From positions 930,001 through 994,000 of the forward strand of contig NZ_JACHBY010000001.1 of assembly GCF_014200495.1 (NCBI RefSeq): a DNA stretch of 64,000 bases, written 5' to 3'. This DNA comes from Mucilaginibacter geliditolerans (GTDB lineage: Bacteria > Bacteroidota > Bacteroidia > Sphingobacteriales > Sphingobacteriaceae). The position numbers were made by a program, and so were the translations under genes. Within the stretch, counting starts at the first letter, position 1. Every line of letters begins with the position of its first letter. A model generated the notes under the pieces. It worked only from the letters and a program-made list of their open reading frames with translations, had not been told where the DNA came from and made no database searches. Of this stretch, positions 1-64,000 are shown in pieces.

Positions 1-212
1 TTATCGACTATCAGTTCGCCTATGGCCAAAATTTTCAAGGTATTGGCGACTGTTTTTGACTGCATAAAATTTAGCGGCGAATGCTCAAGATTTTTTGAAT
101 GGTGATGACTTAGTATATGACTGGTTATTACCGGTGCAGATGATGTACGCATACCGGCCAAAGCACCGATTCCTAATATCTGCCAAAACGAATGTGAAAT
201 TTTAAGCTTCAT
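1..212 (-). CDS. DUF4126-like membrane protein, N-terminal part (runs off the window)
   Basis: An open frame starts at the ATG at 212-210 and continues past base 1 without a stop, so only the first 70 residues are visible. They include LGIGALAGMRTSSAPVI, which matches the conserved start of DUF4126-type small membrane proteins (Gly/Ala-rich first helix with a G-MR motif), followed by a His-rich loop and SPLNFMQSKTVANTLKILA. Function is unknown for the family. It lies downstream of the efflux operon terminator and on the same strand. A stop (TGA) in frame about 40 bases upstream supports the chosen start. Family recognition is from memory; the membrane character is visible. Confidence 0.6.
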   Translation of the reverse strand, partial: MKLKISHSFWQILGIGALAGMRTSSAPVITSHILSHHHSKNLEHSPLNFMQSKTVANTLKILAIGELIVD

Positions 213-340
213 AAAAACCTGAATAGATAATGCACTCAACAAAGGCAATAATCATTCCCAAATGATGTGGTACACAAATTTGATGGTACTACCTACCTCA
301 AATTTATGTTTAAAAAAGTTGGTTAATGTAGCTGATCATA

Positions 341-376
341 AAAAAAGCCACCCGGAGAAATCCGGGTGGCTTTTTA
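341..376 (-). terminator. Rho-independent terminator of the efflux operon
   Basis: A perfect 10-bp stem (347-356 with 361-370) closes a GAAA tetraloop. It is flanked by A-runs on the left and T-runs on the right, so it can work on both strands. It sits 20 bases after the stop codon of the RND permease gene. Confidence 0.9.
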
Positions 377-396
377 ATTATACAATCAAAAAATAA

Positions 397-3300
397 TTAT
401 ACTGTTTCCAGTTCGTGTTTTGGCTGTTGCCTTTTTTCTCTTTTCTTTCTGATGTTTTCCTTCATGTTGTAACGTATCAGGTACATACATGGCACTAATA
501 TCAAGGTGATCAGTGTTGCAAAACCTAAACCGAAGATCATTGTCCATGATAATGGCCCCCAGAATGCTACGTTATCACCACCAAAGTAAATATGCGGTTT
601 AAGGTGTGTAAACAATCCGGCAAAATCAATATTAAAACCTACCGCCAGTGGTATCAAACCTAATATGGCTGCACTTGCGGTAAGCAATACAGGTGTCATA
701 CGTGTACGGGCAGCTTCAACAACGGCATCGTGTATGCTTAAGCCTTGTTCTAACAGCATATCTGAGAACTCAACCAGTAATATACCGTTTCGTACTACCA
801 CACCCGCTAGAGCGATGATACCTACACCCGACATAACTATAGAGAACGTCATATGGAACAAACTCAAGCCCAAGAACACCCCTATTATACTAAAGAAGAT
901 TTCACTCAAAATAATCAGTGTTTTACCTATGGAGTTAAACAGGGCCATTAATATAACCAATATCAACCCAAATGATATCAGCAATGCAGTACCAAGGAAT
1001 GCACCTGTTTCAGCCTGATCTTCCTGCGAACCACCCATTTTGATGGATACATTCTCAGGTAACTTAAAGTTTTTGATCGCCTGTGCTATCTGGGCATTTA
1101 CATCGGCCGGGGTAAATGGTTTTATAACGTTTGAACCCAAAGTTATCACCCTTCTCTGTTGTTTGTGTTTAATATTGGCATAAGTATTAGTATACCTTAC
1201 ATCAGTAAATGCTGATATAGGCACCTGCCTTATACTACCTCCCATAGCAATATCACGGAAGGTGATCTTTAAGTTACGTAACGCATCTACATCATTACGC
1301 TGATCTTCAGCTGCGCGTACATCAATTTCATAGTTATCCTCTGTAGTATTTCTGTAATCAGATGCCTTGGCACCATATATAGAAGCACCTAAAGCCTGGT
1401 TGATCTGGTTTGTTGTGATACCTTCACGATTTGCACGCTCACGGTCTACATCAAAAATGATCTCTGGTTTATCGGCCTGCACATCGGGTACCAATTGTTC
1501 AATACCAGCAATTCCTTGCTGATCCAGGTATTTTTTTAACCTGGCTGAGGTATGCACTAAGGTATCCAGGTTATCACCCGCCATTTCAATACTGATATCC
1601 TTTTGTACCGGCGGACCGCTGGCTTCTTGCGCAACGGCAATCTGCGCTCCCGGCACACCCTGCACCGAGCTACGGATCCTTTTCAGTATTTCTTTGGTAT
1701 CTTTTCCATTCCTCTTGCCAAATTCAACAAAAGCAACAGTGATCTTACCTTTATTGTAGTAAGTACCCTGATCTTCGTCTGACGGATCGGTAACACCTAC
1801 AGATACGTTTGAGATAATAGATGATACGATATCCTTATCGGGCTCAACCACTTGCGCAACCTTCTTTTCCAATTGCTGCACAACCGTATTGGTATACGTT
1901 TGATCGGTACCTATAGGCATAGTCACATATACATACACAAAGTTCGGATCAGATGATGGGAATAATTCCACGTCCAATTTACTAACTACAGAGAAACCTA
2001 TTGTAAAGAAGAACAATACAATAACCCCCATAAGTACTTTCCATGGATTATGTACAGCACGCTCCAGCCATCTTGCATACCAGGTTTGAAAACGCGGCCA
2101 TAAATTTTTCTGGAACCTGTCTATCACCTTTAACAATACAAAGTGGTTGAACAGGAACAGGAATATAATAAGCACCATAAAATTACCAATGCCAATACTT
2201 ATGGCACCAATTGCTGCAAGCAGGTAAAAAAACACAGTTACACCTGCAAGTATTAAAGTTGTACGTGTTGTTTTACGATCAAATGTTTGATGATCATGCT
2301 CACCTTCATGGTGTGGCTTCATAAAATCAACCGCGAAAACCGGGTTCATGATATAAGCAACCACCAGTGATGCCAATAAGGTTATAATAAGCGTTATTGG
2401 CAGGAAGAACATGAAACTGCCAATTAAGCTATGCCAGAAAGCCAGCGGGATAAATGGTGCAAGCGTAGTCATGGTACCTGAAAATACAGGCATAAAAACT
2501 TCCCCGGCAGCTATTTTTGCCGCTTTTGTAATCGGCATCGCTCCATTATTAAATATACGGTGTGTATTTTCAATTACCACAATGGCATCATCCACCACAA
2601 TACCCAACGCCAGCAGGAAGGAGAACAATACGATCATGTTGAGCGTAAAGCCTATGACCGGCATAAACAGGAACGCAATAAAACACGATAAGGGAACCGA
2701 CAGTGCCACAAATATGGCGTTGGTGCTGCCCATAAAGAACATCAGGATAACGGTTACCAGTATAAAACCAATAATAATGGTATTAATAAGGTCGTTAAGT
2801 GTTGTACGTGTTTTGTCAGACTGGTCACCCGTTACAGTAATATTTAATCCCTTAGGGAAAATAGTTTTCTGTTTTTGTTTGATCAATGAATAGATCTCAT
2901 CCGAAGCTTCGATCAGGTTTTCACCTGAACGTTTACTTACGTTAAGGGTAATTACATTTTTAAAGTTCGGGTCGTTTGGCGTTTTAAGACGCGCGTAACT
3001 TTCCTGATCCTGGAAACCATCTCTTATTTGCGCAATATCACGCAAATAAACAGCTTTACCCTGCGGATTTCTGATTACCATCGCAGCTACTTCATCTGCA
3101 CTCTTAAAATCTTCTTTAATATCAACCGCGCGTTGTTCACCATTTGTTGTAATAGTTCCCGCTGTTGATAAAATATTTTCATTACCTATGGCTTGTATGA
3201 TATCGCCATAACCAATCTGCGCTGCCGACATCTTATTAATGTCGACATTGATCTGGATATTTGGTTTTAAAGCACCTACCTCAACTACCTGCGAAATTTG

Positions 3301-3831
3301 CTTCATGCCTTCGATATCATCTTTCAGGTTATCAGCATATTCTTTTAATTTCTTAAGGTCATAATCACCCGATAAGTTGATGTATAATATAGGCTGATCG
3401 GCAACATTAATATCAGATACGGTTGATTCCTTTAAGTTGTTATCGTTTTGCGGCAAATCCTGCTTGGCTTTATCAACGGCATCCTTAACATCCTGCTTGG
3501 CATCCCTTATTTTAACATCAGTGTTAAATTCAGCAGTAATGATCGACACGTTTTGTTGTGTGTTAGAGGTAACCTTTTTCAGGCCCTTTAACGATTTCAT
3601 CTGCTTTTCGAGCTGCCTTGTAACCAATGTCTCAATATTCTGTGGAGATTGCCCCTGGTAAATGGTGGTTACATATATTTTGGGTATAGTAATATCCGGA
3701 AAATTCTCCTTCGGCAGGGAATTATAGGATGAGAACCCGAGTAGTGTGATTAAAAATATAAGCACATATACCGCCCGTTTGTTATCAATGGCCCAACTCG
3801 ATGGCCCAAATTCTTTTTCCTGGTCTTTCAT
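397..3831 (-). CDS. RND family efflux pump inner-membrane permease (AcrB/HAE1 type)
   Basis: The 1144-residue protein has the length and layout of RND permeases: a first membrane helix near residue 20-40, a large periplasmic loop, a block of helices with VVDDAIVVIENTHR (the conserved TM4 motif carrying the proton-relay aspartates), a second periplasmic loop and a closing helix block. It would use the proton gradient to pump hydrophobic or amphipathic compounds out through a periplasmic adaptor and outer-membrane channel, both encoded just upstream. It is the last gene of the tetR-tolC-hlyD-RND operon, 23 bases after the adaptor gene. A hydrophilic His-rich stretch (HHEGEHDHQ, about residue 510) lies between the two halves. 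The substrate cannot be told from sequence. Confidence 0.95.
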   Translation of the reverse strand: MKDQEKEFGPSSWAIDNKRAVYVLIFLITLLGFSSYNSLPKENFPDITIPKIYVTTIYQGQSPQNIETLVTRQLEKQMKSLKGLKKVTSNTQQNVSIITAEFNTDVKIRDAKQDVKDAVDKAKQDLPQNDNNLKESTVSDINVADQPILYINLSGDYDLKKLKEYADNLKDDIEGMKQISQVVEVGALKPNIQINVDINKMSAAQIGYGDIIQAIGNENILSTAGTITTNGEQRAVDIKEDFKSADEVAAMVIRNPQGKAVYLRDIAQIRDGFQDQESYARLKTPNDPNFKNVITLNVSKRSGENLIEASDEIYSLIKQKQKTIFPKGLNITVTGDQSDKTRTTLNDLINTIIIGFILVTVILMFFMGSTNAIFVALSVPLSCFIAFLFMPVIGFTLNMIVLFSFLLALGIVVDDAIVVIENTHRIFNNGAMPITKAAKIAAGEVFMPVFSGTMTTLAPFIPLAFWHSLIGSFMFFLPITLIITLLASLVVAYIMNPVFAVDFMKPHHEGEHDHQTFDRKTTRTTLILAGVTVFFYLLAAIGAISIGIGNFMVLIIFLFLFNHFVLLKVIDRFQKNLWPRFQTWYARWLERAVHNPWKVLMGVIVLFFFTIGFSVVSKLDVELFPSSDPNFVYVYVTMPIGTDQTYTNTVVQQLEKKVAQVVEPDKDIVSSIISNVSVGVTDPSDEDQGTYYNKGKITVAFVEFGKRNGKDTKEILKRIRSSVQGVPGAQIAVAQEASGPPVQKDISIEMAGDNLDTLVHTSARLKKYLDQQGIAGIEQLVPDVQADKPEIIFDVDRERANREGITTNQINQALGASIYGAKASDYRNTTEDNYEIDVRAAEDQRNDVDALRNLKITFRDIAMGGSIRQVPISAFTDVRYTNTYANIKHKQQRRVITLGSNVIKPFTPADVNAQIAQAIKNFKLPENVSIKMGGSQEDQAETGAFLGTALLISFGLILVILMALFNSIGKTLIILSEIFFSIIGVFLGLSLFHMTFSIVMSGVGIIALAGVVVRNGILLVEFSDMLLEQGLSIHDAVVEAARTRMTPVLLTASAAILGLIPLAVGFNIDFAGLFTHLKPHIYFGGDNVAFWGPLSWTMIFGLGFATLITLILVPCMYLIRYNMKENIRKKREKRQQPKHELETV

Positions 3832-3854
3832 ATTCTTGAAATCAGATTATATAA

Positions 3855-4955
3855 TTAATTACCAGATTTTAATACGCTTACTTTATCGCCGTCGCCAATT
3901 TCGCTTGCACCTTCAGTTATTAACTGATCACCGCTTGATAAACCAGATTTCACCTCAGTAAAACCATTCGATGTTTTGCCTTCGGTGATAGGTTTACGTC
4001 TAGCGTATCCATTTTCATTCACATACACATAATCGCCTTCATCCGATCTTTGGATAGCATTTATCGGCACAGCAATAGTATTATGGTTTGAGTAATTGGC
4101 AATTTGCAAAACAGCCGTCATGTTAGGGCGATATTCTTTGTTGTGTGGTAGTTTTATTTCGATACCAAAGCTACGTGAACTAGGATCGATAACCTTTGCA
4201 GCAAAAGTTACACGGGTAGCTAATGAATCATTAACATCAGGGAATAAAACCTTAACACTATCACCCTGGTTTACACTGCTTGAGTACGACTCAGGAACAT
4301 CTGCCTTAACTTTTAACACTTCGGCGTTAATAACACGTATACCAGTTGAACCCGGCGCAGCTACCTGCCCTAGTTTCAGGTCCATTTGATCAACAACACC
4401 ATTAATTGGCGATACAATGCGGTACAGATCAGCTTGTTGTTTTAAAGATGCTACCTGTTTTTGAGCAGTTTGCAAATTGGTTTGTGCCTGTAAGTACTGA
4501 ACCTCGGTACCTATTTTCTGATCCCAAAGATTCTTTTGGCGCTGGTAAAGGATATTTGAGAGGTTAAGCTGAGATTGTGCCTGGGCAACATTTTGCTGCA
4601 ATACGCTATTATCTAACTGCGCAAGTACTTCGCCTTTGCTTACGTGGTCTCCTGCTTTTACATATAGCGCTGTAATTACCGCGCTTGCCTGTGGATAGGC
4701 AGTAACGTTATCCTGTGCATCTATTTTACCCTGTATTTGTACATAGTTGGTAAACTGGCCTGGTTTAACAGTAATAGTACTTACATCGGCGCCTTTGGTT
4801 GAATCGGCACCTACCTGTGCCTGTAATGCCGCTATTTTCGAGCTTAACTCAGCTTGCTGCTTTTTCAAGTCGGCCAGTTGAGTTTTTTTATCAGTTGGTT
4901 TATGCGAACAAGCCGCTAAAAACAATATTGCCGGTATGTATAATAGTTTTTTCAT
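3855..4955 (-). CDS. Efflux RND periplasmic adaptor (HlyD/MFP family) lipoprotein
   Basis: This 366-residue protein has a lipoprotein signal with lipobox LAAC (Cys16), a coiled-coil-prone segment (KKQQAELSSKIAALQAQ), then a biotinyl-lipoyl-like half (VKAGDHVSKGEVLAQLD), an alpha-hairpin region, the second lipoyl half (IVSPINGVVDQMDLKLGQVA) and a beta-barrel and membrane-proximal domain. That order is standard for membrane fusion proteins, which bridge the RND permease and the TolC channel. It lies between the two other pump genes with gaps of 23 and 29 bases, consistent with one transcript and stoichiometric assembly. The coiled coil just after the lipid anchor is somewhat unusual but common in Bacteroidota homologues. 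Confidence 0.93.
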   Translation of the reverse strand: MKKLLYIPAILFLAACSHKPTDKKTQLADLKKQQAELSSKIAALQAQVGADSTKGADVSTITVKPGQFTNYVQIQGKIDAQDNVTAYPQASAVITALYVKAGDHVSKGEVLAQLDNSVLQQNVAQAQSQLNLSNILYQRQKNLWDQKIGTEVQYLQAQTNLQTAQKQVASLKQQADLYRIVSPINGVVDQMDLKLGQVAAPGSTGIRVINAEVLKVKADVPESYSSSVNQGDSVKVLFPDVNDSLATRVTFAAKVIDPSSRSFGIEIKLPHNKEYRPNMTAVLQIANYSNHNTIAVPINAIQRSDEGDYVYVNENGYARRKPITEGKTSNGFTEVKSGLSSGDQLITEGASEIGDGDKVSVLKSGN

Positions 4956-4984
4956 TGTCTCTTTTTAATATTGTGGATTTAGTG

Positions 4985-6412
4985 TTATTGGATTCTACCG
5001 TATGCTTTGTCAAGATCAACTTTGCTAACTAAAGCGTCATATAAACCTTGTATGTATTGGTTGTCTGCAGCATCGAGTGATGTTTGTGCCTGTGTAACTT
5101 CAATACTGGAACCTACGCCTTGTTGATACTTGATTTTTGCAACTTTTAAAACTTCTTCAGCTAAAACCTGATTTTGCTTTTGGTTATTAAGTGTTTGCAA
5201 GCCGTTAATATAGCTTACTCTTGCCGAGTTAGCTTGCAGACTTAAAGCGTTTTTCAGGTTATATAAATCATTTTGCGATTTTAACACAGTTATCTTTGAT
5301 TGTCTTACCTGATTAATACGTTGTCCTCCACTAAAAATCGGCACATTTAAACTTAATCCTATATATGTTGCCGGATAGCTTGTTGAAAATAATTGGCCAA
5401 ATGAATTATTTTGATATGTAAGTGCGGTATTGCCAACTGCCGAAAGTGTAGGCAAGTAATGTGATTTTTTATTTTGCAAATCAAGCTCATTTAGTTTCAC
5501 TGATGTTTCCGCCAAATCGTATTCAATTCTTTTATGATAAAAGCTGGTATCTGACACATCGTTAGCAACGTCATTATTAAGATCAATATCTTCAAGTTTA
5601 CTTTTAAGTATTAAGTTAGCCTGTATAGGCATGCCCATCTGGAACTTTAATAGTTGAAGATTTAAAACCAAAAGCCGTAAGGTATTTTCGCGGCTGGTTA
5701 CTAAATTATTATACTGTACCGAGATCCTGTCTACATCTATTTTTTCAACAAACCCTTGTTTATTTTCTTGTACAGTTTCGTCAAATTGTTGTTTAAGCTG
5801 TTTAAGATTTGCATCAAGCAATTTTATCTGCTCGTTGCTTACCAGAACCTGATAATATGCTTTAGTGACATTTACATTGGCTTCAATTTTTGAACGGGTG
5901 TACATCCGTTGTGATAATTCCTTATAAGTTCTTGATGCCTTTAACCCTACCAGGTACGACCCATCAAATATGATTTGGTTAAGTGTTAGCCCCAGGTTTG
6001 AATTGTATGTCTGGTATAAACTAACTTTTTGTTCGGCCGGCGTTCCGCCCGGAGGAGTGGCAGGAATAACTTCACCAGTGGAGCTATTCTTAACATTTTG
6101 CTGATTTAAAATACTATATATCGGTGCTGATATAAAGTCAGGAAATAAGATCGAAGGTGTTTTTAAATAATCCTGAAATGATGCCGTACCACTAATTTGC
6201 GGCAATCCTTGTCCTGTTATTTCTTTTACCCTGTATTCAGCACTTTTAACATCCAACCCAGCATTAACTACTGAATCCTGATGCTGATACGCATAATTCA
6301 CGCAATCCTGTATACTAAAGTTATACGTGGAATCACGCAAGGGGGCCTGCTGCGCATAGCTGTTTACCGCTACGGTACAAAGCAGGGCCATTATAAAAAC
6401 TGTATTTCTCAT
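4985..6412 (-). CDS. TolC family outer-membrane efflux channel
   Basis: The 475-residue product begins with a Sec signal peptide ending near SYAQQ and contains the two repeated alpha-helical coiled-coil units of outer-membrane efflux proteins (for example LLDANLKQLKQQFDETVQE and the second copy NQVRQSKITVLKSQNDL). TolC homologues trimerise to form the exit duct of tripartite pumps. It is the first structural gene after the regulator (87-base gap) and is followed by the adaptor and permease. Nothing is truncated; length is typical for the family. Confidence 0.93.
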   Translation of the reverse strand: MRNTVFIMALLCTVAVNSYAQQAPLRDSTYNFSIQDCVNYAYQHQDSVVNAGLDVKSAEYRVKEITGQGLPQISGTASFQDYLKTPSILFPDFISAPIYSILNQQNVKNSSTGEVIPATPPGGTPAEQKVSLYQTYNSNLGLTLNQIIFDGSYLVGLKASRTYKELSQRMYTRSKIEANVNVTKAYYQVLVSNEQIKLLDANLKQLKQQFDETVQENKQGFVEKIDVDRISVQYNNLVTSRENTLRLLVLNLQLLKFQMGMPIQANLILKSKLEDIDLNNDVANDVSDTSFYHKRIEYDLAETSVKLNELDLQNKKSHYLPTLSAVGNTALTYQNNSFGQLFSTSYPATYIGLSLNVPIFSGGQRINQVRQSKITVLKSQNDLYNLKNALSLQANSARVSYINGLQTLNNQKQNQVLAEEVLKVAKIKYQQGVGSSIEVTQAQTSLDAADNQYIQGLYDALVSKVDLDKAYGRIQ

Positions 6413-6499
6413 TGTTTATATATTGTAATAGGTATTATTATGTTTATTAATTGTAAAGATGAACCTGCTTGTTGACAACTGCATGTCAGCAGCTTATGA

Positions 6500-7111
6500 T
6501 CATTCGCTACTTATATTTTTATATTTATCTAAAAGCTTATATCCTTTTAAAGTACATATGCCATAGTTAAAATGCTCCAGAAACTGGTATTGCACCTTCC
6601 ACGGACTAAATTCAGCTAAAGGGAACAATGTGGTATTAAAGCCCATTTCCACCTGTGTTACGCGCATCCTTGCCATTATTTTAACATCAATATCAGGTCT
6701 TATATAGCCTTGTTTTATCCCTTTATTTAAAAGTTCCTCCAATGTGCGTATCAAAACATCTGCTTTGAAGTTTTGAAATTCCTTCCAGGCATCGGGATGA
6801 TATTTTTGCATATCATGTATCACAATCGGGTTGATCTTTGAGAATATCTCTTCAGAGCATTTCATCATATTGATCATTTCCTCAATCACATCACCCGAGG
6901 TACTCATAATGGCGCACATCTGGTCTTCGTCTTCCTGCAGCTTCTTTTTTGTAAGGGCAACAACCAATTCGTTCTTATCCTTAAAAAAGTGGTAGATGGT
7001 TTTTTTTGATATACCTAAGTGTTTGGCAATATCATCCATCGTAACGCTTTTTATACCTGCTGTTAAAAACAGGTCCTCGCCGCCTTGTATAATTCTTTCT
7101 ACCGGTACCAT
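6500..7111 (-). CDS. TetR/AcrR family regulator of the efflux operon
   Basis: This 203-residue protein has a TetR-type helix-turn-helix at its N-terminus (SVTMDDIAKHLGISKKTIYHFF) and a variable ligand-binding C-terminal half. The open frame could begin with GTG at 7126, but that codon lies inside a perfect -7 promoter element (7126-7133), so the ATG at 7111 is preferred, giving a very short leader. Members of this family usually repress their own operon and release DNA when a pump substrate binds. Here the gene is promoter-proximal to the three pump genes, and an inverted repeat over its promoter is a plausible operator. Autorepression is inferred. Confidence 0.9.
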   Translation of the reverse strand: MVPVERIIQGGEDLFLTAGIKSVTMDDIAKHLGISKKTIYHFFKDKNELVVALTKKKLQEDEDQMCAIMSTSGDVIEEMINMMKCSEEIFSKINPIVIHDMQKYHPDAWKEFQNFKADVLIRTLEELLNKGIKQGYIRPDIDVKIMARMRVTQVEMGFNTTLFPLAEFSPWKVQYQFLEHFNYGICTLKGYKLLDKYKNISSE

Positions 7112-7125
7112 TTTAATCTCCGGCA

Positions 7126-7164
7126 CAAAACTATGGAAACATTTTTAGATTTCAAAGTTTCCAT
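7126..7164 (-). promoter_or_regulatory. Promoter of the efflux operon with overlapping palindromic operator
   Basis: On the minus strand there is TTTG (7153-7156), a 19-base spacer and TAGTTTTG (7126-7133), an exact match to the Bacteroidota housekeeping promoter TTTG-N17-19-TAnnTTTG. An 8-bp perfect inverted repeat, ATGGAAAC (7133-7140) and GTTTCCAT (7157-7164) with 16 bases between, covers the spacer and both promoter elements. A TetR dimer bound there would block polymerase. Confidence 0.75.
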
Positions 7165-7200
7165 TTCAAATTACTTTTTACAGACAACCGGCATATTTGT

Positions 7201-7208
7201 TACCTTTG
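7201..7208 (+). promoter_or_regulatory. Probable -7 promoter element of purB
   Basis: TACCTTTG matches TAnnTTTG and lies 17 bases before the purB start codon. No good TTTG -33 box is seen at the ideal distance; a T-run at 7175-7179 is the nearest candidate. Confidence 0.5.
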
Positions 7209-7224
7209 CAAAAAATTATATAAA

Positions 7225-8568
7225 ATGACGCTTTCTCCTCTTTCAGCCATTTCCCCTATCGACGGGCGTTACCACAATGCAACTGCTGAACTGGCTGAGT
7301 ATTTTTCGGAATACGCACTAATAAAATACCGGGTATTTGTTGAAATTGAATATTTTATCGCCCTGTGCGAACATCCGTTACCACAATTACAAAACTTTGA
7401 TAAAAATCTATCAGAAAAGTTACGCGACATCTACCGAAATTTTTCAGAAGCTGATGCGCTGGACATCAAACAGATAGAAAAAACCACAAATCATGATGTT
7501 AAAGCTGTAGAATACTTTATTAAAAAAGAGTTCGATAAGCTAAATATTGCTGCTTATAAAGAGTTTATCCACTTCGGCTTAACATCACAGGATATAAACA
7601 ATACTGCTATCCCTTATTCATTTAAATTAGCTTTAAATGATGTTTATTACCCGGCATTAGCCGAATTAATCGACCTGCTAAAAAAATACGCCGGCGACTG
7701 GGATAAAATACCGATGCTGGCACATACGCACGGTCAGCCTGCATCACCTACCCGTTTGGGCAAAGAGATACAAGTATTTATTGAGCGCCTGGAAAACCAG
7801 CTTGCATTATTGAAACAAGTACCTTACTCTGCAAAATTTGGCGGCGCTACAGGTAACTACAATGCGCATAATATTGCTTATGGTAATATCGACTGGAAAA
7901 CATTCGGTAATCATTTTGTGAATGACATTTTGAGCCTGAGCCGCTCACAATTTACCACACAGATTGAGCATTATGATAATTTCGCCGCTCAATGCGATGC
8001 CTTAAAACGCATAAACAATATTTTGATCGACCTTGACAGGGATATGTGGGCTTATATATCGATGAACTACTTTAAGCAAAAAATAAAAGCTGGCGAAGTA
8101 GGTTCATCGGCCATGCCGCATAAAGTAAACCCAATTGATTTTGAGAACTCAGAAGGTAACTTAGGTATCGCTAACGCGTTGTTTGAGCATTTAGCTGCCA
8201 AACTACCTGTATCAAGGCTACAACGCGACCTGACCGATTCAACTGTTTTGCGTAATATAGGCGTACCGGTTGGGCATACACTTATCGCTATGAAATCAAC
8301 TATTAAGGGCTTAAATAAGTTATTACTAAACGAATCGGTAATTGCGGGCGCATTGGAGGCTAACTGGGCAGTAGTTGCGGAAGCTATACAAACCATTTTA
8401 CGTCGCGAAGCTTATCCTAACCCCTACGAAGCATTAAAAGAGCTTACACGTACTAATACCCACATAAACGCTGGTACTATAGCGGAGTTTGTTAATACTT
8501 TGGATGTTAGCGATGAGATTAAAAAAGAAATTAAACAAATAACACCGTCTAATTATACAGGGATATAA
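7225..8568 (+). CDS. purB: Adenylosuccinate lyase
   Basis: The 447-residue enzyme carries the fumarase/aspartase superfamily signature SSAMPHKVNPIDFEN at about residue 293-307, with the catalytic serine in its flexible loop, and the HGQPASPTRLGKE histidine motif near residue 172. It cleaves SAICAR to AICAR and adenylosuccinate to AMP, two steps of purine synthesis, in the cytoplasm. The start MTLSPLSAISPIDGRY is typical for the family. It is divergent from the efflux regulator and appears to be a single-gene unit, followed at once by a heptad inverted repeat that probably ends transcription. Confidence 0.97.
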   Translation: MTLSPLSAISPIDGRYHNATAELAEYFSEYALIKYRVFVEIEYFIALCEHPLPQLQNFDKNLSEKLRDIYRNFSEADALDIKQIEKTTNHDVKAVEYFIKKEFDKLNIAAYKEFIHFGLTSQDINNTAIPYSFKLALNDVYYPALAELIDLLKKYAGDWDKIPMLAHTHGQPASPTRLGKEIQVFIERLENQLALLKQVPYSAKFGGATGNYNAHNIAYGNIDWKTFGNHFVNDILSLSRSQFTTQIEHYDNFAAQCDALKRINNILIDLDRDMWAYISMNYFKQKIKAGEVGSSAMPHKVNPIDFENSEGNLGIANALFEHLAAKLPVSRLQRDLTDSTVLRNIGVPVGHTLIAMKSTIKGLNKLLLNESVIAGALEANWAVVAEAIQTILRREAYPNPYEALKELTRTNTHINAGTIAEFVNTLDVSDEIKKEIKQITPSNYTGI

Positions 8569-8570
8569 TT

Positions 8571-8645
8571 CAAAAGTTAAAAGTCAAAATTCAAAACAAT
8601 CGTTGAAAAAGCATTTTTGACTTTTTAATTTTTAATTTTGACTTA
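8571..8645. repeat. Heptad-repeat inverted arms after purB
   Basis: The left arm is four consecutive 7-mers of the form cAAAAgt (8571-8598). The right arm is four 7-mers TTTTTGA, CTTTTTA, ATTTTTA, ATTTTGA (8614-8641). The arms are roughly complementary, giving a long imperfect hairpin directly after the purB stop. It may act as a terminator. Confidence 0.75.
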
Positions 8646-8705
8646 ACAATAGGTCATAAACGGGTCATAACTATTGTAGGATAGTTTTTAAATCAAAAAG
8701 CTATC

Positions 8706-8713
8706 TAAATTTG
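8706..8713 (+). promoter_or_regulatory. Probable -7 promoter element of the nfu gene
   Basis: TAAATTTG fits TAnnTTTG and lies 27 bases upstream of the ATG at 8741. A TTTT at 8684-8687 is 18 bases further up and could be a weak -33 box. The TTG at 8711 falls inside this element and is therefore unlikely to be a start codon. Confidence 0.5.
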
Positions 8714-8740
8714 TTAAAGAATTTATTGGAGAAAATAAAA

Positions 8741-9292
8741 ATGAATATCAACGTATATACTGAATCAACACCGAATCCTGCAACCATGAAGTTCATTGTG
8801 AACAAGTTGCTGATTAACGGCAGCGCCGACTTTGCAACAAAGGAAAGTGCTGAAAAATCACCATTTGCCAAAGAGTTATACAAATTTTCATTTGTTAACG
8901 GAGTTTTCTTCGCAAGTAATTTTGTTACGGTAACCAAAACTGAAGGTAGCGACTGGGATGACCTGTTACCGATATTAAAAGAGTTTGTTAAAGGTGCCGT
9001 TGAAGCTGAATTAGCTGTACAAACCGAAGAACAACCCGAAGCAGGAAACTTTGAAGGAACTGATATTGAAGTTAAAATACAGCAAATACTGCATGATTAT
9101 GTACGCCCTGCTGTTGAATCAGACGGTGGCGCTATTACCTACAAGTCGTTTGGTGAAGGTGTGGTAACTGTTGAGCTTCGCGGCTCATGCAGCGGTTGCC
9201 CGTCATCTACAGTTACCCTGAAAGCCGGTATCGAGAACTTACTTAAACGTATGGTTCCTGAAGTTACCGAAGTGGTTTCTGAAGCGTTATAA
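8741..9292 (+). CDS. Nfu-type iron-sulfur scaffold/carrier protein
   Basis: This 183-residue protein has an N-terminal Nfu_N domain (TESTPNPATMKFIVNK, from residue 5) and a C-terminal NifU-like domain with the cluster-binding CSGCPSS motif near residue 150. Such proteins carry [4Fe-4S] clusters from the assembly machinery to target enzymes. An upstream TTG at 8711 would add ten residues, but it overlaps the predicted promoter and the ATG at 8741 is preceded by GGAG, so 8741 is chosen. A cysteine desulfurase that could feed it is encoded in the same window (33640-34776) but not nearby. Confidence 0.92.
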   Translation: MNINVYTESTPNPATMKFIVNKLLINGSADFATKESAEKSPFAKELYKFSFVNGVFFASNFVTVTKTEGSDWDDLLPILKEFVKGAVEAELAVQTEEQPEAGNFEGTDIEVKIQQILHDYVRPAVESDGGAITYKSFGEGVVTVELRGSCSGCPSSTVTLKAGIENLLKRMVPEVTEVVSEAL

Positions 9293-9296
9293 TTAT

Positions 9297-9376
9297 TGAA
9301 CACTAATTGTACAAATTAGAGCGAATTTCACGAATTTGATTGGTGAAATTCGAATAAATTCGTGCAATTAGTGTCT
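9297..9376. repeat. Intergenic inverted repeat between nfu and suhB
   Basis: Outer arms ACACTAATTG and CAATTAGTGT (about 9300-9309 and 9365-9374) and inner arms CGAATTTCAC and GTGAAATTCG pair to form a long hairpin between two convergent genes. Words of this type (aattcgtg, cgaatttcac) recur in other Bacteroidota intergenic regions as I recall. It probably terminates transcription from both sides. Confidence 0.75.
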
Positions 9377-9390
9377 TTCTTTAATTAGGG

Positions 9391-10182
9391 CTATTTAAAA
9401 TATTTGTGGATATAGGTTAACAACTCCCCTGTTATCTTTCCATTAGTAGCTAACAACTCCCGGGTTTCCATCACTTCATTACCACCCTTATAGTTAACCA
9501 CATCACCCCCTGCTTGCCTTACAATCAGTATTCCGGCGGCTACATCCCAGGCGTTAAGATTATATTCATAAAAAGCATCAAACCGTCCGCAGGCTGTATA
9601 TGCCAGATCGACCGCTGCTGAACCCAACCGGCGCAAGCCATGTGCACTTTTCATCAACTCGGTAAACAGATTGATATAGGCAGCCTGTTTGCTAAAATCA
9701 TAATAAGGAAAACCAGTAGCCAATAAGCTTGCAGATATAGTTGCATTATCACTTACCTTTATTTCGCGGCCATTTAAATAAGCTGGTGTGTCTTTACTGG
9801 CGTAGAAACACTCATCCTGGTTAACTTCATATACTACACCAACAACAAGTTCATCGTATTCCTTAAGCGCTATACTTACCGAAAATACTGGCAGGCCATG
9901 TATAAAATTGGTGGTACCATCCAACGGGTCAATTATCCAATTAAAGCGTTCACCTAATTTGATCTTTGTTTTTTCCTCGGTGATGAAGCCTGCTTCGGGC
10001 AGGATCTTTTCCAAACCTGCAACAATCATTTCTTCAGCTGTTTTATCAACATAGGATACGAGGTCATTTAAGCCCTTATATTCTATTTTATCAGGACTGA
10101 ATACCTTGCGTTGCTGCCGTATAAAATCTCCGGCTTGTTTGGTTACCTCAACTACGTTACTTGTTATTAGAGTGTACTGCAT
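9391..10182 (-). CDS. suhB: Inositol monophosphatase family protein
   Basis: The 263-residue protein has the family's metal-binding motifs: EEKT (about residue 72), WIIDPLDGTTNF (about residue 87) and NAWDVAAGILIVRQAGG near the C-terminus. It hydrolyses inositol 1-phosphate or related sugar phosphates using Mg2+. The frame is open up to 10236, but the ATG at 10182 (MQYTLITSN) fits the family start better. It overlaps the end of the gtrA gene by 26 bases, so lgt, gtrA and suhB likely form one transcript. SuhB versus another IMPase substrate such as 3'-phosphoadenosine phosphate is not resolved. Confidence 0.9.
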   Translation of the reverse strand: MQYTLITSNVVEVTKQAGDFIRQQRKVFSPDKIEYKGLNDLVSYVDKTAEEMIVAGLEKILPEAGFITEEKTKIKLGERFNWIIDPLDGTTNFIHGLPVFSVSIALKEYDELVVGVVYEVNQDECFYASKDTPAYLNGREIKVSDNATISASLLATGFPYYDFSKQAAYINLFTELMKSAHGLRRLGSAAVDLAYTACGRFDAFYEYNLNAWDVAAGILIVRQAGGDVVNYKGGNEVMETRELLATNGKITGELLTYIHKYFK

Positions 10183-10630
10183 GATGGCGTAATGACAGGC
10201 TGAATGAAAAAAGTTTATGAACAAAGTAGCTTGCAAAAAATAAGCTTAATGCGGCTGCAGGACGTGCATATGTCGGATATACTCCTAGTTTCTTTACCAA
10301 AATCTCTATTACCATTAAATTGGCAAAATAACCTATGAAGGCAACAGAAACAAAACGCACAAATTGTTTATATGGTGCCAATTTTGATTGAGCAAATACA
10401 AAATAACGCGTTATCAAAAAATTCACAACCACTCCCATAATGTATGATATGGAAAATGAAATAGCATAATTACTTATTGTTGCATTAAATATTCGGTATG
10501 TTATATTAACAAACAGGAAATGAAAAAATATGTTAAAAGCTAACATATCAACCAAAAATCCTGCGCCAGCAGAGCAAACAAATCGTGCTATTTCGTTTTT
10601 TGATATTTTGTGTAGTAATTTATTAGCCAT
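10157..10630 (-). CDS. GtrA-like small membrane protein
   Basis: The 157-residue protein has four hydrophobic segments and the GtrA-family pattern: an N-terminal [17 protein letters not shown] segment, a middle [18 protein letters not shown] segment and a last helix before a short basic tail. GtrA proteins are thought to help move lipid-linked sugars across the inner membrane or act in polysaccharide synthesis. It overlaps lgt by 8 bases and the suhB gene by 26, a sign of translational coupling. No glycosyltransferase gene lies beside it. Confidence 0.85.
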
Positions 10631-11789
10631 GTTTTAACGTAGTTTTTTTATTGCGGTTCAATCCTGATACAATTAAGACTACGCCAAGGATGAAAAGTAA
10701 AATTGCAATTAGCTGCGCTTGCGGAAAGGACAGACTACCAATATGATATCTTGTATTAACTCTAATAAATTCAATCAAAAAACGCTCTGTGCCATTCAGT
10801 ACAAGGTAAATACCGAACATAATACCTGGTGTTTTTATACGATCACGGATGCTCCATAAAAACAGGAACAGTAATATGCAGGTAACCAATTCATAAAACG
10901 ATGTTGGATAAACCGGAGCAGGCAGCACATGGCAAAATTTACCTACACAACCGGGGATCTGTACCCCCTCATCATTCACATTATGCGGAAAGCTGAATGA
11001 CCACATCCAATCGGGCGCCCAGCTAAACCAATGTGGTTTAGGCAATAAGTTAGGTTTACCCCAGTCACCGTCACCGCTCATTTGGCAGCCTATGCGGCCT
11101 AACCCGTATGATAACATCATACCCGGTCCGCCAATATCAAGCATGGTTAATGGCTTTATACCGTGTTTCCAGGCTATATATAACACTGCAGCACCGCCGC
11201 AAATTAAACCACCATAAAATGTAAGTCCGCTAAAGCCAATAAGCATCCCTACAGGGTCTTTTAAAAATTCATCCCAGTTCTCAAGCGCGTTAAATACTTT
11301 AGCCCCTGCAAAACCACATATGGCAGCCCAAAGCAAAATACTGCCCATTAACTCATATGGATGAACCTTTACTTTTTGTTTTTTAGGCTGAGGAAGCACT
11401 TGTTTTTTGTTTTCGGCATAAGCCCAGTAAGCTATGGCTACGGCAAAAATGATCCCACCTATCCAGCTGCCTTTCGCGGATAATATCATATCCTGCGGAC
11501 TATCAACTAAATCATGATAATTAAATACCGCGTATATTAACTTGTAACCCAATATAAAACCGAAGATGGCATTGCCTGCAAGTTCAGTTGTGCTGATAGG
11601 ACTGCCAACAGTAACTTCCTTTTCGAACGAGTGAATGTAACCTAGTTTTTCCTTGCGTTTAAACTCCTGTGTGAAAGCCCAGTAAGCACCTACAAACGCA
11701 AGCGCTACAAAAAAACCAAAAGTTTGTACAGGTAAAGGAATATCTATTCCAAAAAGATAGTTTAATAGCGAACTAATGGTTGGGAACAT
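10623..11789 (-). CDS. lgt: Prolipoprotein diacylglyceryl transferase
   Basis: The 388-residue integral membrane enzyme carries the Lgt signature [17 protein letters not shown] with its essential Arg/Gly residues, plus the later YPTSFYEL and [12 protein letters not shown] motifs. It transfers diacylglycerol from phosphatidylglycerol to the lipobox cysteine, the first step in lipoprotein maturation; several such lipoproteins are encoded in this window. It is about 90 residues longer than the E. coli protein, with an N-terminal extension and a Lys-rich loop ([11 protein letters not shown]), both usual in this phylum as far as I know. First gene of the lgt-gtrA-suhB run. Confidence 0.95.
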
Positions 11790-11817
11790 AGGTTATTTTT
11801 TGCTGCGAATATAGCGC

Positions 11818-13140
11818 TTAATGCACTAATATTTCTTCAGATTCTGTTATTTCAACATCACCATCGTGTGAAATAGCTGTTAAGCAAACTGTTTTCAATT
11901 CGTTTACCAGCACCGGATCGTATTTAGTTTTCACTTTCACATAATTACGGGTAAAACCATGCATAATGCCATCTTTAAAATCGGTTTCAAACAGTACCTC
12001 TTCTGTTTTATTAAGCTGAGTTTCGTAAAAAGCCCGGCGTTTTTTATCAGAAAGTATATGCAGCATTTTACTTCGTTCAGCACGTGTTGAACCAGGTACA
12101 ACACCCGTCATTTCGCTTGCCAGCGTATTTTCCCTTTCAGAGTAGGTGAACACATGCAGGTATGAAACGTTAAGGTCGTTCAAAAAATTATAAGTGTCGA
12201 TAAAATCTTCGCGTGTTTCGCCGGGGAAGCCTACAATTACGTCAACACCTATGCAGCAATCGGGCATTAATTCTTTAATTTTAGCTACACGGTTAGTGTA
12301 AAGTTCCCTTTTATACCTGCGGCGCATCAGTCCTAATATTTTATCAGATCCGGATTGTAATGGGATATGGAAATGCGGCATAAAACGTTTGGATGTAGCC
12401 ACAAACTCAATGATCTCATCGGTTAGCAAATTAGGCTCTATTGATGATATACGGATCCTGTCGATACCCTCCACCTCATCAAGTGCCTTAACCAGATCGA
12501 AGAATTTATCCTCGCGATTACCATCTCTTATACCAAAATCGCCAAGGTTTACACCCGTTAAAACGATCTCCTTTACACCTGAAGCTGCGACCTCAGCCGC
12601 TTGTTTTACAGCATTTTCAATGGTATCGCTCCTGCTGGCACCGCGTGCTAACGGTATAGTGCAAAATGTACAAGAATAATCACAACCATCCTGAACTTTT
12701 AAAAAAGTACGTGTACGGTCGCCACCGAATGACCATGACGATACAAACTGATTTGCTTCAGCAATTGGCTGATTATAAATTACCGCTTTAGGCTTTTTTG
12801 TAAGATCAGTGATATGATCAATGATCTGAAATTTTTCGGCAGCGCCTAAAACCATATCAACACCGGGTATTTCGGCAATCTCCTTTGGTTTTAGCTGCGC
12901 ATAGCAACCAACAATGGTTACGTAAGCATTGGGGGATATTTTAAGCGCTTCCTTTACTACCCTCTTGCACTTTTTATCGGCATTATCGGTAACTGAGCAA
13001 GTGTTAATCACATATACATCAGGGATATCTGTAAAATCAACCGTACTGTAACCTGCCTGGGCAAACAGGCGGCCAATAGACGATGTTTCTGAATAATTCA
13101 GTTTACAACCCAGCGTATAAAAAGCGACTTTCTTGTTCAT
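11818..13140 (-). CDS. mtaB: tRNA t6A37 methylthiotransferase (MtaB)
   Basis: The 440-residue radical-SAM enzyme shows the N-terminal methylthiotransferase domain (TLGCKLNYSETSSIG, NTCSVTDNADKKC, GCYAQLKP supplying three cluster cysteines), the radical-SAM CDYSCTFCTIP motif (CxxxCxxC, about residue 153) and a C-terminal TRAM domain. MtaB adds a methylthio group to N6-threonylcarbamoyladenosine at position 37 of ANN-decoding tRNAs. The KLN in the first motif separates it from MiaB and RimO. It sits 28 bases upstream of lgt on the same strand and may share its transcript. Confidence 0.93.
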   Translation of the reverse strand: MNKKVAFYTLGCKLNYSETSSIGRLFAQAGYSTVDFTDIPDVYVINTCSVTDNADKKCKRVVKEALKISPNAYVTIVGCYAQLKPKEIAEIPGVDMVLGAAEKFQIIDHITDLTKKPKAVIYNQPIAEANQFVSSWSFGGDRTRTFLKVQDGCDYSCTFCTIPLARGASRSDTIENAVKQAAEVAASGVKEIVLTGVNLGDFGIRDGNREDKFFDLVKALDEVEGIDRIRISSIEPNLLTDEIIEFVATSKRFMPHFHIPLQSGSDKILGLMRRRYKRELYTNRVAKIKELMPDCCIGVDVIVGFPGETREDFIDTYNFLNDLNVSYLHVFTYSERENTLASEMTGVVPGSTRAERSKMLHILSDKKRRAFYETQLNKTEEVLFETDFKDGIMHGFTRNYVKVKTKYDPVLVNELKTVCLTAISHDGDVEITESEEILVH

Positions 13141-13225
13141 TTTCAGGTCGCAAAGATAATAAATAGGATTTTATTGCATATAAATATATTTATGCTGACA
13201 ATTCAACTACTATCCTCATAAGAAT

Positions 13226-13594
13226 TTATGCTAATACTTTACTTTTTTGAACATTATATTCCTCCTCGGTTAAAATGCCTTTCTCCTTTAACTCATGAAG
13301 CTTTTGTAATTGCTCGGACATACTTGGTGCAGCCGTAGCCTGACTAACACCAGGCACATTAACAACTATATGATTTGTATTAACGTTGTTGCTACCCATA
13401 AATCTGTAGAACATGGCGTTATAGTTATCAACCTGATTACCTAATGTAAACAGATCAATAAACCAACCTATACCAAAAATACCAAACGTAAAAAAATAGA
13501 GTATTCCGACACCCACCTTATTAAGGTAAAACTTATGTATCCCGATTAGTCCGAAAAAGAACCATAAAATGTAGGCTGTAGATTTTGATTTCAT
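13226..13594 (-). CDS. TM2 domain protein with C-terminal SHOCT motif
   Basis: This 122-residue protein begins with a TM2 domain (ILWFFFGLIGIHKFYLNKVG and FGIFGIGWFIDLFTL: two helices joined by a short Gly-rich turn). After a linker it ends in a SHOCT-like helix pair (LQKLHELKEKGILTEEEYNVQKSKVL). TM2 proteins are common small membrane proteins of unknown role; SHOCT is thought to mediate oligomerisation. A second SHOCT protein is encoded at 45552-46061. It stands alone between mtaB and ubiX. Confidence 0.85.
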   Translation of the reverse strand: MKSKSTAYILWFFFGLIGIHKFYLNKVGVGILYFFTFGIFGIGWFIDLFTLGNQVDNYNAMFYRFMGSNNVNTNHIVVNVPGVSQATAAPSMSEQLQKLHELKEKGILTEEEYNVQKSKVLA

Positions 13595-13710
13595 TCTTGT
13601 GAAGGTTTAAATAATAGTAATAAAAAGGTTATGGACAGCAATGTAAAAAGAAGAAATCTTAATTCAAAATCCGCCTATAAACATTGCTATTATAAACAAC
13701 TCGCAAGCAA

Positions 13711-14274
13711 TTATTTATCGCCCCAACGATAACTGTCGTTATCCAACCCCGCCAGATCAATAACACGGCTTACCACTGTCATAGCCACATCTTCTATTGT
13801 TTTGGGTTTATTATAGAATGATGGCACAGCCGGGCATATAATCCCTCCCGCTTCGGTAACCGTTTGCATATTGCGGATATGGATCAGGTTTAAGGGGGTG
13901 TCCCTGGCTACCAGGATTAATTTGCGGCGTTCCTTCAGTATCACATCGGCGGCGCGGGTTACCAGGTCGTCAGATACGCCGCTGGCTATCCTGCCGAGTG
14001 TGCCCATTGAACAAGGTATTATAATCATGGTATCAAATTTTGCTGAGCCGGAGGCAAAAGGCGCCATAAAATCATGTTTGCCGTAAAATTTGAATGGCTG
14101 GTTATTGTAGTCCTCATTATCCAACTCAAACTTCCATACCTGTTTGGCATTATCAGACATTACAACAGCTACCTCAGTTAATTGATCGTTTAATTGATGT
14201 AATTTCTCCAACAAAAGTTTGGCATATATGGCACCGCTGGCTCCTGTTATAGCAACAACAATCTTCTTCTTCAT
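13711..14274 (-). CDS. ubiX: UbiX family flavin prenyltransferase
   Basis: The 187-residue flavoprotein starts at ATG 14274 (MKKKIVVAITGASGAIYAK), which gives the classic N-terminal GASGA flavin-binding loop; an upstream ATG at 14301 adds nine non-conserved residues. Later motifs PCSMGTLGRIASGVSDDL and RDTPLNLIHIRNM are typical. UbiX makes prenylated FMN, the cofactor for UbiD-type decarboxylases. No ubiD gene is in the window, so its partner must lie elsewhere. Single-gene unit downstream of the ppx terminator. Confidence 0.93.
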   Translation of the reverse strand: MKKKIVVAITGASGAIYAKLLLEKLHQLNDQLTEVAVVMSDNAKQVWKFELDNEDYNNQPFKFYGKHDFMAPFASGSAKFDTMIIIPCSMGTLGRIASGVSDDLVTRAADVILKERRKLILVARDTPLNLIHIRNMQTVTEAGGIICPAVPSFYNKPKTIEDVAMTVVSRVIDLAGLDNDSYRWGDK

Positions 14275-14313
14275 AGCAATTTCATTAACGAACCGGGGCA
14301 AAAAAAGTTACAG

Positions 14314-14348
14314 GCAAAAAAAAGGGTCGAATACAAGTACTCGACCCT
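14314..14348 (-). terminator. Terminator after ppx
   Basis: Stem GGGTCGA (14324-14330) with TCGACCC (14341-14347) and a 10-base loop. On the minus strand it is followed by a run of eight U residues, so it works in the direction of the ppk1-ppx operon. Confidence 0.85.
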
Positions 14349-14435
14349 ACATCTACCTATGAAAAACATGCCCAAAAATGGGCATACAAATGTACTAACA
14401 GTTTCTTAATATTTTAATAATTTTAACAAAAAATA

Positions 14436-15323
14436 TTAATTGATTTTCGGGAAGTTCTTTTCTATAAGTGTTTGAATGATACCATCAACCATACCCACAC
14501 TAGGCACATATATGTTTTTTATGCCTGCCCACTTCATTACGGTAATGTAAATTTCACATGCAGGTATAATAACATCCGCCCTGTCCTGGTTTAGCCCAAG
14601 CACATTAATACGGTCTTTTAGCGAAAAAGAGTTAAGGTAATTGTAAAGTGTCTTCAGCTTATTAAATGACATTGGCACATCATTTTTTTCTTCAGATAGC
14701 TTATATAACTTATTGATATTACCACCAGTACCAATTCCTGATATTCCTTTAAAGGTTTTGGTGTTTTCACGAATAAAATCATGCATTTCGTTCCAGGTTT
14801 CTTCTTTATCCTGGTTATCAAGCATACGGATGGTACCTATATTAAACGAGCGTGAAGCATAAAGCGCGCCTTCAGAAAACAATGAAAGCTCCGTACTGCC
14901 ACCACCAACATCAATATAAAGGTAATTTTTTGATTTGTCAATAGTTTGCTCGGCGTGACTGGCATAAATTATTTTTGCCTCCTTTTGCCCCTGAATGATC
15001 TCCAGATCTATTTGCGCTTCTTCTTTTACCCTGAAAACTACCTCCTGACCATTCTTAGCTTCGCGCATGGCCGATGTAGCAAAGGCCATATAATCCTGCA
15101 CCTTATACACATCCATCAGGTTGCGGAAAGCCTGCATTGATTTTATAAGATATACAGCTTTCTTATCAGAAATATGCTGGTTCAGAAAAGCATCATCACC
15201 TAACCTGAGCGGGACCCGAATCAAGGTGTTTTTTTTAAAGGAAATTGAACCGTTATTTTCAATAATATCAGCTATAAGGAGTCTTACAGCGTTTGACCCA
15301 ATATCAATGGCAGCGTATCTCAA
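14436..15323 (-). CDS. ppx: Ppx/GppA family exopolyphosphatase
   Basis: The 295-residue protein has the actin-like ATPase folds of Ppx/GppA: AIDIGSNAVRLLIAD at the very N-terminus and DVGGGSTELSLF near residue 140. It removes terminal phosphate from polyphosphate or converts pppGpp to ppGpp; the neighbouring ppk1 favours the first. It has the short, two-domain form (about 300 residues) rather than the 500-residue E. coli form. The start codon appears to be TTG at 15323: there is an in-frame stop 12 bases upstream and no earlier ATG, and any downstream start would remove the conserved DIGSN loop. It follows ppk1 by 9 bases. Confidence 0.9.
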   Translation of the reverse strand: MRYAAIDIGSNAVRLLIADIIENNGSISFKKNTLIRVPLRLGDDAFLNQHISDKKAVYLIKSMQAFRNLMDVYKVQDYMAFATSAMREAKNGQEVVFRVKEEAQIDLEIIQGQKEAKIIYASHAEQTIDKSKNYLYIDVGGGSTELSLFSEGALYASRSFNIGTIRMLDNQDKEETWNEMHDFIRENTKTFKGISGIGTGGNINKLYKLSEEKNDVPMSFNKLKTLYNYLNSFSLKDRINVLGLNQDRADVIIPACEIYITVMKWAGIKNIYVPSVGMVDGIIQTLIEKNFPKIN

Positions 15324-15332
15324 AGTATTTCG

Positions 15333-17378
15333 TTATTTTTTATTTTTAAGGTAATTGTATATATCTATTTGTGCGCGCGACAAAATCTCAGAATTTGTTT
15401 TGTGGTATTTATTAGTGTTGTGGCTATTTATTTCGCGGGCCTTAGTATTATCACTTAATTGTATGTCGATGATATCCCTCACCTCCTTGCGTAATTGATC
15501 GTCATAAATCGGGAAACCGACCTCTACACGGTTATCAATGTTACGTGTCATAAAATCGGCTGATGTAAGGTAAACAAGTTCATTACCCCCATTACAGTAA
15601 ACATGCACACGTGAATGCTCCAGGTATTTATCTATAATACTTATCACATCAATATTTTCGCTAAACCCTTTCATACCCGGCACAAGGCAGCACATACCCC
15701 TGATGATCAACTTTATTTTTACGCCGGCATTATTAGCCTGGTATAGTTTGCTGATCATTTGCTCATCGGCCAAACTATTCATTTTTAATATCATGTAAGC
15801 CTGTTTACCGGCTTTAGCATTCTTTATCTCGTTGTCTATTAGCCTATAAATAGCTGGTCTTGAATCAATTGGAGAAACTATCAGATGTTCAATATCCTTA
15901 GCCAGCGTATTTTTTCCTAATGCCCTGAATACTTTTACCAGATCACCGGTAAGCCTTTTATCCGCAGTGAAAATAGTATGATCAGCATAAAGCTTAGCCG
16001 TTTTTTCATTAAAATTACCGGTGGATAAACAAGCATAATAAGCCGATTTTTCCTTCTCGATCCTTTTAACCAAACATATTTTTGAGTGCACTTTATAGTT
16101 TTCAACACCGTAAAGCACATTTACACCCTCCTCTTCAAGCCTACGACTCCAGGTGATGTTATTTTGCTCATCAAATCGGGCCCTTAACTCAACCAGGCAA
16201 TTAACCTTTTTACCGTTTTTGGCGGCATTTATAAGCGCATGAACTATCCGTGAGTTTTCAGCCAGACGATATACCGCAATACTGATCTCCTGTACTTTTG
16301 GATCGATAGCTGCCTCACGTAAAAAGTGGATCACATAATCATATGATTGATACGGCGTACTGATCAAATAATCACGCTTAGCGATCATTCCCATCAGGCT
16401 TTTACCAAAAGAAAGCCCTGCAACCGGCATGGGAGGATATTTCACATACTCTAACTCAGGTCTGCCCACATTAGGGAAAGCAATAAAATCCTTGAACTTA
16501 TGATAACGGTTACCCGGTATAAGGCTTTCACCATGCAAACCCATCTTGCTCACCAGGTATTTAAGCATATCCAAAGGCATTTCGGTATCATACAGCAAAC
16601 GCATCGGCTTGCCTTTGCGCCTTTTCTGTAAACTTTTGGATAATGAATCAATAAATTTCTCGCTTACTTCCTTATCCAGGTCAAGCTCCGCATCGCGGGT
16701 AAGCTGTATGGAGTAAGCTTCAATGCTATCGTGTTCAAAAATGAAGAAGATATCTTCAAGACTATACCTTATAACGTCATCCAGCAGGATGATAAACTTA
16801 AGGTTATTGGTTTCAGGCAGTACCACAAAACGCGGCAGGTTATCAGGCACCTCAATTAAGGCCAGCCTTGTTTTTTTGTTGCGGGTAAGCTTTACAAAAA
16901 AGTAAATTGCCCTGTCGCGTAACTCAGGTAATTGCAACGCTTCGTCGAGCATGATAGGCACCAGCATAGCCAGCAGCCTTTCCCTGAAATAATTTTTAAC
17001 AAACTCACCACGGGTTACGTTAAGCTGCTTGTCATTTAATATGAATATCTTTTCTTCGGCCAGTTGCTTAACAATTATGTTTTCGTACAAATTGTTGAAC
17101 TTCTTTTCCTGCTTTACAACCAGTGTTTTTATCTGGTTTAAAACCTTTTTAGGGTTATAGCCTAAAATTTCCTTGGCTTTTTCATTCAGATTGGCTAAAC
17201 GGCTGAGGGTGGCTACCCTTACACGGTAAAATTCATCAAGGTTTGAGGAGAAAATGGCCAAAAATCTAACACGTTCAATTAAAGGGACCGTTGGATCCGC
17301 AGCTTCCTGTAAAACGCGCTCATTAAAATATAACCAGCTTATTTCCCTATTAATTAGTGGTATGTGCTTAATATCCAT
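15333..17378 (-). CDS. ppk1: Polyphosphate kinase 1
   Basis: The 681-residue protein has the PPK1 domain order: N-terminal helical domain (INREISWLYFNERVLQEA), head domain, and two phospholipase-D-like C-terminal domains. YKVHSKICLVKR (about residue 425) holds the histidine that is phosphorylated during catalysis, and HSRVHVYCNGG marks the second. It reversibly makes long-chain polyphosphate from ATP at the membrane. Directly followed by ppx, so synthesis and breakdown enzymes are co-transcribed. Start ATG at 17378. Confidence 0.96.
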   Translation of the reverse strand: MDIKHIPLINREISWLYFNERVLQEAADPTVPLIERVRFLAIFSSNLDEFYRVRVATLSRLANLNEKAKEILGYNPKKVLNQIKTLVVKQEKKFNNLYENIIVKQLAEEKIFILNDKQLNVTRGEFVKNYFRERLLAMLVPIMLDEALQLPELRDRAIYFFVKLTRNKKTRLALIEVPDNLPRFVVLPETNNLKFIILLDDVIRYSLEDIFFIFEHDSIEAYSIQLTRDAELDLDKEVSEKFIDSLSKSLQKRRKGKPMRLLYDTEMPLDMLKYLVSKMGLHGESLIPGNRYHKFKDFIAFPNVGRPELEYVKYPPMPVAGLSFGKSLMGMIAKRDYLISTPYQSYDYVIHFLREAAIDPKVQEISIAVYRLAENSRIVHALINAAKNGKKVNCLVELRARFDEQNNITWSRRLEEEGVNVLYGVENYKVHSKICLVKRIEKEKSAYYACLSTGNFNEKTAKLYADHTIFTADKRLTGDLVKVFRALGKNTLAKDIEHLIVSPIDSRPAIYRLIDNEIKNAKAGKQAYMILKMNSLADEQMISKLYQANNAGVKIKLIIRGMCCLVPGMKGFSENIDVISIIDKYLEHSRVHVYCNGGNELVYLTSADFMTRNIDNRVEVGFPIYDDQLRKEVRDIIDIQLSDNTKAREINSHNTNKYHKTNSEILSRAQIDIYNYLKNKK

Positions 17379-17522
17379 ATATATGCCCCCTTTTCAGGCG
17401 GATTCTACAAATCTGCTTATTTATTTGTTAACTTAATATTAACTCCTTGCTATGTTAACTGTTTTTATTGCGACCAATTAATAACAATCGGCATCTTTAT
17501 TAAGATTATATTTATAAACAAT

Positions 17523-17530
17523 TAGCTTTG
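17523..17530 (+). promoter_or_regulatory. Probable -7 promoter element of the yajQ gene
   Basis: TAGCTTTG matches TAnnTTTG, 22 bases upstream of the ATG at 17553. No clear TTTG at the ideal distance. Confidence 0.45.
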
Positions 17531-17552
17531 TACCAAATTAAAAACCTCCATT

Positions 17553-18044
17553 ATGCCAACATTTGATATAGTAAGCAAGATAGACGGCCAAACGCTTGAT
17601 AACGCTATAAATACTGCTAAAAAAGAGATATTGAACCGTTATGACTTTAACGACTCAAAAAGCACCATCGATCTCGATAAAAAAACCAACGAGATAACCA
17701 TTGTTACCGAAAATGATATGCGCCTGAAAGCGATTCAGGATTCCATTATAAGCCGAATGGTAAAGCAACAGCTTGATCCTAATGCGCTTGACTTTGGTAA
17801 AGAAGAATATGCATCGGGCAGTATGATACGCAAGGAAATTAAGGTAAAAGAAGGCATTGACAAGGAAGTTGCCAAAAAGATAGTGAAGAAAATAAAAGAC
17901 AGCGGCCTAAAAGTACAGGCCTCAATTATGGATGATCAGGTTCGTGTTCAGGCTAAAAAAATCGATGACCTGCAAGCAGTGATCAGCCTTTGCAGGAGTG
18001 AAAGCTTTGAGCAGCCGTTGCAATATATTAATATGAGGAACTAG
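17553..18044 (+). CDS. yajQ: YajQ family nucleotide-binding protein
   Basis: The 163-residue protein is full length for the family and starts with the typical MPTFDIVSKIDGQTLDNAIN. Two RNP-like ferredoxin folds follow, with EIKVKEGIDKEVAKKIVK in the second. Some homologues bind cyclic di-GMP and act as transcription cofactors, but whether Bacteroidota members do is uncertain. It is divergent from ppk1 and stands alone; a heptad inverted repeat begins a few bases after its stop. Confidence 0.93.
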   Translation: MPTFDIVSKIDGQTLDNAINTAKKEILNRYDFNDSKSTIDLDKKTNEITIVTENDMRLKAIQDSIISRMVKQQLDPNALDFGKEEYASGSMIRKEIKVKEGIDKEVAKKIVKKIKDSGLKVQASIMDDQVRVQAKKIDDLQAVISLCRSESFEQPLQYINMRN

Positions 18045-18052
18045 ATTTATAT

Positions 18053-18138
18053 CGGATTTCGGATATTCGATTTCGGATTTAATTTTTTCAAATCAGAGAA
18101 TTAAAGCAAATCCGAAATCGAACATCTGAAATCCAACA
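18053..18138. repeat. Heptad-repeat inverted arms after yajQ
   Basis: Left arm CGGATTT, CGGATAT, TCGATTT, CGGATTT in exact 7-bp steps (18053-18080). Right arm is seven steps from 18090 to 18138, including TCCGAAA, TCGAACA, TCTGAAA and TCCAACA. The arms are complementary (CGGATTT against AAATCCG). The right arm's wording is very close to the single arm at 37092-37126. Confidence 0.8.
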
Positions 18139-18140
18139 TA

Positions 18141-18172
18141 AAAAAAGACCGCCCCTCACGGAACGGCCTTTC
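18141..18172 (-). terminator. Strand-specific terminator of hsp20
   Basis: On the minus strand GGCCGTTCC pairs with GGGGCGGTC around a GTGA loop, using three G-U wobble pairs, and is followed by seven U residues. On the plus strand the same positions are mismatched, so it should act only for the hsp20 transcript. Confidence 0.8.
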
Positions 18173-18212
18173 TATCAAACTAAACCACTTATTATGAAAA
18201 CAATCTTTAATA

Positions 18213-18653
18213 TTATTTAACAGCTATTTCTCTGGTTTGAAATTTAGCTTCTTCTCTTTTTGCCACAATTAATTTTAATATACCATCGGCATATTCAGCA
18301 TCAATTTTTGAATGATCTACAGTTTCAGGCAAAGTAAATGACCTTACAAATGAAGTGTAGTTGTATTCGCGTTTGCTGAATTTTTTACCTTCTTCAACAT
18401 TTTCAGCTTTCTTTTCAGTTGATACGCTTAATACGTTTTTATCTAAATTGATCTTAAAATCTTCTTTCTTTAAGCCGGGCGCAGCCAGTTCAATTTGAAA
18501 TTCGTTTTCGGTTTCTGCAATGTTTACTGCAGGTACACGTGATACTAATTTATCGCCCAAAAAAGTATCGTTTAATATGGTATCAAATACATCGTTAAAA
18601 AATGGGTTAACACCATAATTTTTTTGTCCGTTGTTAAATTTTACTAAAGTCAT
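18213..18653 (-). CDS. Hsp20/alpha-crystallin small heat-shock protein
   Basis: The 146-residue chaperone has the alpha-crystallin domain (VNIAETENEFQIELAAPGL through ADGILKLIV) and the C-terminal I-x-V anchor motif (REIAVK). The N-terminal arm contains FNDVFDTILNDTFLGD. Small heat-shock proteins hold unfolded proteins in an ATP-independent way. It is a single gene with its own terminator; two matching 11-bp sites in the upstream region (18743-18785) may be regulatory. Confidence 0.95.
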   Translation of the reverse strand: MTLVKFNNGQKNYGVNPFFNDVFDTILNDTFLGDKLVSRVPAVNIAETENEFQIELAAPGLKKEDFKINLDKNVLSVSTEKKAENVEEGKKFSKREYNYTSFVRSFTLPETVDHSKIDAEYADGILKLIVAKREEAKFQTREIAVK

Positions 18654-18742
18654 CGTTATAATATATTAAGTTTTATTCTTTTATTAACTTCGTAACTGTC
18701 TGTTCAACTGTTGTACCAACGGTTAAAAAGCACTTTTTGTGC

Positions 18743-18785
18743 GACATTATGACCGAACAACTTAAAAACAGACAGACATTTTGAC
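18743..18785. promoter_or_regulatory. Pair of GACATT(A/T)TGAC sites between hsp20 and the thioesterase gene
   Basis: GACATTATGAC (18743-18753) and GACATTTTGAC (18775-18785) differ by one base and are 32 bp apart, about three helical turns. They lie in the 137-bp divergent region, the second just six bases before the thioesterase start. This looks like a binding site pair, but no regulator can be named. Confidence 0.4.
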
Positions 18786-18790
18786 ACTAT

Positions 18791-19237
18791 ATGGCTGAAA
18801 ACATCAAGAATTACAAATACAGAACCTTAATTCCCATCCGCTTTTCGGATATGGACGCTTACGGACACGTGAACAACGCGGTATATTTAACCTACTTTGA
18901 AATTGCCCGATCGAACTATTGGAAGGAGATTGTACAATGGAACTGGGGCGAAAACGGGATTATTTTAGGTCGATCTGAAATAAACTATCTAAAACCCATA
19001 ACCCTGAATGATGAGATTGCTTGCTACGTGCGCACCACGCGAATTGGCAACAGCAGCTTTGATGTGATGCATGTTTTGGTTAAGATAACACCAAACGGTG
19101 AGGAAATTTGCACTACCGGCAAAACGGTATGTATATGTTATGATTATAACGCCAACAAATCAGTATCAATACCCTATGCTGAAAGGCACCGTATGATTGA
19201 TTATGACGAACCGGGGCTGATTTTGAATACGAATTGA
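18791..19237 (+). CDS. Acyl-CoA thioesterase, 4-hydroxybenzoyl-CoA thioesterase (hotdog) family
   Basis: The 148-residue protein shows the hotdog-fold active-site motif FSDMDAYGHVNNAVYLTYFE near its N-terminus, with the catalytic Asp in SDMDAYGH. Such enzymes hydrolyse acyl-CoA thioesters in the cytoplasm; the chain-length preference cannot be read from the sequence. It is divergent from hsp20 and followed by two hairpin elements. Confidence 0.88.
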   Translation: MAENIKNYKYRTLIPIRFSDMDAYGHVNNAVYLTYFEIARSNYWKEIVQWNWGENGIILGRSEINYLKPITLNDEIACYVRTTRIGNSSFDVMHVLVKITPNGEEICTTGKTVCICYDYNANKSVSIPYAERHRMIDYDEPGLILNTN

Positions 19238-19250
19238 TCCGTATATATCA

Positions 19251-19281
19251 GACTTACGAAGTTTTTAAAACTTCGTAAGTC
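19251..19281. terminator. Perfect palindromic hairpin after the thioesterase gene
   Basis: GACTTACGAAGTTTT is followed immediately by its reverse complement, with essentially no loop base. It is 13 bases downstream of the thioesterase stop and T-rich at its centre; it probably terminates transcription and also resembles a word common in related genomes. Confidence 0.65.
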
Positions 19282-19293
19282 TCTAACCCCGTT

Positions 19294-19385
19294 GTCATTT
19301 CGAACGAGGTACGAGGAGAAATCTTCTTCGATCTGCATAGCCGCTATTCACATGCAGAAGATCTCTCACTATCGTTCGAGATGAC
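19294..19385. repeat. REP-like intergenic palindrome (92 bp)
   Basis: GTCATTTCGAACGA at the left end pairs with TCGTTCGAGATGAC at the right end (one mismatch), and the inner segments CTTCTTCGATCTGCAT and ATGCAGAAG also pair. The wording (gtcatttcgaacgaggtacgaggagaaatct) resembles a dispersed repeat I recall from many Bacteroidota genomes. It lies between two convergent genes. Confidence 0.7.
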
Positions 19386-19400
19386 AGGTGTAAAATAAAA

Positions 19401-20030
19401 TCAAAAAGACTTAATATTCGGCTGCAATAATAATTCCTTATCAAGCTTACCAATGTGTTTTTTATGGCCGGTAACTACAATTGCAGCCTCAAGGCAATTG
19501 CCGTCCTTACTTATTTTTTTGCGGTATGATGTAAGATGATGCTCCTTGATTGTTTCTTCCAGTGAAACCAGATTTTCATAATCGGTACTGGCAAAAACAA
19601 CTAAATACAACTTATCGTGATGTATTTTATCCAAATAATTTTCCAGTATATGAAACAGTGTTAGTACCAATATAGTGATTACTGAAGTTACTATACCCAA
19701 TGTATAATCCCCTGCTCCCACCGCCATACCAATAGCAGCCGAGATCCATATTACAGCAGCTGTGGTAAGGCCGCTAACTGCTATATTATCTTTAAAAATA
19801 ACGCCGGCACCAATAAAACCTATACCGGTAATCACATTAATATTTACACCCAAACCAGCCCTTTGCGCAATCATGGTAAATATTGCCGAACCAAGGCATA
19901 TGAGTATAATGGTACGAAAACCCGCCGTTTTGTTTTTATACTGACGTTCAATACCTAGAATACCACCGCATAAAATTGCTATGGCTATTCTTAACAAATC
20001 ATCGGGGACTAAGTGGAAGTGTTGGGGCAT
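19401..20030 (-). CDS. MgtC/SapB family membrane protein
   Basis: The 209-residue protein has the MgtC N-terminal membrane domain (LRIAIAILCGGILGIERQYKNKTAGFRT with the conserved GxERQ, then GIGFIGAGVI) and a soluble C-terminal ACT-like domain. MgtC proteins modulate growth at low magnesium or inhibit F-type ATP synthase in some bacteria; here the role is unknown. It starts 2 bases after the GlcD-type oxidase gene ends, so the two are co-transcribed. An mgtE magnesium channel gene is elsewhere in the window. Confidence 0.92.
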   Translation of the reverse strand: MPQHFHLVPDDLLRIAIAILCGGILGIERQYKNKTAGFRTIILICLGSAIFTMIAQRAGLGVNINVITGIGFIGAGVIFKDNIAVSGLTTAAVIWISAAIGMAVGAGDYTLGIVTSVITILVLTLFHILENYLDKIHHDKLYLVVFASTDYENLVSLEETIKEHHLTSYRKKISKDGNCLEAAIVVTGHKKHIGKLDKELLLQPNIKSF

Positions 20031-20032
20031 AA

Positions 20033-21430
20033 TTAAAAGATCTTACCGGGGTTTAATATATTATTTTTATCGAACACTTTTTTAATACCACGCCATAGTT
20101 CAAAATGCACGTCGGTATATTTTATGGGCATAAACTCCTTTTGTACCAGACCAATCCCATGCTCGCCAGATATGGTGCCACCTAAAGATACAGTTAGTTC
20201 AAAAATTTCGACTATACCAGTATTTAATTTATCGTTCCAATCGGCATCACTCATACTGCCTTGTATAATATTTAAATGCAGGTTACCATCACCGGCGTGC
20301 CCAAAACAAACGGAATCGAAGCCATATTTATTACCAATTTCCTTTATACCTTTTACCAATTGCGGCAATGCCGCCCTGGGCACAACCATGTCCTCCTTTT
20401 TATAAACGGAGTTTATTTTTACTGACTCGCCTATAGTACGCCTTATGCGCCAAAGCTCCGCTTTTTTAGCAGCGCTATCCGCAAACAGCACATCCTTACA
20501 GCCAAAGCCTTCTAAAACCAGGTTTATCTTTTCGCATTCAGCAAAAATCACTTCATTATCTGTCCCATCAACTTCTATCAATAAAAACGCAGCATCTTCA
20601 TCTTTCAAATCAAACTGAACACCGTTATAAGCTTTCACCCACTCAAAACACTTGCGCTCCATGTATTCAACAGCGGATGGCACAATACCTGCCCTGAATA
20701 TAGCAGACACCGCCTCGCAGGCACTTTCATTTGATGGAAACGAAGCCAGCATCAGCGCGTCATTTGTTGGGTGAGGGATTAGTTTGGTTACAATTTTGGT
20801 AATGATACCCAATGTGCCTTCTGATCCTATCATCAATTGCGTCAAGTTATAACCCGATGCATATTTCAGGGTATTAGCTCCCGTCCATAGGATCTCACCG
20901 GATGGCAGTACCACTTCAAGATTCAAGATATATTCTCTTATAGTCCCATACTTTACGACCCTCGGTCCACCTGATCCGTGCGACACATTGCCGCCAATAA
21001 AACAACTGCCTTTGCTTGCCGGATCAACAGGGTATAACAGCCCTTTCTCAGCAACCGCGTTCATAAATACTTCGGTAATCACACCAGGCTCAACTGTAGC
21101 CTGGAGGTTTTGCTCATCAATGGATAATATCTGATTAAAACGTTCCATTGATATCAATAAACCTCCCATTACAGATAACGCCCCGCCGCTTAATCCCGTT
21201 CCCGCTCCGCGTGGTGTAACCGGGATCATATGCTCATTGCAAAGCTTCAGCAAAGCCGAGATCTCTTCTGCTGACCGTGGCTTAACAACTACCTCAGGGT
21301 AATAACTCAGGTCTTCCGTTTCATCATGGCTGTATTTTTCCAGGTCGGCGTGGCCAGTAATAACCACCTCCTCACCCGCAATAGCTATGATCGCCTTGAG
21401 TATATTATCGTCTATTTTATTAAAAGCCAT
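20033..21430 (-). CDS. FAD-linked oxidase (GlcD/D-lactate dehydrogenase type)
   Basis: The 465-residue flavoprotein has the PCMH-type FAD-binding domain (VVKPRSAEEISALLKLCNEH, PRGAGTGLSGGAL, GGNVSHGSGG) and the C-terminal oxidase domain with CFGHAGDGNLHLNII and SGEHGIGLVQKEFMP. It oxidises a 2-hydroxy acid such as glycolate or D-lactate. No partner subunits (GlcE/GlcF) are adjacent, which favours a single-subunit D-lactate-type dehydrogenase. It lies between folB (10 bases upstream) and mgtC (2 bases downstream) on the same strand. Confidence 0.92.
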   Translation of the reverse strand: MAFNKIDDNILKAIIAIAGEEVVITGHADLEKYSHDETEDLSYYPEVVVKPRSAEEISALLKLCNEHMIPVTPRGAGTGLSGGALSVMGGLLISMERFNQILSIDEQNLQATVEPGVITEVFMNAVAEKGLLYPVDPASKGSCFIGGNVSHGSGGPRVVKYGTIREYILNLEVVLPSGEILWTGANTLKYASGYNLTQLMIGSEGTLGIITKIVTKLIPHPTNDALMLASFPSNESACEAVSAIFRAGIVPSAVEYMERKCFEWVKAYNGVQFDLKDEDAAFLLIEVDGTDNEVIFAECEKINLVLEGFGCKDVLFADSAAKKAELWRIRRTIGESVKINSVYKKEDMVVPRAALPQLVKGIKEIGNKYGFDSVCFGHAGDGNLHLNIIQGSMSDADWNDKLNTGIVEIFELTVSLGGTISGEHGIGLVQKEFMPIKYTDVHFELWRGIKKVFDKNNILNPGKIF

Positions 21431-21440
21431 TAATAATTAG

Positions 21441-21800
21441 CTAATCAATAAAATTAGTAATGATCACACTTGAATGCCCAACCTTTCCTTTTAACGGCGG
21501 ATCCATCTTTTTTATACATACCCTTACATGATCTACAAAAGGATATTTACTTTTTATAGCATCAATTATGGATTGCCCCACCGTTTCTATCAGCTTGCGC
21601 GTATGTTTCATTTCATCACAGGCTATGTTATATAGCTGCTCGTAGTTTACAGTATTGCCTATTTCATCGGCTAATAAATTGCCTGTGGGTCTAAAACCAA
21701 CTGATATATCAACCAAAAACCGGCTTCCTAATAGCTGCTCCTCGGGGTAAAACCCGTGAAAAGCAAAAAACTCTGCGTCGTTTAAATTTATCTCAACCAT
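21441..21800 (-). CDS. folB: Dihydroneopterin aldolase
   Basis: The 119-residue protein shows the FolB pattern: FHGFYPEEQLLGSRFLVDIS, the VNYEQLYNIACDEM helix and VRVCIKKMDPPLKG near the C-terminus. The enzyme cleaves 7,8-dihydroneopterin to 6-hydroxymethyl-dihydropterin and glycolaldehyde in folate synthesis. An upstream TTG (21806) is possible but the ATG at 21800 (MVEINLNDAEFF) is preferred. It is first in a three-gene run with the GlcD-type oxidase and mgtC; interestingly glycolaldehyde can be oxidised to glycolate, a GlcD substrate, but that link is speculative. Confidence 0.9.
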   Translation of the reverse strand: MVEINLNDAEFFAFHGFYPEEQLLGSRFLVDISVGFRPTGNLLADEIGNTVNYEQLYNIACDEMKHTRKLIETVGQSIIDAIKSKYPFVDHVRVCIKKMDPPLKGKVGHSSVIITNFID

Positions 21801-21840
21801 AATCAAAGTTATATGATATTATTATAAGTTTGATATTAGT

Positions 21841-22290
21841 ATGAAAACAGTATCCTTTGGCTATAATACAATTCGAATCGGGGCAACTAATTTGTTTATT
21901 GTGCTGATGGCTATAGCTTTAATATCAATAGCCTTTGTTCTGGGTGATCCTAATGAATGGCTTATTTTCATACCTGTAGCCGTCATAATTATTGGCATTA
22001 TACGTTTTTTCATCTTAAATTATTCATTCCCGGCATTCAAAGGCAAACCAGCATTGGTACTTGATGAAGAGAAACTTGTTTCTTTTGTTTCAGATGAAAC
22101 GGTTTATTGGAAGAGTGTCGCCAAAGTCAATGTATACTATTTTAACAACTACTTTTTGTTTGAAATGGTTAATGGAGATATATTTAGAATTAGTACTAAA
22201 TGGGTGGAAGGGAGTACCAGTTCGATAAACATCTATATTCAAGAATTCATATCGCAAGTTGAGAAAAAAGATAAAGTCCATTTTCAGTAA
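21841..22290 (+). CDS. Small membrane protein, STM3941-like
   Basis: The 149-residue product has two predicted membrane helices (NLFIVLMAIALISIAFVLG and WLIFIPVAVIIIGIIRFFI) and then a soluble half rich in beta strands (PALVLDEEKLV, VYWKSVAKVNVYYF, RISTKWVEGS), a layout like that of PH-type domain proteins and of STM3941-family proteins. No catalytic residues are evident. It is divergent from folB with a 40-base gap and precedes the acyl-CoA dehydrogenase gene. Confidence 0.7.
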   Translation: MKTVSFGYNTIRIGATNLFIVLMAIALISIAFVLGDPNEWLIFIPVAVIIIGIIRFFILNYSFPAFKGKPALVLDEEKLVSFVSDETVYWKSVAKVNVYYFNNYFLFEMVNGDIFRISTKWVEGSTSSINIYIQEFISQVEKKDKVHFQ

Positions 22291-22313
22291 CAACTGTTTG
22301 CATACAAAACACA

Positions 22314-22321
22314 TATCTTTG
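22314..22321 (+). promoter_or_regulatory. Probable -7 promoter element of the acyl-CoA dehydrogenase gene
   Basis: TATCTTTG matches TAnnTTTG, 20 bases before the ATG at 22342. TTTG at 22297-22300 is only 13 bases upstream of it, closer than usual for the -33 box. Confidence 0.5.
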
Positions 22322-22341
22322 CCTACCAAAATATAAACGCC

Positions 22342-23523
22342 ATGCCAAAAACTGACCTTTTTGAATCGCCTGATTACTATCAATTAGATGAATTGCTGAC
22401 TGATGAACACAAACTGATACGTTCATCGGTAAGGGATTGGGTGAAAAAAGAGTTAACACCAATAATAGAGGATTACGCGCAAAGAGCAGAGTTCCCTAAA
22501 CAATTAATAAAAGGACTAGCAGAAATAGGCGCCTTTGGCCCAACCATCCCGGTTGAATATGGCGGGGCGGGACTTGATTATATGTCGTATGGCATTATTA
22601 TGCAGGAGATTGAGCGCGGTGATTCAGGCATCAGGTCCACATCATCTGTGCAGGGGTCATTGGTAATGTACCCTATATATGCTTATGGTTCGGAAGAGCA
22701 GCGTATGAAATACCTGCCCAAACTAGCATCGGGTGAGCTGATCGGTTGTTTTGGGTTGACTGAGCCCGACCATGGATCGAACCCCGGCGGTATGACCACT
22801 AATTTTAAAGATGCCGGCGACCATTATGTTTTGAATGGCGCTAAAATGTGGATCTCAAACGCGCCGTTTGCAGATATTGCTGTGGTTTGGGCAAAGGATG
22901 AAAGCGGAAAAATAAAAGGGCTGATAGTGGAGCGCGGCATGGAAGGTTTTACTACCCCCGAAACGCATGGCAAATGGTCGTTAAGGGCATCGGCCACCGG
23001 CGAACTGGTGTTTGATAATGTTAAAGTGCCTAAAGAAAACCTGCTGCCCAATGCATCAGGCTTAAAAGGCCCGCTTGGATGCCTTAACCAGGCCCGCTAC
23101 GGCATTGCCTGGGGTGCGTTAGGCGCAGCTATGGATTGCTATGATACCGCTCTCAGGTATGCCAAACAGCGCAATCAATTTGGCAAACCAATAGCGGCAT
23201 TCCAGCTACAGCAAAAGAAACTGGCCGAAATGATAACCGAAATAACCAAAGGACAATTACTGGTATGGCGACTGGCGACTTTAAAAAATGAGAACAGAGC
23301 TACAGCAGCTCAAATCTCCATGGCGAAACGTAATAGTGTTGAAGTTGCTATAAACATTGCCCGCGAAGCAAGGCAGATACTCGGTGGTATGGGTATCACC
23401 GGCGAATATTCAATAATGCGGCATATGATGAACCTTGAATCGGTAATAACTTATGAGGGAACACATGACATCCACTTACTAATTACAGGAATGGATATAA
23501 CCGGCGAGGAGGCTTTCAAATAA
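22342..23523 (+). CDS. Acyl-CoA dehydrogenase, glutaryl-CoA dehydrogenase-like
   Basis: The 393-residue flavoenzyme has the acyl-CoA dehydrogenase layout, with GCFGLTEPDHGSNPGGM (FAD/substrate loop), WISNAPFADI, and TYEGTHDIHLLITG holding the catalytic glutamate near residue 377. The string around RSTSSVQGSLVMYPI and the TYEGTHDIH end resemble glutaryl-CoA dehydrogenase, which converts glutaryl-CoA to crotonyl-CoA in lysine and tryptophan breakdown. No other genes of that pathway are adjacent, so the substrate assignment is by resemblance. Single-gene unit with its own promoter. Confidence 0.85.
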   Translation: MPKTDLFESPDYYQLDELLTDEHKLIRSSVRDWVKKELTPIIEDYAQRAEFPKQLIKGLAEIGAFGPTIPVEYGGAGLDYMSYGIIMQEIERGDSGIRSTSSVQGSLVMYPIYAYGSEEQRMKYLPKLASGELIGCFGLTEPDHGSNPGGMTTNFKDAGDHYVLNGAKMWISNAPFADIAVVWAKDESGKIKGLIVERGMEGFTTPETHGKWSLRASATGELVFDNVKVPKENLLPNASGLKGPLGCLNQARYGIAWGALGAAMDCYDTALRYAKQRNQFGKPIAAFQLQQKKLAEMITEITKGQLLVWRLATLKNENRATAAQISMAKRNSVEVAINIAREARQILGGMGITGEYSIMRHMMNLESVITYEGTHDIHLLITGMDITGEEAFK

Positions 23524-23564
23524 GCACCTTTGCCTATAAGTGAAAATTGGCAAACATATAAAAT

Positions 23565-24923
23565 CTAAGGCTTTATAAAACCACCGTACCATTGTCCTGA
23601 TGACTTAATAATGCGCTGCTGCGTATCAAAATTAACATGTATCAGCCCAAAACGGGGATGATAACCTTCGGCCCACTCAAAATTATCAGTCAGCGTCCAT
23701 ACAAAATAGCCGCTTACTTTATAGCCTTCGTTTTTAGCTTTTAAAACCTGTTTTAAATAGTTTTGCAGGTATTCCACACGCCTGGGGTCATGCACTTTTC
23801 CATCTTTTACCTCATCGGGGAAAGCGGCGCCATTTTCAGTTACATATATTTTTTTAATGCCGGTATAAGCATTAAACTTTTTAAGTATCTCATAAATAGC
23901 AGGCGGGTATACTTCCCATCCCATATCAGTTAAGGGTACATTCCTTTTTTTTGCCCCTATTAAACTTGCATGAACGTACGGTGTAAGCAATGAATACTTC
24001 ACAATTTCACGTGTATAAAGCTGTATGCCGATAAAGTCGAAATCAAACTTCGCACTTTCCATATCACCCGGCTGAATGTATTTATCCATCTTTTTTAAAA
24101 TGGGCAGATCAGCAACCGGGTAACCTAAACCCAGGGTTGGTTCAATATATACACGGTTTAAAAGGGTATCAACCCGTTTTGCAGCCATTACATCGCGCGG
24201 TTTATCACTTGCGGGCTCAATATACGAGCATGAAAATGTGGTACCGATCTGAGCATCCGGCAATATGCTTCGTAAAGTTCGGCCGCCTGCTGCCATACAT
24301 AAAACAGCGTGGTGTACAGCAGGCATAAAATTACCCAGGCCTTTCCGCCCCGGCGCATGGATACCTAAAAAATAGCCAGCACCTGTAAATACGGAGGGCT
24401 CATTCATTATCATCCAGTTTTTTACCCTATCGCCAAAGTTTTTGGCGCATACGATAACAAACTCAGTAAACCAGGTGACTATCTCACGGTTTGTCCAGCC
24501 GCCCTTAAGCTCCAGCGCATGTGGCAGATCCCAATGATATAGCGTTACCCAGGGTGTTACCCCCTGTTTAATACAATAATCAATAACTCGGTTATAGTAA
24601 TCAATACCAGCCTGGTTTACACTGCCAATTCCTTCAGGAAATACGCGTGACCATGATATAGAAAACCTAAAATTTGGGATATTTAGTTGTTTGATGAGAT
24701 CGATATCGGCTTCATACCTGTTATAAAAATCACAGGCGTCGCCAGGTTTATGACCATTTAAAATATTGCCTTTTTTAGCCGAGAATACATCCCAAATGGA
24801 TTGCCCCTTGCCCTCATGATCATAAGCACCCTCAATCTGGAAAGCGGCTGTTGCTACTCCCCAGGTAAAATCGTCGCCAAAAAGTTCCTTGTTAAAATCT
24901 GAAGTTTGCGTAGTAAGTTCCAT
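23565..24923 (-). CDS. GH1 family beta-glucosidase
   Basis: The 452-residue protein has the GH1 signatures FTWGVATAAFQIEGA (N-terminal), the acid/base motif MNEPSVF (about residue 170) and the nucleophile motif VTENGAAF (about residue 355). No signal peptide is seen, so it acts in the cytoplasm on imported beta-glucosides or similar disaccharides. It has a lone position between convergent and divergent genes. Length and motifs are complete. Confidence 0.94.
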   Translation of the reverse strand: MELTTQTSDFNKELFGDDFTWGVATAAFQIEGAYDHEGKGQSIWDVFSAKKGNILNGHKPGDACDFYNRYEADIDLIKQLNIPNFRFSISWSRVFPEGIGSVNQAGIDYYNRVIDYCIKQGVTPWVTLYHWDLPHALELKGGWTNREIVTWFTEFVIVCAKNFGDRVKNWMIMNEPSVFTGAGYFLGIHAPGRKGLGNFMPAVHHAVLCMAAGGRTLRSILPDAQIGTTFSCSYIEPASDKPRDVMAAKRVDTLLNRVYIEPTLGLGYPVADLPILKKMDKYIQPGDMESAKFDFDFIGIQLYTREIVKYSLLTPYVHASLIGAKKRNVPLTDMGWEVYPPAIYEILKKFNAYTGIKKIYVTENGAAFPDEVKDGKVHDPRRVEYLQNYLKQVLKAKNEGYKVSGYFVWTLTDNFEWAEGYHPRFGLIHVNFDTQQRIIKSSGQWYGGFIKP

Positions 24924-25211
24924 TAAATTGAGCCAAAACCTGGCCCAAATTGTGCATTATAATTTTATAAAAAGAAATTTTGTGAATTAAACTGTTAGTG
25001 CATGAAAGTAGATTTCATACTTCTTAACATAATCCACTCAGGTAAACTGCTGATAAACTTCAAAAAATTTGATATGATTTTCATAACCTGCTTAATTTTT
25101 AATTAAAGATACGCGGCCATTATAACCCCATGATATTTATAGTATTATGTTATTGTTAACAACATTTGTGGAGAAAGGTGATATTTTTGTTTGACAATCA
25201 AGCATGACACC
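24924..25211. other. 288-bp intergenic region between GH1 and DinB genes
   Basis: AT-rich spacer between divergent genes. The only signal seen is TATTTTTG (25182-25189), a TAnnTTTG-type -7 element for the plus strand, 22 bases before the DinB ATG. No open frame or hairpin of note. Confidence 0.5.
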
Positions 25212-25664
25212 ATGAAAACCCACTTTTTAAAGCTTATTGGTTATGACCGCTTTGCCAATCTGGAAATCTTAAAATTGATTATTGAAGCTAATGAGCCTGA
25301 GTTACCGGTACAATTAATGGCGCATTTACTATCGGCACAACAAGTTTGGTTTAAGCGTTGTGCAGGCTTACCCGATGTTGGCCGCGTTTTATGGCCCGAC
25401 TGGAAAGCCAATACTTTTGAGAAAACAATTAATGAAAATCACGAAGCGTGGGCTGGTTTTATAAATGAACTGAACCCTGATGCTTTTAATAAAGTTATTG
25501 CCTATAAAACATCAAGAGGCGATAGCTATGAAAACCAGCTCAGCGATATACTGGCGCATTTAATTAACCATGGCACACACCACCGCGCGCAAGCCGGTCA
25601 GCAATTAAAGTTTGCCGGGGTTGAAAATTTACCTTTAACTGACTACATTTTTTATATAAGATAA
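25212..25664 (+). CDS. DinB family protein
   Basis: The 150-residue protein has the DinB/YfiT four-helix-bundle pattern with the metal-binding histidines: one in VQLMAHLLSAQQVW near residue 40 and HLINHGTHHRAQ near residue 120. Bacteroidota encode many such metalloproteins; some are bacillithiol or mycothiol-dependent transferases, but the role here is unknown. The frame opens with TTG at 25191, but that lies within 2 bases of a predicted -7 element, so the ATG at 25212 is chosen. Confidence 0.88.
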   Translation: MKTHFLKLIGYDRFANLEILKLIIEANEPELPVQLMAHLLSAQQVWFKRCAGLPDVGRVLWPDWKANTFEKTINENHEAWAGFINELNPDAFNKVIAYKTSRGDSYENQLSDILAHLINHGTHHRAQAGQQLKFAGVENLPLTDYIFYIR

Positions 25665-25725
25665 ACAATTAATACTGTTTACAAGCCGTTTATTTTGATA
25701 TTTGCCAATCTATAATATCTAATCT

Positions 25726-26133
25726 ATGTTTAAGAAAATACTTCCTATAGCAGCTGCCGGTTTAATGTTAGCCGGGTGTGCTGATAACAAGGCCCAGGAA
25801 AAGGCGCTTTTAGATTCTGTAATAAAAGTACATGATAAAGTGATGATGGATGACGGCGTGGTTATGAAAAATAAAATGCTGCTAAAGGGCATTGCATCAA
25901 AAGATTCGGCAGCGGCTGTAAAAGATTCTGCTGATTTCTATTCAAAACTTTTGGGAGATGCCGACGATAGCATGATGACATGGATGAATAAGTTTAATCC
26001 TGATTCTACAGGCAAATCGCATAACGAAGCGATGGATTACCTGCATAAACAAAAAGAACAGATAACAAAGATCAGCCTGCAGCTTGATTCAGCTATTACA
26101 GCATCAAACAACTATATTAAAAAAGCCAAATGA
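25726..26133 (+). CDS. Hypothetical lipoprotein, first gene of the SCO/cytochrome operon
   Basis: The 135-residue product has a lipoprotein signal peptide with lipobox LAGC (Cys18) and then a helical, charged protein with HDKVMMDDGVVMKNKMLL and a Met-rich middle (DDSMMTWMNKF). It resembles the small 'viral A-type inclusion' lipoproteins of Bacteroidota, which have no known activity. Its stop overlaps the next start (ATGA), so it is translated together with the SCO protein. Met and His residues could bind copper, but this is only a guess from the neighbours. Confidence 0.85.
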   Translation: MFKKILPIAAAGLMLAGCADNKAQEKALLDSVIKVHDKVMMDDGVVMKNKMLLKGIASKDSAAAVKDSADFYSKLLGDADDSMMTWMNKFNPDSTGKSHNEAMDYLHKQKEQITKISLQLDSAITASNNYIKKAK

Positions 26134-26783
26134 GAAAATTAACAGGAGTTATTGTACTGGTTTTATTATTTGGTGCCTGCAAAACTAATACTACAAAAAA
26201 CACATTGCCTATATATGGCCAGCGTACAGCAGTTACCAAAACAGTAAACGGACAGCAGGTAACTGATACAGATTACCAAACTATACCGGCATTTAAGTTT
26301 GTGAATCAATATGGTGATAGCACGGGCAGCAAAGATCTGGAAGGAAAAATATACGTGGCCGATTTCTTTTTCACGTCCTGCCCATCTATTTGCCCTATAA
26401 TGCAGCGCAATATGCTGAATGTTTATAACGAGTTTAAAAATACGCCCGATTTTAAGATCATCTCATTCACCATCGACCCCAAACATGATACAGTGCCTGT
26501 ATTAAAGAATTATGCTGATAAATTAGGTATAAGCGGCAATAGCTGGTGGCTGATGCTCGGTGCAAGAGACAGCGTTTATAACCTTGCTGCAAAAAGCTAC
26601 CTGGTTGCCGTTAGCGAGGATAGCACTGTAGCCGGCGGTTATATGCACCAGGGATATTTTGTGCTGATAGATAAACAAAAACGTGTTCGCGGATCATATG
26701 ATGGTACCGATATGAAACAGGTAAATCAGCTTATTGATGATATAAAGACCTTACAGGCAGAACCCGCTCCTACTGCACAATAG
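26130..26783 (+). CDS. SCO1/SenC family copper chaperone lipoprotein
   Basis: The 217-residue protein has a lipoprotein signal (lipobox FGAC, Cys17) and a thioredoxin-like fold with the SCO copper site: C84-x3-C88 in FTSCPSICPIM and the distal His in YMHQGYFVLIDK. SCO proteins deliver copper to cytochrome oxidase or act as thiol-disulfide reductants outside the cytoplasm. It overlaps the upstream lipoprotein gene by 4 bases and is 2 bases from the cytochrome c gene, so the three form an operon. Confidence 0.93.
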   Translation: MRKLTGVIVLVLLFGACKTNTTKNTLPIYGQRTAVTKTVNGQQVTDTDYQTIPAFKFVNQYGDSTGSKDLEGKIYVADFFFTSCPSICPIMQRNMLNVYNEFKNTPDFKIISFTIDPKHDTVPVLKNYADKLGISGNSWWLMLGARDSVYNLAAKSYLVAVSEDSTVAGGYMHQGYFVLIDKQKRVRGSYDGTDMKQVNQLIDDIKTLQAEPAPTAQ

Positions 26784-26785
26784 CT

Positions 26786-27208
26786 ATGAAACTTAAAGTA
26801 ATAAGTGGTATTTGTTTCTTATTATTTGTGCTGATCGTTTCATGCCAGAGTGATGAATCAATTGAGTTTAAACGTTATTATTCAGCTGGCGCTATAGTGT
26901 ACCAGGGCCATTGCCAAAATTGCCATGGCACTAATGGCGAGGGTTTATCAGCACTGATACCTCCGCTTACTGATACCGCTTATATTAAGGAAAACCTGAA
27001 ATCTTTAGCCTGTAACATTAAATACGGCCTTAAAGGGAAGATTAATATAGCTGGCAAATCATTTGACGATGCAATGCCCGCGGAAGCTGACCTTACCCCT
27101 ATTGAGATTGCACAGGCTATAACTTATATCACCAACTCATTTGGCAATAAGCAGGGCACTGTAACGGTAGACCAGGTTAATGAAGATTTGATTAAATGCG
27201 GCAATTAA
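26786..27208 (+). CDS. c-type cytochrome lipoprotein
   Basis: The 140-residue protein has a lipobox (IVSC, Cys20) and one haem-binding motif C43-QN-C46-H47, with a probable Met97 axial ligand in DDAMPAEADL. This is a small membrane-tethered class I cytochrome c that passes electrons in the periplasm. Last gene of the lipoprotein-SCO-cytochrome operon, ending 6 bases before the convergent GNAT gene. A partner oxidase is not in the window. Confidence 0.92.
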   Translation: MKLKVISGICFLLFVLIVSCQSDESIEFKRYYSAGAIVYQGHCQNCHGTNGEGLSALIPPLTDTAYIKENLKSLACNIKYGLKGKINIAGKSFDDAMPAEADLTPIEIAQAITYITNSFGNKQGTVTVDQVNEDLIKCGN

Positions 27209-27214
27209 GGCCAG

Positions 27215-27646
27215 CTATTTCCTGATCATTTTATAATGCCAGATGCCAGCTTCTTCAAACTCAGGGCCGGATTTTACAAAACCCAGTCTTTCATAAAATG
27301 GAACTGCTTGGGTTTGCGAGTGTAAATAAACATAATCCGCATCGGCAGGCAGATCAGCCAGAACAGCTTTCACCAGTTCCTGCCCTACGCCTGTACCCCT
27401 AAACTGTTTTAATACGGCAAAGCGTTCCAGTTTGTAGCCTTTATCTGTTTTACGCCAGCGCGATGCACCTGCAGGAACGCCATCAGCTATTGCCAAAAAA
27501 TGAGTGGATTCATCTTCAAACTCGTATTCCAGTTCGGACGGGCAGTTTTGTTCGCCAACAAAAACCTCGCGCCTTATGGCAAATACTTTTTCAAGGTCGG
27601 CAGGGTCACTTACTTTATTTACTTGTATCTTTTTTAGCTCTGGCAT
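27215..27646 (-). CDS. GNAT family N-acetyltransferase
   Basis: The 143-residue protein has the GNAT acetyl-CoA-binding segment LKQFRGTGVGQELVKAV (R/Q-x-x-G-x-G/A) and a C-terminal FYERLGFVKSGPEF. It resembles YitH/ElaA-type acetyltransferases with the early VFAIRREVFVGEQNCP motif. The frame is open to 27712 but the ATG at 27646 (MPELKKIQV) gives a natural start; it overlaps the upstream gene by 32 bases. Substrate unknown. Confidence 0.88.
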   Translation of the reverse strand: MPELKKIQVNKVSDPADLEKVFAIRREVFVGEQNCPSELEYEFEDESTHFLAIADGVPAGASRWRKTDKGYKLERFAVLKQFRGTGVGQELVKAVLADLPADADYVYLHSQTQAVPFYERLGFVKSGPEFEEAGIWHYKMIRK

Positions 27647-28115
27647 TTGCGTAATGTGGTTTTGCCCTGTACGAAGATAGTTTTTGCCTGTGATTTTCCT
27701 CTGCAGCATCAATGGAATGCGTACAGGTTAAATCATCTTCCTCCTCGGCCAGGTCCGACAATTGTACATAAAATTTATGTAATCGGTCAAGCTCCAGCTC
27801 ACTCAAATCTTCTAAATTTACCATCCGGTTACTTGCGCCCTGGTGTGAGGCTAGTATCTCATTAAGTTTTAAGTGAATGGCTTTTGAATCTTTATTTTGA
27901 GATTTCTGGATCAGGAACACCATCAGAAAGGTAACTATGGTTGTACCGGTATTTATAACCAATTGCCAGGTATCCGAGTATTTAAATATTGGCCCCGACA
28001 CAGCCCAAACAATAATAACAATTATAGCAGTAATAAATGCGGCAGAACTACCGGTTGCAACGGTTGCCCAGTTAGCAAATCGTTCAAATAAATTTTTTCT
28101 TTTTTTCTTGACCAT
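27615..28115 (-). CDS. Low-affinity iron permease family protein
   Basis: The 166-residue protein has an N-terminal FERFANWATVATGSSAAF motif and two membrane helices (ITAIIVIIVWAVSGPIF and VINTGTTIVTFLMVFLI) ending in QKSQNKDSKAIHLKLNEIL, the pattern of the family named after yeast Fet4-like low-affinity iron permeases. Bacterial members are short and their transport role is unproven. The C-terminal third is charged and probably cytoplasmic. It overlaps the GNAT gene. Confidence 0.88.
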   Translation of the reverse strand: MVKKKRKNLFERFANWATVATGSSAAFITAIIVIIVWAVSGPIFKYSDTWQLVINTGTTIVTFLMVFLIQKSQNKDSKAIHLKLNEILASHQGASNRMVNLEDLSELELDRLHKFYVQLSDLAEEEDDLTCTHSIDAAEENHRQKLSSYRAKPHYANARAKKDTSK

Positions 28116-28151
28116 AACAATTTTAATGAATTAAACACTAATGTCACAACC

Positions 28152-28188
28152 AAAAAAAAGCGCCAATGTTCTCACATCGGCGCTTTTC
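28152..28188. terminator. Bidirectional hairpin terminator after the aldolase gene
   Basis: AGCGCC-A-ATGT pairs with ACAT-C-GGCGCT (28159-28184), flanked by A8 on the left and T4 on the right. The U-run is longer for the minus strand, so it mainly ends the fba transcript. Confidence 0.85.
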
Positions 28189-28210
28189 CAATTATCAGGA
28201 TAATTTTTTA

Positions 28211-29290
28211 TTATAATTTGCTGGTTGCATCAATGCAATTCAAATCGGCAAATGCCTGGGTAAGGCGTTTAACAAAATTCTCTTCGCCTTTGCGTAACCA
28301 TACGCGCGGATCGTAATATTTTTTGTTAGGTGAATCTTCGCCTTCAGAGCTACCTATCTGGCTTTGTAAATAACCTTCTTTTGCCTGGTAGTAATCTTTT
28401 ATACCTTCCCAATATGCCCACTGCATATCGGTATCAATATTCATTTTTATAGCTCCGTAAGATATTGCTTCAGCAATTTCCTCAGGAGTTGAACCTGAAC
28501 CACCATGGAATACAAAGTTGATAGGTTTTTCAGCAGTAAGGCTGAATTTATTTTTTACATACTCTTGTGAGTTATGCAAAATAACCGGTTGTAATTTCAC
28601 ATTACCTGGTTTGTAAACACCGTGTACGTTACCAAAAGCAGCAGCAACAGTAAAGCGCGGACTAACTTCTAATAAATGCTCATATGAGTAAGCAACATCT
28701 TCTGGTTGAGTATATAAGCGTGAGCTATCAACATCAGAGTTGTCAACACCATCTTCTTCGCCACCGGTTACACCTAATTCAATTTCAAGTGTCATACCCA
28801 ATTTAGCCATACGGGCTAAGTATTTAGCTGAGATCTCGATATTTTCTTCGATTGATTCTTCAGAAAGATCAAGCATGTGTGATGAAAATAAAGGTTTGCC
28901 TGTTTCAGCAAAGAATTTTTCACCATGATCTAACAAACCGTCGATCCATGGTAATAATTTTTTTGCAGCGTGATCTGTATGCATAATTACTGCAACACCA
29001 TAATGTTCAGCTAATAAGTGAACGTGTTTAGCTGCAGATACAGCACCTAAAATACAGGCTTGCAGTTTAGAGTTATCCAATGATTTACCTGCGTAAAACT
29101 GTGCACCACCATGTGATAATTGGATAATTACCGGTGAATTAACTGCCTTTGCAGTTTCCATTACAGCATTTACCGTGTTAGTGCCGATAACGTTTACTGC
29201 TGGTAAAGCAAACTTATGCTTTTTAGCTGCTTCAAATAGTTCCTGCACCTGATCTCCGTGCAAAACTCCTTTATAATTTTTTAAGTCCAT
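28211..29290 (-). CDS. fbaA: Class II fructose-bisphosphate aldolase
   Basis: The 359-residue enzyme has the zinc-binding motifs of class II aldolases (VIMHTDHAAKKLLPW with the metal His and catalytic Asp, ELGVTGGEEDGVDN, NVHGVYKPGNV, FHGGSGSTPEEI and KMNIDTDMQWA). It is the long E. coli FbaA-like (class IIA) type. It reversibly splits fructose 1,6-bisphosphate in glycolysis and gluconeogenesis. Single gene with strong terminator and an upstream near-consensus TAACTTCG element. Confidence 0.96.
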   Translation of the reverse strand: MDLKNYKGVLHGDQVQELFEAAKKHKFALPAVNVIGTNTVNAVMETAKAVNSPVIIQLSHGGAQFYAGKSLDNSKLQACILGAVSAAKHVHLLAEHYGVAVIMHTDHAAKKLLPWIDGLLDHGEKFFAETGKPLFSSHMLDLSEESIEENIEISAKYLARMAKLGMTLEIELGVTGGEEDGVDNSDVDSSRLYTQPEDVAYSYEHLLEVSPRFTVAAAFGNVHGVYKPGNVKLQPVILHNSQEYVKNKFSLTAEKPINFVFHGGSGSTPEEIAEAISYGAIKMNIDTDMQWAYWEGIKDYYQAKEGYLQSQIGSSEGEDSPNKKYYDPRVWLRKGEENFVKRLTQAFADLNCIDATSKL

Positions 29291-29441
29291 TTAGCTTCTT
29301 TTTGGGCCTCGAAGTTATAAATTTTCGGGATTTATACTACAATTTTGATCGAGTTTTGCATTTATAGCAATATTTTACCCTCAATGTTCGCAATTTAAGT
29401 ATAGTCAGGGGTAGTATTTATTGTGATTTTCCGAAAATGAT

Positions 29442-29476
29442 ATCTAACATCTAAAAATCTTACATCTAAATAAAAA
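29442..29476. repeat. Single-arm heptad repeat upstream of accD
   Basis: ATCTAAC, ATCTAAA, AATCTTA, CATCTAA, ATAAAAA in exact 7-base steps. It has only one arm, unlike most of the other heptad loci, and lies in the accD promoter region. Confidence 0.6.
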
Positions 29477-29516
29477 TTCGTTTCTTTGCATCATATTGAA
29501 AGAGCTAGATATAGAT

Positions 29517-30362
29517 ATGGCCTGGTTTAAGCGCGAGATAAAAGGAATAATTACGACCACTGAGGAAAAGAAAGAAGCACCCGACGGCATCTGGAACAAA
29601 TGCCCGGAATGTAAGAAACCCCTTCACTACTCAGAGCAAGTTGAAAACCAATATGTTTGCCATTATTGCGGTTATCATTTACGCATAGGATCAAAAGAAT
29701 ATTTCTCCATACTTTTTGATAATAACGAGTTTACCGAGTTATACCCAAACCTGCATTCGGGCGATCCGCTGCATTTTGAGGATACCAAAAAATATGAGGA
29801 CCGCTTAAAGGAAACCATGAAAAAGACCGGCTTAAAGGATGCTATCCGCGCCGGGGTTGGTAAAATTAACGGGCAGGATATCGTAATTGCCTGTATGGAT
29901 TTTAACTTTATAGGCGGTTCAATGGGATCGGTTGTGGGCGAAAAGATTGCACGTTCTATCGATTACAGCATTGCAAACAAGGTTCCATTCCTGATGATAT
30001 CAAAATCAGGCGGTGCCCGTATGATGGAAGCTGCGTTCTCCCTAATGCAAATGGCTAAAACATCGGCTAAACTGGCATTGCTGGCACAAGCTAAAGTACC
30101 ATATATATCATTACTAACCGATCCTACCACAGGTGGTGTAACTGCATCATATGCCATGTTGGGCGATATTAACATTGCCGAGCCGGGTTCATTAATAGGC
30201 TTTGCAGGTCCGCGTGTTATTAAGGAAACAATAAAGAAAGATTTGCCGAAAGGCTTTCAGACTGCCGAATTTGTACAGGAACATGGCTTCCTTGATTTTA
30301 TAGTCGACCGCAGGGAAATGAAGGAAAAATTAACTTCATTCTTAAAAATGATGGCTAATTAA
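29517..30362 (+). CDS. accD: Acetyl-CoA carboxylase carboxyltransferase subunit beta
   Basis: The 281-residue protein has the four-cysteine zinc ribbon at its N-terminus (CPECKKP and CHYCGYH) and the crotonase-like carboxyltransferase fold ([55 protein letters not shown]). With AccA it transfers the carboxyl group from biotin to acetyl-CoA, the first step of fatty acid synthesis. The ATG at 29517 is used; an upstream TTG adds seven residues without family support. accA is not in the window. Confidence 0.96.
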
Positions 30363-30389
30363 GAAGACCTATTATATTATCGATATAAA

Positions 30390-30421
30390 AAGAAGCTGCC
30401 TCTAAAGGGTGGCTTTTTTGT
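30390..30421 (+). terminator. Terminator after accD
   Basis: AAGCTGCC pairs with GGTGGCTT using two wobble pairs and is followed by six T residues, 30 bases after the accD stop. Confidence 0.8.
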
Positions 30422-30524
30422 TTTGAAGAAAATAATTAATAAAGATTTTTTCACATTATATAAATACTACAGGATGGTTGTTAACTTTAAGACTCATTAA
30501 TAAGCACACCAATTTCAACCTGTA

Positions 30525-32903
30525 ATGAAAACCTTTTTTGCATCAACCTTATTAATCCTTAGTTTATTGCTGACAAACTCAGTGCATGCACAATCGGCTG
30601 GTAACACCGCTGTATACAAAGAATGGCCTGCCTACTGGATAGCTGCCCCAAATGATGCGGGAACAGAATACGGTGTTTATCATTTTCGTAAAAGCATTAC
30701 ATTAACAGCAAAACCTGCTATCTATATTGTTCATGTATCGGCAGATAACCGCTATAAGTTATATGTTAATGGCGTATTGGTATCATTGGGGCCTGCCCGT
30801 AGTGATATCTACTATTGGAATTATGAAACGGTTGATCTGGCGCCATATCTTACAACAGGTAAAAATACCATCAGCGCTACCGTTTGGAATGACGCCCAAT
30901 ACCGGCCCGAAGCACAGATCACGCTAAAAACTGCCTTTATTTTACAGGGCGATTCAACAAACGAAGAGATCAACACCAATAAAACCTGGAAATGCATCGG
31001 CGACAGCGCCTATAAACCTAACAACTGGATAGGCTATTATACCTATTATGTTGCAGGTCCGGGCGAAATAGTGGATATGAACAAAACTGTTAAAGGTTTT
31101 ACTGCTAATGATTTTGACGATTCGCCCTGGTCGTATGCCGCTAACATAGATCATGGCAGGCCAAAAGGAATGTCTGATGCTTTTGGCTGGATGCTGGTGC
31201 CATCTTCATTGCCTCAAATGGAATTAACATATCAGCGCATTCCGGTTTTACGCAAGGCTGATGGAATCAGCGTGCCGCCATCGTTCCCCGGCACAAAAAC
31301 TCCGCTTACTATTCCGGCGAACACAACAGTAACGCTTCTGTTGGATCAAACTTATTTAACTAACGCCTATTTAACCTTCAATTTTAGTAAGGGTAAAGAT
31401 GCGGGCATATCCATAAGCTATGCCGAATCATTATTCGATAACTTAAGTAAATATGGCCCGAGAAAAAGCAACCGTAATGAAATAGAAGGCAAAGATTTCG
31501 CAGGCCGGAAAGACAGCTTGTTATCGGACGGCAGCGCAAATCAAACTTTTACAACTTTGTACTGGCGTACCTGGCGTTATATACAGGTAAGAATACAAAC
31601 TAAAAATAATCCGCTAACCATTGATGATATATACGGCACATTTACTGGTTATCCGTTTAAAAACAATACCGTTTTTAATACTGATAACCCCGAAATAACA
31701 AAGATACTGGAAACCGGCTGGCGCACAGCAAGACTCGATGCCATTGAAACCTATATGGATTGCCCCTACTATGAGCAATTGCAGTACATTGGCGATACGC
31801 GCATACAGGCCATGATATCTTACTATAACAGTGGTGATGACCGTTTGGCGCGCAATGCTATTAATTTAATGGATCACTCACGCATAGCCGAAGGGTTAAC
31901 GCTAAGCAGACACCCATCATTTAGTCCGCAGATTATTTCTACTTTTTCATTATGGTACATCGGCGTATTGTATGATTACTGGATGTATCGCCCTGATTCG
32001 AACTTTGTTAAAGGCAAGCTTGCCGGTGAAAGAGCGGTGTTAGATTTCTTTAGTAAATATCAGCAAGCTGATGGTTCCTTAAAAAACACTCCATACTGGA
32101 CTTTTGTTGACTGGGCCAATGCCAAAGGCTGGCGCAGCGGCATGCCGCCAACAGGCAGTAAGGGAAACTCATCTATTTTAGATCTTCAATTATTAATGGC
32201 TTACCAGCAAGCAGCTAAAATGGAAGCAAAAATTGGCCTGCCTTATCTTGCTGATCTTTACACTAAAAAAGCTGCTCAGCTAAAGCAAATAATCCAGGTC
32301 AAATACTGGAATCCAGCTAAAAAGCTATATGCTGATACAGAAGATAAGGATTTATACTCTCAGCATGCCAACTCATTGGCCATACTTACTGATGTGGCAA
32401 AAGCCGAAGACGTGGCAGCTATCAGCAAGAATATTTTAACTGATACCTCCTTAACTCAATGCACTATCTACTTTAAATATTATATGCACATGGCTTTAAT
32501 AAAGGGTGGTTTAGGCAACGATTACATAAACTGGCTTGATATATGGCGCAATAATTTAAAAATGGGCCTTACCACCTGGGCCGAACAATCAGACCTGCAA
32601 CATACCCGCTCCGATTGTCATGCCTGGGGAGCCAGCCCTAATATTGAGTTTTTCAGAACAGTATTAGGTATTGACAGCTATGCCCCCGGTTTCAGCAAGA
32701 TAAAGATAGAGCCGCATTTAGGTACACTAAAAAATGTAAGCGGCGAGATACCTCATCCGAACGGAAAGGTGGCTGTTTGGTATACGTTGGATAAAGATAA
32801 ATGGAGGATAAAGATTAATCTTCCGCAAAAAACTACAGGTGTATTGGTTTGGAAAGGCAAAAGGATTGTACTAAAAGCAGGTGAAAACTCCTTTGTGATA
32901 TAA
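30525..32903 (+). CDS. Secreted alpha-L-rhamnosidase-like enzyme (GH78-type)
   Basis: The 792-residue protein has a Sec signal peptide (cut after VHAQ), an N-terminal jelly-roll region (YRLYVNGV-like KLYVNGVLVSLGPARSD), a second beta domain and an (alpha/alpha)6 barrel. The barrel holds DCPYYEQLQYIGDTRIQ, aligned with the DCP...W-GD motif of GH78, and a later WAEQSDLQHTRSDCHAWGAS with the expected Glu and His. It should remove rhamnose from plant pectin or glycosides outside the cytoplasm. The first catalytic motif departs from the usual QRDERLGW wording, so substrate may differ. Not in a polysaccharide utilisation locus: no SusCD pair is beside it. Confidence 0.85.
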   Translation: MKTFFASTLLILSLLLTNSVHAQSAGNTAVYKEWPAYWIAAPNDAGTEYGVYHFRKSITLTAKPAIYIVHVSADNRYKLYVNGVLVSLGPARSDIYYWNYETVDLAPYLTTGKNTISATVWNDAQYRPEAQITLKTAFILQGDSTNEEINTNKTWKCIGDSAYKPNNWIGYYTYYVAGPGEIVDMNKTVKGFTANDFDDSPWSYAANIDHGRPKGMSDAFGWMLVPSSLPQMELTYQRIPVLRKADGISVPPSFPGTKTPLTIPANTTVTLLLDQTYLTNAYLTFNFSKGKDAGISISYAESLFDNLSKYGPRKSNRNEIEGKDFAGRKDSLLSDGSANQTFTTLYWRTWRYIQVRIQTKNNPLTIDDIYGTFTGYPFKNNTVFNTDNPEITKILETGWRTARLDAIETYMDCPYYEQLQYIGDTRIQAMISYYNSGDDRLARNAINLMDHSRIAEGLTLSRHPSFSPQIISTFSLWYIGVLYDYWMYRPDSNFVKGKLAGERAVLDFFSKYQQADGSLKNTPYWTFVDWANAKGWRSGMPPTGSKGNSSILDLQLLMAYQQAAKMEAKIGLPYLADLYTKKAAQLKQIIQVKYWNPAKKLYADTEDKDLYSQHANSLAILTDVAKAEDVAAISKNILTDTSLTQCTIYFKYYMHMALIKGGLGNDYINWLDIWRNNLKMGLTTWAEQSDLQHTRSDCHAWGASPNIEFFRTVLGIDSYAPGFSKIKIEPHLGTLKNVSGEIPHPNGKVAVWYTLDKDKWRIKINLPQKTTGVLVWKGKRIVLKAGENSFVI

Positions 32904-32947
32904 AAACAATCAGCCGTTTCATGTTGGTGAAACGGCTGATTGTTTTT
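32902..32947. terminator. Strong bidirectional terminator after the GH78 gene
   Basis: A nearly perfect 19-bp stem (32903-32921 with 32928-32947) of the form AAAACAATCAGCCGTTTCA closes a six-base loop. A- and T-runs flank it, so it can stop transcription from both sides. Confidence 0.9.
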
Positions 32948-32982
32948 ACAATATCGCGGTATTTTGCCGCTATATATACTTA

Positions 32983-33183
32983 TTAAAGTAGCGGTTTTCT
33001 AGTCCTACTGACAGAAATACCACTGTATTTTTTACGGAGCGCTCTGAGTGCGCTTGCACCATTATCACCACCGCCTTCAAGCCCTACAGAGCCAATGTTT
33101 ATTTGGTTTGTACAATCATGGCTCCCGTGTACACCTTCGGTTTGATTAATGCCTTCAACAGGTCTTTTATTAACGCTGTTCAT
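32983..33183 (-). CDS. Hypothetical 66-residue protein
   Basis: A short frame with ATG at 33183. The product is hydrophilic, with a Gly-rich middle (GSVGLEGGGDNGASALRAL) and a basic end (RKKYSGISVSRTRKPLL). I do not recognise a family. It follows another short frame on the same strand by 39 bases, which suggests a two-gene unit. It could be a real small protein or a chance frame; confidence is moderate because there is no other gene on either strand here. Confidence 0.45.
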   Translation of the reverse strand: MNSVNKRPVEGINQTEGVHGSHDCTNQINIGSVGLEGGGDNGASALRALRKKYSGISVSRTRKPLL

Positions 33184-33222
33184 AAATTTAACTATTAAAT
33201 TTATACTTAATCAATGTAGTTA

Positions 33223-33492
33223 TTACAGGTTATTTTCAGTACCCGGCTCATGCCCCACCATACGACCTGTTGTACGCCCATGTGGACGGCTCACAAAATC
33301 AGTTTCAGCCGGGCCTACCGATGGAAATTCTCTTTTTGTTGGAGGGCTTACATCTGTTTGCTCGCTGAATGAAGCATCGTTACCCTCTTGGGGCTGTGCA
33401 ACCTCGGTTTCATGCGGATAGCCCGTTTTCTCTTTTTCAGGTTGTTTTCTTTCAGGAACGTGTCCTAACGTTTTATCTTTTACCTTTCCCAT
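33223..33492 (-). CDS. Hypothetical 89-residue hydrophilic protein
   Basis: A short frame starting at ATG 33492. The product is highly charged and Pro/Glu/Thr-rich (MGKVKDKTLGHVPERKQPEK, then ETEVAQPQEGNDASFSEQ) and likely disordered, without signal peptide or membrane segment. A TATTTGTC sequence precedes the start, near a Bacteroidota -7 box. Proteins of this kind are often stress-related in soil Bacteroidota, but I can name no family. Codon composition is balanced and unlike low-complexity noise. Confidence 0.55.
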   Translation of the reverse strand: MGKVKDKTLGHVPERKQPEKEKTGYPHETEVAQPQEGNDASFSEQTDVSPPTKREFPSVGPAETDFVSRPHGRTTGRMVGHEPGTENNL

Positions 33493-33639
33493 GACAAATA
33501 TTTTTTAGGTCAATAATGATACAGAAGTACATTATTAATTGTTATTTAAATAAAAGCCATAATCATGCCAGTGTTAAATTTAACTCACATGATTAAAATA
33601 ATTCTTAAATATTAAAGGAGTAATTATAAGAAAATGCTA

Positions 33640-34776
33640 CTAAGCATTCACAAGGCAAAGTTCCTTTACTTTAGCCACGGTAAAATCAATCTCATCCTTG
33701 GTAGTGTATTTTGAGAAAGAAAACCTCACTGATGGCCGTGACGGGTTTGTGCCAATAGCAGTTAACACATGCGAGCCAATATCCGATCCTGAGCTGCATG
33801 CGCTGCCCCCCGAAGCAGATATCCCAGCAATATCCAAATTAAACAACAGCATATCAGCCATTTCCATTTCAGGAAAAGAAACGTTCAATACTGTGTATAA
33901 ACTCTTATCAGGATCTGTTTCGCCGTTAAATTCAATACCGGGTATGCTTTCAACCAACTGGTTTTTCATGTAGGTTTTTAAGCCTTGAATATGCTCCCGG
34001 TGTTGTTCCATTTCGGCATAAGCCATTTCCAAAGCTTTGGCAAGGCCCACTACACCATAAATATTTTCGGTACCGCCACGCATATTGCGTTCCTGGGCTC
34101 CACCATAAATTAATGGCTTAATTTTTATACGGTGATTGATATGTAAAAAGCCCACACCTTTAGGTCCATGCAGTTTATGTGCCGAACAAACTACAAAATG
34201 AGCCTTTAATTTACTCAGATCATGCTTGTAATGCCCCATAGTTTGCACAGTATCGCAATGATAAATGGCATTATAGGTCTCACACAGATCGCCGATCTTT
34301 TCCATATCCGATAGCGTGCCTATTTCGTTATTGGCATGCATTATAGATACAAAACTGCGCTCGTTATCCTTCAGCAAAGTTTCCAGATGATCGTAATCTA
34401 TATTACCTTTTGCATCAACATTAACAAAACTCAGTTTAATACTACCTGCTTTTTCAAGTGCCTCAAAAGTATGGATCACCGCATGATGCTCGATACGGCT
34501 GGTAATAGCATGTTTTATATTATGGTCAATAATACCGCACCTAATGGCCATATTATCGGCCTCAGTACCGCTTGATGTAAAAAAGATCTCGGATGGTGAA
34601 GTACCCAATAAATTAGCAACGGTTTTCCTTGATCTTTCGATCAATGTTCTGGCCTCACGCCCCTGCGCATGTATAGATGATGGATTACCGTAGGTATTTT
34701 CCATTACCTTACACATTTCCTTTATTACCTCGGGGTCGAGAGGCGTAGTAGCCGCATTATCTAAATAAACACGCAT
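33640..34776 (-). CDS. Cysteine desulfurase (IscS/NifS family)
   Basis: The 378-residue PLP enzyme begins with MRVYLDNAATTPLDPEV and has the PLP-lysine motif CSAHKLHGPKGVG (about residue 205) and the active-site Cys loop GGSACSSGS (about residue 325). It takes sulfur from cysteine for iron-sulfur clusters or thiolated tRNA. Its short Cys loop is of the NifS/IscS (group I) kind. No iscU neighbour is present, so it is an orphan copy. Followed by a heptad inverted repeat upstream in the minus direction. Confidence 0.94.
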   Translation of the reverse strand: MRVYLDNAATTPLDPEVIKEMCKVMENTYGNPSSIHAQGREARTLIERSRKTVANLLGTSPSEIFFTSSGTEADNMAIRCGIIDHNIKHAITSRIEHHAVIHTFEALEKAGSIKLSFVNVDAKGNIDYDHLETLLKDNERSFVSIMHANNEIGTLSDMEKIGDLCETYNAIYHCDTVQTMGHYKHDLSKLKAHFVVCSAHKLHGPKGVGFLHINHRIKIKPLIYGGAQERNMRGGTENIYGVVGLAKALEMAYAEMEQHREHIQGLKTYMKNQLVESIPGIEFNGETDPDKSLYTVLNVSFPEMEMADMLLFNLDIAGISASGGSACSSGSDIGSHVLTAIGTNPSRPSVRFSFSKYTTKDEIDFTVAKVKELCLVNA

Positions 34777-34788
34777 TATTTTTTAATT

Positions 34789-34870
34789 AGTGAATGAGTG
34801 ATTTAGTGAATGAGTGATTATTTGATTATGCGCTGTACTCGCTCATCCACTAAATCCTTCATTCACTAAA
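34789..34870. repeat. Heptad/octad inverted arms between glmM and the cysteine desulfurase gene
   Basis: Left arm AGTGAAT GAGTGAT is repeated after one extra base (34789-34816). Right arm CTCGCTC ATCCACT AAATCCT TCATTCA CTAAAT (34838-34870) is its reverse complement with few changes. It would form a long hairpin between two genes on the minus strand. Confidence 0.75.
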
Positions 34871-34879
34871 TGCAAAGCA

Positions 34880-36265
34880 TTAAATGCTTAATATTTCTTT
34901 TATATCGGCAATTATTTTGTTGGCTAAATTATTCGCCACAGTTTCTGAATTACCTTCTGAATAAATACGGATTATTGGTTCCGTATTTGAACGGCGCAAA
35001 TGTACCCATTCTTTATCAAATTCTATTTTCAAACCATCAATTGTTGAATGAGGCTGTTTTTTGTATTTTTCTTCCACTTTCAGCAATAGCGCGTCAATGT
35101 CCATTTCAGGGGTCAGCGTTATTTTATTTTTCGATATAAAATAAGCCGGATAAGACGCCCTTAAAGCCGATACAGTTTTGCCTGATTTTGCCAAATGCGT
35201 TAAAAACAAAGCAATACCCACCAAAGCATCACGACCGTAATGCGATTCAGGATATATAACCCCGCCATTACCTTCGCCACCTATAATGGCATTGGTTTCC
35301 TTCATTTTGTTTACTACGTTAACCTCTCCTACCGCTGCCGCATGGTATTCGCCACCGGCCTTCTCGGTAACATCGCGCAAAGCACGGGTTGATGACAAGT
35401 TGGAAACTGTGTTGCCTACTGTGTTTTTCAGCACATAATCGGCAACAGCAACCAAAGTATATTCCTCTCCAAACATGCTGCCATCTTCATTAACAAAACA
35501 AAGGCGATCAACATCTGGATCAACAGCTATACCCAGGTTAGCCTTTTTCTTTACTACCTCTTGTGATAAAGCAATCAAATTCTCAGGCAATGGCTCTGGG
35601 TTATGCGGAAACTTACCATCTGGCTCACAATACAATTCGTGTACGGTTTTTACACCCAATGCTTTCAATAAAGCAGGGATGAATATACCACCTGTAGAGT
35701 TAACGCAATCAATAACTACATTAAAATCAGCTTTAGCTATAGCAGCCACATCAACCAAAGGCAAAGCCAGTACAGCGTCAATGTGCTTTTGCAGATAGCT
35801 GTCATCTTGAGTTACTTTACCCAGGTCATCAACATCAGCATATTTAAGATCACCTCTTTCAGCAATCTCAAGCACATCCTTACCATCCGTATCGCTAATG
35901 AATTCGCCTTTGCTGTTAAGCAGTTTAAGCGCATTCCATTGTTTTGGATTATGGCTGGCAGTAAGGATAATGCCACCCGCGGCCTGCTCAAGCGGGACAG
36001 CGATCTCAACTGTTGGTGTAGTTGAAAGGCCCAGGTCTATCACATCAATGCCCAAACCCTGCAGTGTGCCAATAACCAGGTTATTAACCATGCTGCCCGA
36101 TATACGGGCATCCCTGCCTATAACTATCTTTTTAATACCCGATTTACTGATGGCCCATGTACCAAAGGCAGAAGTAAATTTTACAATATCTACTGGCGTT
36201 AAACCATCGCCTGCGGCACCGCCTATGGTGCCTCTAATACCCGAAATTGATTTTATTAGTGTCAA
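34880..36265 (-). CDS. glmM: Phosphoglucosamine mutase
   Basis: The 461-residue phosphohexomutase has the phosphoserine motif TASHNPKQWNALK (about residue 100), the Mg2+-binding DPDVDRLCFV (about residue 245), the sugar-binding GGEGNGGVIYP and the C-terminal RRSNTEPIIRIYSE. It turns glucosamine 6-phosphate into the 1-phosphate for UDP-GlcNAc and peptidoglycan. The start codon is TTG at 36265; no in-frame ATG occurs upstream and the family begins MTLIKSISGIRGTIGG. A phosphomannomutase role cannot be excluded without comparison. Confidence 0.88.
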   Translation of the reverse strand: MTLIKSISGIRGTIGGAAGDGLTPVDIVKFTSAFGTWAISKSGIKKIVIGRDARISGSMVNNLVIGTLQGLGIDVIDLGLSTTPTVEIAVPLEQAAGGIILTASHNPKQWNALKLLNSKGEFISDTDGKDVLEIAERGDLKYADVDDLGKVTQDDSYLQKHIDAVLALPLVDVAAIAKADFNVVIDCVNSTGGIFIPALLKALGVKTVHELYCEPDGKFPHNPEPLPENLIALSQEVVKKKANLGIAVDPDVDRLCFVNEDGSMFGEEYTLVAVADYVLKNTVGNTVSNLSSTRALRDVTEKAGGEYHAAAVGEVNVVNKMKETNAIIGGEGNGGVIYPESHYGRDALVGIALFLTHLAKSGKTVSALRASYPAYFISKNKITLTPEMDIDALLLKVEEKYKKQPHSTIDGLKIEFDKEWVHLRRSNTEPIIRIYSEGNSETVANNLANKIIADIKEILSI

Positions 36266-36287
36266 AACCTTAAAATTATTTGAATCG

Positions 36288-36337
36288 CAAAATTAAAATA
36301 TTTAACGGATAGCAGCCTCATTTATTGGTTATATTTG
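36288..36337. promoter_or_regulatory. Divergent promoter elements between glmM and the PAP2 gene
   Basis: On the minus strand TAATTTTG (36288-36295) matches TAnnTTTG, 22 bases before the glmM TTG start. On the plus strand TATATTTG (36330-36337) lies 19 bases before the PAP2 ATG at 36357. Neither has a good TTTG -33 box at the ideal distance. Confidence 0.5.
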
Positions 36338-36356
36338 CATTACCGTAAAAATAACC

Positions 36357-36944
36357 ATGCTCGACCATCTTATACAACTAGACAGGCATTTATTCTATTG
36401 GATTAATCACGATTTAACTAATCCCTTTTTCGATGCAGTAATGCCATGGTTACGCACACCTAAAAACTGGATCCCGCTATACATCATCGTTTCCGTTTAT
36501 TGTTTGTGGAAGTACCGGGCAAAAGGCATAATCATAATGGCTTTTATAGGCCTCTCAGCGGGCTTTGCTGATTTTACCAGCGCCAGCATGGTTAAACCAT
36601 TAGTCCATCGCCTGCGCCCTTGCGCCGACCCTGTAACAGCACTTACGGACATTGAACGTGTCCCCGCTTGCGGATCGGGCTACAGTTTTCCATCCACCCA
36701 TGCTACAGATCATTTTGCCGTGGCAGTATTCATGATACTCATCTTTTGTAAACATTGGCGCGGGGTATGGTTTTGGGGGATATTTTGGGCTGGGCTCATC
36801 AGCTTTGCGCAGGTTTATGTGGGTGTACACTACCCCATTGATGTTACCTGCGGTGCTATTTATGGCGCTTTTGTGGGATGGTTGATATATTGGATATTCA
36901 GGAAACTGCAAGGGCGATATCCGGAATGGATGCCGGCAGTATAA
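36357..36944 (+). CDS. PAP2 family membrane phosphatase
   Basis: The 195-residue membrane protein carries the three PAP2 motifs in order: KPLVHRLRP (KxxxxxxRP), SFPSTHA (PSGH-like, with Thr in place of Gly) and YVGVHYPIDV (SRxxxxxHxxxD form, with VH and D). It dephosphorylates lipid phosphates such as undecaprenyl pyrophosphate or phosphatidate at the membrane outer face. Substrate not assignable. Divergent from glmM. Confidence 0.9.
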   Translation: MLDHLIQLDRHLFYWINHDLTNPFFDAVMPWLRTPKNWIPLYIIVSVYCLWKYRAKGIIIMAFIGLSAGFADFTSASMVKPLVHRLRPCADPVTALTDIERVPACGSGYSFPSTHATDHFAVAVFMILIFCKHWRGVWFWGIFWAGLISFAQVYVGVHYPIDVTCGAIYGAFVGWLIYWIFRKLQGRYPEWMPAV

Positions 36945-36948
36945 TTGA

Positions 36949-37078
36949 GTGTGCCACGGAACATATGAAACAGGTGGAACACCTGGCACACCCGCCCGTT
37001 CAAGCGTCCACGCTTAAATTAATAACCGTAACCGAGGACGCTTACTAAAAAACAATGTTCAAGCGTGGACGCTTGAAC
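36949..37078. repeat. Cluster of nested inverted repeats after the PAP2 gene
   Basis: Three elements are visible. GTGTGCCA (36949-36956) pairs with TGGCACAC (36984-36991). CAGGTGGAACACCTG (36971-36985) is a separate hairpin that overlaps its right arm, so the two cannot both form. AAGCGTCCACGCTT (37002-37015) and GTTCAAGCGTGGACGCTTGAAC (37057-37078, given as positions of a 22-bp palindrome) are near-copies in opposite directions. Confidence 0.6.
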
Positions 37079-37091
37079 AGGCGCTTCAAAC

Positions 37092-37126
37092 AAATCCAAA
37101 ATCGAACGTCCGAAATCCGAAATCAT
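37092..37126. repeat. Single-arm heptad repeat overlapping the marR stop
   Basis: AATCCAA, AATCGAA, CGTCCGA, AATCCGA, AATCATC in exact 7-base steps. The MarR-family gene's stop codon (37123-37125) lies inside the last unit. Wording is nearly the same as the right arm at 18111-18138. Confidence 0.7.
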
Positions 37127-37572
37127 CCCCGCATCTTATCCAGCAGATCGCTTAATTTACCGGCTTCTTCTTCAGTAAGGTTATCTTTCAAAAAATCTTT
37201 TGATTTAAACTCCACATCAATCTTTGCCAATAATTCCAGTCCCTCGTCGCTGATACGGATATCAACTGCTCTGCGGTCTTTTTTATTGGTACAGCGCGAA
37301 ACCAGGCCTTTTTGGAACAGACGGTCAACTATGCGCGATGCGTCTGACATTTTATCAATCATCCGCTCTTTCAGCAAATTTACAGTTGCCGGGCTTGGAT
37401 ACTGCCCCCTCAAAATCCTTAAAATATTAAACTGCTGCTGGGTAATATTATATTTTTCAAACTCCCCACGAATGAGGTTAGCAAGCCAGCCCGATGTATA
37501 AGAAATATTGATAACAGCTTTCTGATAGTTGTCCTCAAATTTGGTGCTTTGTATTTCTTCGTCTATGCGCAT
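37123..37572 (-). CDS. MarR family transcriptional regulator
   Basis: The 149-residue protein has a winged helix-turn-helix of the MarR type (QFNILRILRGQYPSPATVNLLKERM, SDASRIVDRLFQKGLV and the basic wing RCTNKKDRRAVDIRISDEG). MarR dimers usually repress genes for efflux or redox defence. It is 32 bases downstream of the DUF5522 gene on the same strand. No obvious regulated gene is adjacent. Confidence 0.92.
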   Translation of the reverse strand: MRIDEEIQSTKFEDNYQKAVINISYTSGWLANLIRGEFEKYNITQQQFNILRILRGQYPSPATVNLLKERMIDKMSDASRIVDRLFQKGLVSRCTNKKDRRAVDIRISDEGLELLAKIDVEFKSKDFLKDNLTEEEAGKLSDLLDKMRG

Positions 37573-37604
37573 AACCAGTATAATGCCTGTTAATACAAAT
37601 ATCT

Positions 37605-37766
37605 TTATTTATTTTCAATTTGTTCGTCATCTTCGGCTTTTCCGTAGTTCCAGGGGCAATGCAGGCATTTATTTTTACAGCAATAGCCTCTTTTTAAATG
37701 ATAAGCCTCTGTAAAAACAAAATTGCCATCCTCGTTAATGTAATAGTCGATATTCTCCTGCAGCAT
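37605..37766 (-). CDS. DUF5522 family 53-residue cysteine-rich protein
   Basis: This short gene runs from ATG 37766 to TAA at 37605-37607. The 53-residue product contains YINEDGNFVFTEAYHLKRG, then CCKNKCLHCPW with four cysteines in a Cx3CxxC-like spacing, the DUF5522 hallmark (vFT-xYHLkRGyCC-xxCrHCP). The cysteines could bind a metal; function is unknown. Its start lies one base after the stop of the MBL exonuclease gene, so it is translated with it. It was too short for ordinary frame cut-offs. Confidence 0.85.
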   Translation of the reverse strand: MLQENIDYYINEDGNFVFTEAYHLKRGYCCKNKCLHCPWNYGKAEDDEQIENK

Positions 37767-37767
37767 C

Positions 37768-38709
37768 TCAGTTGAGTATTTTTACAAATATATCATCGCC
37801 AAAATATTTCTTCAAATGTGTGCCATTACCATGGAGTGTCCATATCTGCGTGGGCTTTGTATGCTCAACGGCCTGTAAAATATCGTTCCAGTCCACATGG
37901 TCTGATATAAACAGGGTATCATTTTTATTCACCTGCAAATTCTTCCATCCCGATGCAAATAAGCGCTTCACTCCTTTTGCATTTATATAACTATCGAACG
38001 TAAAAGGCGGTACAATGTATACATATTCTTCCTGGTTTTTCATCAACCTGCGGCTATACATTTGATATACGCCCGGCGAATAGCCGTGTTTTTCATAAAT
38101 AGCATTAATAGGCATAATGCGATGATGCACCAATATCTTTTTTTGCGGTGCATGCTCGTTTATCATCTGTATCAGGCGCTGACTTTTCCCCAAACCATAC
38201 GCACCCAACAAAATATTGATCTTAATATCATTCAGCTTCTGTATCTCTGCAACCGGGTCGGGGTGTAATACCTCCGGATCGGCAAAAGTACTTTCGGTTA
38301 TCAGTACATCGGTTTTTACCCACTCAATAGGTTCACAGGTCGCGTCCGGCTGCAATTTATAATCTCCGGTATACAAGTACCGCACGCCATCATACTCCAT
38401 CAACACCTGCGCCGAACCCAGCATATGCCCTGCCGATATAAAGGTTATCTGTACATCGCCAACAATAAATGAATTATTATAGGCAGCTATGTTAAACACC
38501 TTAGCCGCATTTTTACCATACCGTAACTGCATAAAAGCCGCAGTAGCCGCAGTACAATAAACATTTGTATTACCACTGATGGCATGATCAGCATGGGCAT
38601 GCGATATTACGGCCGTTTGCACAGGCTCTTTAGGGTCGAGATAAAAGTCGCCGTATTTGCAGTACAGGCCGTGTGTATTAAAGGAAAGAAAATCGTCTTT
38701 GATCGTCAT
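37768..38709 (-). CDS. MBL-fold exonuclease-like protein (CPSF/beta-CASP related)
   Basis: The 313-residue protein has the metallo-beta-lactamase metal motif HAHADHA (about residue 40), AGHMLGSAQVLM, YTGDYK and SDHVDWND, the pattern of mRNA-3'-processing-factor and 'ligase-associated DNA exonuclease' proteins. It is likely a metal-dependent nuclease acting on DNA or RNA 3' ends. The frame is open to 38787, but the extra 26 residues are read from a dispersed G/C-rich repeat; the ATG at 38709 (MTIKDDFLSFN) is the start. A DNA ligase gene is not adjacent here. Confidence 0.85.
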   Translation of the reverse strand: MTIKDDFLSFNTHGLYCKYGDFYLDPKEPVQTAVISHAHADHAISGNTNVYCTAATAAFMQLRYGKNAAKVFNIAAYNNSFIVGDVQITFISAGHMLGSAQVLMEYDGVRYLYTGDYKLQPDATCEPIEWVKTDVLITESTFADPEVLHPDPVAEIQKLNDIKINILLGAYGLGKSQRLIQMINEHAPQKKILVHHRIMPINAIYEKHGYSPGVYQMYSRRLMKNQEEYVYIVPPFTFDSYINAKGVKRLFASGWKNLQVNKNDTLFISDHVDWNDILQAVEHTKPTQIWTLHGNGTHLKKYFGDDIFVKILN

Positions 38710-38728
38710 GAAAATATATCTCGTATAA

Positions 38729-38830
38729 TTCCCTCCCAAGGGAGGGGTGCGGCTGGATCGTGTGGTGGCAGGGAGGGGTTTGTACAACTTGATCGATTAA
38801 CCCCTCCCTGCCCCTCCCAAGGGAGGGAAT
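38729..38830. repeat. G/C-rich inverted repeat element between coaE and the MBL gene
   Basis: ATTCCCTCCCAAGGGAGGGG at the left (38729-38748) and CCCCTCCCAAGGGAGGGAAT at the right (38811-38830) are mirror copies. Inside, GGCAGGGAGGGGTT (38767-38780) pairs perfectly with AACCCCTCCCTGCC (38799-38812). The poly-C/poly-G wording stands out from the AT-rich surroundings and resembles a dispersed element I recall from other Sphingobacteriaceae. Confidence 0.8.
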
Positions 38831-38869
38831 CGCACCAGCCAATGCATCTAAATCTGTATTATTAACCGA

Positions 38870-38912
38870 ATAACACCAATGAACTATTGAACCAATGAGC
38901 CAATGAACAATT
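38870..38912. repeat. Octad repeat overlapping the end of coaE
   Basis: CCAATGAA, CTATTGAA, CCAATGAG, CCAATGAA and CAATTCAT in 8-base steps run across the last ten codons of coaE, so its C-terminal residues are encoded by the repeat. It is an octad relative of the heptad arrays. Confidence 0.6.
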
Positions 38913-39480
38913 CATGCAAAGCCAAAACCTGCGGTATCACCAGCTCGCTGTTATCATTCTTTATAGCGTAATCAGCCAATTCAAGCTTCTTCTCTTCAGT
39001 GAATTGCTTAGCATCCCTGCTCCTGACTTCAGCTTCACTTAATCCATCACGTTGCATTACCCGCTGTATACGCATCTCTAATGGAGCAGTAACCATTATT
39101 GTTTTATCGCACATTTTATAGGAATCACTTTCAAATAACAGTGCCGCCTCCTTTAAAACATAGGGCACATTTTTAAACTTTGGCACCCAATTATCAAATG
39201 CCCTGAAAACTGCAGGATGTACTATCGCATTCAGCTTTGCCAGTTCTGTTTCGCTTTTAAATACAATATTTGATATGCGCTTGCGGTTTAATGAGCCATC
39301 CTCAAAATATGATTCCTGTCCGAAGGTTTGTTTAATGGCACCGATGAGTATTTCATCATTAACCATAACCTTTTTAGCTTCATCATCAGCATAAAAAACA
39401 GGTATGCCCAATACTTCAAATATTTTGCTTATCGTGGTTTTACCACTACCAATATTGCCGGTTATACCTATTTTAAGCAT
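38884..39480 (-). CDS. coaE: Dephospho-CoA kinase
   Basis: The 198-residue kinase has Walker A GNIGSGKTTISK at residue 8-19, the FYADDEAKKVM substrate loop and the AALLFESDSYKMCDKTI motif. It phosphorylates dephospho-CoA, the last step of coenzyme A synthesis. Its start overlaps the YbbR gene's stop by one base, placing it at the end of the nusB-DUF1573-yajC-ybbR-coaE run. The final residues (GSLVQ) come from an octad repeat. Confidence 0.96.
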   Translation of the reverse strand: MLKIGITGNIGSGKTTISKIFEVLGIPVFYADDEAKKVMVNDEILIGAIKQTFGQESYFEDGSLNRKRISNIVFKSETELAKLNAIVHPAVFRAFDNWVPKFKNVPYVLKEAALLFESDSYKMCDKTIMVTAPLEMRIQRVMQRDGLSEAEVRSRDAKQFTEEKKLELADYAIKNDNSELVIPQVLALHELFIGSLVQ

Positions 39481-40424
39481 TATTTTCTGATGATGAAATC
39501 AATATTTGGTGGATCGATGCGCACTATTTTACAAAATGGCGGATACCTGATCAGCTTTACGGGCAAAATAGTGTAGCCCTGTAATCTCCATAGGTTAAGG
39601 TCTGATTCTGCTTCAAAAAAGTCCTCATTTATTTCCGCGTACTTTTTTAACGATGTCACGAAGGTAACCTTAACTTTCTGCGGAAATATCTTTACGTTGT
39701 AATAATCAAAGTTATTGATGATCTTGACAGGTATTTGCAGGGTTTTCTCTGTAAATTCATCAACAGGCACCACTACATCAACCGCTTTAGGGTACATACT
39801 CATGTTCCCCTCGCTAACAGCCTGCATGTTTAATTTGGTTCTGATGGTTTCGTTTACATCTTCAGCTATTAATGAATCAGTATCCCATTGCGTTATTTTG
39901 CTGATGCGGTTAGCCGGCCCCGTTAGGGTAACATAAGCTGGTTTTACTATAGGATTGTTTGATTGCGCAAACTGCTGCTGATATTTTAAAGCCGCCACCA
40001 AATGTACAGGCACTCTTTTTACCATACGGTACGAAAAATCAAAATACAGTGTATCGGGGTTAATGGCTATAATTTCATGATTGGCATCCTTATCATTTAT
40101 TTGCTTTAGCTGTGAACTAAGCACTACAAAATTCCCATTATCCAACGACCGCAGATCTGCTGCTATTGGTGTGTTTTCATCATTCATTTTTGAAAACAGC
40201 ATCTGCCAGCCGGTACCCTTTACGGTAACCTCTACCGTATCCGACTGCAATGAATGGAATGCTCTTTTTTGAGGCGAGTTTTTATAGGTTAATACACGCT
40301 TTACGTGATAATCATAAGGTTTTGACAGCGTTGTAAACAACCACGCGAGTGACGCCAATACCAGGCATGTAAAAAATGCTGATAATCGCCTGCGTTCCCC
40401 TGCGGATAGTTTTACTATAGCCAT
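39480..40424 (-). CDS. YbbR/CdaR-like domain protein
   Basis: The 314-residue protein has one N-terminal membrane helix (FFTCLVLASLAWLFTTLSKP) and then extracytoplasmic beta-rich repeats of the YbbR kind (VHLVAALKYQQQFAQ, PAYVTLTGPANRISKI, IQTPVKII-like LQIPVKIINNFDYYNVKIFP). In Firmicutes such proteins regulate the diadenylate cyclase CdaA; here no cyclase is adjacent, and the role is unknown. Location between yajC and coaE is the common order in Bacteroidota. Confidence 0.85.
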   Translation of the reverse strand: MAIVKLSAGERRRLSAFFTCLVLASLAWLFTTLSKPYDYHVKRVLTYKNSPQKRAFHSLQSDTVEVTVKGTGWQMLFSKMNDENTPIAADLRSLDNGNFVVLSSQLKQINDKDANHEIIAINPDTLYFDFSYRMVKRVPVHLVAALKYQQQFAQSNNPIVKPAYVTLTGPANRISKITQWDTDSLIAEDVNETIRTKLNMQAVSEGNMSMYPKAVDVVVPVDEFTEKTLQIPVKIINNFDYYNVKIFPQKVKVTFVTSLKKYAEINEDFFEAESDLNLWRLQGYTILPVKLIRYPPFCKIVRIDPPNIDFIIRK

Positions 40425-40430
40425 TTTTGA

Positions 40431-40557
40431 AGTTAAAAGTTAAAAACCGCATAAGCTAAAAGCAAAAAGCTGAAAGATAAAAGCTCAGGAATTATACCCG
40501 CACCTTTCGCCTTCAGCTTTTTCATTGCTTTCTGCTTTAAGCCTTTCGCTTTACGCT
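40431..40557. repeat. Eight-unit heptad inverted arms between ybbR and yajC
   Basis: Left arm of eight 7-mers from 40431 to 40486 (AGTTAAA, AGTTAAA, AACCGCA, TAAGCTA, AAAGCAA, AAAGCTG, AAAGATA, AAAGCTC). Right arm of eight 7-mers from 40502 to 40557 (including TTCTGCT, TTAAGCC, TTTCGCT, TTACGCT). The arms are complementary. The yajC stop and its last two codons fall inside the right arm. This is the clearest of the arrays. Confidence 0.85.
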
Positions 40558-40880
40558 TTCGGCGGTGTATTCAATGCTTTTGATGCATCTAACGATACCG
40601 ATGATTTTTCATAACGGGTTTTGTGACCGCTTTCGTGTTCAACCAAAAAAGTTGTATCGCCAACTTCTGCAATTCTTCCGTGTGCACCAGATGTTAAAAC
40701 AACCTTATCGCCTTTTTTAAGCTCATTAACATAGTTTTTCTGATCTTTTTGTTTCTTAACCTGCGGGCGGATCATAAAAAAGTAAAATACAACAACGATA
40801 AGTACCAGGGGTACAAAATTACCGTACGTTCCAAATATACTGCTTGCGCCTGCCGCTTGTAATAAAATAGTTGCTATCAT
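40551..40880 (-). CDS. yajC: Preprotein translocase subunit YajC
   Basis: The 109-residue protein has one membrane helix (FVPLVLIVVVFYFFMIRPQ) followed by the conserved KKQKDQKNYVNELKKGDKVVLTSG and GRIAEVGDTTFLVEH. YajC associates with SecDF in the Sec translocon. Its C-terminus, KALNTPPKA, is partly encoded by the heptad array. It lies 13 bases after the DUF1573 gene. Confidence 0.93.
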   Translation of the reverse strand: MIATILLQAAGASSIFGTYGNFVPLVLIVVVFYFFMIRPQVKKQKDQKNYVNELKKGDKVVLTSGAHGRIAEVGDTTFLVEHESGHKTRYEKSSVSLDASKALNTPPKA

Positions 40881-40893
40881 GTTTTAAATTAAT

Positions 40894-41334
40894 TTATTTT
40901 TTGTTTAGTACTTCGCCAACCAGGTGCACTGCATTTTGCGGTGGATTGGTATTGGCGGTGATTGTTATCAACTTATCCTGCAAACCGCTTTTTCCTGCAC
41001 TGTTAAAAGTAACGTTTATTTGCCCGGTTTCCCCTGGTTTTATAGGGGCGCTTGGCCATTCAGGTTTAGTACAGCCACAGCTTGCAACAGCATTCGAAAT
41101 AATCAACGGTGATTTACCAGTGTTGGTAAAGTTAAATTTGTAGTTTACCTTATCGCCCTGGGTTATCTTGCCAAAATCATGCATACTGTATTCAAATTTC
41201 ATTACAGGCGCATTAGTAGCAACCACAGCACCTTTGCTTGAAGATGAATCGGTTGTACTAGCTGTTTTTGCTGATTGATTACATGCTGATAATAGCAAAC
41301 CTGCTGCTATTAGGCTTAAAAAAAGTTTTTTCAT
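40894..41334 (-). CDS. DUF1573 domain lipoprotein
   Basis: The 146-residue protein has a lipoprotein signal (lipobox LSAC, Cys18) and an Ig-like DUF1573 domain with the hallmark FEYSMHDFGKITQGDKV and NAVASCGCTKPEWP. The paired cysteines SCGC are typical. Role unknown; widespread in Bacteroidota. Three bases separate it from nusB and 13 from yajC, so it is part of the same transcript. Confidence 0.9.
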   Translation of the reverse strand: MKKLFLSLIAAGLLLSACNQSAKTASTTDSSSSKGAVVATNAPVMKFEYSMHDFGKITQGDKVNYKFNFTNTGKSPLIISNAVASCGCTKPEWPSAPIKPGETGQINVTFNSAGKSGLQDKLITITANTNPPQNAVHLVGEVLNKK

Positions 41335-41337
41335 AGT

Positions 41338-42285
41338 TTATTCTATCAAACCTCTTCCTATTTTCTTTATTTTATTCTGAGCTTTAAGCTCTATCAAAAT
41401 TTTGTCCAAGATACCGTTTAAAAATGAATTACTTTTAGGTGTACTGAACTCCTTTGATATTTCCAGGTACTCATTAATTGTAACCTTAACAGGCACCGAA
41501 GTAAAGTTAATAAACTCGGTAATAGCCATTTTCATTAACAGCGTATCCATCATGGCTATACGTTCAGGCTCCCAGTTTTGAGTTTTAGCACTTATCATTT
41601 CCTGGTATTCCTTTTCGTGGCGTATGTTTTGCGTAAATAAGTTTACAATAAACTCCCTGTCCTCTTCCCAATTACCGGTAACTTCAGCAAGTTTGTTTTT
41701 CTCGTGCTCATCAAAGGCAAAGTTTTTAAATGTTTTTGCTATTAAGGCCTGCAATACATCCTTATCCACCGCCCAAACAATAAATTTATCCTCAAAAACC
41801 TGTTCGGCTAATGACGATTTCAAAATTACTTTTTTAAATATGAACTTGATAATATCCTTATCGGTTTGAATAGTATCGCCTGTCTTTTGAAGATATTCGG
41901 CGTATTCCGGAGAATTTTTCAGAATGTTAAACAATGTTTTTGTAAGCTCCGGTTCAAAGCTCCATTCAACTTTATACCGCTTTAGGGCCGTTAAATATTC
42001 TTTATTTTCTTTTAATGAAACTACAAACCTGTTACCTAATATTTTCAGATCGGGGTTCAGGTCTTCCTTGGTAGGCAAATGTTTGTTTGAACGCTCCGTT
42101 GCATCCGTTTGGGCGTAATCCACCACCTCTGAAATTAATGATAACATCCAGATATACATTTCATATACCTTATCAATGCTTTGCAACAGGTTTTTTTCAT
42201 GTACCTTGATGTCGCCGCCATTAGTTTGATGATACGCGTACAACGCCTGTAATACTTTTACTCTTAAGTGCCTTCTGTTTAACAT
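41338..42285 (-). CDS. nusB: Transcription antitermination factor NusB (long form)
   Basis: The 315-residue protein begins with MLNRRHLRVKVLQALYAYHQ and ends with the NusB core (MDTLLMKMAITEFI, VPVKVTINEYLEISKEFSTPKSNSFLNGILDKI). NusB binds the boxA RNA in ribosomal RNA leaders. It is more than twice the length of E. coli NusB because of an N-terminal helical part; that long form is usual for Bacteroidota. First gene of the run to coaE. Confidence 0.93.
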   Translation of the reverse strand: MLNRRHLRVKVLQALYAYHQTNGGDIKVHEKNLLQSIDKVYEMYIWMLSLISEVVDYAQTDATERSNKHLPTKEDLNPDLKILGNRFVVSLKENKEYLTALKRYKVEWSFEPELTKTLFNILKNSPEYAEYLQKTGDTIQTDKDIIKFIFKKVILKSSLAEQVFEDKFIVWAVDKDVLQALIAKTFKNFAFDEHEKNKLAEVTGNWEEDREFIVNLFTQNIRHEKEYQEMISAKTQNWEPERIAMMDTLLMKMAITEFINFTSVPVKVTINEYLEISKEFSTPKSNSFLNGILDKILIELKAQNKIKKIGRGLIE

Positions 42286-42344
42286 GTGTAAGAACGATTT
42301 TAGCCCGCCTTTTGGTGGGTTATTTTAACTATTTAATTATTTAT

Positions 42345-43430
42345 TTAGAATGATGATTTTACTTTTTTAATATCTGCTATACGTTTTTCAGCAATTTTAT
42401 TTGCTGCCTCAATTGTTGAAATGTTTTCAGTCTTTGAAAGTTTTAAAATATTACGCGTTGCATCATAAATATTTTCTGTTAACTGCAAGGTGCGCTTTTT
42501 GCTAAAGCCCATCAGTTCAGAGTAACAGTTTATTAACCCGCCTGCATTAATTACGTAATCGGGAGCAAACAAGATGCCTTTATCCAACAACATTTGCCCG
42601 TGTATATGTTCGTCCTCCAGTTGATTGTTAGCTGAGCCTGCAATAATGCCGCATTTAAGCTTGTTTATGGTTTGCGTATTAACCGTTGCGCCTAATCCGC
42701 AGGGCGCATAAATATCGGCACTAATATCAAAAATATTATTGTTTGATATAGCCTGCGCACCATACTTTTTGGCCACCTGGCCTAAACGCTCTTCATTAAT
42801 ATCGCTCGCATAAACCATGGCATTTTCATCGCGCAGCAACCTTACCAGATTTTCGCCAACGTGCCCTATGCCCTGCACAATTACCGATTTCCCGGTTAAA
42901 TTATCACTGCCATATAATTCCTTTACAGCAGCCTTAATACCCATAAACACCCCTCGCGCCGCTACAGGTGCCGGGTCGCCACTACCGCCTATACTTTCAG
43001 GCAAACCGGTAACATGCTGCGTTTCCATCCTGATGTATTCCATATCCTTCGGATTGGTACCTACATCTTCGGCCGTAATAAACTCGCCATTAAAGTTTTT
43101 TATGAAACGACCGAACTTGCGTAATAGTGCCTCTGTTTTATCCTTGCGTGAATCACCAATGATAACCGCCTTACCCCCACCCAGGTTTAAACCTGCTATG
43201 GCCGCCTTATAGGTCATGCTTTTTGATAGCCTTAACACATCATCCAAAGCATCGGCTTCGTTTTTGTAGGCCCACATGCGTGTACCTCCCAAAGCCGGGC
43301 CCAATGTAGTATCGTGTATAGCTATGATGGCTTTAAGACCCGTGTCCGGGTCGCTGCAGAACACAATTTTCTTATGCCCGAACGCCTCAAGCTGGCTAAA
43401 TATAGAATCGTTTGTTGTCTGGTTCGGCAT
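42345..43430 (-). CDS. Leucine dehydrogenase (Glu/Leu/Phe/Val dehydrogenase family)
   Basis: The 361-residue enzyme has the catalytic lysine segment SMTYKAAIAGLNLGGGKAVI (about residue 75), the PAPVAARGVFMGI turn and an NAD-binding Rossmann motif VIVQGIGHVGENL. It deaminates branched-chain amino acids to 2-oxo acids with NAD+. An alternative TTG start at 43442 exists, but the ATG at 43430 is more likely. It has its own perfect promoter. Confidence 0.88.
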   Translation of the reverse strand: MPNQTTNDSIFSQLEAFGHKKIVFCSDPDTGLKAIIAIHDTTLGPALGGTRMWAYKNEADALDDVLRLSKSMTYKAAIAGLNLGGGKAVIIGDSRKDKTEALLRKFGRFIKNFNGEFITAEDVGTNPKDMEYIRMETQHVTGLPESIGGSGDPAPVAARGVFMGIKAAVKELYGSDNLTGKSVIVQGIGHVGENLVRLLRDENAMVYASDINEERLGQVAKKYGAQAISNNNIFDISADIYAPCGLGATVNTQTINKLKCGIIAGSANNQLEDEHIHGQMLLDKGILFAPDYVINAGGLINCYSELMGFSKKRTLQLTENIYDATRNILKLSKTENISTIEAANKIAEKRIADIKKVKSSF

Positions 43431-43467
43431 TATGGCTGACAAAATAAAATTGTTTCGAGGCTTTCGA

Positions 43468-43498
43468 CAAAAGTATGGGTTTTTTTCGTTGCGGCAAA
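43468..43498 (-). promoter_or_regulatory. Perfect Bacteroidota promoter of the leucine dehydrogenase gene
   Basis: On the minus strand TTTG (43495-43498), a 19-base spacer and TACTTTTG (43468-43475) match TTTG-N17-19-TAnnTTTG exactly, 38 bases before the start codon. Confidence 0.8.
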
Positions 43499-43508
43499 AT
43501 GATTATGA

Positions 43509-43695
43509 GTCCGAAAGTCGGGAAAGTCCGGAAGACCGGAAGTTAAATGCAAAGAATATCTGTCACAGGCTTTCAATTTTTACTTAATTTCAAAGCCTTT
43601 TACAAACTTTCGGACTTCGCAACTTCCGGTATTTCCTACTTATTACCTATTTTTGAGCTTTCGGACTTTCGGTCTTACCGGACTTTCGGACTTCC
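43509..43695. repeat. Heptad arms in the divergent region before the ABC exporter gene
   Basis: Left arm AGTCCGA, AAGTCGG, GAAAGTC, CGGAAGA, CCGGAAG (43509-43543). Right arm is a longer T/C-rich run from about 43600 to 43695 with repeated CTTTCGG and ACTTCCG units. The two arms are complementary in wording. The right arm ends only seven bases before the ABC exporter start codon, so its transcript leader would be built from the array. Confidence 0.75.
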
Positions 43696-43701
43696 ATAAA
43701 T

Positions 43702-45489
43702 ATGAAAGACCTCGCTTACCTTAATAAATTCCTCTATAAATATCGCTGGCGGCTTATCCCGGGTATCCTGTTTGTTATCATATCCAACATTTTCGGGGTT
43801 ATGCCGGCAGCTATTATCCGCATGGCCTTTGATATGGTAACCGAAAACATTGGTGTTTACCAGCTTTTTGCAGGGTTTAACAGGCAAGGCATGATTTACG
43901 AGATCTTTGGATCCAGCTTATTGTTGTTTGGTATCCTGGTACTTATCCTGTCATTATTAAGAGGCTTGTTCCTGTTTTTTATGCGACAAACCATTATATT
44001 AATGTCGCGCCATATTGAGTACGACCTTAAAAATGAAATCTACAATCATTATCAGGCATTATCCCTCGCCTTTTACCGTCGTAATAACACCGGCGACTTA
44101 ATGAATCGTGTAACCGAAGATGTGAGCCGTGTACGCATGTACCTGGGGCCGGGTATTATGTACACCTTAAATACTATAGCGCTATTTATTATAGTGATCT
44201 ATTTAATGCTGACGGTAAACATACGCCTTGCCGTTTTCTCTATATTGCCTCTGCCCATACTGGTGGTTATCGTATTTTATGTAAACAACGCCATCAATTC
44301 CCGTAGCGAAAAGATACAGCAGCGCTTATCCATACTATCCAGTTTTGTACAGGAAAACTTCTCAGGCATAAGGGTCATCAAATCATATGTACGTGAAAAC
44401 TTTGTCCGCAAAAACTTTGCAGCCGAAAGCGAACAATATAAGCATCACTCTATGGAACTGGTTCAGGTGCAAGCCCTGTTCTATCCATTAATGCTGCTGC
44501 TGGTGGGCATAAGCAACGTTATAATCATGTACGTGGGCGGCGTTGAGGTAATGAAGGGCAATATAACATCGGGTAACGTGGCCGAGTTTATTGTATATCT
44601 TAATCAGCTTACCTTCCCGGTAATAGCATTGGGTTGGGTGACTTCATTAATACAAAGAGCCGCCGCTTCACAAAAACGTATTAACGAATTTTTGCATGAA
44701 CAACCCGAGATCATATCGCCGGATATACCTAAAATAACTATCGACGGGCAGATAACATTTAATGATGTTTCCTTTAGGTACCCTGATACGGGCATACAGG
44801 CCCTATCATCCGTATCATTCACTATCAACCCCGGCGAGATGGTGGCTATAATCGGCCGTACGGGCTCGGGCAAATCAACCATAGCCAATTTATTGATGCG
44901 TATGTATGATTGCACCGGCGGCGAAATACTGATCGATCAGCATCCGATTAAACAACTTAACCTTGAAGGTTATCGCTCGCAAGTAGGCTTTGTACCGCAG
45001 GAAGTTTTTCTGTTTTCGGATACTATTGCCAATAATATTGATTTCAGCGCTGATGTGCTGGATATGCCACGTGTGGAGCAGGCTGCAAAGGATGCCGCCG
45101 TTTACAACAACATTATCGAGTTGGAAAAAGGCTTTCAAACCCTTATTGGCGAGCGTGGTATAACCTTATCGGGCGGACAAAAACAACGTGTATCCATTGC
45201 CCGTGCCATTGTTAAACAACCCCAGATCATTGTTTTTGACGATTGCCTTTCGGCCGTTGATACCCGTACTGAAGAGGAAATATTAAATAACCTGGGCAGC
45301 GTTATGCAGGGCAAAACCAGCATTATTATCGCGCACCGCATATCAACCATAAAAAGCGCCGATAAAATTCTGGTAATGGATAAAGGGCGAATTATTGAAC
45401 AGGGCAACCACGATTACCTGATGAAGCAAAAAGGCACTTACTTTGAGCTCTACGAAAAACAATTGCTGGAAGAGGAAGAAAACGCCTGA
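43702..45489 (+). CDS. ABC exporter, fused permease and ATP-binding subunit
   Basis: The 595-residue half-transporter has an ABC type-1 membrane domain (six helices in the first ~300 residues, starting YRWRLIPGILFVIISNIFGV) and a nucleotide-binding domain with Walker A GRTGSGKST, signature LSGGQKQR and Walker B IIVFDDCLSAVD. It works as a homodimer or heterodimer moving lipids, peptides or drugs outward. A single copy with no partner gene suggests a homodimer. MsbA-like function cannot be told apart from drug export. Confidence 0.93.
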   Translation: MKDLAYLNKFLYKYRWRLIPGILFVIISNIFGVMPAAIIRMAFDMVTENIGVYQLFAGFNRQGMIYEIFGSSLLLFGILVLILSLLRGLFLFFMRQTIILMSRHIEYDLKNEIYNHYQALSLAFYRRNNTGDLMNRVTEDVSRVRMYLGPGIMYTLNTIALFIIVIYLMLTVNIRLAVFSILPLPILVVIVFYVNNAINSRSEKIQQRLSILSSFVQENFSGIRVIKSYVRENFVRKNFAAESEQYKHHSMELVQVQALFYPLMLLLVGISNVIIMYVGGVEVMKGNITSGNVAEFIVYLNQLTFPVIALGWVTSLIQRAAASQKRINEFLHEQPEIISPDIPKITIDGQITFNDVSFRYPDTGIQALSSVSFTINPGEMVAIIGRTGSGKSTIANLLMRMYDCTGGEILIDQHPIKQLNLEGYRSQVGFVPQEVFLFSDTIANNIDFSADVLDMPRVEQAAKDAAVYNNIIELEKGFQTLIGERGITLSGGQKQRVSIARAIVKQPQIIVFDDCLSAVDTRTEEEILNNLGSVMQGKTSIIIAHRISTIKSADKILVMDKGRIIEQGNHDYLMKQKGTYFELYEKQLLEEEENA

Positions 45490-45551
45490 TAATTAATTTG
45501 CTGGCATTTTTTCTATATTTATAGGCTGTAAACCTCCATTAGCCTTTACAT

Positions 45552-46061
45552 ATGAGAAAACTAATTTTCATCAGCATATTATTAATCCCTTTATTGGGCA
45601 AAGCTCAAACTTATACATCCTATAAAGCAACCAATGGTGTTACTTACCATTTAAATGATACGGTAAGGCTTGGCAAAGGCTCCGCCAGTGATGGCTCATT
45701 TCTTTATATACAAGACAGGGGTATACCCTCACCCCTGCCCGGCCGCCCCTCACCTACACATAATTTACCCAAGACATTTACTAATGGCGGTGTTATTATA
45801 AAAAACATAAAAAAGAGTAACAGAAACGGCATTGATAAATATGTATTAGTTGTTGATGCAGGCGGCTTATTCCGCTTTTCATTATATATTGATGATGCCA
45901 TTTTAGCCTGCGAGGTTATGCCATGCCAAACTTCCGCTACAAAAGAACCATCGCCAACCTATGTTGCCGATGAACTTAAAAAATTAAAGGAATTATTGGA
46001 TGCAGGGACTATAACACAAGCCGAATTTGATGCGCAAAAAAAGAAATTACTGGGGGAGTAA
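45552..46061 (+). CDS. Secreted SHOCT-motif protein
   Basis: The 169-residue protein has a signal peptide (MRKLIFISILLIPLLGKAQ), an unrecognised middle domain (THNLPKTFTNGGVIIKNIKK) and a C-terminal SHOCT motif (ELKKLKELLDAGTITQAEF, then DAQKKKLLGE). The SHOCT end resembles that of the TM2 protein at 13226-13594. Function unknown. It stands alone between the ABC exporter and DUF3276 genes. Confidence 0.8.
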   Translation: MRKLIFISILLIPLLGKAQTYTSYKATNGVTYHLNDTVRLGKGSASDGSFLYIQDRGIPSPLPGRPSPTHNLPKTFTNGGVIIKNIKKSNRNGIDKYVLVVDAGGLFRFSLYIDDAILACEVMPCQTSATKEPSPTYVADELKKLKELLDAGTITQAEFDAQKKKLLGE

Positions 46062-46233
46062 CTAATTTCCTTAGCTTAACGTATTAAAACGATCACTGAA
46101 ATAAAAGGCCGGATACAAATGAAAATTTAATAGTAATTGTTTTAATTAATTTCAATTATATTTATTTAAATACTTGTAAATTGAAATTTTATTTATATTT
46201 ATGCCAATCAAAACTAAACACAATTGATTTTAT

Positions 46234-46566
46234 ATGGGAGATTTTGACAACAGAGAGCGTGAAGAGGTATTCTCAAAGAAGGTAAGAGCAGGCAAAAGAA
46301 CTTACTTTTTTGATGTAAAGGCAACACGATCAAATGATTATTATGTTACTATTACTGAGAGTAAAAAACGTTTAGAAGACGGGGTCTTTATCAAACATAA
46401 AATCTTTTTGTACAAAGAAGATTTTGAAAAATTTGCCGAAGGTTTGAAAGAAACTATCGACTATATAAAAGATAACCAGGAAGTAGTTGAAAAACGCTAT
46501 GAGTTTAGCGAAACTCCTGAAGTGGCAAAAGCTTCAGCAGATGACGACTTCTCTTTTGACATATAA
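46234..46566 (+). CDS. DUF3276/PUR family nucleic acid-binding protein
   Basis: The 110-residue protein has the PUR-alpha-like DUF3276 fold: REEVFSKKVRAGKRTYFFDV then TRSNDYYVTITESKKR and FIKHKIFLYKEDFEKFAEGL. Bacteroidota and spirochaete PUR proteins bind single-stranded DNA or RNA and are abundant in the cytoplasm. The end is acidic (EVAKASADDDFSFDI). It is a short single gene with its own terminator. Confidence 0.93.
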   Translation: MGDFDNREREEVFSKKVRAGKRTYFFDVKATRSNDYYVTITESKKRLEDGVFIKHKIFLYKEDFEKFAEGLKETIDYIKDNQEVVEKRYEFSETPEVAKASADDDFSFDI

Positions 46567-46604
46567 CAGACCAAACAACTCAAAACTTTATTATAATTTA
46601 TTGC

Positions 46605-46628
46605 AAAACCCTGCCATGGCAGGGTTTT
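46605..46628. terminator. Palindromic terminator between DUF3276 and mgtE
   Basis: AAAACCCTGCC with its reverse complement, centred on CCATGG, followed by six T residues. Works on both strands for the two convergent genes. Confidence 0.9.
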
Positions 46629-46650
46629 TTAGTTTAGAAAATCCGTTATG

Positions 46651-48024
46651 TTATTTGTGCAATATGCCATGCATAACAATGATAGCTACGTTAAAATAGA
46701 TGATTAACCCGGTAACATCAACCAGTGTTGCCACAAAAGGCGCTGATGAGGTTGCTGGATCTAATTTTAGCCTCTTCATTAGCAATGGCAGCATTGAGCC
46801 GGTAAGCGATCCCCATAATACTATTCCTATTAACGAGAAGCCAACAGTAAACGCTATCAAAAGCCAATGAACACCATAAATAGTGCTGAATGAGCTCCAA
46901 ACCACAATACGCAAAAAGCCAATAACACCAAGCGTAATACCCAGCATTAAACCTGAAAGTATTTCACGGCGCATTACACGCCACCAATCGGCAATAGTAA
47001 CCTCGCCTAATGCCATAGCCTGTATAATAAGCGTTGATGCCTGCGAACCACTATTCCCCCCGCTCGACATGATCAGCGGGATGAAAAAGGTAAGCTGTAT
47101 CACTATGGCTATTTCATCATTAAAATACTGCATGGCTGTTGAGGTAAGCATCTCACTTAAAAAAAGTATAACCAGCCAGCCTACGCGTTTTTTTACCAGT
47201 TTAAACAGGTTTATATCCAGATAAGGCTCATCCAACGCTTCGGTACCGCCTATTTTCTGAATATCTTCGGTATACTCTTCATTAGCTATCCATAATATAT
47301 CATCAACCGTAACTATACCCAGCAATACGTTAGCATCGTCAGTAACGGGCAATGCGGTACGGTTATTCATCCTGAAAATGTTTATGGCTTCTTCTTGCGG
47401 GTCATTGGCGCTTAATGCTATCAGGCGGCCATCCATCAGGTCGCTTACTTTTGTTTCGGGCTTAACCAATAAAATTTCACGTATACGTATGTCATCCAGC
47501 AAAACACCGTTCTCATCAGTTACATAAATAACATCAATGGTTTCAGAATTTTTGCCATACCGGCGAATGTGCGAAAGCACACGGGTAACATCCCACTCCT
47601 TTTTTATTTTTATATAATCAGGTGTCATTAACCTGCCCACGCTGTCTTCCTTATAACCAAGCAACGACAATGCTTCTTTCCGGTCATCGGGCGATAAATG
47701 CAGAATAAGCGCTGCAACAGCATCGCCATGCAATTCGCTGAATAAGGCGGTACGGTCATCAGGCGGTAGCCCGTTAATGATCTGCGAAACCTTTTCGCCC
47801 GAAATATCTTTTATAATGCGCTCCTGTGTAGGAAAATCCAGGATGCGGAATACGTTAACTGCGCGGTTAACCGAAAGTGTATCAATAAATTTAGGGCCAT
47901 ATTCAGGAAGTTCATCTATCAGTTCTTCAACGTCTGATATATTTAGGTTGTTAAGATATTCCCGGAGTTTTCTATCATTATTTTGCTCCAGCAACAGGGT
48001 TATTTGTTCAACCATTTCTTCCAT
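46651..48024 (-). CDS. mgtE: Magnesium transporter MgtE
   Basis: The 457-residue protein has the MgtE order: N-terminal helical domain (DRTALFSELHGDAVAALI), two CBS domains (MTPDYIKIKKEWDV and VSDLMDGRLIALSANDP) and five membrane helices with SGGNSGSQASTLIIQAMALGE forming the pore. Cytosolic Mg2+ bound by the CBS/N domains closes the channel. A lone gene, convergent with the DUF3276 gene. Confidence 0.95.
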   Translation of the reverse strand: MEEMVEQITLLLEQNNDRKLREYLNNLNISDVEELIDELPEYGPKFIDTLSVNRAVNVFRILDFPTQERIIKDISGEKVSQIINGLPPDDRTALFSELHGDAVAALILHLSPDDRKEALSLLGYKEDSVGRLMTPDYIKIKKEWDVTRVLSHIRRYGKNSETIDVIYVTDENGVLLDDIRIREILLVKPETKVSDLMDGRLIALSANDPQEEAINIFRMNNRTALPVTDDANVLLGIVTVDDILWIANEEYTEDIQKIGGTEALDEPYLDINLFKLVKKRVGWLVILFLSEMLTSTAMQYFNDEIAIVIQLTFFIPLIMSSGGNSGSQASTLIIQAMALGEVTIADWWRVMRREILSGLMLGITLGVIGFLRIVVWSSFSTIYGVHWLLIAFTVGFSLIGIVLWGSLTGSMLPLLMKRLKLDPATSSAPFVATLVDVTGLIIYFNVAIIVMHGILHK

Positions 48025-48125
48025 AAAGATCCTCCTTTTACATATTTTGAAATGCCAATTTACCTAACAATTAGCGCCTGCAAAAGTCGGTTTAATTTTT
48101 CAAATTATTAGGCGATTTTTTCTGC

Positions 48126-48133
48126 TATCTTTG
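48126..48133 (+). promoter_or_regulatory. Probable -7 promoter element of ychF
   Basis: TATCTTTG matches TAnnTTTG, about 115 bases before ychF. If used, the heptad array at 48151-48237 lies in the 5' leader RNA. No ideal TTTG -33 box is seen. Confidence 0.45.
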
Positions 48134-48150
48134 CGCCTTTTAAGGGGAAA

Positions 48151-48237
48151 GAATCAAGAGTTAAGAATCAAAAATCAGGACCAATGATTTATTGAGACCT
48201 TTCAATCTTGATACTTGATACTAACTACTTGATACTA
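48151..48237. repeat. Heptad arms in the ychF leader
   Basis: Left arm GAATCAA, GAGTTAA, GAATCAA, AAATCAG (48151-48178). Right arm CAATCTT, GATACTT, GATACTA, ACTACTT, GATACTA (48203-48237). Both are in exact 7-base steps and are complementary in wording. Confidence 0.8.
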
Positions 48238-48248
48238 AATAAAAAACA

Positions 48249-49352
48249 ATGGGACTACAATGTGGTATAGTAGGTTTGCCTAATGTGGGTAAATCAACAC
48301 TTTTTAACAGCTTATCAAACGCCAAAGCACAGGCGGCTAATTTTCCGTTTTGCACCATAGAGCCAAATGTGGGTGTAATTACTGTGCCTGATGAGCGCCT
48401 TACAAAATTAACTGAGATAGTAAATCCAAAGAGCATTGTGCCCAATGTTATTGAGATTGTTGATATAGCCGGCCTTGTTAAAGGTGCCAGCAAAGGTGAA
48501 GGCCTGGGCAACCAGTTTTTAGCCAACATCCGTTCAACCAATGCTATCATACACGTTTTACGTTGTTTTGATAATGATAATGTGATACACGTTGACGGTT
48601 CTGTTGACCCTATCCGTGATAAAGAGATCATCGATACTGAATTACAGTTAAAGGATCTTGATTCGATAGAAAAGAAATTGCAAAAGGTTGAAAAGGCTGC
48701 TAAAGTTGGTAACGACAAAGAAGCTAAAAAAACTTATGATGTATTAACTATCTATAAGAATCACTTATTAGCAGGTAAATCAGCCCGTACTGCTCCTGTT
48801 GAGGAAGAAGACAAAGAGCAAATTGCTGATATATGGCTGCTTACCGCCAAACCGGTAATGTATGTTTGTAATGTTGAGGAAAGCGCTGTAAATACAGGTA
48901 ATGCTTATGTTGACAAAGTAAAAGAAGCTGTTAAAGACGAAAATGCACAAGTGCTGATCATCTCTGCACAAATTGAGGCTGAAATAGCTGAGCTGGAATC
49001 ATACGAAGAACGCCAGATGTTTTTGGATGATATGGGCCTTACCGAATCAGGCGTAAACAAACTGATAAAATCAGCCTATAAACTGCTAAACCTGGCCACC
49101 TACTTTACAGCCGGTGTACAGGAAGTACGTGCCTGGACAATCACTAAAGGTTTTACTGCACCACAGGCTGCAGGCGTAATACATACCGACTTTGAAAAAG
49201 GCTTTATCCGCGCCGAGGTGATAAAATATGAAGATTTTGTAAAGTTCAATGGTGTTGAAGCTGTGATCAAAGAAAACGGAAAGCTAAGCGTTGAAGGCAA
49301 AACCTACATTGTTGAAGATGGTGACATCATGCACTTCAGGTTCAACGTGTAG
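48249..49352 (+). CDS. ychF: Obg-like ATPase YchF
   Basis: The 367-residue protein starts with the G1 motif CGIVGLPNVGKSTLFNSLSN, has G3 (VDIAGLVKGASKGEGLGNQF) and a C-terminal TGS domain (FTAGVQEVRAWTITKGFTAP, ending EDGDIMHFRFNV). YchF binds ATP rather than GTP and associates with ribosomes during translation and oxidative stress. It has heptad arrays both in its leader and just after its stop. Confidence 0.97.
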   Translation: MGLQCGIVGLPNVGKSTLFNSLSNAKAQAANFPFCTIEPNVGVITVPDERLTKLTEIVNPKSIVPNVIEIVDIAGLVKGASKGEGLGNQFLANIRSTNAIIHVLRCFDNDNVIHVDGSVDPIRDKEIIDTELQLKDLDSIEKKLQKVEKAAKVGNDKEAKKTYDVLTIYKNHLLAGKSARTAPVEEEDKEQIADIWLLTAKPVMYVCNVEESAVNTGNAYVDKVKEAVKDENAQVLIISAQIEAEIAELESYEERQMFLDDMGLTESGVNKLIKSAYKLLNLATYFTAGVQEVRAWTITKGFTAPQAAGVIHTDFEKGFIRAEVIKYEDFVKFNGVEAVIKENGKLSVEGKTYIVEDGDIMHFRFNV

Positions 49353-49359
49353 CTTTAAA

Positions 49360-49424
49360 GAGTCAGGAATCAAGATAGGCGTTAATTTTCTTGATTCCTG
49401 ACTCTTAATTCTTGACTCTTTTTA
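49360..49424. repeat. Heptad inverted arms after ychF
   Basis: Left arm GAGTCAG, GAATCAA (49360-49373). Right arm CTTGATT, CCTGACT, CTTAATT, CTTGACT, CTTTTTA (49390-49424). Exact 7-base steps, complementary in wording to the left arm and similar to the ychF leader array. It sits between the convergent ychF and lytTR genes and ends in a T-run, so it may be a terminator. Confidence 0.8.
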
Positions 49425-49428
49425 TAAC

Positions 49429-50166
49429 TTATTTTTTATCCCACAGCCTCTTGGTGACTACCTGCGCTATTACCTGCTCCCGGTAATTCCTGCTAATAGG
49501 GATGCGATTATCTTGAATAAATATCTCATTACCCTCAATACCTTCTATTTTATTTACGGCAACAATGTAGGATTTATGCACCCGTATAAATAACCTTGAC
49601 GCGAAATTCTCCTCCAAACTTTTAAGGGATAGCATGGTGATGTATTTCCCTTTAAGCGTATAAATGTTCACGTAGTTCTGCATGCCCTCAATATAAAGAA
49701 TATCCTCAATCGGGATTTTTTCATATTTGTTGCCGCATTTAATGAAAAAATAATCCTCTTCTTGTACTGATTTATCTGTGGCACTTGAACTACTTTTATT
49801 CAATAGCCGGTGGTAATCCCGGGCTTTGCCTGCTGCTTTAAAAAAGCGTTCGAAAGTAATAGGTTTAAGCAGGTAATCGAGCACATTTAATTGAAAGCCC
49901 TCAAGCGCGTAGGTTGGGTAAGCTGTAGTTATAACCACCATGGGCGGTTGCTGCATGATCTTTAAAAAATCAATCCCGTTCATTTTCGGCATCTGTATAT
50001 CCAGGAAGATCAGATCAGCGGGCTGGCGATCCAGCAGTTGTAAAAGTTCGAGCGGATTTTCGCAGGTACCATTCAATTGCAGAAAATCCACTTCCCTTAC
50101 ATAACTTGCAAGTCCTTCTCTTGCCAATGGTTCATCGTCTATTATAACGCAGCTTATATTGTTCAT
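49429..50166 (-). CDS. LytTR family response regulator
   Basis: The 245-residue protein has a receiver domain (acidic pocket DDE at residue 10-12, phosphoacceptor Asp56 in LIFLDIQMPKMNG, Lys in YLLKPI) and a C-terminal LytTR DNA-binding domain (LFIRVHKSYIVAVNKIEG, GNEIFIQDNRIPISRNYRE). It should be phosphorylated by the kinase encoded by the overlapping gene (4-base ATGA overlap) and switch genes on. Its likely target is the divergent outer-membrane receptor gene, by position only. Confidence 0.94.
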   Translation of the reverse strand: MNNISCVIIDDEPLAREGLASYVREVDFLQLNGTCENPLELLQLLDRQPADLIFLDIQMPKMNGIDFLKIMQQPPMVVITTAYPTYALEGFQLNVLDYLLKPITFERFFKAAGKARDYHRLLNKSSSSATDKSVQEEDYFFIKCGNKYEKIPIEDILYIEGMQNYVNIYTLKGKYITMLSLKSLEENFASRLFIRVHKSYIVAVNKIEGIEGNEIFIQDNRIPISRNYREQVIAQVVTKRLWDKK

Positions 50167-51269
50167 GCCATTAGTTCGTATGAGGGGCTGAGTTCCATTT
50201 CAGACAACATTAGCTTAAACCGCACAGCAAAGCTGCCGGTATTTTTTGTTATCGATAATTCATATTGACCAGGATAAAGCAATTCCAGCCTGCGTCTTAC
50301 ATTCTTCAAACCTATACCGCCATAATTGATCACCTCCTGTAATTCTTCCTCCCAGGTACTATTATCCACATCCATTTCTAACTGTAGACCATTCAATCGT
50401 ATATTAATATTGATCCAATTTCTGCGGCCGCTTTGCCTTGATACATGCTTAAAGGCATTTTCAACAAAAGTCATCAGTATAAATGGCGCTATACCTAGCC
50501 GGGCAACAGGCCCGGGGTCTATTTCCAGTCCAACTTCAAGATCATCATGTTGACGAAGTTTCTCCAGTCCGATAAAGTTTTCAAGATAATCCAACTCCTT
50601 GCTAAGCGGGATCTGCCGGTCATTACATTCGTAAAGCTGATGCCTCAGCAGCTCAGAAAATCTGGCCAGTGAGTCGGAAGCCATATCAGGATTTTTATGG
50701 ATCAGGAAAAAAATGGAATTTATACTGTTGAACAAAAAATGCGGGTTAAACTGGTATTTCAGGAATTTAAGTTCGGTTTCCAGTTTTTCCTTTTCCAATA
50801 GCTGTTGCCGCCGGGTGGTTTGCAGCCAGTTTTTGGTTAGCTTAATGCTCATAGCCAACGTCATACTGGCTAAGGTGGATGGTATGGCCTCACCCAGACA
50901 ATTGTATAAACCACCATACGCCTGGATAACGCTTTTATGAATAAGGAAAGCGCTCAGGTAATAACCTGGCGTTATCCACAAGGAAGTGATAGCAACAGTA
51001 GACAGCAGTAGAATAATATATATAACGAACCTGCTTTTTTCGAGATAGCGCGGAATAAGAAAGTACAGGTTAAAGTAAACCGCGATAGCCTGGAAGATGA
51101 CATAAAAAGAAAACTTCACCAGCATCGGCGTAAAAAGAAGATAGGAAGCCGCTTTCAATGGGTTGCCTATCGCAATCGACCACCATATAAAATGATACAC
51201 GCACCAAAAAGGGATATGGTACAGCTTATACCTGATGAGCCAGTTTGTATCGATTTTGGGGATGGGCAT
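50163..51269 (-). CDS. LytS-like sensor histidine kinase (His_kinase family)
   Basis: The 368-residue protein has several membrane helices in the first 150 residues (for example LLFTPMLVKFSFYVIFQAIA and YIILLLSTVAITSL), then the His_kinase motif QFNPHFLFNSINSIFF whose His is the phosphorylation site, and an HATPase domain (VENAFKHV, YGGIGLKNVRRRLELLY). The sensory part is all membrane helices with no periplasmic domain, common in Bacteroidota LytS kinases. It overlaps the regulator gene by 4 bases. Confidence 0.93.
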   Translation of the reverse strand: MPIPKIDTNWLIRYKLYHIPFWCVYHFIWWSIAIGNPLKAASYLLFTPMLVKFSFYVIFQAIAVYFNLYFLIPRYLEKSRFVIYIILLLSTVAITSLWITPGYYLSAFLIHKSVIQAYGGLYNCLGEAIPSTLASMTLAMSIKLTKNWLQTTRRQQLLEKEKLETELKFLKYQFNPHFLFNSINSIFFLIHKNPDMASDSLARFSELLRHQLYECNDRQIPLSKELDYLENFIGLEKLRQHDDLEVGLEIDPGPVARLGIAPFILMTFVENAFKHVSRQSGRRNWININIRLNGLQLEMDVDNSTWEEELQEVINYGGIGLKNVRRRLELLYPGQYELSITKNTGSFAVRFKLMLSEMELSPSYELMA

Positions 51270-51491
51270 AGTTAAAGGTACGTGAATTGTATGAATTGAG
51301 CATACACGATCAATGAACTGCTTTAATTAATTGACCAAATGCATTTATGGGCTGATGACAGGTAAATTCTATTATTAAAGCAGTGTTTTTAGTGCTCAGA
51401 TGCAACTCATCAGTTATGTACGCCCGTTGGTCAATCCATTTTTTATAGAATGAATGTTTGATTTTTCTTTGAAGGAATAACCATCAAAATC

Positions 51492-53933
51492 ATGAAAAAT
51501 CTTGTCATCTTATTATTTATCCTTTTTACTTTACAACATGCCAACGCCCAGCTTAGCGGCAAAGTAACAGGTACCGATGGCAGCCCTATCCCTTTTGCTA
51601 TTGTTAGTCTGATGCACAGTACAGATAGTTCGCTTGTCCATTCCGCCGTAGCAAATGAACGGGGATTATTCCAATTGAATGCAGCAGATTCAGGTGTTTA
51701 CCTGCTAAAGGTTAGCAATATTGGTTTTAACACCTACACCTCCCCTGCTTTTACACTCACTACCGGTAACCAATCGAAAAGTTTCGGGACAATAATATTG
51801 CAGCCAGCTGCACGGCAATTATCAGATGTGGTTATCCACGCAAATAAACCGCTGGTCAGCCAGCAAAGCGGTGGTCTGGTGGTTAATGTACAGAACAGTG
51901 TATTAACCAAAGGCAGTTCGGTGCTGGAAGTATTAGAACGCTCTCCCGGTGTAATTTTAGATCCCCGGAACAACAGCCTATCCCTAAATGGCAAAAGCGG
52001 CGTAATGGTAATGCTGGATGGCAAACTGATCCGGCTACCGATGCAAGAGGTGGTAAGCTTATTAAATGGCATGAGCGCCGATAATATCGCTAATATAGAG
52101 CTATTGAATACCCCGCCGGCCAAATATGATGCGGATGGTAGCGCTGGCCTGATCAATATCGTTACCAAAAAGAACAAAAAGCCGGGCACAAATGGCTCAT
52201 ATACTTTAACCGGTGGTTATGGTAAAGGCGAAAAGGCTTCGGCTGCATTTAACCTGAGCCATACATCCGACAACACAAATTGGTACACCAATTATGCCTA
52301 CACCCATGATCGCACCTATGGTCAACTACTGGCTACAGGCACTGAAGACGTGGGTGCCATAGGCGGCTCGGTTACAGTCCACTATTTTGGGGTTAGCAAG
52401 CCTATAACCAATCAGCAGCAGTTAAGTACAGGTTTTGATACCCGGCTAACGCCAACGCTGACCATTGGCAGCAGCATTGACTATACTTACAACACCAATG
52501 AGCAAAACCACAATAATCAGGGTTTTTACCAGCTTCGGCCTGACTCGGTATTGCTGTTTAATTCCGGTATCAAAGGCAATGGCAAAGGGCACGACCTGGC
52601 AGCTAATATATTTGCTGAAAAAACGATCAGTAAAGATGAAAAAATACGCGCGGACGCGGATTATATTGATTATGCTGATAATGATCTTACCAACGTACAA
52701 AGCTCATTTGTTGATAACCATGGCAATCCCGCAGGTGGGAATGACAGCCTGTATGCACCCATGCAAAGGGACCAATATGTATCTACCGTGCATTCTGGCA
52801 TTTTTCAGGTAGATTATAGCAAATCCTTTAACAAAAACATCAAATTTGAGGCAGGCGCTAAAGGAACTTATACACGCAGTTCGGGTACATCGGGTATTGA
52901 AAATCTGAAACAAGGTCAATGGGTTAGCAGCCTGAATACCTCCAGTAGCCTTATTACCAAAGAAACTATTGGCGCTGCTTATGCCTCTTTATCAGCTCAA
53001 CTGGATACTGCTACCAGTTTAGTTGCCGGCGCGCGATATGAGTATTCAGTTAACCGGGCAACGGGTATCAACAGGCAGCTCGGTAAGCTTTTCCCTAATA
53101 TTTCTATCGACAGGAAACTCAGCAGTACAGAAGATCTGCAATTATCTTATACCGAACGGATCAGCAGGCCTTCCTTTAGCGATTTGGCCTCTTATATAAC
53201 TTATAATGATCCGGTATCTGTATTTACCGGCAACCCCTACCTGCTCCCAACCATCACCAGGAATTTCAAATTGAACTACAGTAATCACGATAACCTTTTC
53301 TCACTACTATACAGCCAGGATGATAACCCTATTGTACAAGGGCAGGTAGTAACAGGCCCGTCAAAGCAATTGGTTTATATAGCGCCTGAGAATGTAAGCT
53401 ATCAGAATAATCTTACGCTACAGGCCAATATCTCCATAAAGGTTAATGATTGGTGGCAAATGAATTATAACCTAACCGGTGGCTGGCGGCAGTTTAAAAT
53501 TGATTATACACTGGTACCTGTTGAAAAATCATACCTGGGTTATAGCCTCAATTTCAGCGAAACATTTCAATTACCACACCGCTTTACACTGGAGTTATCG
53601 GGTTATTACAACACTATGTCTTATTACGGTGTATCAAAGGTTGATGGGCAGGGAATGCTCAACGCGGGTTTCAAAAAAGATCTCGGCGATCATAGGGGCA
53701 GTCTACAATTAAGCATTACCGATGTGCTCCGCAGCGGCAGCTATCACAGTTATATTGGCGCGCTTACGCGCGATGCATTCGACTCCAAAATATACATCAA
53801 TTATCAACCCGAAACGGCCATGGTCCCCGTTATAAAATTGAGTTATTTCCGGTCATTCGGCAGTACTCCATCTCAAACGCAGAAAAGAAATGAAAACAGT
53901 GCAAAAGACGCGCAGGATAGAATAGGCAATTGA
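51492..53933 (+). CDS. Outer-membrane beta-barrel receptor with carboxypeptidase-like domain (TonB-dependent type)
   Basis: The 813-residue protein has a signal peptide (ends HANAQ), an N-terminal CarboxypepD_reg-like fold (GKVTGTDGSPIPFAIVSL ... YLLKVSNIGFNTY), a plug domain (SVLEVLERSPGVI, VMVMLDGKLIRL, NIELLNTPPAKYDADGSAG) and a long beta-barrel of the OMP_b-brl_3 kind rich in Tyr/Asn-turns. It lacks a SusD partner, so is more like the regulatory or peptide/metal receptors than a glycan importer. Divergent from the LytS/LytTR pair, which may control it. Confidence 0.9.
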   Translation: MKNLVILLFILFTLQHANAQLSGKVTGTDGSPIPFAIVSLMHSTDSSLVHSAVANERGLFQLNAADSGVYLLKVSNIGFNTYTSPAFTLTTGNQSKSFGTIILQPAARQLSDVVIHANKPLVSQQSGGLVVNVQNSVLTKGSSVLEVLERSPGVILDPRNNSLSLNGKSGVMVMLDGKLIRLPMQEVVSLLNGMSADNIANIELLNTPPAKYDADGSAGLINIVTKKNKKPGTNGSYTLTGGYGKGEKASAAFNLSHTSDNTNWYTNYAYTHDRTYGQLLATGTEDVGAIGGSVTVHYFGVSKPITNQQQLSTGFDTRLTPTLTIGSSIDYTYNTNEQNHNNQGFYQLRPDSVLLFNSGIKGNGKGHDLAANIFAEKTISKDEKIRADADYIDYADNDLTNVQSSFVDNHGNPAGGNDSLYAPMQRDQYVSTVHSGIFQVDYSKSFNKNIKFEAGAKGTYTRSSGTSGIENLKQGQWVSSLNTSSSLITKETIGAAYASLSAQLDTATSLVAGARYEYSVNRATGINRQLGKLFPNISIDRKLSSTEDLQLSYTERISRPSFSDLASYITYNDPVSVFTGNPYLLPTITRNFKLNYSNHDNLFSLLYSQDDNPIVQGQVVTGPSKQLVYIAPENVSYQNNLTLQANISIKVNDWWQMNYNLTGGWRQFKIDYTLVPVEKSYLGYSLNFSETFQLPHRFTLELSGYYNTMSYYGVSKVDGQGMLNAGFKKDLGDHRGSLQLSITDVLRSGSYHSYIGALTRDAFDSKIYINYQPETAMVPVIKLSYFRSFGSTPSQTQKRNENSAKDAQDRIGN

Positions 53934-54045
53934 AAATTATCGCAACGTATTTAGCTGTATACAGTGATGATAACAATATAAAACTACTGTTTAGGATTAT
54001 TTTTTCTACCTTTCAGATTATATACATCTATCTAAACTTTATCAA

Positions 54046-54699
54046 ATTAAATCTATTACATTTTTTTCACTTGCAGCGGCTTTTACAATGGCCGTATTGC
54101 TTAGTTCCTGTTCAAACAAGGTAACAACCGTGGCATCCTGGATAAATAAAGAACATATACAGCCCGAGCCTTACAAAAGCGTTTTTATAATTGCATTAAC
54201 CGGAAACCTGCAGGTAAAAACAGCTTTGGAAAACAATTTGGCAGCCGCCGCCGAAGCGAGAGGCCTAAAAGCCTTTAAAAGCATCAATGTTATAGGCCCG
54301 TTTTCGGGTAAGGAAAGTATCCCATCCAAAGAAGTGATCCAGAAAAAGATAAATGAAATTGGCTGCGAAACTGTAATGACCGTAGCTTTGGTTAGTAAAG
54401 AATCAGAAACAAGGTATGTGCCTGGTTCGGTAACTGTTTACAATCCATATGTACTATACCCTTATTATGACAACTTTGGATCTTACTATGGATACAGCAC
54501 CATTTATTATGATCCGGGCTATTATCAAACAGATAAAACCTATTTTATTGAGAGCAATCTCTACGATACAAAAACCAACCTGCTGATCATGTCTATCCAA
54601 TCAAAGGCTGTAAACCCGCCAAGTATTGACCAGTCAAGCAAGGAATACACCGCATCATTGGTTGATGAGGTTGAAAAACTAAGACCTGCAAAAAAATAG
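54046..54699 (+). CDS. Hypothetical lipoprotein, apparently with an ATT start codon
   Basis: The frame gives (M)KSITFFSLAAAFTMAVLL followed by SSC, a textbook lipoprotein signal with Cys22, only if translation begins at ATT 54046-54048. The nearest ATG (54088) would leave seven residues before the lipobox Cys, with no positive charge. The mature part has VFIIALTGNLQVKTALENNL and a Tyr-rich stretch (YYDNFGSYYGYSTIYYD) and I do not recognise a family. It follows the receptor gene by about 110 bases. Either a rare ATT start, a base error or an ATG-destroying mutation. Confidence 0.65.
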   Translation: MKSITFFSLAAAFTMAVLLSSCSNKVTTVASWINKEHIQPEPYKSVFIIALTGNLQVKTALENNLAAAAEARGLKAFKSINVIGPFSGKESIPSKEVIQKKINEIGCETVMTVALVSKESETRYVPGSVTVYNPYVLYPYYDNFGSYYGYSTIYYDPGYYQTDKTYFIESNLYDTKTNLLIMSIQSKAVNPPSIDQSSKEYTASLVDEVEKLRPAKK

Positions 54700-54707
54700 T
54701 TCAAACT

Positions 54708-54737
54708 AAAATGGGTACTCTTAGCAAGTACCCATTT
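54708..54737 (+). terminator. Terminator after the lipoprotein gene
   Basis: AATGGGTACT pairs with AGTACCCATT around a seven-base loop and is followed by TTTT; an A-run on the left lets it also serve the convergent GH43 gene. Confidence 0.85.
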
Positions 54738-54744
54738 TTTATAG

Positions 54745-55746
54745 CTACTTCAGCGGCACAGCGGCTACGCCTTCATTGGTGATCTTAATTGGCTTTATAA
54801 GTCCATCTGCATCAAAATACATATGATCGATACAGGTTACCCTGTGATTTGCATCCGTTTCGGTTAAGGGCCTGCGATGGTAAACAATATACCACTCATC
54901 CGTACCCGGAATTTGTATTACGGAGTGATGCCCCGCCCCGGTTGCAATTTTAGGGTCCTGCTGTAAAACAACACCTATTCGTTTAAACGGACCGGTTGGC
55001 GCATCACTTATGGCATAAGCCACACGATAATTCGGCCCTCCCCAGCCACCTTCCGACCACATTAAATAATACTTGCCTTTCCGGGTAAACATTACCGAGC
55101 CTTCCACATAATCCTGCGGGGTTATGGATCTATAGGTAACCCCATCATCAAACGGAATAAAACCGGTAAAATCTTTATTTAGTTTGGCGATATTACAATG
55201 TTGCCAGCCGCCATAAATAATATAGTATTGGCCATCCTTATCCTTAAAAATAAACTGATCGATAGGTTGCGCGCCGTTATATATTTTACCTATCAGCGGC
55301 TTGCCTAAATAATCCTTAAATGGACCTTCGGGTTTATCGGAAACGCCTACGCCTATACCACCAATTTCCTTTTTATCATCATGAATATCATTCGCCCCAA
55401 AAAAGAAATAGTACTTGCCCCCCATCTCGGTTACTGCAGGTGCCCACATAGCACGCTTGGCCCACTTTATTGATGCGGTATCAATAATATCAGGGTGCTT
55501 AGTCCAGTGCACCAAATCTTTTGACGACCATGCATCCATATGCACCTGTTCATCATAAGGCGCGGAGTAAGTTGGATATATCCAATACTGGCCTTCAAAT
55601 ATCTTTGCTTCCGGATCTGCATTCCAGCCTTGTATAACCGGGTTGCCCGAATATTCCTTTTTTTGCTGCGCGATGGAATGGCCGCTTATTGCAACAAAAG
55701 TCAATCCTAATAAAATCTGCCTGTAAACTGATGGAAATAATTTCAT
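54745..55746 (-). CDS. GH43 family glycoside hydrolase
   Basis: The 333-residue protein has a signal peptide (ends SIAQQ) and the five-bladed propeller of GH43: GWNADPEAKIFEGQYWIYPT with the catalytic Asp early, WAKRAMWAPAVTEMGGKYY, then the middle Asp in GAQPIDQFIF and a Glu in YVEGSVMFTRKGKYYLMWS. It would release arabinose or xylose from plant polysaccharides in the periplasm or outside. A partial, broken copy of the same gene lies at 61974-62233. Confidence 0.9.
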   Translation of the reverse strand: MKLFPSVYRQILLGLTFVAISGHSIAQQKKEYSGNPVIQGWNADPEAKIFEGQYWIYPTYSAPYDEQVHMDAWSSKDLVHWTKHPDIIDTASIKWAKRAMWAPAVTEMGGKYYFFFGANDIHDDKKEIGGIGVGVSDKPEGPFKDYLGKPLIGKIYNGAQPIDQFIFKDKDGQYYIIYGGWQHCNIAKLNKDFTGFIPFDDGVTYRSITPQDYVEGSVMFTRKGKYYLMWSEGGWGGPNYRVAYAISDAPTGPFKRIGVVLQQDPKIATGAGHHSVIQIPGTDEWYIVYHRRPLTETDANHRVTCIDHMYFDADGLIKPIKITNEGVAAVPLK

Positions 55747-56068
55747 AGTAATTTGTAAATCGTAACGCAGGCAAATCTAATATTCTTGTCAGTAATAAAG
55801 ATTAAAGATGCTTTTTTTACCTAAATGCTTTTTTGATATATTATTGATTTATTTCGTTAAGATTGAATAGCTTACTTTTACTTTACTTTGCAGAAAAAAA
55901 CTTAACACATAATAAGAATAATATATACAAGGATTGTAATTTTACAGTTTGATTTAAACAAACTAAGCCTTAATTAACAATCTTTGGGCACTGAATTAAA
56001 ATACAGGAATAATAAATTAAACTTACGCAGCATTTCTGACCCGAAAAACAAAGAACAGGCATATATTG
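55747..56068. other. 322-bp intergenic region between GH43 and the orphan kinase gene
   Basis: AT-rich divergent spacer. A TTACTTTG word occurs near 55890, only a partial match to a promoter element. No open frame or strong hairpin seen. Confidence 0.4.
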
Positions 56069-57796
56069 ATGAACGAGAAATTAATTAAACCCCTAACAGC
56101 GTCAAAAAATCTTTATCGCCTGTTTATTATTTCCCTGCTTTTTATGTTCCTGCTTGCTGCAGGCTCATTGCTCCTAAAGTATTCTATTGTACAAAAGCTC
56201 GACAAGCTAAGCCAGGAGTTTAAAGAGCCCTCTAAAGCAGAAGATATCAGCAATATTCTTTTAGAATTGAATAAGGCTGAAAACGATTTCCAGCAGGCTG
56301 GTTTATATGGGCACAACGCCGAGTTGGAAAGTTATAAAGCCCGGCTTAAAAATATTTTCAGCCGGATAACAGGCATCATGAAAGATTACCAGGCCGACAG
56401 CGCCAGTTATCTCTCCGGAAGTAAACAGCATATTACAGCATCTCTTGAAAAAAAGTTGTTATTATCCCAAAAGGTATTCGAGTTGAAACATGACTTTGAT
56501 TCCCTTTTAAGAGTAACTACCATAGCAAGCATTAATACAACGGTGCCTCCAAGTGCAATCAATGCACCTCATTTCCAGCAGCATATTAAAGAAAAGAGTT
56601 CTGCCGACACTACCGTGAGTGTTAACAAGAATAATAATAGCTTATTAAAACGCTTAAAGGATGCTATTGCCAACAAAAACCAGGCGACCATCAAAGTATT
56701 AACAATTCGCCGGGAAAAACAGGTCAGGGACTCGGTTACCCGGTCGCTCAACAACAAACATGAAAAGGTTATCGGAAAACTGCTAAAGGAGTTAAATGAG
56801 CAAAACAGTCGTCTTGTGTTATCCGATAAACAATTAATAGCGGCCAATCTTGGTTTGGTCGGACAACTCCATGAACTTTTACAACGATTAAAAGACATTG
56901 ATTCTGATGTATGGGAAAGGGGTCGAAGTGAAATATTAAGACAATATCAATCCGCTACTGATGAAATGAATACGTTTAGCGGCATCGCCATAGCGATGGT
57001 ATTAGTCTTTATTCCATTACTCATTCTATTTATCCGCAAAGCGAGGGAGGCAGAACAAAACTATCTGACAGAGAATGAAAGGGCCGTGGTACTGGCCGGT
57101 CAGAAATCAGAGATCCTGGCCACCATGAGTCACGAGATCAGAAATCCATTGACCGTAATCACCGGGGCCGTGTATATGCTCAATAAAACGACACTTACTG
57201 CCGATCAGCAGAAAAAATTAGCCTCTATTAATCGTTCCTCTACCATGCTGATGGAAACGGTGAATAATATCCTGGATGCAGGGAAAATGGATCAGCAACA
57301 AGTTGACGTACTGACACTGGTTTCTTTCGATCCTTTTCATGAAATCAGGGAAGCTGTAGAAACTGTTAAATTTATGGCTGAAAACAAAGGGCTAATAATA
57401 ACATCTGAGTTTGGCGAAAAAACAGGGTTTCTTGTTAAAGGAGATGCATTCCGGCTGAAACAGGTTATGGTTAATCTGTTAAGCAATGCCATTAAATATA
57501 CTGATAATGGCAGTGTAACTGTTAAAGCACTTATACTGCCGGTAAATGAACAAACCCTTGAACTGGATGTAACCGTTACTGATACGGGCGTAGGTATTCC
57601 AAAAGAGTATCAGGCCAAACTATTCACCCGTTATTACCAGGCTAACCATGCCAATAAAAAGCCCGGAACTGGTTTGGGCCTTTTCATTTGCCAACGGCTC
57701 ATCCACCTACAGGGAGGGAGCATAAGTGTTGATAGTGATGCAGGTAAAGGCTGCCAGATGAGGTTTAAAATCCCTTATCAAAACGATGCTATATAA
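56069..57796 (+). CDS. Orphan sensor histidine kinase
   Basis: The 575-residue protein has a first membrane helix (LFIISLLFMFLLAAGSLLL), a long periplasmic helical region (residues ~45-300), a second helix (IAIAMVLVFIPLLILFI), HisKA with MSHEIRNPLTVI (His355), N box NLLSNAIKYT, G1 DTGVGIPKEYQ and G2 GTGLGLFICQRL. It has no receiver domain and no regulator gene beside it. The TTG just before (56066) could also start it; ATG 56069 is used. The periplasmic part is unusual in being largely coiled. Confidence 0.9.
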   Translation: MNEKLIKPLTASKNLYRLFIISLLFMFLLAAGSLLLKYSIVQKLDKLSQEFKEPSKAEDISNILLELNKAENDFQQAGLYGHNAELESYKARLKNIFSRITGIMKDYQADSASYLSGSKQHITASLEKKLLLSQKVFELKHDFDSLLRVTTIASINTTVPPSAINAPHFQQHIKEKSSADTTVSVNKNNNSLLKRLKDAIANKNQATIKVLTIRREKQVRDSVTRSLNNKHEKVIGKLLKELNEQNSRLVLSDKQLIAANLGLVGQLHELLQRLKDIDSDVWERGRSEILRQYQSATDEMNTFSGIAIAMVLVFIPLLILFIRKAREAEQNYLTENERAVVLAGQKSEILATMSHEIRNPLTVITGAVYMLNKTTLTADQQKKLASINRSSTMLMETVNNILDAGKMDQQQVDVLTLVSFDPFHEIREAVETVKFMAENKGLIITSEFGEKTGFLVKGDAFRLKQVMVNLLSNAIKYTDNGSVTVKALILPVNEQTLELDVTVTDTGVGIPKEYQAKLFTRYYQANHANKKPGTGLGLFICQRLIHLQGGSISVDSDAGKGCQMRFKIPYQNDAI

Positions 57797-57800
57797 GGTT

Positions 57801-59630
57801 TTATGTCTTTACAATCATCATCCCTTTACCTGCTTTCAGCAGTTCCCGGGTAATGTCCCGGGTATAAGCTTTGATCTCCTCCTGGAAACTTTCAACTGAA
57901 GCACCTGAACGGATCTCCTCCAGCCTTTTTTCCCAATTACCTGTCAGCTCCGCCTGCGCTATACGATGGTCTTTCACCACATCGTAAACCGCCAATCCGG
58001 TAGCAGTTGGCAACAGGTTCTTTTTCTCCCGTAGGATATAATCCCTTTTTATTAGTGTTTCTATAATAGCTGCCCGGGTTGCAGGTGTACCTAATCCGCT
58101 ATCTTTCATTGCATAACGCAATTCCTCATCATCAATCTCCTTGCCTGCCGTTTCCAAAGCTTTTAAAAGAGAAGCTTCGTTATACATAGGTTTGGGCTTG
58201 GTTTGCTTCTCCAAAAGGGCCTTATCTGTTACCGGCAGGTTCTCGCCCTGTTTTACTTTTGGTAGCGATGCATTTTCTTCCTCCTTTTTATCCTCATCCG
58301 GCTCATTAAAAACCGCACGCCAGCCTGCATTGCTGATAACCGTTCCGCTTGCTATAAAATTGCTGCCCGATTGTACCGTGATCTTCGTGATCTCCTTAAT
58401 ACAATCCTGGTGAAAAGCTTCCAGCATCCGGCCTGCTACCAGGTCATAAATAGCTTGCCTGTCTGGCGATAATTGATAAGGAATTTCGCCCGTAGGTAAT
58501 ATCGCATGGTGATCAGTAACTTTTTTAGCATTTACGCTTCGTTTACTCAGTTTTGCTCCGGAAAGAGCAGTCGCCTGCTTACCGAACTCCGGATGATCCT
58601 TAAATTTATCGATCAGTACCGGCACCCCTGCGAATACATCATCGCCGATATAACGGCTGCCTGTACGCGGATAGGTAACCAGCTTACTTTCATACAGGTT
58701 TTGTAATAAGGTAAGTGTCTGATCAGCTGTAAATCCTTTTTTCTTGTTAGCTTCCTGTTGCAGGCTGCTCAAGTCGTGCAGTAAGGGAGGTGGTTCTTTT
58801 CTGGGTTTCGCTTCTACACTTAAAATATGGCCACCATCAGGAACGCCGGATGCTGTATCCCTTACCTCATCTATAATCAGCTGCGCCTCTTCCTTTGTTT
58901 TAAATTTCTCCTCATTCAACGCGCGGAAGACCTGCCCGTCTTTATCCACCATGATACTCACCTGATAAAAGGGTTCCGGCACAAAGTTTTTGTTTTCAAG
59001 ATATCGTGCACAAATCATGGCCAGCGTTGGTGTCTGCACCCTACCCAGCGAAAGAACGGAACGTGTACCTGCTGATAAGCTCAGTGCCTGGGTAGCATTC
59101 ATTCCTACCAGCCAGTCTGATTGTGACCGGCAATGGGCTGAATTAAATAAAGTATCGTAATCAGATCCCGGTTTTAAGTTCCTAAAGCCATCCTTAATTG
59201 CCTCATCGGTCTGAGAAGAGATCCACAGGCGCTTAAAAGGCTTTTTACATTTCAGGTAATAATAAATATAACGGAAGATCAGTTCCCCTTCCCTCCCGGC
59301 ATCTGTCGCTACAATGATCTCCGTAGCTTCGTCAAACAAACCTTTAATAATATCCAGCTGTTTTCTTACCCCCGGATCATCCACCATACCATCCTTGGTT
59401 TTCACCTTTCGGATAGCCAGTTTAAATTTCAGGGGCAGCATGGGCAAATTTTGAACATTCCAGCCATAAAAGCCATATTCCTGGGGGGCTGCCAGTTGTA
59501 GCAAGTGACCGAATGCCCATGTGAAAGTATAGCCCTTACCCTCCATATAGCCGTCTTTTTTGGTGGTTGCACCAAAAACTTTTGCAATCTCCCGGGCAAC
59601 GGATGGTTTTTCGGCGATAATAACTTTCAT
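57801..59630 (-). CDS. topB: DNA topoisomerase III (type IA)
   Basis: The 609-residue protein begins with the Toprim motif MKVIIAEKPSVAREIAKVFG, has ATDAGREGELIFRYI (Toprim DxD-like acid cluster), SLGRVQTPTLAM and the active-site tyrosine in KLVTYPRTGSRYI. It lacks the extra C-terminal zinc fingers of topoisomerase I. It resolves single-stranded links in recombination and replication. The region is richer in GC than its surroundings. A divergent helicase gene lies 106 bases away. Confidence 0.94.
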   Translation of the reverse strand: MKVIIAEKPSVAREIAKVFGATTKKDGYMEGKGYTFTWAFGHLLQLAAPQEYGFYGWNVQNLPMLPLKFKLAIRKVKTKDGMVDDPGVRKQLDIIKGLFDEATEIIVATDAGREGELIFRYIYYYLKCKKPFKRLWISSQTDEAIKDGFRNLKPGSDYDTLFNSAHCRSQSDWLVGMNATQALSLSAGTRSVLSLGRVQTPTLAMICARYLENKNFVPEPFYQVSIMVDKDGQVFRALNEEKFKTKEEAQLIIDEVRDTASGVPDGGHILSVEAKPRKEPPPLLHDLSSLQQEANKKKGFTADQTLTLLQNLYESKLVTYPRTGSRYIGDDVFAGVPVLIDKFKDHPEFGKQATALSGAKLSKRSVNAKKVTDHHAILPTGEIPYQLSPDRQAIYDLVAGRMLEAFHQDCIKEITKITVQSGSNFIASGTVISNAGWRAVFNEPDEDKKEEENASLPKVKQGENLPVTDKALLEKQTKPKPMYNEASLLKALETAGKEIDDEELRYAMKDSGLGTPATRAAIIETLIKRDYILREKKNLLPTATGLAVYDVVKDHRIAQAELTGNWEKRLEEIRSGASVESFQEEIKAYTRDITRELLKAGKGMMIVKT

Positions 59631-59736
59631 AGCCGCCGAAAGTAGCTAATTGACAATGCTGCCACAAGCCTTGTGGAAAAACTAAGCGCCTGTGAATGGG
59701 TACATTTCCGCGCATTATCGTAAAATTGTAACAGAT

Positions 59737-61752
59737 ATGAAGCAGACGGACGGGAACCCGGTAATACAATTAGCCTTTGATTATGTGGAATCCACCAATA
59801 CCATCGTTTTTCTTACCGGGAAAGCGGGCACCGGTAAAACCACTTTTCTGCAACAGGTAAAACAGGATGCCAAAAAGAAGCTGGCGATAGTTGCTCCAAC
59901 CGGCGTGGCAGCCATCAACGCAGGCGGCATGACCATCCACTCATTCTTCCAGATTCCTTTCGGGCCGGTTATTCCGGGCGGCAATGCCCGGCCGGATGCA
60001 CACTATAGCCCCGAAAAAAAAGCGCTGCTCTCCGAACTTGAACTACTGATCATAGATGAGATAAGCATGGTGCGGCCCGATGTGCTGGATCAGATAGATC
60101 TCATTTTACGGAATATTAAAGAAAACCCATATCCTTTCGGCGGCGTACAGCTCCTGCTGATCGGCGATCTATCTCAACTCAGCCCTATTATACGTGACGA
60201 GGAATGGGCCATGCTGGGCCGGTACTACACCACCCCCTACTTTTTCAGTAGCCTTGTGTTACAAAAGACACCTTTTGTACAAATAGAGCTCGATCATGTA
60301 TACCGGCAAAAGGAACAGGCTTTCGTTGATATCCTCAACGAAGTACGCAACCAGGCCATCAGCCCCGAAAACCTGGCACTGCTAAACGCCAGGCACCAGG
60401 TAGATTTCCGTCCGCCTGCCGAAGACCCGTACATTACGCTAACTACCCATAACCGTATTGCGCAGCAAATTAATAACGAATTAGTGGAGACGCTGCCCGG
60501 GCAGGAATTTGAATTTAAAGCGACGATAAAGGGGGAATTTCCTAAAGATGCCTATCCTACAGACACCGAACTCAAGCTCAAAACAGGTGCCCAGGTCATG
60601 TTTGTAAAGAACGACAGCTCTGCCGAAAAACTATTTTATAACGGAAAGATCGGCACCATTATCCGCATTGAAAAAGATACGGTATTTGTACAGTGCGGCA
60701 ACGATCGGGAGATCGCGGTTCAGGCGCTGGAATGGTCTAATATCAAATATAAGCTGGAGGAACAACAGATCAGCGAAACCAATGCAGGCAGCTTTGCCCA
60801 GATCCCCCTCAAACTCGCCTGGGCCATCACCATCCACAAAAGCCAGGGCCTCTCTTTTGACAAGGCCATTATCGATATCAGCGGCGCTTTCGCCCACGGG
60901 CAGGCCTACGTAGCCCTTAGCCGTTGCCGCACACTTTCGGGCATGGTACTCCGAAATCCGATAAGCGCGCACAACATTATCGGCGACCCGGCAGTAGCAC
61001 ATTTCAATACACAAGCCAGACTGTTCCAGCCCGATGCTAAAAAACTGGAGCTTGACCGGCAGTTATACCAAAAATATCTCCTGACCGAACTATTCAACTT
61101 TAACGGTTTAAGAAACAGGATCGCGGGCTTTGAACAGCTGATACCTGGTCTTCAAACTGAGGTTTTATCTATTGCTGCTAAATTCAGCAAACAGTTAGAT
61201 GCAGGGGATACAGGGCGCATCCGTAAAGCGGCCCATTATTTCCATTCAGCTTTGTCGGCGATTGCTGAAAGTCTTCACGCCCAGATCCCCGCCCTGATCG
61301 GGAAATCAAAAGAAGGCGCCGCAAAAGCCGACCAGCTCCTGCAATGGATCATGGCCCGGATCAGCCTTATGGGGCATTTCTCCGAAACAGGATTTTCAGT
61401 TACAGCTTACCTTACTGCCAGCAAAGATGCGCTTGCTGCTTCAGTGGCCGACAAAAGCCGTTCATATGTAAAAGCATTGAACGCCAAACCCAACGAAAAG
61501 CTTTATGATCAAATAGTAGTCTGGCGCAAAAGTATAGCCGAAAAAGATCAGGTAATGCCCAATAGGGTTATCTCCGAAAAAACGGCGGCTATGATTGCTG
61601 AAAAACTTCCGCCCACGCTTAAAGCGTTAAGCGCGATAAAAGGTGTCGGTCCGCAAAAAGCTGAGCAATATGGCCCTGAGCTCATTACCCTGATCCGATC
61701 TTATTTGCAGAAATTACAAAACCCGGAAACAGAGCAGCGAAGTTTATTCTAA
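59737..61752 (+). CDS. Pif1/RecD-like helicase with C-terminal HRDC domain
   Basis: The 671-residue protein has Walker A GKAGTGKTT near residue 28, the Pif1 motif APTGVAAINAGGMTIHSFF, Walker B LLIIDEISMVRPDV, the later motif TIHKSQGLSFDKAIID and QAYVALSRCR. The last 80 residues form an HRDC domain (LYDQIVVWRKSIAEKDQV to IKGVGPQKAEQYG), the domain of RecQ helicases. The start used is ATG 59737; a GTG at 59692 adds unneeded residues. Divergent from topB. Confidence 0.9.
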   Translation: MKQTDGNPVIQLAFDYVESTNTIVFLTGKAGTGKTTFLQQVKQDAKKKLAIVAPTGVAAINAGGMTIHSFFQIPFGPVIPGGNARPDAHYSPEKKALLSELELLIIDEISMVRPDVLDQIDLILRNIKENPYPFGGVQLLLIGDLSQLSPIIRDEEWAMLGRYYTTPYFFSSLVLQKTPFVQIELDHVYRQKEQAFVDILNEVRNQAISPENLALLNARHQVDFRPPAEDPYITLTTHNRIAQQINNELVETLPGQEFEFKATIKGEFPKDAYPTDTELKLKTGAQVMFVKNDSSAEKLFYNGKIGTIIRIEKDTVFVQCGNDREIAVQALEWSNIKYKLEEQQISETNAGSFAQIPLKLAWAITIHKSQGLSFDKAIIDISGAFAHGQAYVALSRCRTLSGMVLRNPISAHNIIGDPAVAHFNTQARLFQPDAKKLELDRQLYQKYLLTELFNFNGLRNRIAGFEQLIPGLQTEVLSIAAKFSKQLDAGDTGRIRKAAHYFHSALSAIAESLHAQIPALIGKSKEGAAKADQLLQWIMARISLMGHFSETGFSVTAYLTASKDALAASVADKSRSYVKALNAKPNEKLYDQIVVWRKSIAEKDQVMPNRVISEKTAAMIAEKLPPTLKALSAIKGVGPQKAEQYGPELITLIRSYLQKLQNPETEQRSLF

Positions 61753-61859
61753 ACATCAATAAATCAAATTGAATTTCCAATTTACTTACAATGGTTTCAG
61801 AATCTTTTTAAAATAATCTTTCATTTTCATTTTGAACTTATGTAAACGCGGAAATAAGT

Positions 61860-61867
61860 TATATTTG
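61860..61867 (+). promoter_or_regulatory. Probable -7 promoter element of tRNA-Arg
   Basis: TATATTTG matches TAnnTTTG and ends 9 bases before the tRNA. The -33 box is not clear. Confidence 0.5.
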
Positions 61868-61876
61868 CGCCATATT

Positions 61877-61948
61877 GCTCCCGTAGTTCAACGGATAGAA
61901 TTATGGTTTCCGGTACCATCGATATGAGTTCGAATCTCGTCGGGAGCA
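61877..61948 (+). tRNA. tRNA-Arg (anticodon CCG)
   Basis: A 72-base cloverleaf: acceptor GCTCCCG pairs with CGGGAGC, discriminator A, anticodon stem ATGGT with ACCAT enclosing the loop TTCCGGT (anticodon CCG, reading CGG), and T-arm with TTCGAAT. No CCA is encoded. It is followed four bases later by its terminator. Confidence 0.93.
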
Positions 61949-61952
61949 CTTA

Positions 61953-61982
61953 AGGAAACACTTATTTGGAGTGTTTCCTTTT
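61953..61982 (+). terminator. Terminator of the tRNA gene
   Basis: AGGAAACACT pairs with AGTGTTTCCT around a seven-base loop, then five T residues. Its right arm is shared with the start of a GH43 remnant. Confidence 0.85.
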
Positions 61983-62233
61983 TATAATCATGAATATCAT
62001 TCGCGCCGAAAAAGAAATAGTACTTGCTCCCCATTTCTGTTACAGTAGGCGTCCACATGGCACGTTTTGCCCATTTTATGTAGGAGGTATCAATAATATC
62101 GGGGTGCTTAATCCAGTGTACCAAGTCTTTGACGACCAGGCATCCATATGCACCTGCTCATCATAAGGTGCGGAGTAAGTTGGATATATCCAATATTGCC
62201 CTTCAAATATCTTTGCTTCCGTGTCAGCATTCA
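61974..62233 (-). pseudogene. Broken partial copy of the GH43 gene
   Basis: About 260 bases match 55370-55625 of the GH43 gene (by eye about 85-90% identical), same strand. One missing T in a T-run after DAWSSK shifts the frame. In two frames it reads NADTEAKIFEGQYWIYPT and VHWIKHPDIIDTSYIKWAK. It covers only about a quarter of the gene and has no start, signal peptide or C-terminal two-thirds. It appears to be a fossil duplicate. Confidence 0.9.
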
Positions 62234-62322
62234 TAAAGCAGTTGCTGAAGGAAAATTTTGATAAAGCAAAAGAAGCCAGCCAGCTATTGCGGATAATTTC
62301 AGCAGAATATTTGATGAATTAA
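62227..62322 (+). pseudogene. C-terminal fragment of an unrecognised gene
   Basis: On the plus strand a frame without a start reads AFIKQLLKENFDKAKEASQL then LRIISAEYLMN and a stop at 62320-62322. It starts exactly where the GH43 remnant ends. It has the character of an alpha-helical protein tail. No family recognised; it could also be chance. Confidence 0.45.
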
Positions 62323-62393
62323 ATTAAGAATTCCTGATAATGTACAAAGTAAAAGCGGCAAGCATTACAATGCAATGTTGCCGCCTTCATTGA

Positions 62394-62937
62394 TTAAATA
62401 CCTATAGATGCCGTTATATCGGCAGCGGATACTTGTACTTTTTGCATGGTTTTTGAATTATCTGGTGAAGTTTTAACAATATAAACCTGACTAATCTGGT
62501 TAGACGTATATATTGTGCTCTTAAATGAAGCAATAGTAGTAGCTGAACCCTTAGCAAGAAGATTAGCGCCAATAGCGGGGTCACCGCCATAAATATCGCT
62601 GTCTGAAAACGTGTATCTGTCCAATAGTTGTTGCCTGAGTTAACAGGTTAGCATAAGCTGCCAGCGCGCTGATTTGAGCTGCACCGGCTAAAGATGCCGC
62701 ACCGGAATATAGCTTACCATTTATAATTGTTGCAGGCGGAAAACCTGTAATTGCTGAACCCGGACTAACGCCAACATTGCCAGTAATTACGGTTGGCCCT
62801 GTATTGGTTACCGTAGCGCTGCCAAGTACAGCGAAGCTTTGCGCATCACCTAACGATGGCGCGGTTTGGGCAAATGCCCCGTCTGACACCACACAAAAAA
62901 GCGCGGCAGTAAAAAGAAAAGTAAAAATTTTCATCAT
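62394..62937 (-). pseudogene. Interrupted DUF3494 (ice-binding-like) gene
   Basis: From ATG 62937 the product has a signal peptide (ends GAFAQ) and the DUF3494 start SFAVLGSATVTNTGPTVITG, NVGVSPGSAITGFPPATI and SALAAYANLLTQATT. After about 118 residues it hits a stop. A different frame continues DIYGGDPAIGANLLAKGSAT to a stop at 62394 but does not resemble the rest of a DUF3494 domain, so it looks like a fusion of two genes rather than a simple frameshift. An intact domain would be roughly twice as long. Confidence 0.7.
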
Positions 62938-62967
62938 AGTAAGGATTACAAAGGTTAAGGTATGCAC

Positions 62968-63343
62968 ACATATTGTATGCGGCTAATTTTCAGGAAAGAA
63001 ATACTAGACTTTCGTCTGCAATATTGCAGGTGTTTAAAGAGAAGTAATAAGATTAAACTATGTTAATCTGAAGTTCTATAAATCTACTAATAATATTAAC
63101 CAAAATGTAATAATAATTCTTATTAATTATATTTTTATTTTTAAGATACATTAGCATCTTACATTATGATCGTCACAGAAAACATTTCAACTTTCATAAT
63201 CGCAATAAAGAATGTGTCCGAGTGATGGTAATAAAACAGATACAATCATTTTTTAATTGTTATCTTTCATATCATTTAATAGCTTTAAACCATATTTTCG
63301 AATATTTAACCAATAATAAACCAGTTAATCAAAACTGAATTTC
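62968..63343. other. 376-bp intergenic region before the oxidoreductase gene
   Basis: Strongly AT-rich. I see no open frame, hairpin or clear promoter in it, apart from weak TTATATTTT-type words. Confidence 0.4.
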
Positions 63344-64000
63344 ATGGAAAAAAGACGGGATTTTGTCAAAAAAATGGCAATCACTACTGCCGGTATTGCT
63401 ATAGGGAACAAGCTATCAGCTATGAGCGCCAAAAGCTACAGAAACATTATTGGCGCCAACGATCGCATATATACAGCGGTAATTGGCATTAATGGCCGCG
63501 GCGGAAGCATGTGCGGTACATTTGCTAAACAAAGCAATACCCGTGTATCTGTTTTATGTGATGTTGATACCCGAACATTTGCTAAAGCAATTAAAACGGT
63601 GACTGATGCCGGTCAGGCTGACGCACCGAGAACCGAAGGCGATTGCCGCAAACTACTTGAAGATAAACATATTGATGCTATCTACATAGCAACACCCGAT
63701 CACTGGCATGCCCCGCTTACTATTATGGGTTGCCAGGCCGGCAAGAATGTTTATGTAGAAAAACCACTGAGCCATAACCCGCATGAGGGGCAGCTTGCTG
63801 TTGCTGCGGCCCGGAAATACAACAAAGTAGTGCAAATGGGCGCGCAGCGCAGGTCGGTGCCTGTATTGATACAGGCCATTGACCAGTTGCATAAAGGCCT
63901 GATAGGCCGGGTGTATTTTGCGAAAGCATGGTACACCAATAACCGCAAGGCTACCTATCTGAAACCCGGAACCGTGCCTGCTGAACTTAACTATGACCTT
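63344..64000 (+). CDS. Gfo/Idh/MocA family oxidoreductase, N-terminal part (runs off the window)
   Basis: 219 codons from ATG 63344 with no stop. The start has a twin-arginine signal (MEKRRDFVKKMAITTAGIAI), followed by the NAD(P)-binding Rossmann start TAVIGINGRGGSMCG, then CDVDTRTFAKAIK, the IATPDHWHAPLTIMGCQAGK motif and the catalytic-type lysine in EKPLSHN. Tat-exported relatives in Bacteroidota act on sugars or polyols outside the cytoplasm. The C-terminal half is outside the window. Confidence 0.9.
   Translation, partial: MEKRRDFVKKMAITTAGIAIGNKLSAMSAKSYRNIIGANDRIYTAVIGINGRGGSMCGTFAKQSNTRVSVLCDVDTRTFAKAIKTVTDAGQADAPRTEGDCRKLLEDKHIDAIYIATPDHWHAPLTIMGCQAGKNVYVEKPLSHNPHEGQLAVAAARKYNKVVQMGAQRRSVPVLIQAIDQLHKGLIGRVYFAKAWYTNNRKATYLKPGTVPAELNYDL

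Follow-up and report, generated by a model that had tools for sequence, protein, structure and literature searches.

As shown in Table 1, the spacers of the window carry arrays of degenerate 7- or 8-base units, laid out as inverted pairs of arms or as solitary arms. The window is the whole stretch of 64,000 nucleotides that was analysed, C1:930001-994000 within the 6.5 Mb genome of a Mucilaginibacter (G000). Genes were called by script as the longest open reading frames (ORFs), with no annotation used. A search of the window against Rfam at the gathering score returned one tRNA (RF00005, 61877-61948) and no other match.

Table 1. Array elements of the window and the genes flanking the element downstream of yajC (window coordinates).
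Position	Feature	Type or family	Context	Tests and comparisons
8566..8645	Inverted heptad element	AAAGTCA/AAATTCA	After adenylosuccinate lyase gene	Different array there in G026
18046..18142	Inverted heptad element	ATTTCGG/CCGAAAT	After DUF520 gene	Both arms among dispersed arm matches (C1:948049, C1:948112)
29442..29476	Weak solitary array	ATCTAAC/ATCTAAA
34780..34876	Inverted octad (period 8) element	TTAGTGAATGAGTGA		Shuffle and hairpin tests
37092..37126	Solitary arm	ATTTCGG/CCGAAAT	Over stop codon of minus-strand ORF 37123-37572	Dispersed match C1:967096
38863..38908	Octad array	CCAATGAA		Absent from the list of the sequence-only reading
39480-40424	YbbR-like gene		Minus strand
40424..40560	Inverted heptad element	AAAGCTG/AAAGGCG	Between yajC and YbbR-like gene; left arm 40431-40486, right arm 40502-40559, overlapping yajC end	Lag, hairpin and fold tests
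40551-40880	yajC		Minus strand
43503..43699	Inverted octad element	AGTCCGAA	Long spacer; extra right-type arm beside ABC transporter start codon
48150..48236	ychF-leader inverted element	Left arm AATCAAGA, right arm TACTTGATACTA	Between TATCTTTG and start codon
49358..49424	Inverted heptad element	AGAGTCA/AATCAAG	After ychF

Ten stretches named in an earlier, sequence-only reading of this DNA were each tested against 300 dinucleotide shuffles and compared at lags 5-10. The best lag was 7 in eight of them and 8 in two. The 7-base period that had been claimed as common to all therefore held for the eight, but the stretches at 34789 and 43509 have period 8, with matches of 0.53 and 0.44 at lag 8 against 0.31 and 0.32 at lag 7, respectively. 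At lag 7 the match was 0.63 at 40431-40486 and 0.59 at 40502-40557, and none of the 300 shuffles reached the observed value at 40431, 40502, 8571, 18053, 48151, 49360 and 37092. Of the two arms reported as single, the one at 37092 stood, but the one at 29442 was weak: 19 of 300 shuffles equalled its lag-7 match. An indel-tolerant score was less clear at 40502 (17/300), 18053 (9) and 29442 (24). The arrays had also been called exact, but they are imperfect: the left arm at 40431 holds a 9-base unit, and most units differ. The inverted layout was borne out: at six sites 0-2 of 300 shuffles equalled the hairpin score (loops of up to 120 bases), and 18 did so for 40444-40552. When the RNA fold of 40424-40560 was compared with shuffles, z was -3.5 on the minus strand and -1.6 on the plus strand; the minus strand, which folds better, is the strand of its operon.

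The lag test proposed in the sequence-only reading failed in the window alone and was passed by larger samples. In the intergenic DNA of the window, lag 7 did not exceed its neighbours, with a match of 0.2936 at lag 7, 0.2944 at lag 6 and 0.2963 at lag 8. In 464 kb sampled from G000's own contig, including 49.1 kb of called intergenic DNA, z was 5.8, 6.2, 4.1 and 5.3 at lags 7, 8, 14 and 21, respectively, though lags 4 (z 8.0, the highest), 3 (5.0) and 24 (4.0) were likewise raised; lags 5, 10, 11 and 13 were flat. Indel-tolerant self-alignment of the same 464 kb at a score of at least 15 found 30 arrays at lags 6-9 and 23 at lags 14-17, against 1.7 and 1.3 after shuffling, and 6 against 0.7 at lags 10-13, 8 against 0.7 at lags 22-25 and 2 against 1.0 at lags 3-5; shuffle controls were few in places (3 to 60), and some scored array segments in G000, in the G000/G026 spacers and in the word census are plain AT-rich DNA.

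The loci of the genus clade were drawn from relatives of ychF, taken as the best 80 of 556 confirmed stretches. In 67 of these loci, with 843 spacers and 135 kb of intergenic DNA (L202, L204, L205 and L211 were excluded from ingroup and outgroup alike), the largest excess was at lag 7 (z 15), followed by lag 8 (z 13) and lag 3, with lags 2, 4 and 6 raised too. A score of at least 13 was reached by 135 arrays at lags 6-9 against 13 in shuffled DNA, and the counts in the other bands were 15/5, 20/7 and 36/7. At least one array was found in 56 of the 67 loci. Nine outgroup loci, with only 9.7 kb of spacers, gave weak lag signals. In being more than ordinary spacer DNA, the arrays bear out the earlier reading. 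The site 3' of yajC carried an array with a score of at least 13 in 24 of 30 genus loci, by eye mostly of the AAAGGCG, AAAGGTG or AAAGCTG type. Scores were lower in L117, L119, L121, L124, L136 and L137, and a different hairpin was present in L117, L121 and L137. The collinear relative G026 keeps the family at this site with 86% identity.

Of the array segments counted, 182 in all, 112 matched best at lag 7, 46 at lag 8, 21 at lag 9 and 3 at lag 6. These segments gave 101 distinct most-frequent words, which makes for a wide vocabulary, and the commonest words recur across several genomes. The sequence-only reading had assigned each place its own 7-mer; as a rule this is wrong, since whole arms recur at many loci. 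The arm ATTTCGGATTTCGGATRTTCGATTTCGG, with 28 nt in four units of fixed order, the third of them odd, had 42 matches in G000 at up to 3 mismatches and was present in 55 of the 61 genus genomes (G000 included), with a maximum of 112, and the reversed control had no match in any of the 61. A third arm was matched in 35 of the 61 genomes, with 0 for its control. Near species can have very different numbers of copies of one family: the GTTCATA-family arm was found 19 times in G000, 23 times in G026 and 0 times in G029, whose YchF is 99% identical. Because multi-unit arms recur with their unit order conserved, the arms are copies of dispersed families, and many arrays are copies of genome-scattered repeats, not structures made separately at each place. 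G026 contains four exact 29-base arm copies, each beside an unrelated loop, and the copy in L223 faces a left array of another type, so that the copied unit may be the arm and not the whole hairpin.

Mixed pairs were seen in L222 and L223, where a GTTCATA-family right arm lies opposite a GTCATTN-type left array, and the ychF hairpin of the window is mixed too. A TTAG...CTAA terminus was common to several families by eye only, and part of this terminus is the word itself.

Placement relative to the called ORFs was scored for families A, H and F, with 30, 30 and 29 loci given and 25, 26 and 28 scored, respectively, after duplicates and loci with no hit or no flank were dropped. Where a partner arm was found within 220 bases, the polarity was the same (w-w') at 43 of 43 loci (A 14, H 20, F 9), and at none of these paired loci did the partner lie on the opposite side. 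Among arms lying no more than 15 bases from an ORF edge, 42 pointed outward and 2 inward, counts in which paired arms and orthologous G000/G026 loci are not independent, so that a p-value computed from them comes out too small. Flush arms numbered 17, 15 and 12 in A, H and F, against about 5, 9 and 7 under uniform placement, an argument weakened by the fact that the called edge may be made by the arm: where an arm begins with TGA, this can serve as the stop codon at which the ORF ends. In family A, three arms overlap the edge by one base. The simplest reason for this layout is an element with a fixed inside and outside that fills short spacers.

Family F showed no preference for gene orientation, with the downstream gene on the plus strand at 14 of 28 loci and on the minus strand at 14 of 28 (one more locus had no hit). 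Across four spacer classes, array density was 0.82-1.00 per kb in G000 (43 arrays) and 0.72-1.01 per kb in G026 (33 arrays). Arrays are equally dense in divergent, convergent and co-directional spacers, showing no preference for gene 3' ends and occurring between divergent genes, so the earlier suggestion that they act as intrinsic terminators was rejected.

Turnover was followed between G000 and G026 over 400 kb, with a mean nucleotide identity of 92% over 52 aligned blocks. Orthologues in G026 were found for 159 of 244 spacers, 35 of which scored at least 13 for an array in either genome. On reading these 35, most retain their family with internal changes and some are AT-rich noise. At least 5 of the 35 were swapped wholesale with intact flanks, at window coordinates -133555, -73365, -7414, 8569 and 48025, and the replacement hairpin in G026 at -7414 is not built of heptads. 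Aligning orthologous spacers, which had been proposed as a check for gain and loss of arrays, thus revealed replacement and one expansion (described below), but most spacers keep their family. Other dispersed hairpins (GTCATTGCGAGG, GTCATTTCGAAC and others) showed similar turnover between the two genomes.

In the ychF leader, a typed element was present in the stretch from TATCTTTG to the start codon in 67 of 70 ingroup rows; 60 of these were heptad or octad arrays (some one-sided, types Q and I) and 7 were the CCCTCCC hairpin. Word patterns gave the types, which were then corrected manually for L032, L147, L168, L047, L181, L196, L023, L173 and L213. A tree of ychF coding DNA was built by a quick method from 82 rows, comprising 79 of the 80 loci of the main set (L139 was left out) and 3 of 30 further loci. 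On this tree the leader states need at least 38 changes, at least 33 of them among typed rows, against an average of 55.4 with shuffled labels, counts that are approximate because they come from a one-gene tree of modest support with types partly assigned by hand. Since fewer changes are needed than with shuffled labels, the leader types are partly inherited. The sister rows L158/L201 and L145/L146 have different leader types. When leaders were compared with a reference, the same strand was better in 6/6 of type P, 5/5 of M, 16/18 of F, 13/14 of D and 5/7 of H, counts inflated by shared leader flanks, with some M margins tiny. The outgroup loci L215-L218 have ychF leaders of 18-30 bases with no array. 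In L213, outside the genus, an octad hairpin built on a word of its own (TTAGCTGA) occupies the ychF leader site; the leader of the sister row L215 is 21 bases long and lacks this hairpin.

Multi-unit arm dispersal, a single pair polarity, turnover at fixed sites and the lack of a spacer-orientation preference were observed here. We consider the arrays, at odds of about two to one, to be dispersed non-autonomous inverted-repeat elements with a heptad substructure, and arm copying as the route of dispersal is the best-supported statement. An arm consists of about 28-36 bases (by reading, in the families examined closely) in 7- or 8-base units of fixed order, and occurs either alone or paired with an inverted arm, the loop between the two varying from copy to copy. 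Copies are found genome-wide, persist across the genus and lie mostly in spacers, often flush with ORF edges and, at ychF, between the promoter and the start codon. They change by mutation, and occasionally another family takes their place or slippage lengthens them. Their spread is predicted to be that of passive mobile DNA, REP- or MITE-like, and the 7/8 period may date from ancient tandem duplication and have been preserved by whole-arm copying. Arguing against a mobile element, the conservation of arm motifs across the genus might reflect selection. A dedicated exchange of cassettes acting on hairpins is a tentative and rather doubtful proposal, suggested by the swapping of families of the 7/8 design at fixed sites, by the single arm polarity and by the mostly shared strand at ychF. 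If true, it would fit machinery guided by heptad-structured single-stranded hairpins and by a fixed target, not by a particular sequence.

One suggestion of the sequence-only reading was that the hairpins are built locally. In such a process, replication slippage in steps of 7-8 bases would build the array and template switching would make the inverted arm. One clear case of slippage expansion was found, an octad array of TTCATTGG at C1:845668-845813 (window -84332..-84187; L017:15668-15813), with many near-perfect copies in G000 and few in G026 and self-alignment scores of 103 and 16, respectively. Array spacers also had more indels per kb than the others (31.6 against 22.0), and indels of 7-8 bases had a somewhat larger share, with 13 of 186 in the 35 orthologous array spacers and 17 of 405 in other spacers. 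Surveys cited in PMC4692102 and PMC4679880 connect the abundance of heptamer repeats with how long a stretch of DNA the polymerase holds. However, apart from the TTCATTGG expansion, ongoing unit-sized slippage was not clearly seen in the counts of 7-8-base indels, and one multi-unit arm recurs at dozens of loci. Local de novo building was rejected as the main cause because such arms recur at many loci.

The pairing of arms in the ychF leaders bears on the same point. With untrimmed arm halves, own and cross complementarity were 17.2/18.9 in type H, 14.9/15.4 in D, 15.7/16.2 in F, 17.9/18.1 in M, 7.8/7.9 in Q, 14.7/14.4 in P and 8.7/8.3 in I, and 7.7/6.5 in untyped leaders (73/2000 permutations). 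Arm co-evolution had appeared positive when the arms were trimmed by their own hairpin, but was gone with untrimmed halves. At ychF, an arm thus pairs equally well with its own partner and with same-family partners from other species. Given the indel sizes and this non-specific pairing, local building by slippage or strand return is unlikely as the main process. Together, the whole-arm copies and the one expansion indicate that slippage may have made the founding arms, and it may be the ancient origin of the period.

Selected RNA structures, such as leader hairpins or stabilisers of mRNA ends whose sequence may vary as long as the fold is kept, find support in the arrays or CCCTCCC hairpins retained in the ychF leaders and in the arrays retained at the yajC loci counted above. 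RNA folding was stronger than in shuffles, with z below -2, in 54 of 73 ychF leaders (uncorrected types), but such folding is a consequence of the arms being inverted and is not in itself evidence of selection. Weak folding was found in leaders of types I and Q and in untyped leaders, with median z of -1.6, -1.0 and -0.7, respectively. The non-specific arm pairing, the lack of a 3'-end preference and the finding that leaders hold only 3 of 16 G000 array/start-side relations with a promoter motif also argue against this explanation, and if the sequence were free, the retention of family arms across the genus would go unexplained. We therefore hold selection on RNA structure to be improbable for the arrays in general; at the ychF leader, the hairpin may have a selected role.

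Movement of the arrays by the genome's Y1 transposases, as in RAYT/REP systems, is very improbable, although the heptad arrays near both sides of one Y1 gene may point to a link. Of the genome's seven Y1_Tnp genes, the one in L076 (1237-1794) has a heptad array in the adjacent spacer (1080-1236, TTGAATC type, score 12) and another about 320 bases away on the other side (2076-2113, TTTTGAA type, score 14), and the one in L075 has an array two genes away. The spacers adjoining the other six scored no more than 10, and at the flanks of several Y1 genes stand palindromes of another kind, which have no period. Such palindromes of their own flank the RAYT-like Y1 genes in L073, L074, L075, L076 and L078, for example ACTTACGAAGTTTT, CAGTTGCAAACTG and GGCGCAAGTCTTGTGC. 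Both heptad arrays in L076 are preceded by AACCATGCCCT.

Cyanobacteria have short tandem heptamers, and in the tRNA-Leu intron the P6b hairpin is built of heptads; both are degenerate-heptad hairpins whose word differs by class. Inverted, dispersed, intergenic heptamer arrays have already been published for Xanthomonas, where the GGGAATC arrays are degenerate heptamers, mostly intergenic and dispersed, often in convergent inverted pairs (70 cases in Xcc and 75 in Xac), and 83% lie at the same place in a relative with varying length and sequence (Rehm et al. 2015, PMC4692102). The Mucilaginibacter arrays are likewise intergenic, degenerate, many-copy heptads with convergent inverted pairs, but Xanthomonas has one G-rich, quadruplex-capable word, whereas Mucilaginibacter has many words, periods of 7 and 8 and replacement of families at one site. 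By reading, none of the 45 commonest words contains GGG on either strand except AAAGCCC (2 segments). TAACTGA heptamers of Beggiatoaceae, cyanobacteria and five Bacteroidetes, spread among lineages by an unknown route, are also intergenic heptad direct repeats, but they have one invariant word, with 169 direct sets and one indirect repeat in Maribeggiatoa, mostly just upstream of start codons (PMC4679880).

Like the arrays, REP sequences are short inverted repeats that fall into many families and are dispersed through intergenic DNA. However, a REP is a palindrome of 20-40 bp tagged with GTAG/CGTC and lies mainly downstream of genes, whereas a Mucilaginibacter arm is heptad-structured, pairs across a free loop and shows no such preference (PMC3733652). 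No GTAG/CGTC tag was noticed when a set of arms was read by eye. MITE-like traits are present, namely inverted terminal repeats, many copies and an intergenic location, but, in contrast to a standard MITE, the copies of the Mucilaginibacter elements do not share loops. BrickBuilt, a MITE of Porphyromonas gingivalis, is likewise an intergenic Bacteroidota element with internal tandem repeats and inverted ends, but it has a 23-base unit, 19 copies in one strain, and leader and tail subunits (PMC4596501).

Bacterial 7-base repeats have been noted as over-represented, with slippage proposed as the cause, in work cited in PMC4692102 and PMC4679880, which cite a 2007 survey of simple sequence repeats, and an earlier idea reported there is that the period reflects the length of DNA held by the polymerase, which would favour slippage. 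In prokaryotes, simple repeats are generally suppressed and inverted repeats over-represented according to passages of PMC4060949, which contained no heptamer term. Among the top-ranked matches in the open-licence literature, we found no account of such arrays in Mucilaginibacter or Sphingobacteriaceae, nor of many coexisting words, period 8 beside period 7, an arm consensus across a genus or exchange of families at a fixed site. Because Mucilaginibacter has many families and genomes, and because families were exchanged dozens of times at one site, the genus allows arrays to be followed directly as they are gained, lost and copied. Its seemingly unique regulatory spacers often hold such repeats, which bears on the annotation of promoters, terminators and small RNAs.

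Several copies of the palindromes TTCAAGCGTCCACGCTTGAA lie at 36993-37083 of the window, beside the solitary arm at 37092, and are arranged otherwise in G026. Larger dispersed hairpins starting with GTCATTTCGAACGA, GTCATTGCGAGG or GTCATGCTGAAC, which have the prefix GTCAT in common, swap at common spacer sites (window 19293-19386 and places in L002-L021 and L052-L071).
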